The position numbers and the translations under genes were made by a program. Below the pieces are notes generated by a model that made no database searches, had not been told where the DNA came from, and saw only the letters and a list, made by a program, of their open reading frames with translations. From a virus, in the IMG/VR virus record IMGVR_UViG_3300033146_002322, positions 1 to 20,529 of that record: a DNA stretch of 20,529 nucleotides, one strand, 5' to 3'. Shown piece after piece: positions 1-20,529 of the stretch (position 1 is its first letter; each line of letters begins with the position of its first letter).

Positions 1-1062
1 AGATACTACATATAACGTATTAAAATAAGGACTATCCATTAATGCCACACATTTAGAAACTTTCATTTCTAATAATTTATGAAATCTCATATGATTTTTG
101 ATGGTATACGATATATCATTAGCAATATCCTTAGGTATATGTATTCTTTTTACAATATCTTCAAACACTTTTACACCTATATGTTCGTGTTTATAATAAT
201 GGAACTTACCATTATCTTCCACTTTATATGCTTTTGGCTTACCTATATCGTGAAATAACCCAGCAAGTTTAACCACCGCAGGTTGATTATCAAGATTAGC
301 AATAACCCCCATAATATGATTAAAAACATTGCCTTCTGGATGATGGTGTCTATAATGAGGGTAAGTATGCATATTTTTAAATTCTGGAAAAATATTTTGT
401 AAAAAACCTAGACTATACATAATACCTATATTTTCTGAAAATCTGATACCAGATGCCATTTTCCAAAGTTCTTTCCAAATACGTTCAGTAGACACTTGTT
501 TAATATTATAACCATAACCATCAATAGTTTCTAAAATATCGTCATCTATATCGAAATCTAACACAGACGAAAATCTAAACGCACGAAACATACGAAGATA
601 ATCTTCAGTAAGTCTATAATCTGGATCACCTACAGTCCTAATAATTCTATTAGCTATGTCTGCTTTACCACCATGAAAATCTAAAATTTTACCATCTTCA
701 TCCATATACATTGCATTAATAGTAAAATCTCTCCTATATGAATCAGTTTCAACATCAACACCTATTTCAACAGCATCGGGTCTACGTCCATCTGAATATT
801 CACCGTCAGAACGATATTGTGCAACTTCAAACACTTCACCGTCAAATTCAACAACAACGATTCCAAAATCTTTATTGGAACCAATATCGTGAGTATCAAA
901 ATGCTCTTCTATTAAATACATAGGTACATCGGTAACAATATCAATATCGGCACAATCTCTACCCATAATATAATCACGTACAGCCCCACCAACAATATAC
1001 GCAGTAGAATTACTGGTTAGAGATTTTAATTTACTAATAAATGTAAATGCTTTATCATACAT
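1..1062 (-). CDS. CCA-adding / poly(A) polymerase-type tRNA nucleotidyltransferase with HD domain (C-terminus cut off by window edge)
   Basis: The frame is open from an ATG at 1062 to the left edge (354 codons, no stop), so the gene is partial. The N-terminal half has the class II nucleotidyltransferase signatures: GGAVRD at residues 25-30, the metal-binding pair D39/D41 in DIDIV, RRDFTINA at 110-117, and the downstream EDYLR (153-157) with RAFRF, as in enzymes that add CCA to tRNA 3' ends. A C-terminal HD domain is visible as LFHDIGKPKAY (H271, D272), common in bacterial CCA enzymes with phosphohydrolase activity. AAAGGTG lies just upstream of the ATG, and a sigma70-like promoter ends about 30 bases upstream. 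Family membership is clear. CCA addition rather than poly(A) addition is inferred, since motifs alone separate these poorly. No tRNA gene is visible in this window. Confidence 0.9.
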   Translation of the reverse strand, partial: MYDKAFTFISKLKSLTSNSTAYIVGGAVRDYIMGRDCADIDIVTDVPMYLIEEHFDTHDIGSNKDFGIVVVEFDGEVFEVAQYRSDGEYSDGRRPDAVEIGVDVETDSYRRDFTINAMYMDEDGKILDFHGGKADIANRIIRTVGDPDYRLTEDYLRMFRAFRFSSVLDFDIDDDILETIDGYGYNIKQVSTERIWKELWKMASGIRFSENIGIMYSLGFLQNIFPEFKNMHTYPHYRHHHPEGNVFNHIMGVIANLDNQPAVVKLAGLFHDIGKPKAYKVEDNGKFHYYKHEHIGVKVFEDIVKRIHIPKDIANDISYTIKNHMRFHKLLEMKVSKCVALMDSPYFNTLYVVS

Positions 1063-1094
1063 TATATCACACCTTTAAATTTAAATTATGATAT

Positions 1095-1123
1095 AATATA
1101 CTATTTTATTTGCATCATGTCAA
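1095..1123 (-). promoter_or_regulatory. sigma70-like promoter for the nucleotidyltransferase gene
   Basis: On the minus strand the -35 TTGACA (1118-1123) is followed by a 17-base spacer and the -10 TATATT (1095-1100). The start codon at 1062 lies about 30 bases downstream. The -35 overlaps the last codons of the upstream resolvase gene, whose stop is at 1115-1117. It has the same architecture as four other sites in the window. Confidence 0.7.
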
Positions 1124-1783
1124 GTCTTTTTGGATAAAATCCCTAACTAATAAATTTGTTGGTTGAGATTTAGATACAGCATTAAATACTTCTATTTGTT
1201 TATTTGATAATTGTTTGAGCGTTATCACACCATTACGCAATTGTAATTCTGTTAATAATAACTTCATAATCCAATACGCATCGATAATATCTTCTTGAGG
1301 ATTTGTTAAGTCTTGTAAATGTGATAATGATAATAATTTTTGAGATTCTTTATTGAACTGATCAAACATCATTTTTTTATTTGCAGAACCATTGCCTGTT
1401 GCGTATTTTTTGATAGCTGATGGTGTATATATGCGTAAAGGAGTATTATGGTCATATATCATGCTTTTAGTAAGAGATGTAGCCTCAGCAATATTGAACA
1501 CTTTACCCATACCACCCATTGCATATCCTTCAATTGCTATATAATCAGGGACATCTTTCCCATATATATATGATTCCATTTTATCTCGTAAAAATTGAAA
1601 TCTACTAATATCATCTTTAAAATTTTTTTTAACATTATGATGTAAATTATCATCTATTTTGCAATTTTTTAGTGTAGATGAAAACGACATATAACCTATA
1701 GATAATATATTTAAATTATCGTCTAGTTCGGCTTTTACAACAGCAGGGGATGAAATACTATAATCAATTCCACATATAAACAT
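1115..1783 (-). CDS. RuvC-like Holliday junction resolvase
   Basis: A 222-residue protein of the RNase H-fold RuvC-like family, predicted to cut four-way DNA junctions formed during recombination and replication. Visible features are the N-terminal GIDYSISS strand with D7, the second-strand acidic residue E85 in YIAIEGYAMG, a conserved-looking block PSAIKKYATGNGSANKK (121-137), and C-terminal acidic residues D165 and D168 in QEDIIDAYW. This supplies the expected catalytic acidic set. T4 itself uses the unrelated endonuclease VII (gp49), so this is a functional replacement. AGGAG sits 8 bases before the ATG, but both lie in a stem-loop (1778-1818) formed with the end of the primase gene. Translation is therefore probably coupled to primase translation. 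The family is well supported; substrate is inferred. Confidence 0.85.
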   Translation of the reverse strand: MFICGIDYSISSPAVVKAELDDNLNILSIGYMSFSSTLKNCKIDDNLHHNVKKNFKDDISRFQFLRDKMESYIYGKDVPDYIAIEGYAMGGMGKVFNIAEATSLTKSMIYDHNTPLRIYTPSAIKKYATGNGSANKKMMFDQFNKESQKLLSLSHLQDLTNPQEDIIDAYWIMKLLLTELQLRNGVITLKQLSNKQIEVFNAVSKSQPTNLLVRDFIQKDLT

Positions 1784-1818
1784 AAATAGTCTCCTAGTAT
1801 AAAAAACTATTTATGTTT
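1778..1818 (-). promoter_or_regulatory. RNA stem-loop over the resolvase start codon
   Basis: A perfect 13-bp inverted repeat (arms 1778-1790 and 1806-1818) surrounds a 15-base loop. In the minus-strand mRNA the 5' arm contains the primase stop codon (TAA at 1811-1813), the loop holds the Shine-Dalgarno AGGAG, and the 3' arm contains the resolvase ATG (1781-1783). Folding would leave the ribosome site open but pair the start codon. The 5' arm also reads CATAAATA (minus strand, 1808-1815), one base away from the T4 late promoter TATAAATA; that match is weak on its own in DNA this AT-rich. Confidence 0.65.
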
Positions 1819-2809
1819 TTTGTTTATCCACAGGAAAGTATATTTTATCAGTTATATTATTTGTAAAATATGACGAAATCATATCCCACGTCAAGATATC
1901 AATATTTTCATTATTATACATGATAAAATCATTAACATCCTTAATATCACGATTACATTTATGATCTTTTAAGAATTTTGACCAATTAAACACATATTTT
2001 CTAAGTTTTAACAATTTAATAGCATTTTTATTGCCACTATTATCATTATCCACCATAAAATATTTTTGTTTAAAATCATTAAGTCTATCATCTTTTAATT
2101 TCAATCCTGTCACTGCAACACTGTTTGCTACAAAAATAGAATCTATAGGTCCTTCAAGAATAATTACAGGTTTATCCTTATCAACATTATAATAATTATA
2201 GACGCTATTATGGATACCATATCTAGAAAGATATTTAACGCCTATCTTATTATTAAATTTACGCCCTTGATAATAATATATTTTACCAGTTGCATTATTT
2301 CTGAACGGTATTATTATTCTACCTTTATATAACCCGCCAACAGAATAATACCATTTAGAATATACCTCTTTTGGTATTTTTCTATTCTCACAAAATTGGA
2401 CACAGTCCTCAAATTTAAGAATAGACTTGAAATGTTTAGTATCTTCTTTTTCATCTCTTTCTTGAGAACTTTTTACTTTTTTAATATTATCATATTTATT
2501 TTGGTCCATTATAGATGATTTATTTTGACGAATGACATCTCCCATATATCGTTTATAATCATCATTAAAATATTGTTTCATCCAATTAGGAACAGACATT
2601 GATACTTGACAATTATGACAATAATAGACCCATGGTTCTTTATTTTTTAATAAATATCCCCGTTTAAGATATTTATCTTTTTTAGAATCACCACAAACAT
2701 TACAACGAACGTTATAAAAGTCGCTTGTTTCAAACACCTCGGTAAAATTTCTACTGAGTATAGAACGAACGTGTCGTTCTAATATAAATTCATCATAATA
2801 TAAATTCAT
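1811..2809 (-). CDS. DNA primase, T4 gp61 / DnaG type
   Basis: A 332-residue primase that would make RNA primers for lagging-strand synthesis together with the gp41-type helicase. The N-terminal zinc-binding domain has two CxxC pairs (C36/C39 in RCNVCG and C64/C67 in YCHNC). The Toprim domain follows, with PFRN and YYYQGRKF near 168-184, the catalytic E219 in ILEGPIDS, and the metal-binding DND at 254-256. A DVNDF motif is at 291-295. Length is close to T4 gp61 (about 340 residues). The start at 2809 is preceded by GAAAGGG, placed just after the gp32 terminator, so expression probably depends on read-through of that terminator. The stop is embedded in the stem-loop that covers the resolvase start. 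Confidence 0.9.
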   Translation of the reverse strand: MNLYYDEFILERHVRSILSRNFTEVFETSDFYNVRCNVCGDSKKDKYLKRGYLLKNKEPWVYYCHNCQVSMSVPNWMKQYFNDDYKRYMGDVIRQNKSSIMDQNKYDNIKKVKSSQERDEKEDTKHFKSILKFEDCVQFCENRKIPKEVYSKWYYSVGGLYKGRIIIPFRNNATGKIYYYQGRKFNNKIGVKYLSRYGIHNSVYNYYNVDKDKPVIILEGPIDSIFVANSVAVTGLKLKDDRLNDFKQKYFMVDNDNSGNKNAIKLLKLRKYVFNWSKFLKDHKCNRDIKDVNDFIMYNNENIDILTWDMISSYFTNNITDKIYFPVDKQKT

Positions 2810-2822
2810 AATACCCTTTCAT

Positions 2823-2854
2823 AAAAAAATGGGAGTGTATATGACACTCCCATT
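2823..2854 (-). terminator. rho-independent terminator after the gp32 gene
   Basis: Arms AATGGGAGTGT (2828-2838) and ACACTCCCATT (2844-2854) form a perfect 11-bp stem with a 5-base loop. Read on the minus strand the stem is followed directly by a run of seven T (complement of 2823-2829). This is a textbook intrinsic terminator about 20 bases after the gp32 stop and just before the primase ribosome binding site. Confidence 0.88.
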
Positions 2855-2875
2855 ATATAACAAATTAATATATTA

Positions 2876-3763
2876 TTAATCGTCGTCGCCGTCTAGTTCA
2901 TCGAAGAAGTCATCATCGTCATCATCAGAAAACATATCATCATCAATTTCGTCATCAATAAGATCGTCGTCTAGATCTTCTTCAATGATTTCATCTTCAA
3001 CATCTTCTACTTTAGGTTTTCTTTTTTTAGAACTATTAGCAGAAGATCCTGTAGACACAGATTCTTTTATTTTTTGCTCATATAGCTTTTTAATCTCATC
3101 ATATGATTTAAATTCAGATTCAGAAATAAATCCACCCAAGTCATATCTAGACTCTAAAATCTTATCTTCGTCACCATAGTCTGACAATTCGGTCTCAACA
3201 TCAGAAAATCTAGATGCATCATAATTAGTCTGTTTACCGTTACGTTTAGCTGAAAACACAAAGTTAACACCACATCCATCGTCCCAAGGAACTTTATCTT
3301 CATCAATAAGATCCTCAATTTTTTCCATAATTTTAACACCAAATTTGAAAATAAACACTTTTCCTTCGTCACTAGGATTGTTCTTATTTTCTACAATCAG
3401 TGCATTAACATAATAACTTGTCTTCTTCTTACGGTCATAATATAAGTCATTATCCGTGTTATAATAATCGTTAGCATATAGATCATCACACACAGGACAT
3501 ACTCCAGCACCAGTACCGTGAATGGTTGTCGGACATTTTTCAATAAACCAACCACCAGCATCTTTAAAAAAGTGATTAAGAACTTCAACATATGGAAGAT
3601 CTGTATCTGGACTGTCTAGAAAACGCATAATAACCTTTGCTTGGTTTTTATCGTTATACGTTGCTTCAAACAGTCTATCATCTTTAGTGAAACTACTGTT
3701 ACGGTTTTTAATTTTGCTGTTCACTTTTGACCAGTCTTTTTTAAACGCTTTTTTCTTTGGCAT
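2876..3763 (-). CDS. single-stranded DNA binding protein, T4 gp32 type
   Basis: A 295-residue protein (T4 gp32 is 301) that would coat single-stranded DNA at forks and in recombination. It has a basic N-terminus (KKKAFKKDWSK). Its zinc-binding core has H64, C77, C89 and C92; in T4 the ligands are H64, C77, C87 and C90. The tail from about residue 252 is extremely acidic and ends FFDELDGDDD, like the protein-interaction tail of gp32. I place the start at 3763 because GGAG (3769-3772) lies five bases upstream. The in-frame ATG at 3790 has no ribosome site and would sit almost at the transcript 5' end. The gene has its own promoter (3803-3831) and terminator (2823-2854). Confidence 0.93.
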   Translation of the reverse strand: MPKKKAFKKDWSKVNSKIKNRNSSFTKDDRLFEATYNDKNQAKVIMRFLDSPDTDLPYVEVLNHFFKDAGGWFIEKCPTTIHGTGAGVCPVCDDLYANDYYNTDNDLYYDRKKKTSYYVNALIVENKNNPSDEGKVFIFKFGVKIMEKIEDLIDEDKVPWDDGCGVNFVFSAKRNGKQTNYDASRFSDVETELSDYGDEDKILESRYDLGGFISESEFKSYDEIKKLYEQKIKESVSTGSSANSSKKRKPKVEDVEDEIIEEDLDDDLIDDEIDDDMFSDDDDDDFFDELDGDDD

Positions 3764-3802
3764 AATCACTCCAATTAATAGGTTTACCATTTCAACACAT
3801 AT

Positions 3803-3831
3803 AATATACTATATTTTTTATATAAAGTCAA
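3803..3831 (-). promoter_or_regulatory. sigma70-like promoter for gp32
   Basis: Minus-strand -35 TTGACT (3826-3831), 17-base spacer, -10 TATATT (3803-3808). Predicted transcription start is near 3796, giving a leader of about 33 bases to the 3763 start codon. The -35 overlaps the stop codon (TGA, 3828-3830) of the upstream gp33-like gene. Confidence 0.75.
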
Positions 3832-4223
3832 GCCCAAAGTTCAATAATATTATTATTTCCCATATCAATATTATATTTGGCACTTAATTCTTGTTTTAAT
3901 TCAAATTCTGTTTCATCATCTATAAATTTAATAAGACGACTCATCATAATATTTTCTTCTTCTAAAAATAATAATGTTTCATATATAGGTATATTATAAT
4001 CAGATTTAAGCATTCTGAATATAATATTTAATTCCTGTTGTTCATAGAATGTGTGTAGTCCTCCTTGAATCAATTTACTTATATACTCATAATCATACCC
4101 AAACACATCAGACAATATATCGAAAAATGTATTAGTGTCTAATTTTTTAGCCATTTCATTTTCGATTTGCTTAAAATCATCATATTCTCGTTTTAATATA
4201 CCACCACCAGCATCACTATTCAT
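3828..4223 (-). CDS. probable gp33-like late-transcription coactivator
   Basis: A 131-residue acidic, helical protein between the helicase and SSB genes. In T4 gene 33 also lies close to gene 32 (with gene 59 between). Residues 78-118, with YETLLFLEEENI, LIKFI and a following ELKQEL helix, resemble the conserved core of the T4 gp33 family, which bridges RNA polymerase and the sliding clamp. The C-terminus ends IIELWA, a short hydrophobic-acidic tail like the clamp-binding tails of gp33 and gp55. It has a strong ribosome site (AGGAGG before ATG 4223) overlapping the end of the helicase gene. A helicase loader (gp59-like) is an alternative, but the protein is much shorter than gp59 (217). The assignment rests on a weak sequence pattern plus position. 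Confidence 0.5.
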   Translation of the reverse strand: MNSDAGGGILKREYDDFKQIENEMAKKLDTNTFFDILSDVFGYDYEYISKLIQGGLHTFYEQQELNIIFRMLKSDYNIPIYETLLFLEEENIMMSRLIKFIDDETEFELKQELSAKYNIDMGNNNIIELWA

Positions 4224-4231
4224 ATATCCTC

Positions 4232-5650
4232 CTAATATTCAATATCTACAGTTGGTTTTTTAACAGATTTCTTTTTAGAACGCTTATTGTCTTTAGTAAA
4301 CTCTGTTTTTGTTACAACATCAGATTTTGTTACTTTATCTTCTGTCTTTTTAATATTTTTATTCTGATATTCCTCTACTTCAGGATCATCAGACAATCTC
4401 ATTTTAGGATAATCGACAAGTACAGTTATCCGTTTCTTATTTTCACCATATCGGTTTTTAATAATAGTGAATACATACTTTCCTGCTTGACGCAATTCAT
4501 CTGATTGAGTTACAGCAACAATGACATCACCAGTAAATACAGTACCAACAGAATCAGATGCATTAGATAGTTCCAATTCATCATTACCCATACCACCTCT
4601 ATTGGTCTGGATAGCAGAAACGATAGGAATTTCTAATTCAACAGCAAGACCTCTAACTTCCTCAGTTATTCTCTTTTGTTCTGTATATGTATTATCAGAA
4701 CGAGACGAAAATGTCGAAGACATAATACCAATATAATCAATAAAAATGATATCTGGTACAAATTTTTTCTTTAACAATAACTCTTTAACTAATGAACGTA
4801 TATGATTTACTGTGCCACCTTTTGTTGCATATTCTTTTACAATAAATTTTGATTTAATCTTGTCACGCATACGAGCAAATAACTTTTTAAATTTATTTCT
4901 TGTAAGTTTCTTAATATCTTTAATATTAATATCCATCGCGTTAGCGATAACTCGTTCAGATATTTTAAATTCAGACATCTCATAAGATATATACAATACA
5001 TTTTTACTCTGTAACACATTATTAGTCGCCAATGCCGTCATTATCAGACTTTTACCCATGTTTGTTTCAGCCATAAATAATGTTAATGATTTTTCATGAA
5101 ATCCACCATCAATAATTTCGTCAAATGTTGACAATCCTGACGGAACAGTGAAACCATGTTCGTGAAAGAAGTCATATAACGCATCTTCATCGCTTTCACT
5201 GAAGATATCTATACCAACTTTATTATCAAATGAGAATGCTAATGCTTCTCTAATAGCATCAGGAGCATCATTCAACGATTCAGTTTCTTCATTTTGAACT
5301 TTATCAACAATACTATAAACTACATCCATCACACTTTTTTGTTTAATGTATTCTTCAATCTCACCTATCATTACTTGACGATCGATATCACCCAAATCCT
5401 CTGTAACAACAGTTTTTAAATGATTATACAATTCTGGTTTTTTGATTTTAAGTTTAGTTTCTCTAAGAGATGGGAATTTTTTATACCTCTCTATAAATTT
5501 TTTAATAAACTTAATAATTTCTACATTTTCAACAAGTTCAAATATAGAAAATCTGAGATACGGGAGAATTTTCTCCCGTAACTCCTTATCATTAAACATA
5601 AGATGCATTATCACATTTTCAAATAGAAAATCTTCGTTTTCGTTAGACAT
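4232..5650 (-). CDS. replicative DNA helicase, T4 gp41 / DnaB type
   Basis: A 472-residue hexameric 5'-3' helicase candidate (T4 gp41 is 475). The N-terminal 140 residues are helical and poorly conserved. The RecA-like core starts near residue 172 (GLSTFDEIIDGG) with Walker A AETNMGKS (194-201), catalytic-type E224 in YISYEMSE, Walker B IIFIDYIGI with D305, a sensor-like Q348 in AIQTNRGG, and a late KNRYGE block like the arginine-finger region of DnaB proteins. The C-terminal 40 residues are a lysine-rich, probably disordered tail. AAGG precedes ATG 5650. It follows uvsX by 15 bases and would work with the gp61-type primase encoded downstream. A strong inverted repeat lies inside its 5' coding region (5559-5580). 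Confidence 0.93.
   Translation of the reverse strand: MSNENEDFLFENVIMHLMFNDKELREKILPYLRFSIFELVENVEIIKFIKKFIERYKKFPSLRETKLKIKKPELYNHLKTVVTEDLGDIDRQVMIGEIEEYIKQKSVMDVVYSIVDKVQNEETESLNDAPDAIREALAFSFDNKVGIDIFSESDEDALYDFFHEHGFTVPSGLSTFDEIIDGGFHEKSLTLFMAETNMGKSLIMTALATNNVLQSKNVLYISYEMSEFKISERVIANAMDINIKDIKKLTRNKFKKLFARMRDKIKSKFIVKEYATKGGTVNHIRSLVKELLLKKKFVPDIIFIDYIGIMSSTFSSRSDNTYTEQKRITEEVRGLAVELEIPIVSAIQTNRGGMGNDELELSNASDSVGTVFTGDVIVAVTQSDELRQAGKYVFTIIKNRYGENKKRITVLVDYPKMRLSDDPEVEEYQNKNIKKTEDKVTKSDVVTKTEFTKDNKRSKKKSVKKPTVDIEY
5559..5580 (-). repeat. GC-rich perfect inverted repeat inside the helicase gene
   Basis: TACGGGAGAA and TTCTCCCGTA form a 10-bp perfect inverted repeat with a 2-base centre. 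In practice this is an 8-9 bp hairpin with a small loop. It covers helicase codons 24-31, about 70 bases after the start codon. It is among the most stable hairpins in an otherwise AT-rich window. No T-run follows on the minus strand, so it does not look like a terminator. Confidence 0.6.
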
Positions 5651-5665
5651 TTAATACCTTTATTA

Positions 5666-6727
5666 TTAATCAAAAATGGAATCTAAAAATTCTTCTTCTT
5701 CAACAGCCATTGCTTCTTCAGTAAATGTATACTTCTCTTCAAGATATTTATCAAATTCATCAGTAGCAAAAACATCCTTCCAAAACTCTGTACAATACAG
5801 ATCTTTCTCAAAGTATTTTTTATCAGAATTAACTGGTCTATACTTATTACCCTCCTGTACAACAACACCACATTCAAGAGCGTCGTCTAATATCCCATAA
5901 AATGGATCTAACCCACCACTGTATTTCAATCTATATGTTAGTTTAGATTCACCTTTAGAAAAACGAGATTTAAACGTTTTTGCTGTGATAAAGTGACCAA
6001 CAACTTCTTTTTCTTTATTCTTATTATCTTTAGCACGACTCATACCCAAAACAACAGTTTCACAGTTAAATGTTACTTTACGCCCTCCTGGAATATTAAG
6101 AGGATCACCAAACCCACCGGTATTATCATACACATGGTTCACAATTAGAAATGTTGCTCCAGTATTAAGAATAATATTAGCCAATCTATTTTTCATTTTA
6201 GGTTCACTCATATCAACAACATCATTACCTTTTTTAGAATTTTCTTTAGTACGTGTACTCACAAGAGTTCCCCAACTATCAATAATGAATACTAAATCTG
6301 CACGTTCAGCCATAGGAATAGGATCAACTATTGTTGAAATAATCTCTTCAATTCTAAACATATCACTAGTTCTGAATACTTGTAATGCCTCTTTACTTGT
6401 ATCTATATGAAGAGCTATTGCCAACTTCTTTTTAAAAGCACGTTCGGTATCAATCATAATCACATGCTTTTTCTTTTTTTGAGCACTACGTATAATATTA
6501 GCAGCAATGATAGATTTACCTAATTGTGATGGTGCAGAAATCATAGACATGTGTCCCAGCGGAATACCACCTTTTACTTTACCACTAAACAATAAATTCA
6601 AAGCAATAGAATTAGTTGTTAGAAATTCGATTTGTTCGTTATCAAAATCAAATAGATTGTCACTAAGTGCCTTACGCTTTTTCTCGCCTTTATCTTTTAT
6701 GATTATATCATAAATCTTTTTACCCAT
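5666..6727 (-). CDS. uvsX: UvsX, RecA-like strand-exchange recombinase
   Basis: A 353-residue RecA/Rad51-family protein (T4 UvsX is about 390). It would form filaments on single-stranded DNA and drive strand invasion for recombination-dependent replication. Walker A is APSQLGKS (65-72), Walker B LVFIID ends in D150, and the preceding GGIPLGHMSMIS is typical of UvsX. The stretch GDPLNIPGGRKVTF matches the position of DNA-binding loop 2 and following strand in this family. The C-terminus is acidic and ends EEEEFLDSIFD, a tail that could mediate protein contacts. The start at 6727 is backed by AAAGGAG seven bases upstream. It lies between polymerase and helicase, and its mediator UvsY is encoded on the plus strand at 16695. 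Confidence 0.93.
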   Translation of the reverse strand: MGKKIYDIIIKDKGEKKRKALSDNLFDFDNEQIEFLTTNSIALNLLFSGKVKGGIPLGHMSMISAPSQLGKSIIAANIIRSAQKKKKHVIMIDTERAFKKKLAIALHIDTSKEALQVFRTSDMFRIEEIISTIVDPIPMAERADLVFIIDSWGTLVSTRTKENSKKGNDVVDMSEPKMKNRLANIILNTGATFLIVNHVYDNTGGFGDPLNIPGGRKVTFNCETVVLGMSRAKDNKNKEKEVVGHFITAKTFKSRFSKGESKLTYRLKYSGGLDPFYGILDDALECGVVVQEGNKYRPVNSDKKYFEKDLYCTEFWKDVFATDEFDKYLEEKYTFTEEAMAVEEEEFLDSIFD

Positions 6728-6738
6728 CTAATCTCCTT

Positions 6739-9390
6739 TTAAAATTCTATAAAATCTGTAATATTATTCTTTTCTATAATAACTTTACCCCATCCAAAAG
6801 CATCATAAAACTCTTCAATCAATTTTAAAAACCCTTTATAAAACTGTTTTTTATGATCTATATCAAAATACTCATGAAATTCATCTGGGAATTTACCAAC
6901 AAACGATATAATTTCAGTACGCAATATATTATTAGGATTTACGTATACGATCTTCACTTTGCTCCCATTGCTTATAAACGGAAGCATTAACTTTTTCTTT
7001 TTAATAAGAAAGTTATAATACATAGACGATTTCACATGCTGTGGTGTATGAGGTTTAACTAATACATCACCATGATCAATATAATAGTCCGCGTTCTCTG
7101 CATATTTCGAATAATTATTAACACTTCTAGGTGATGCAACATCATCAACATTTTTGTTTTTAAATTCATCCCTATAATATCTTAATTTATCTCCTATAGC
7201 GTCAATATCACCATCAATCAACATAGATTCTAAAATATCAGTCAATGCATTTTTAAAATATGATGCTGTCGACGTTTTAACGATATCAATACCTGTTATA
7301 GATAATTCAGGTGTTAAATAAACATCTCCCTCATTTTCTATAACAATATCAGCATACTTTTTCTTTTTCAACACCAATTTACTAAGTATTATCTTTTCTC
7401 TCTTGAAATTATGTAGATTTTCAGCATTGTATTTTTTAGCATATATAGATAGTATTCTTGTAAAGAATGGAGTTAAAAATACAGTATCAAAATTATCAAC
7501 CCATAATCTATACTCTTCACTATCCTTAAATGTCAATCCCAATCCACTAATAACTTCATCTAAACAGATATAATTAGAATCTGTATCAACAACAGGAATC
7601 ATATCATTCTTTATTTGTGGTATTTTCCCTTTGAGATGTGAGTATTCTGGGAAATATTTCCAGAATGTTTTATGCCAGTGATTATGAAAATAATTATTCA
7701 CAGCATTAGACACATACTCAATCACATCCCTCCCAGCTATAGTAATAGCCATAGCATTTTTGATATTATAAAATGAAAAATATCTATTACCCAACACACC
7801 ATACATAGAATTAATCAAAATTTTACGAATCATCTGTTGAGAATCATAATACTTTTCATCATAACCCTCCAACACAACCTCATCATAAAGTTTTTGTGTT
7901 TTATCAACACTCCAATGATTATTTTTAGCAATTACATCTACAGAATATCCTTTTTTAATACCCTTAGCAATCTTTGCTTTATTTTTAAAATGAACCCTAT
8001 CAAAATAAATAGTTTCAACAATACGAGGTAAAACTCCCTGTTTATCTTTTTTATAATAGATACCACTAACACTAAAATGTCCTTTGGGTGTGTCACATTC
8101 ATAATATTTAGATGCAGGTGTCTTAATAAGATTAGGTATTTCTGATGGATCAGGATTCAGTACTAATGTTTCCGGACTAATATTAAACATTCTAATAATA
8201 GTAGGATATAGACTAGCAAAGTCATAAGATACTAAATTTTTATACACACCTCTAATAGCTTTAACAAAAGCTCCTGGATATTTTTCCTTTTGACCACTAT
8301 CTACATCAGGCATCACCAATCCATACATATGTAAATATTTAAGCATATAACCAGTAATAACTTTAATAGACGAAAACACACCATCAAACGGTATCATTGC
8401 CTGTGTTGCTAATGTTATAGCAAGTTCAATAAACCGTTTTTTATTGTCTATTTTAGTAACCAATTTAACATCTTGTATATTATATTCAACAAATTGATTC
8501 CAATTGGTTTTGTATGCAATATTTATACTATCATCTAGATTATCTTTACCCTCACCAACAACAAGTTTACCTATAGCCTGTAAACTATAACTTACTTGCT
8601 TTTTATATGTAAAGTTTTTAAATAATTCCTGACCATCTAAAATAGATATACCAGCAATCTTATAATATTTAATGATATTTTCAAACTGATCTTTTTGTTT
8701 TGCTTCTTCATAAATATTGATAGGTGAAAATTTAACATCTATATCTAATTTTTTTGCACGATCAATCATATATCGCATATCAAATAATTTTACATTCCAT
8801 CCTGTGATGATATCTACCTTTTGTCGTCTAAAATGGTTAATAAACGATTCTAGTAATTTAGTTTCATCAGGAATATAATAATATGTCCAATTAGAATCTT
8901 TATCTAAATAATCTCCTGTATATTCTTGATTACCCCAAGTATAGGTTTTACCAGTCGCAGAATAATGTGCTGTAATACAATTAATAACATTATCACAATC
9001 ATCAACCATTTGATCGAATGGTTTAGGATCTTCACCAACTTCCAACTCGATATCTAGTGTGCATATATTATAATTATCTATATCAATAGTTATTTCTTGA
9101 TTATTATATCGTTTTTGGAGAAATTTGATATCTTGATCTATATTAGATTCACAAGTAACCAAATTCCCAATATCTATAGATTTTTTCATGGCGAACACAC
9201 TACGAGACACCTGCTTTTTAACAGGAGTACCAAAAATGTCTTTAATTTCAGATTTTTTTGATAAATCTTCTATATAATATTCTATAGTAGGTTTAATTAT
9301 AGTACGCTTACGGATACCATTATCATTTAATTCCCATAAATATATCTTATTAGTACTTTTATTGTAATAAATATTAGTATAACCTTGCAT
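6739..9390 (-). CDS. family B DNA polymerase, T4 gp43 type
   Basis: An 883-residue replicative polymerase (T4 gp43 is 898) with intact proofreading and polymerase sites and no intein. Exonuclease motifs: D113/E115 in CTLDIELE, D204 in TGWNVKLFD, and Y303/D307 in YNIQD. Polymerase motifs: A at D390 (SYDFASLYPTII), B at K523-G531 (KILINSMYG), C at D602/D604 (VDTDSNY). The last residues, NITDFIEF, resemble the C-terminal clamp-binding peptide of T4/RB69 polymerases (hydrophobic-acidic, ending in an aromatic). GAGGA lies just before the ATG at 9390. The gene is in the unit led by the DHH phosphoesterase and followed by uvsX. The sliding clamp and clamp loader genes are not in this window. Confidence 0.96.
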   Translation of the reverse strand: MQGYTNIYYNKSTNKIYLWELNDNGIRKRTIIKPTIEYYIEDLSKKSEIKDIFGTPVKKQVSRSVFAMKKSIDIGNLVTCESNIDQDIKFLQKRYNNQEITIDIDNYNICTLDIELEVGEDPKPFDQMVDDCDNVINCITAHYSATGKTYTWGNQEYTGDYLDKDSNWTYYYIPDETKLLESFINHFRRQKVDIITGWNVKLFDMRYMIDRAKKLDIDVKFSPINIYEEAKQKDQFENIIKYYKIAGISILDGQELFKNFTYKKQVSYSLQAIGKLVVGEGKDNLDDSINIAYKTNWNQFVEYNIQDVKLVTKIDNKKRFIELAITLATQAMIPFDGVFSSIKVITGYMLKYLHMYGLVMPDVDSGQKEKYPGAFVKAIRGVYKNLVSYDFASLYPTIIRMFNISPETLVLNPDPSEIPNLIKTPASKYYECDTPKGHFSVSGIYYKKDKQGVLPRIVETIYFDRVHFKNKAKIAKGIKKGYSVDVIAKNNHWSVDKTQKLYDEVVLEGYDEKYYDSQQMIRKILINSMYGVLGNRYFSFYNIKNAMAITIAGRDVIEYVSNAVNNYFHNHWHKTFWKYFPEYSHLKGKIPQIKNDMIPVVDTDSNYICLDEVISGLGLTFKDSEEYRLWVDNFDTVFLTPFFTRILSIYAKKYNAENLHNFKREKIILSKLVLKKKKYADIVIENEGDVYLTPELSITGIDIVKTSTASYFKNALTDILESMLIDGDIDAIGDKLRYYRDEFKNKNVDDVASPRSVNNYSKYAENADYYIDHGDVLVKPHTPQHVKSSMYYNFLIKKKKLMLPFISNGSKVKIVYVNPNNILRTEIISFVGKFPDEFHEYFDIDHKKQFYKGFLKLIEEFYDAFGWGKVIIEKNNITDFIEF

Positions 9391-9398
9391 TTGTCCTC

Positions 9399-10220
9399 TT
9401 ATTTTCTAATAGATGGAAGTTTTTTATACAAATCACTTTCTAAGAACTTCATATATTTAGTCATATCCGCCTCGTTATCTATATTGATACCGGCTGCCTT
9501 AGAATGCCCACCACCAATTCCCAATTCCTTGAAATATTCACCAAAATTAAAATCATCCATAACACTTCTTACAGAAATCTTATAATTTTTAGTAGTATTA
9601 AAAAATACAAAATCATAACCTTCTTCTTGCATTAATTTTTGAGACAATTCATTAACAAGGGTGTCTGACATAAAAAAACAAGAATTTATAGTATCAAATT
9701 CTAAAATCTCTAAATTGTCATACATATCATTAAATTTCTGTTCGGTTGTTCGTATATGCAAACCATAAATATCGTTTAGATGTTTACTTTCTGGATATTT
9801 ATGAATCCATAGGTCATAATCATTAATCAAAACAGACAGTTTTCTATATCTCAGTAACATATCAGGACCATACATTTTATCTAAAAACTTTTTTGTTAAT
9901 AATGTACCTGAATAGTTAGTATTTATATATCTATTCTTTTTAGGGTCATGCAACCATAATGCTGTTTGATGATGGTCCAATAATATACTATTAGGCAACC
10001 TATCAAGCAATTCGTCTATTGTCGGAGAAATATCAGTTATAAAAATCCAATCATAGTCGTTATGATCAATTTTCAATAATTCTTCATTAATATTATAATA
10101 TGAACAAACCATATATTCAATATCACTAAATACAGCACTCAAAAGAATGGAACACCCTACACCATCAAGATCATTATGCGATATAGACAGTACTTTACTA
10201 TTGACAGATATTTTTTTCAT
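9399..10220 (-). CDS. DHH-family phosphoesterase (RecJ/NrnA-like exonuclease or nanoRNase)
   Basis: A 273-residue protein with the complete DHH/DHHA1 layout: HNDLDG at residues 15-20 (metal ligands H15, D17, D19), D63 in ITDIS, DHH at 82-84, NDYD near 133-136, and the C-terminal DHHA1 substrate motif GGGHSKAAG at 236-244. Members degrade short oligonucleotides or single-stranded DNA. Length fits the small NrnA/pAp-phosphatase-like group better than full RecJ. I choose ATG 10220, preceded by AAAGGA eight bases upstream. The longer frame to 10271 starts inside the -10 box of its own promoter and cannot be made from that transcript. It is first in a unit with polymerase, UvsX, helicase and gp33-like. 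The exact substrate is not readable from sequence. Confidence 0.88.
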   Translation of the reverse strand: MKKISVNSKVLSISHNDLDGVGCSILLSAVFSDIEYMVCSYYNINEELLKIDHNDYDWIFITDISPTIDELLDRLPNSILLDHHQTALWLHDPKKNRYINTNYSGTLLTKKFLDKMYGPDMLLRYRKLSVLINDYDLWIHKYPESKHLNDIYGLHIRTTEQKFNDMYDNLEILEFDTINSCFFMSDTLVNELSQKLMQEEGYDFVFFNTTKNYKISVRSVMDDFNFGEYFKELGIGGGHSKAAGINIDNEADMTKYMKFLESDLYKKLPSIRK

Positions 10221-10261
10221 TAAATGGTCCTTTAAATATAAAAATGGCATATCGTGCGTAT

Positions 10262-10290
10262 AATATACCATTTTTACAAAAATAAATCAA
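10262..10290 (-). promoter_or_regulatory. sigma70-like promoter for the DHH-polymerase-uvsX-helicase unit
   Basis: Minus-strand -35 TTGATT (10285-10290), 17-base spacer, -10 TATATT (10262-10267). It lies immediately after the glycosyltransferase stop (10297-10299) and gives a leader of about 35 bases to ATG 10220. Confidence 0.72.
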
Positions 10291-10296
10291 GAGATT

Positions 10297-11493
10297 TTAC
10301 AATAAACTTGTGATTTTATTTATATATGCAGGACTTTCAGTAGTCCACGCATTATCTATAACTTGTTGATATTGTTGTGTTATTACATCATTATACACAA
10401 CAGGATCACACAATTTATTAAAAATCAAATCATCTATTTCGTCAATAGTAATATTATCGGATACGCGTGTTATTGATACATCATAAGGAGATGGTTTCCC
10501 ATTATCAAACACTGTACCAATACCTAATACACCAGCAACACAATATTCTTGATATTTTATAGCACTTTTAGAATAATTAAAATAATTAGGAACTAAAGGA
10601 GATATACCAAAATCAGCATTAATAGATTTAACAACACCAGGATAATTTAGACTATCTACCCATTCGATTACTTGTATCTTATCTTTAATAGATTCAAAGA
10701 ACCACGGCAACCCACCCATCTGTATATATTCTATTTTATCAGCATTTACAGCATTGATAATCCATTCTCTCCACGCATTATCCATATCCCCAGCTAATTT
10801 ATGTTCATTATGCCAATGAGTAGGACTAGCAGACCACATTATTCTCGGTTTTTTTATTTTTTCTGTTTTAGGAGCAACTTTATCAGTTCCCCATAAATAT
10901 GCAGGTAATGTGTTATGAATTATTTCTATTTTATCAGGATCGATGCCTTTAGATGCTATATAATCTCCTAAAAATTTAGTACTAACACATACAGTATCCA
11001 TCATTTTCATATTTTCTATAGCAGCATTTTGAACTTCAGTATCTATAGAAATCTTACCAAAATTATATTCAGGAATCTCTTCACCATCAACATCACCATC
11101 CCAAATAAAATCATCAATATCATATACCATTTTAAAACGATATTGTTTTTGTAATTTTTTATAATGTTTAATAACATCAACAGATTGTGGTGCCATTGTT
11201 CTCTGGAAGAAAATACTACGAGTCTTTTCTAACACATCTGGCTGAAAAATCATGTGTGGTGATATAATTGTTTGAAAGTTTCTATCCTTACCAAAAACAG
11301 AATTCATATATGTCATGGGTATAATATTACGTATAAAACCACAACCAGTATAATCTGAATTATATGACAACACTAAAGTTTTTTGTATTTTTTTCAAACC
11401 TTCTTTATTAGAAGATCTATTAGCCCCAAGTTCAGTATTTGGGGACATCATCTGTTTCTTAAAATTTTCAATATCAGATGTCGGTAAATTCAT
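10297..11493 (-). CDS. GT-B fold glycosyltransferase (GT4-like)
   Basis: A 398-residue protein with the pattern of GT-B enzymes. Seen are an N-terminal Rossmann-like half with GCGFIRNIIP (50-59), FFQR (95-98) and VYDIDDFIW (123-131), then VSTKFL and IIHNTLP. The C-terminal donor-binding half has RIMWSASPTH (217-226), QMGG, and a late block YFNYSKSAIKYQEY (304-317) followed by GVLGIGTVF, where family members bind the nucleotide-sugar. No signal peptide or membrane segment is apparent, so it should act in the cytoplasm. AAGGAGAT precedes ATG 11493 and overlaps the end of the gp47 gene. Its place among replication genes suggests phage DNA as the acceptor, but lipopolysaccharide or protein targets cannot be excluded. 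It is not obviously related to the T4 alpha- or beta-glucosyltransferases. Confidence 0.75.
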   Translation of the reverse strand: MNLPTSDIENFKKQMMSPNTELGANRSSNKEGLKKIQKTLVLSYNSDYTGCGFIRNIIPMTYMNSVFGKDRNFQTIISPHMIFQPDVLEKTRSIFFQRTMAPQSVDVIKHYKKLQKQYRFKMVYDIDDFIWDGDVDGEEIPEYNFGKISIDTEVQNAAIENMKMMDTVCVSTKFLGDYIASKGIDPDKIEIIHNTLPAYLWGTDKVAPKTEKIKKPRIMWSASPTHWHNEHKLAGDMDNAWREWIINAVNADKIEYIQMGGLPWFFESIKDKIQVIEWVDSLNYPGVVKSINADFGISPLVPNYFNYSKSAIKYQEYCVAGVLGIGTVFDNGKPSPYDVSITRVSDNITIDEIDDLIFNKLCDPVVYNDVITQQYQQVIDNAWTTESPAYINKITSLL

Positions 11494-11503
11494 GGCTATC
11501 TCC

Positions 11504-12547
11504 TTATATCACGGAATCGTGTATATCGTTAATTAAATATAAAATATCTTCTTTATTATCTATGGCATCAGTATTGTTTATATATGTTTCAAATAAATCT
11601 TTAACTGAATTTATATTATTTGCAGTAATATCAAAATCACTATGTTCATGAATTATAATATTCAATGAAGGATTTAATTCTAGAGGTTTCAGTTTCTCTA
11701 TAGATTCTAAATATTTATCTATAACATCTCCCTGAGCCTCTTCCTTCTCAATAGTAATTATAGCATCAACAATATTACCTTCAACAACTTCAGCATCTGG
11801 TATCTCTGGGTATTCAACTTCAATATATTTGATTGAAACATTATTACTAATACGTTTATATCTAAGAGTATCTAAATTCAATACTATAAATCCTTTATCT
11901 TCACCTAAATCATTTCTGTTTGTCTGATAAGGAGAACCGCAATAAATAATTTCTGTAGAACCTATACGTTTCGAACTGGGGGTGTGATAATGACCACTAA
12001 ATACTTTTTTAAATTTTGTAAAATCTTCAGGATGTAGACCTATAGAACTAATCCTAGTTTTATTTAAATTAAACCCAACAATATCAAAATGACCAAATAA
12101 TAATTTTGCTGGAGATTTTTCAAATTCCGAAATAATAGATGTGTCAGAATAATCAACAACCCAAGGACACCACAATATATCAACACCGTTAATGTTTATA
12201 GTTTCAATTTCATCAACAATTCTAACATTATCTAATAAATTTAATGTTTTTAATGAATGCACTTCGTTAGTAGTTTTATAATATATATCGTGATTACCAA
12301 TTAATATAATTATCTCAATATTGGCAAAATCTACAGCAAATAATTTATGAACTTCATTACTAACATGAACATTTATGGCTGTTCTATTTTCATAAACATC
12401 ACCTAGAATGAATAATCTAGTAATATTATTATCATTCATGTAAGGCAATAGTTGTTTTTTAAAAAAAAGTAAAGAGCTTTCTAAAAATATCTCAGAATTT
12501 TTATTAACACCAAAATGTATATCGCTTATTAACACAGTTTTATTCAT
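11504..12547 (-). CDS. gp47 / SbcD-Mre11-type nuclease subunit
   Basis: A 347-residue calcineurin-like phosphoesterase, the nuclease partner of the gp46 (SbcC/Rad50) ATPase, which processes DNA ends for recombination. All Mre11 metal-site motifs are present: SDIHFG (D9, H11), LGDVYENR (D50), GNHD (84-87), FGHFD (H153) and SGHYH (H186, H188). Length matches T4 gp47 (339). The start codon overlaps the stop codon of the gp55-like gene by one base (TAATG), and only a weak AAGAAAG lies upstream. Translation is therefore probably coupled to that gene. gp46 is encoded two genes upstream in the same unit. Confidence 0.93.
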   Translation of the reverse strand: MNKTVLISDIHFGVNKNSEIFLESSLLFFKKQLLPYMNDNNITRLFILGDVYENRTAINVHVSNEVHKLFAVDFANIEIIILIGNHDIYYKTTNEVHSLKTLNLLDNVRIVDEIETININGVDILWCPWVVDYSDTSIISEFEKSPAKLLFGHFDIVGFNLNKTRISSIGLHPEDFTKFKKVFSGHYHTPSSKRIGSTEIIYCGSPYQTNRNDLGEDKGFIVLNLDTLRYKRISNNVSIKYIEVEYPEIPDAEVVEGNIVDAIITIEKEEAQGDVIDKYLESIEKLKPLELNPSLNIIIHEHSDFDITANNINSVKDLFETYINNTDAIDNKEDILYLINDIHDSVI

Positions 12548-12948
12548 TACATTTCTTTCTTATCTATATTTTCTATAAACGGCAATTTAACTAAAATCTC
12601 CATATCAGCATATTTAGATTTTAACAATCTTTGTGCTCCACTAAAAGCATATTGACTAAAATATGAAAATGGATCCGGTAATATATCATATTCCTCATAC
12701 CGTTTCTCCATTTTTTCCACATCATAATTGTGTTTGTATCTACACATATCAAAAACTGCTTCAGATATCATATCATCTTTCCAGTCTTTAGAATAATTTA
12801 TATATCTCGGTCTATTTAAATAATTCTCAGCAATAGATAAGAAAAATTTACCTATTTTATTATATGATTTTTGTGATTTAGTCTCATTATATTCTTTTAA
12901 TGCGTTATGAAACTCCAATTTATCTACGTAATAATTATTATCACCCAT
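12547..12948 (-). CDS. gp55-like sigma factor for late transcription (short form)
   Basis: A 133-residue protein whose middle matches the T4 gp55 pattern: an IAE...L helix, then WKDDMISEAVFDMCRYKHNYD (about residues 56-76), then PFSYFSQYAFSGAQRLLKSK, like WKQEMIADGI...NFDE...PHAYITQACFNAFVQRIKK in gp55. This corresponds to the sigma region 2-like part that binds the RNA polymerase clamp and reads the late promoter. At 133 residues it is shorter than T4 gp55 (185). No clear hydrophobic-acidic clamp-binding tail is visible; the protein ends IENIDKKEM. A strong GGAGGA site precedes ATG 12948. Position between gp46 and gp47 genes is also typical of T4-type phages. Confidence 0.8.
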   Translation of the reverse strand: MGDNNYYVDKLEFHNALKEYNETKSQKSYNKIGKFFLSIAENYLNRPRYINYSKDWKDDMISEAVFDMCRYKHNYDVEKMEKRYEEYDILPDPFSYFSQYAFSGAQRLLKSKYADMEILVKLPFIENIDKKEM

Positions 12949-12963
12949 TATATTCCTCCAAAG

Positions 12964-14733
12964 TTATAAGTGCTTAATCTTCGAAAAACCATCAACATTT
13001 TTCGAAACTTCAATAACACTATTAAAATGATGTTTGTATTCTGCTTTAAATCTATGAGATATGATATACACACCCAACCCGTCATTATTAATAGCCATTT
13101 TCTCTAAACTTTCGAGTAATTTATCTAAACCATTATCATCTATTGAACTATCCAACAATTCATCTATTATTAATAGATTACAATTCCAATTAGCTATTTT
13201 TTTAGTTACATCTATAAATGATAATAAAATAGACATATCTATTTTTTTCTTCTCACCTTCACTAAAACTTGTATATTTTATATTTTTATTAAAATTTGAT
13301 GTAGTACTAATAATATCTTTCATAGTTTCATCAAATTCTATAAAAATAGGAAGTTCAAATAATCTCAAATAATTATTTATACTAGTATTTAATATAGGAA
13401 TTAGCTGTTTAAAAATATATGATTTTACACCATTATCAGATAATATGGTTATGACGGATTTATATTTATCTAATTCTATATTTATATATTCTAATTCTTT
13501 TTTGTTATGTTTATATTCTTTAACTTTACTGTTATATTCATCTTTCAGCGACTGTATATCTATCATAAATGTTTTTTCTTTTATTTTAGATAAATCTATA
13601 TTAAGTTTATCTATTTCAGATGTTTTTGTTTTTATCGTCGTTTTTAATAATTTAATATCATACATTATATCTTTACGTTCATCTTTTATTTTATTAGCAT
13701 CAACAATATTTTCTTTAATACCCACCAACTCCAATGACAATTCATCCATCATTTTAGTGTTTTCAGATATCACACTATTTTGTAATGAAATCTCAGAATG
13801 TTTATGTTCTTCTGTTAGCTTAGATTTACATGTTGGACAAACATCATACTCATCCAACGCAATTAACACATCACGTGCATTATTTATTTTAAATTTACAA
13901 TTAGAAATACGATTATTGATATCATCTTTAGATTTATTTAATTCTTGAATATCTACATCTATTAACGATTCTAATTTTTTCTTTAACGTTCTACCATTAG
14001 ATTTTAACTCTTTTAATTCATTTTTCTTATTTTGTATTTTTTCATTAATAATATCAATATCTTTATGTCTATCATCATCAAAATTCTTTTTCGATAATTC
14101 GTAATCTTTGATATGACGTTTCTCAGATTTAATCACATCACCCAACATATCAACAGACTGTATCAACATATCTTTTTTTATATTTAAATCTTTACGTGTT
14201 GATTTAGCGGTCTTTAACATTAAAGGAATTACATCAATATTACAAAATTTCTCCAACAACTCTCTCTTTTCACCAACAGATAATGTCAAAAACGGCTTAT
14301 TATAATTTATAGATAACGATAATATCTGCTTAAATAATTTATAATCTATTCCTATTTTACTTTCTATTTCTTTTTGATTTAATGTTTTACCACCACCAAT
14401 TAATTGTTGTTTAACATCATCAACCCAAAACTCTAAATCAACTTTAGGATTTTTCATCCCTCTAACAATCGTGTATTCAACACCGTTAACATCAAACAGC
14501 AATTCAACGCGAAGATTTTTCTTATTTTTACGATTAATTAAGTCTTCTTTATTTATGTTTCTATAAGGTTTATCAAAAAGCACATAAGAAATAGCATCTA
14601 ATAAAATACTAGACTTACCAGCACCATTCTCACCTGTTATAAGGTTCAAACCATCGTGAAATGATATTTCAGTTTCTGAATTACCAAAAGATAAAAAATT
14701 CTGTAATTTTAATAATTTCAATGTCAATGTCAT
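12964..14733 (-). CDS. gp46 / SbcC-Rad50-type ATPase
   Basis: A 589-residue SMC-like ATPase (T4 gp46 is 560), partner of gp47 in DNA end resection. Walker A GENGAGKS is at 34-41 after the typical LKLQNFLSFG start. Long lysine/glutamate-rich coiled-coil segments flank a zinc hook CPTC (299-302). The ABC signature is degenerate, FSEGEKKKID (490-499), and Walker B LLIIDE (520-525) is followed by LLDSSID. A closing ISHR histidine motif lies near the C-terminus. GGAG sits nine bases upstream of ATG 14733. It is the first gene of the minus-strand block, with a sigma70-like promoter at 14767-14795. Confidence 0.95.
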   Translation of the reverse strand: MTLTLKLLKLQNFLSFGNSETEISFHDGLNLITGENGAGKSSILLDAISYVLFDKPYRNINKEDLINRKNKKNLRVELLFDVNGVEYTIVRGMKNPKVDLEFWVDDVKQQLIGGGKTLNQKEIESKIGIDYKLFKQILSLSINYNKPFLTLSVGEKRELLEKFCNIDVIPLMLKTAKSTRKDLNIKKDMLIQSVDMLGDVIKSEKRHIKDYELSKKNFDDDRHKDIDIINEKIQNKKNELKELKSNGRTLKKKLESLIDVDIQELNKSKDDINNRISNCKFKINNARDVLIALDEYDVCPTCKSKLTEEHKHSEISLQNSVISENTKMMDELSLELVGIKENIVDANKIKDERKDIMYDIKLLKTTIKTKTSEIDKLNIDLSKIKEKTFMIDIQSLKDEYNSKVKEYKHNKKELEYINIELDKYKSVITILSDNGVKSYIFKQLIPILNTSINNYLRLFELPIFIEFDETMKDIISTTSNFNKNIKYTSFSEGEKKKIDMSILLSFIDVTKKIANWNCNLLIIDELLDSSIDDNGLDKLLESLEKMAINNDGLGVYIISHRFKAEYKHHFNSVIEVSKNVDGFSKIKHL

Positions 14734-14766
14734 TAAAGATGTCTCCTGTAAATTTTATTATAATAC

Positions 14767-14795
14767 AATATAACCATTTTTCAAAATAAAATCAA
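14767..14795 (-). promoter_or_regulatory. sigma70-like promoter for gp46 and following genes
   Basis: Minus-strand -35 TTGATT (14790-14795), 17-base spacer, -10 TATATT (14767-14772). The gp46 start codon at 14733 lies about 34 bases from the -10 box. It is the leftward half of a divergent pair with the promoter at 14934-14962. Confidence 0.72.
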
Positions 14796-14933
14796 GTAAT
14801 TTATATAAGTATAGGATATATTAAAAAATGTTCCCTGTACGATCTGGGGGTTTAGAAAATAAATAATAAAACTAATACTAATATATACTTAATTAATACT
14901 ATATAGTTATTAGATATTATTACGCATGAGGGC
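14796..14933. other. AT-rich divergent intergenic region between two outward promoters
   Basis: About 140 bases with no credible reading frame between the gp46 and primase-like promoters. Most of it is A/T, with loosely related inverted segments (for example around CTAATACTAATATAT and TATATAGTTATTAG). One short GC-rich island, near GTTCCCTGTACGATCTGGGG (14830-14849), stands out. It could hold an operator, a small structured RNA or a replication origin; nothing in the sequence decides between these. Confidence 0.4.
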
Positions 14934-14962
14934 TTGACTTTTGTTTAGAGTTTATGTATATT
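14934..14962 (+). promoter_or_regulatory. sigma70-like promoter for the plus-strand primase-like/uvsY/uvsW unit
   Basis: Plus-strand -35 TTGACT (14934-14939), 17-base spacer, -10 TATATT (14957-14962). The preceding bases GGGC are the same as those before the gp32 -35. Predicted start of transcription is near 14969, about 25 bases before ATG 14994. Confidence 0.75.
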
Positions 14963-14993
14963 AGTGTGATGATGTAAATATCAAGAATATAAA

Positions 14994-16679
14994 ATGAGGA
15001 ATATGAAACAAATACAAATGTCTATAAAATATAATTATCTTTCTGATAGTTATATTCCGAAATTTATTAAATATGACGATGTTGTGTCGTTAGATATTGA
15101 AAATACTGATGATTTGGATACTTTTGTTGAATTTGTTTCAACATATGTTCATTCATATTACGAATATGTTGATAATATTAGAACTGAAGCAACATTTAAG
15201 CGTTCTTATGGTGTAATATTGGATTTTGATAATAAACAAGGACACAATGATTCGACTATTTTAGAATTTCAAAAGTCAGAATTTGCAAAAAAATATAATT
15301 GGATTCTTTACACATCTAAATCTCACATATCTGATGTTCAAGACTGTTTTCATGTGTTTATACCATTTGATGTCCCTGTTGATACTGTAACTGACTTGAA
15401 ATCAGCATATTATAAAATATTTGATGAACTTGACACTTGTAATATAAAATGTGATACACAAGTACATGACGGAGCTAGACTGATTTATCCTTCCGTTAAA
15501 TTGTATGACATTGATTTTGATTTTTATATTGAAAGTTATTTTTTGGGTGAGTATTATAAATATACTCAAACTAGTGTAAATGTTCCTATACCAGCGTTGA
15601 TTGTAAAAACACACGAACTTACTGATAATAATTTAGATATTGATGATATTGATAATAAATATCTAACTGTATTTAATACTATGAGTAAAACAGCACAATA
15701 TTCGTACATTAAATCTGTGATGAGATATTTGAATTCTAAAAATAGAAATAATGGCTATAATTTAATAAACTATAATATGTGGATTGGTATAGGGTTTAGC
15801 TTATATCGTCAATTTGGCTATTCAAATGGTATTAAATTATTTAAAATTTTAAGTGATGGTTATCCAGGAGATACTTCTCAGTTTATAGAGCAACAGTATA
15901 ATTATTTAAGTGGAGATAATAATAACACTGCTGTAAACTTAGACATCATAATTAAAATTTCTAGTAAAATGGGTTTTAAACATTCAATGTATTTTAAATA
16001 TTATTTTATGTCTAAACATACGTTTAGTTATAAAGTTTCTTTGATGTATTATACGCGGATGCAGCGTTATTTGATGAATAAATATAATTTGGATGAATTT
16101 AATTACAATGATGTTAAGATTTATAATTATTCAGATAAAAAAAATACCAGATGTTTTTTGTTGGAAGCTCGTAATGATGAAAAATACATACATATTACAG
16201 TTCGTTTGGGAGAAATGATGGACATTATGTCCGAATTGTTGTCTGTTGATAGGGAATTTATAACATCTAGTGTTACTAGAGGCATAATTAGACGATTTAT
16301 AAATATTAATGGTGTCTATAATATGCAATTATATGCTAGGAATAAAATAATAGATTCTGTTGATAGTACATATATAAGAGTTTCTGATATAAATAATATC
16401 ATGTCTCGTATTAGATCATATACTCCCACGACAATACATAGAATGCTTACTAATTCTCATATGCAACAATATTTACAATCTATTGGATTTTTGTTGTTTA
16501 AGAAAAAACGTAGAGTTGGCAAGAAAACTTATATGATGTTTAAAGTGGATTTGACTAAATCGTATAATGATTCTTTTATTTTTATAGAAGAAGAGTTGGA
16601 TATACGGGTTAAATTTTATACATTTTCATTGATAGAAAACAATTTTGTTGATATGCATACATCTGTTATGCGTTGTTGA
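14994..16679 (+). CDS. archaeo-eukaryotic primase (PrimPol-like) candidate with PriCT-like domain
   Basis: A 561-residue protein. Residues 71-167 show the order of AEP-superfamily motifs: I, YGVILDFDN with D77/D79; II, LYTSKSH (S108-H111) followed by FHVFIPF; III, D154...GARLIYPS with R162. Next, residues about 232-325 contain NYNMWIGIGFSLYRQFGY and an ILSDGYPGD segment, resembling the PriCT domain that follows the catalytic core in phage and plasmid AEP primases. The last 220 residues are unrecognised; a basic KKKRRVGKK stretch (504-511) may be part of a DNA-binding element. It leads the unit with UvsY and UvsW and is separate from the gp61-type primase at 1811. Family assignment is by motif reading; polymerase activity is inferred. 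Start is uncertain: ATG 15003 lies two bases after AGGA and ATG 14994 has no clear site. Confidence 0.68.
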   Translation: MRNMKQIQMSIKYNYLSDSYIPKFIKYDDVVSLDIENTDDLDTFVEFVSTYVHSYYEYVDNIRTEATFKRSYGVILDFDNKQGHNDSTILEFQKSEFAKKYNWILYTSKSHISDVQDCFHVFIPFDVPVDTVTDLKSAYYKIFDELDTCNIKCDTQVHDGARLIYPSVKLYDIDFDFYIESYFLGEYYKYTQTSVNVPIPALIVKTHELTDNNLDIDDIDNKYLTVFNTMSKTAQYSYIKSVMRYLNSKNRNNGYNLINYNMWIGIGFSLYRQFGYSNGIKLFKILSDGYPGDTSQFIEQQYNYLSGDNNNTAVNLDIIIKISSKMGFKHSMYFKYYFMSKHTFSYKVSLMYYTRMQRYLMNKYNLDEFNYNDVKIYNYSDKKNTRCFLLEARNDEKYIHITVRLGEMMDIMSELLSVDREFITSSVTRGIIRRFININGVYNMQLYARNKIIDSVDSTYIRVSDINNIMSRIRSYTPTTIHRMLTNSHMQQYLQSIGFLLFKKKRRVGKKTYMMFKVDLTKSYNDSFIFIEEELDIRVKFYTFSLIENNFVDMHTSVMRC

Positions 16680-16694
16680 AAAAAAGAGGAATAT

Positions 16695-17120
16695 ATGTCT
16701 TATAAATTAATGGAAGATACACAATTTAAATCGTTACAGGCTAAAGTTAATAAAGATTTAACAATAACTCCAGATAATGTGATGCAAAAATCTCTAGATT
16801 TGTCGAAGTTATATACTGAGTATTCTAGGCGATATTACACACAAGTTTCAATATTAAAAAATATAAATATTGAGAAAGTTAAATTGTATAAAAAATTATA
16901 CCATCATTATAAATTTGACGGGGATTTTAGATTAGATACTAAAAAAGAAATAGAAGTATATGTATTAGGTGATGACTTGTATTGTGAATTAAGACGTGAT
17001 TATGAAAAACAAACAATCATTGTAGAATTTTTAGAAAAAACCTTGTCTAATATTCAGAGAGCTAGTTTTACTATACGAGATTATATAGAATTACAGAAAT
17101 TTAAAAAAGGTGTAGTATAA
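16695..17120 (+). CDS. uvsY: UvsY-like recombination mediator
   Basis: A 141-residue protein (T4 UvsY is 137) that would load UvsX onto gp32-coated single-stranded DNA. The sequence follows the UvsY pattern: an N-terminal helix with TPDNVMQKSLDLSKLYTEYS, then KVKLYKKLYHHYKFDGDFRLD (about residues 61-81, compare LKARLDYYSGRG in T4), EIEVYVLGDD, RRDYEKQTIIVEFLEKTL and a closing IRDYIELQKFKKG. It is rich in lysine and aromatic residues. GAGGA stands four bases before the ATG. The gene is followed three bases later by uvsW; the uvsW-uvsY pairing is also found in T4. The match is by eye over the whole length rather than by catalytic motif. Confidence 0.82.
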   Translation: MSYKLMEDTQFKSLQAKVNKDLTITPDNVMQKSLDLSKLYTEYSRRYYTQVSILKNINIEKVKLYKKLYHHYKFDGDFRLDTKKEIEVYVLGDDLYCELRRDYEKQTIIVEFLEKTLSNIQRASFTIRDYIELQKFKKGVV

Positions 17121-17123
17121 CTA

Positions 17124-18653
17124 ATGAGTGATGTTATCGGTATTGCAATGTTGAGTGGTGCTTATGTAGAAATTGATTGTAATGATGATCAGGCATATGA
17201 ATTAAAAGAATATTTTTCATGTTATGCTGCGGATTATCAAAATCATCCTAAATATAGGGCACATCAATGGGATGGAAAAGTATATTTTTTTTCTATCCAT
17301 GATAGGACGCTACCATTTGGTTTGATTTCATATATTAAACCTTTTTTAAAGCAATTTAATTATAAAGCTAAGTTTTATTTTGATAAAGAATTGTTGAAAA
17401 ATAATATTGATAAAGAAGATCTTGTTGGATTTTATGATACACTGTTCGATGGTGTTAAGACACATGATGGACACGATTTATATCCTAGAGATTATCAGCA
17501 AGATGCTATTTATGCAGCAGTACGGCATAAAAGATGTGTATTGGAATCGGCGACTGGATCAGGAAAATCATTAATATTATACACCCTCGTAAGATTTATG
17601 ATGGCTGATACTGACGGTAAGGTTCTTATAATAGTTCCTTCTATAAATTTAGTGAATCAATTATATAATGATTTTAAAGGATATGGATGGGGTGATATAT
17701 GGGAATATGTTAGTTTATTGCATGGGAAATCTAAATATGATCATAATAAACAAGTAACAATATCAACGTGGCAATCTTTATATAATAAGCCTGAAGATTT
17801 TTTTGAAGAATATGAGGGTGTTTTAGTTGATGAAACTCATGGAGCTAAATCGTTATCTATTCGTACTATTTTAGAAATGTGTGATAATGCTGAGTATAAA
17901 ATAGGAGTTACAGGCACCTTGCCTGATAATAAAGCAGATAAGTTTAATATATATGGGTTTTTAGGTCCATTAAAATATCAACTAAAAAGTAAGACTTTGA
18001 TAGATAATGGTATTTTATCTAAAATAACAATAGTAAATTTAATAATTAGATATGGTCGTCGTCATATTGATCATATTATGGGTAATGGGTATAGTTACGA
18101 AGTTGATTTTTTAATGAAATATCAACCAAGAAATAATATTATTAGATATATATTAAATAATATTGATAATAATCATAATGTTTTGATATTGAGTCATAGG
18201 ATAAAACATATAAATTCTATGGTCGAATTTATCACTAAGTATTATCCTGAACGTGAAATATTGGTGATTCACGGGAAAACTCCGCCTGATGAGAGAGAAA
18301 GGATTAGAACATATGTCGATAGTGCTGATGGTGTTATTTTGGTTGCTAGTTATGGAACTTTATCCACTGGTGTTAATATACCGAAGTTACATCACGTTGT
18401 TTTTGCATCATCTTATAAATCTAAAATAAAAGTATTACAATCGATTGGTAGAGGATTAAGAAAACATAAATCTAAAAAACAAGTGATTATTTGGGATATT
18501 GTAGATGATTTACGAAAAAAGAATGCTAATGGTCGATGGCAAAATAATTATATGTATAATCATTTTTATAAACGTTTAAAATATTACAAACATCAGGAAT
18601 TTAAGTATATAAATAAACGATTACCATTGAGTAAATTTATTAAAAATAAATAA
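17124..18653 (+). CDS. uvsW: UvsW, superfamily 2 helicase
   Basis: A 509-residue ATP-dependent helicase (T4 UvsW is 503) that would unwind R-loops and branch-migrate recombination and stalled-fork structures. The N-terminal domain contains HQWDGKVYFF (47-56). Helicase motifs are Q-motif region LYPRDYQQDAI, Walker A ATGSGKS (143-149), motif Ia VPSINLVNQL, motif II DETH (236-239), motif III TGT (263-265), motif IV region VLILSHR, motif V SYGTLSTGVNIP, and motif VI QSIGRGLRK. The gene starts three bases after the uvsY stop with AAGGTG some 13 bases upstream. It ends just before a terminator at 18666-18695. Confidence 0.93.
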   Translation: MSDVIGIAMLSGAYVEIDCNDDQAYELKEYFSCYAADYQNHPKYRAHQWDGKVYFFSIHDRTLPFGLISYIKPFLKQFNYKAKFYFDKELLKNNIDKEDLVGFYDTLFDGVKTHDGHDLYPRDYQQDAIYAAVRHKRCVLESATGSGKSLILYTLVRFMMADTDGKVLIIVPSINLVNQLYNDFKGYGWGDIWEYVSLLHGKSKYDHNKQVTISTWQSLYNKPEDFFEEYEGVLVDETHGAKSLSIRTILEMCDNAEYKIGVTGTLPDNKADKFNIYGFLGPLKYQLKSKTLIDNGILSKITIVNLIIRYGRRHIDHIMGNGYSYEVDFLMKYQPRNNIIRYILNNIDNNHNVLILSHRIKHINSMVEFITKYYPEREILVIHGKTPPDERERIRTYVDSADGVILVASYGTLSTGVNIPKLHHVVFASSYKSKIKVLQSIGRGLRKHKSKKQVIIWDIVDDLRKKNANGRWQNNYMYNHFYKRLKYYKHQEFKYINKRLPLSKFIKNK

Positions 18654-18665
18654 TTTTTTTATATA

Positions 18666-18695
18666 AAAAGGAGAATCTGAAAAGAGACTCCTTTT
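18666..18695 (+). terminator. terminator after uvsW
   Basis: AAAAGGAG (18666-18673) pairs with CTCCTTTT (18688-18695); inside, TCT-GAAA-AGA can form a small tetraloop stem with an internal loop between. The 3' arm ends in four T followed by AATTT. It lies 12 bases after the uvsW stop and would close the early rightward unit. Confidence 0.7.
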
Positions 18696-18701
18696 AATTT
18701 A

Positions 18702-18709
18702 TCTAAATA
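18702..18709 (+). promoter_or_regulatory. possible T4-type late promoter
   Basis: TCTAAATA differs by one base from the T4 late promoter TATAAATA. It sits just after the uvsW terminator and about 40 bases before the next gene, the right place to start a late virion unit. There is no good TTGA-N17-TATATT site here. Such 8-base matches are frequent by chance in this AT-rich sequence, so position is the main argument. Confidence 0.3.
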
Positions 18710-18748
18710 AAAGTGTGATATTGTATATACTTTAGAATGGAGAAAATA

Positions 18749-19213
18749 ATGAAATTCGATACAGAATTATTTTCAAAAATTATAACAGAAAATGATGTAG
18801 ATTTGGGTGCTTTAGATATAGAAGGATACCCTAAGAGTGTTTATGATGATATTGAAGCACATGAAGAAAAAATCTATAAAAATAAAGATCTTTATGATAT
18901 GTATTATAAGATTAATACTATTTTAGAAAAGCCTCGTGCTTATGAAGAAATTCAATCTGTGGCACCATCTATAGATGTCAATAGAGGAATTTTGACTATT
19001 AAAGGTGCGTGTAAACATAAAGAGCGAGAGACGTGTGATACATGTCCTCAATTAAAAAATGCTAAAATAAATGACCCTGTTGAGTTATTTGTTGATGAAT
19101 TGTCTTCTAAATTAGAAGATGGTTTAAAATTGGATTATGAATTGATGGATGATGGTCAAGTTGATCCTGCTGGTAAATCATATTTTACTATAATCATTTC
19201 ACGTAAAGGATAA
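18749..19213 (+). CDS. hypothetical protein with possible zinc-binding cluster
   Basis: A 154-residue protein that I do not recognise. I choose ATG 18749 because GGAG (18739-18742) lies six bases upstream; the in-frame ATG at 18737 overlaps that site. The N-terminal 70 residues are acidic and probably helical. The middle holds a cluster, ACKHKERETCDTC (C, H, C, C spaced as CxH-x5-CxxC), that could bind zinc. The C-terminal part alternates hydrophobic and polar residues (YFTIIISRKG), suggesting beta strands. It opens the rightward block after the uvsW terminator and is followed four bases later by an acidic protein, so a structural or assembly role is possible. Confidence 0.75.
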   Translation: MKFDTELFSKIITENDVDLGALDIEGYPKSVYDDIEAHEEKIYKNKDLYDMYYKINTILEKPRAYEEIQSVAPSIDVNRGILTIKGACKHKERETCDTCPQLKNAKINDPVELFVDELSSKLEDGLKLDYELMDDGQVDPAGKSYFTIIISRKG

Positions 19214-19216
19214 TAT

Positions 19217-19720
19217 ATGGCTACAGACGATAAAAGAATGTTAGATATTCTGAAGGCTATCTCTACATTTGATATGCAGAAGGATTATAACGATACTGAT
19301 GCTAGAAAACAATTATCTGTGATGTTTAGAGATTTGATTTTAAGTGATAATGAAATATTGAAAGAACAAATAGCTGAATTGTTTCAAAATATTATATTAT
19401 CTGATAGTGAAGCATCTCAACAATTTATTTCCAGTTTTATTGATAGTGTTGATGATGTGATTGGTGATGTAGAGGATAGTGTTATGTCTACTGATGACAC
19501 TAGTGGGGATGAAGTTGTTATGCCTGATGAGGAAGAGCCAGCAGCAGAAGGAGAAGAAGAAGAAGAAACTCCTGAGGAAGAAACTCCAGCAGAAGGCGAA
19601 GGCGAAGGCGAAGGTACAACTGAAGAAACACCAGAGGAAGAAGCTCCAGAAGATTTATTTGCTGGATATAAAAATACAAGTCCTTTGGTTGAATATGCTA
19701 ATACATTTATGTGGTCTTAG
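19217..19720 (+). CDS. very acidic, glutamate-rich hypothetical protein
   Basis: A 167-residue protein in two parts. Residues 1-85 look helical (for example DILKAISTFDMQKDY and LKEQIAELFQNIILSD). Residues 86-148 are low-complexity and extremely acidic, with runs of E and an EGEGEGEG stretch. A short hydrophobic end, SPLVEYANTFMWS, follows. No catalytic motif is visible. Acidic proteins of this kind occur among T4-type head core and scaffold components (gp67 is one), and the neighbourhood leads into virion genes, but the link is only compositional. AAAGGA lies six bases before the ATG. The low-complexity part is also much richer in G and C than the surrounding DNA. Confidence 0.75.
   Translation: MATDDKRMLDILKAISTFDMQKDYNDTDARKQLSVMFRDLILSDNEILKEQIAELFQNIILSDSEASQQFISSFIDSVDDVIGDVEDSVMSTDDTSGDEVVMPDEEEPAAEGEEEEETPEEETPAEGEGEGEGTTEETPEEEAPEDLFAGYKNTSPLVEYANTFMWS
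19592..19615 (+). repeat. hexanucleotide tandem repeat, 4 x GAAGG(C/T)
   Basis: Four consecutive copies of GAAGGC (the last is GAAGGT) encode the EGEGEGEG run of the acidic protein. Six-base units keep the frame, so copy-number change would lengthen or shorten the acidic segment without breaking the gene. Confidence 0.85.
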
Positions 19721-19731
19721 GAGATTTGTAT

Positions 19732-20211
19732 ATGGGATTTATGAATTATTTAAATGATATCGAGAATAATATATCTGGGATAGATGAAGATATGGATATT
19801 GTTAATGATGCAGAAATTATTGAGACAGAGACATTGTTTTCTAAAGAATCTAAAAAAGTATCTAGAGATTCTACTGTAGATTTGATAGAGAATAAACTTA
19901 AAGATAAATTAGATGATGTTGGATTGAATACTACGATTATTAATGAGATCGTTGATTATGTTTTGGGGGGTGTTTCATCTATTAAAGATTATACACCACC
20001 TAAGAAAAAAAAGAAGAGATTGTCTAAAACTACGAATAAAGAAATAGTTGCTAAGTCTGATGATTCTGTAATGAGTCTTGCTGAACGTGCAGCAATTATT
20101 CTTGATGGTGTTTCTGATAGTGATGGTTCTGTACCAACGCACATGAATGAGACGACAACACCAAATAATAATATAAGTAATGTTGCTGATCATGCATCAT
20201 CATTACTATAG
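19732..20211 (+). CDS. hypothetical protein with acidic N-terminus and lysine patch
   Basis: A 159-residue protein that I do not recognise. The start at 19732 is supported by AGGAG (19719-19723), which overlaps the previous stop codon; the GTG at 19711 is an in-frame alternative without a site. The N-terminal 45 residues are acidic, then comes a helical segment (VDLIENKLKDKLDDVGL), a PPKKKKKRLSK basic patch near residues 90-100, SLAERAAIILDG, and a serine/threonine/asparagine-rich tail ending SSLL. No membrane segment or known enzyme motif is seen. It lies between the acidic protein and a probable virion protein, so it may be part of the particle or its assembly. Confidence 0.75.
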   Translation: MGFMNYLNDIENNISGIDEDMDIVNDAEIIETETLFSKESKKVSRDSTVDLIENKLKDKLDDVGLNTTIINEIVDYVLGGVSSIKDYTPPKKKKKRLSKTTNKEIVAKSDDSVMSLAERAAIILDGVSDSDGSVPTHMNETTTPNNNISNVADHASSLL

Positions 20212-20219
20212 GAGGTATA

Positions 20220-20529
20220 ATGGCTAGTTTTGTGTTTGATAGTGTTAAAGATAAAGTGGCTAATGGTACTATTAATTTTGTTGCTACTCAAATATTAGTG
20301 CTAAAACTAAATGGTCTGATGTATCTAATTATGAGATTACAGATTCATCAAATAATAATAATAATATAGGATATAGTCAACAATATTTGGATGGTGTTAA
20401 TACAACCACTGAGATTGTTGGTTCTTATACAAATACTATAATTAAAGCTGACGATATTAATTATGGTAATACATCAACAATAACTGCACGCGGTGCTGTT
20501 ATTTTTAGAACAGATACTGATGAAACATT
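20220..20529 (+). CDS. probable virion (tail/decoration-type) protein, frame broken by an apparent -1 shift, cut off by window edge
   Basis: A strong GGAGG (20211-20215) precedes ATG 20220. The frame reads MASFVFDSVKDKVANGTINF and then decays to a stop at 20367-20369. The -1 frame is open from 20276 to the window end without a usable start. It reads ...AKTKWSDVSNYEITDSS, GYSQQYLDGVNTT, IIKADDINYGN, STITARGAVIFR. Joined, the two halves resemble small phage virion proteins that begin with a short helix plus N-G-x-I, followed by a SDV.nYEv segment, a GY-rich segment and an alternating A-R-x-A-V-I strand. The join most likely falls between about 20285 and 20309. A slip on AAAA at 20303-20306, or one missing A there, would fuse the frames as ...ILVLK-TKWSDV. 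Sequencing error, real mutation and programmed shifting are all possible. Confidence 0.6.

Follow-up and report, generated by a model that had tools for sequence, protein, structure and literature searches.

Translation from the early read-through RNA of T4 e, soc, I-TevI, I-TevII, I-TevIII and segB, and of mobE in phage Aeh1, is inhibited by a stem whose 5′ arm is dropped from transcripts that start at a late promoter (PMC3014915, PMC2988022). Inhibitory structures of this kind are reviewed for e, soc, 49 and I-TevI in one source (PMC3014915), and I-TevII is given the same arrangement in another (PMC2988022). Especially pertinent here is gene 49, whose product, endonuclease VII, resolves Holliday junctions: the core of its late promoter (AATAAATA) is in the 5′ arm and the start-codon side in the 3′ arm, with the stop codon of the upstream gene, pin, just before the hairpin. 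In the other cases listed it is lysis, capsid decoration or a homing endonuclease that is under control and not a resolvase, which sets them apart from the locus considered here even though the arrangement of stem and late promoter is alike. A literature search, mostly without subscription papers, found no report of such a switch on resolvases of the RuvC type, those of the Ackermannviridae included.

The present locus is in a 20.5-kb fragment from a virus of bacteria ('the window', meaning the whole stretch analysed). We consider it highly probable that a hairpin at the start of its predicted resolvase gene is an early-off, late-on timing switch of the T4 type, placed on a different resolvase fold. 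The relevant features are as follows.

1115–1783, minus strand: gene for a predicted RuvC-like Holliday junction resolvase, 222 aa, ATG at 1783–1781 (phrog_159, E 1e-33; Pfam RuvC).
1778–1790, minus strand: 3′ arm of the hairpin, ACUAUUUAUGUUU, which includes the resolvase AUG (from sequence, fold and opening cost).
1791–1795, minus strand: Shine-Dalgarno AGGAG, the last five bases of the loop, at its 3′ end (from sequence).
1806–1818, minus strand: 5′ arm of the hairpin in the mRNA, AAACAUAAAUAGU, the perfect complement of 1778–1790.
1808–1815, minus strand: late-promoter-like element, CATAAATA, with a predicted start at about 1802 (from recurrence in relatives and the T4 rule).
1811–2809, minus strand: DNA primase gene, stop UAA at 1813–1811 (phrog_47, E 6e-47).
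12547–12948, minus strand: gene for a gp55-type late sigma factor (phrog_234, E 3e-19).

Besides these, the window encodes a gp32-like SSB, a helicase, UvsX, a polymerase and SbcCD-like proteins, and because of this gene set, the gp55-like sigma included, its source is taken to be a phage of the T4 superfamily whose late transcription is of the T4 type. Comparison of the window with phages by megablast gave no match, and no near relative is among those deposited. Primase and resolvase are 27 nt apart within a replication-gene cluster, and a terminator scan found none between the two and one before primase. A strong terminator-like stem (11 pairs and a T-run; 2828–2854, minus strand) lies between the SSB gene and primase, and a promoter-like sequence at 2879–2852 overlaps it.

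Profile and structural comparisons point to a RuvC-like resolvase, predicted to bind junctions. The score against Pfam RuvC, 23.5 bits, is just over the cut-off of 22.2, a profile search of PDB sequences gave a match to one RuvC chain, and an AlphaFold model (mean pLDDT 80) has as its best solved matches in Foldseek the RuvC proteins of Deinococcus, Thermus and E. coli (best E 1e-7). Four acidic residues, D7, E85, D165 and D168, are unchanged across eight sequences and are probably the counterparts of the RuvC active-site residues. Relatives share an almost invariant N-terminus, M[F/I]ICGIDYS, which makes the choice of start codon secure. Endonuclease_7 and dimerisation domains, present in T4 gp49 (endonuclease VII, PF02945), are absent from the window protein, and the difference in family from T4 that had been proposed in the initial annotation is thereby upheld.

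On the minus strand, 1818–1806 pairs with 1790–1778 in a perfect 13-bp stem closing a 15-nt loop (1791–1805); the arms, which read AAACATAAATAGT at 1778–1790 and ACTATTTATGTTT at 1806–1818, are perfect reverse complements of each other. The resolvase AUG (1783–1781) is paired inside the 3′ arm and, in the minus-strand mRNA, the primase UAA (1813–1811) lies within the 5′ arm, so that the layout of stem, ATG, AGGAG and primase stop described in the initial annotation is borne out letter for letter. It is the sole perfect inverted repeat in the window with arms of at least 13 and a loop of 3–20, and it falls exactly on a start codon; any perfect inverted repeat of that size was present in just 3 of 100 shuffles of the whole window. 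Folding of this region (81 nt, + strand) gives −12.8 kcal/mol with a z of −2.7, which 3 of 200 shuffles matched.

Also within the 5′ arm, at 1815–1808, is CATAAATA. By the T4 rule that the late promoter element occupies −13 to −6 (PMC1524935), the predicted start is at 1802, and a gp55-type sigma, also encoded by the relatives G001 and G017, is the expected reader of this putative late promoter. The element was dropped as evidence when taken alone, because the one-mismatch motif TATAAATA is at chance frequency in the window (182 occurrences against 169 expected). Its weight comes instead from recurrence at the same place among related sequences, where TAAATA is enriched 20–40 nt upstream of gene starts.

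What such a start would mean for ribosome access was modelled as an opening cost, the energy to unpair −14 to +3, in read-through RNA and in RNA with the late start. For the resolvase the read-through cost is 15.5 kcal/mol (14.4–15.1 with 100–400 nt of context), the highest among the 18 gene starts of the window that a gene caller placed and that were scored, and that in late RNA from 1802 is about 2.8–2.9 kcal/mol. The difference persists with contexts between −60 and −400 and with every 5′ end between 1800 and 1805, for which the late-RNA cost is 2.7–3.8 kcal/mol. The proposal that a transcript from the candidate late promoter would lack the 5′ arm is therefore supported by the predicted start at 1802 and by the modelled 2.9 kcal/mol that is left. 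As a positive control about 40 gene starts across 37 kb of T4 were scored identically, and the only motif-bearing genes among them whose high cost drops in late RNA were gene 49, e (15.7 to 3.8 kcal/mol) and I-TevII (13.4 to 0.3 kcal/mol). By modelled opening costs the leaders of gene 49 (15.7 to 2.7 kcal/mol) and of the window resolvase (15.5 to 2.8) are alike. They differ in their setting: the upstream gene is pin in T4, and in the window it is primase, with its stop inside the arm.

With a T4-type switch, early or middle transcripts of primase would continue into the resolvase gene 27 bases on and carry both arms, the AUG would be paired, and ribosomes would be unable to start. At late times, polymerase with the gp55-type sigma would initiate at CATAAATA, whose −10 element belongs to the 5′ arm, and the RNA, beginning near 1802 without that arm, would be translated. 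We infer that the replication cluster is transcribed early, and that the purpose would be to withhold the resolvase during recombination-dependent replication and to supply it when branched DNA needs trimming for packaging. The T4 gene 49-like switch proposed in the initial annotation gains good computational support from the matching T4 costs, from recurrence in three groups of phages and from co-evolution of the arms in swap tests. Because the proteins are non-homologous and nothing but the promoter core is common to the stems, shared ancestry with the T4 control and separate origin are both compatible with the comparison.

Eight close relatives from IMG/VR (65–78% identity) were available, and in seven the TAAATA core is at the same place, once as TAGATA. 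The resolvase leader of L004 is without promoter and without hairpin, and in those of L007 and L008 the promoter core is present with no clear stem sequestering the ribosome-binding site. In L008 a stem forms around the promoter and leaves the ribosome-binding site uncovered; its resolvase frame is also broken at an A run (L008:3100–3150), by sequencing error or in a decayed gene. The layout is found with different stem sequences in distant relatives of about 31–36% identity, and overall at RuvC-like resolvases of three deep groups: the relatives of the window, an uncultured group, and the Ackermannviridae (Menlow, GOT, RPN242, SKML-39, IME250, EspM4VN and Bue1). In the Ackermannviridae the TAAATA core is again in the 5′ arm and the ribosome-binding site in the 3′ arm, and costs fall from 15–21 to 3–5 kcal/mol. 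They differ from the window in protein sequence (~31% identity), in their GC-richer stems, in the upstream gene and in promoter-to-ATG distance (36–38 nt versus 24).

The 47 distinct resolvase leaders with a promoter core have a median cost of 12.1 kcal/mol in long RNA and 2.7 in late RNA, and 39 of them have the hairpin, as against 5 of 23 leaders without the promoter. These leaders are related and not independent, forming three clusters at 50% protein identity, all positive; with so few independent cases and phylogeny uncorrected, p-values overstate certainty. The gene upstream of the resolvase varies by group (primase, a cell-wall hydrolase, an epimerase-like gene so labelled by eye, and unknowns), so that the switch follows the resolvase and not its neighbour. 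Neither a core in range nor a strong stem was found at the resolvases of Mosig (whose start, assigned by hand, is uncertain), Cr30, SRB7757, pYD6-A, nACB2, RL38J1, Cygsa01 and Vibrio K447/K469. The ribosome-binding site is inside a stem in the leaders L051, L052, L056 and L064, of PhiW-14, phiA8-29, DLP_6 and Kuja, and TAAATA is absent within range; a variant promoter in PhiW-14 may be TAAGTA.

Since late promoters and start-codon spacers are both AT-rich, they might pair by chance and yield a functionless stem, and such a by-product is suggested by the AT-rich arms and by the inherent complementarity of TAAATA and UUUA. It is nonetheless very improbable given how other genes of the same phages behave: the 106 others with a late motif do not pair, their medians being 4.45 kcal/mol in long and 2.96 in late RNA with a median gain of 0.93, and a gain of at least 5 kcal/mol is seen for 12% of them versus 87% of resolvase leaders. 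Chance pairing was rejected on these control genes. Shuffled leaders seldom match the native ones (median z 3.5), and GC-richer stems have the same layout in the Ackermannviridae. A resolvase with the motif was picked up by the gene caller in seven genomes, and by gain it ranked first or second among motif-bearing genes in six of them and fifth in the other.

Conservation of paired positions, named in the initial annotation as a check, gave a divided answer. Among the seven closest alignable leaders, 85% of cells are paired and there is one two-sided change, which is no better than shuffles; the lack of significant column covariation within the window clade is the remaining point in favour of a by-product. 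As MAFFT alignments of the other groups misplace inserted pairs, an alignment-free test was used, in which each 5′ segment was paired with the 3′ segment of the same leader and with those of other leaders in its group. Native arms outpair swapped ones in the window clade (p 0.03), the Ackermannviridae (5e-5) and two uncultured subgroups (0.003 and <5e-5), at −11.3 versus −9.6 kcal/mol over all groups. With the 3′ segment reversed the effect is mostly gone (p 0.05 overall, no group significant). Taken across groups, the swap test thus favours co-evolution of the arms.

A different reading of the hairpin is translational coupling, in which resolvase synthesis would depend on ribosomes finishing primase, and both proteins would be made together early. 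The primase stop inside the 5′ arm fits this, as does the position of the upstream stop in most leaders, at the promoter or just 5′ of it. That ribosomes finishing primase would open the stem, as had been suggested, held in part: a modelled terminating ribosome cuts the cost in the window from 14.8 to 8.1 kcal/mol and does not open the stem fully. It leaves 2.1–5.3 kcal/mol in leaders L002, L003, L005 and L006, but still 11.7–14.4 in the Ackermannviridae and 13.0 in T4 gene 49, and because their stems stay closed coupling is downgraded as a general mechanism. Nor is the upstream gene the same between groups, and coupling explains neither the co-occurrence of promoter and hairpin nor the placing of a late promoter core within the 5′ arm. 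It would, moreover, oppose an early off state. Coupling is thus an unlikely explanation; judged from the modelled costs, it could coexist in the window clade as leakage through the lock, with the shared design not explained by it.

The layout is not confined to resolvases. Downstream of the resolvase in the window-clade relatives L002 (6016–6483) and L004 (6067 onward) is a gp4-like head-closure or TnsA-like nuclease gene whose ribosome-binding site is in a hairpin that includes a late-promoter core; the cost there is 16.4 falling to 0.8 kcal/mol in L002 and 12.8 kcal/mol in L004, whose resolvase leader does not carry the switch. The endolysin (muramidase) gene of Klebsiella phage Menlow (L053:8775–9569), with 17.0 falling to 3.0 kcal/mol, has the same layout and parallels T4 gene e. 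In uncultured phages it is seen at genes for an HNH homing endonuclease, a tail-fibre-assembly-like protein, a head-tail adaptor and a prohead protease; uncultured-phage loci with a late-promoter hairpin are L179:16289–17278, L173:342–680, L162:5326–6069 and L174:12177–12851. Such genes are relevant to whether the inverted repeat acts instead as DNA, a cruciform or palindrome bound by the resolvase or another protein that would autoregulate its own promoter. The product is a predicted junction-binding enzyme and the repeat overlaps its own promoter-like element, but endolysin, homing endonuclease and gp4-like genes, none for a resolvase, share the layout, and control at the RNA level accounts for the match between the late start and the arm that is lost. 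Cruciform extrusion is poorly served by a 15-nt loop. Action as DNA is accordingly the least probable of the explanations, with hardly any likelihood left to it.

With the early-off, late-on switch as the preferred reading, one RNA lock would be present on unrelated resolvases, endonuclease VII in T4 and the RuvC fold in the window and the Ackermannviridae, with stems and upstream genes differing. Whether this reflects a general rule for large T4-superfamily phages, that there be no packaging resolvase during recombination-dependent replication, is put forward tentatively, the chances being a little short of even. Comparing read-through and late-transcript opening costs, a scan that recovers known T4 cases, points to other late genes concealed within early operons. 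If the rule holds, there is a testable prediction for cultured Ackermannviridae, and the lock on T4 gene 49 would be one case of a widespread timing control of resolvases that survives replacement of the enzyme.
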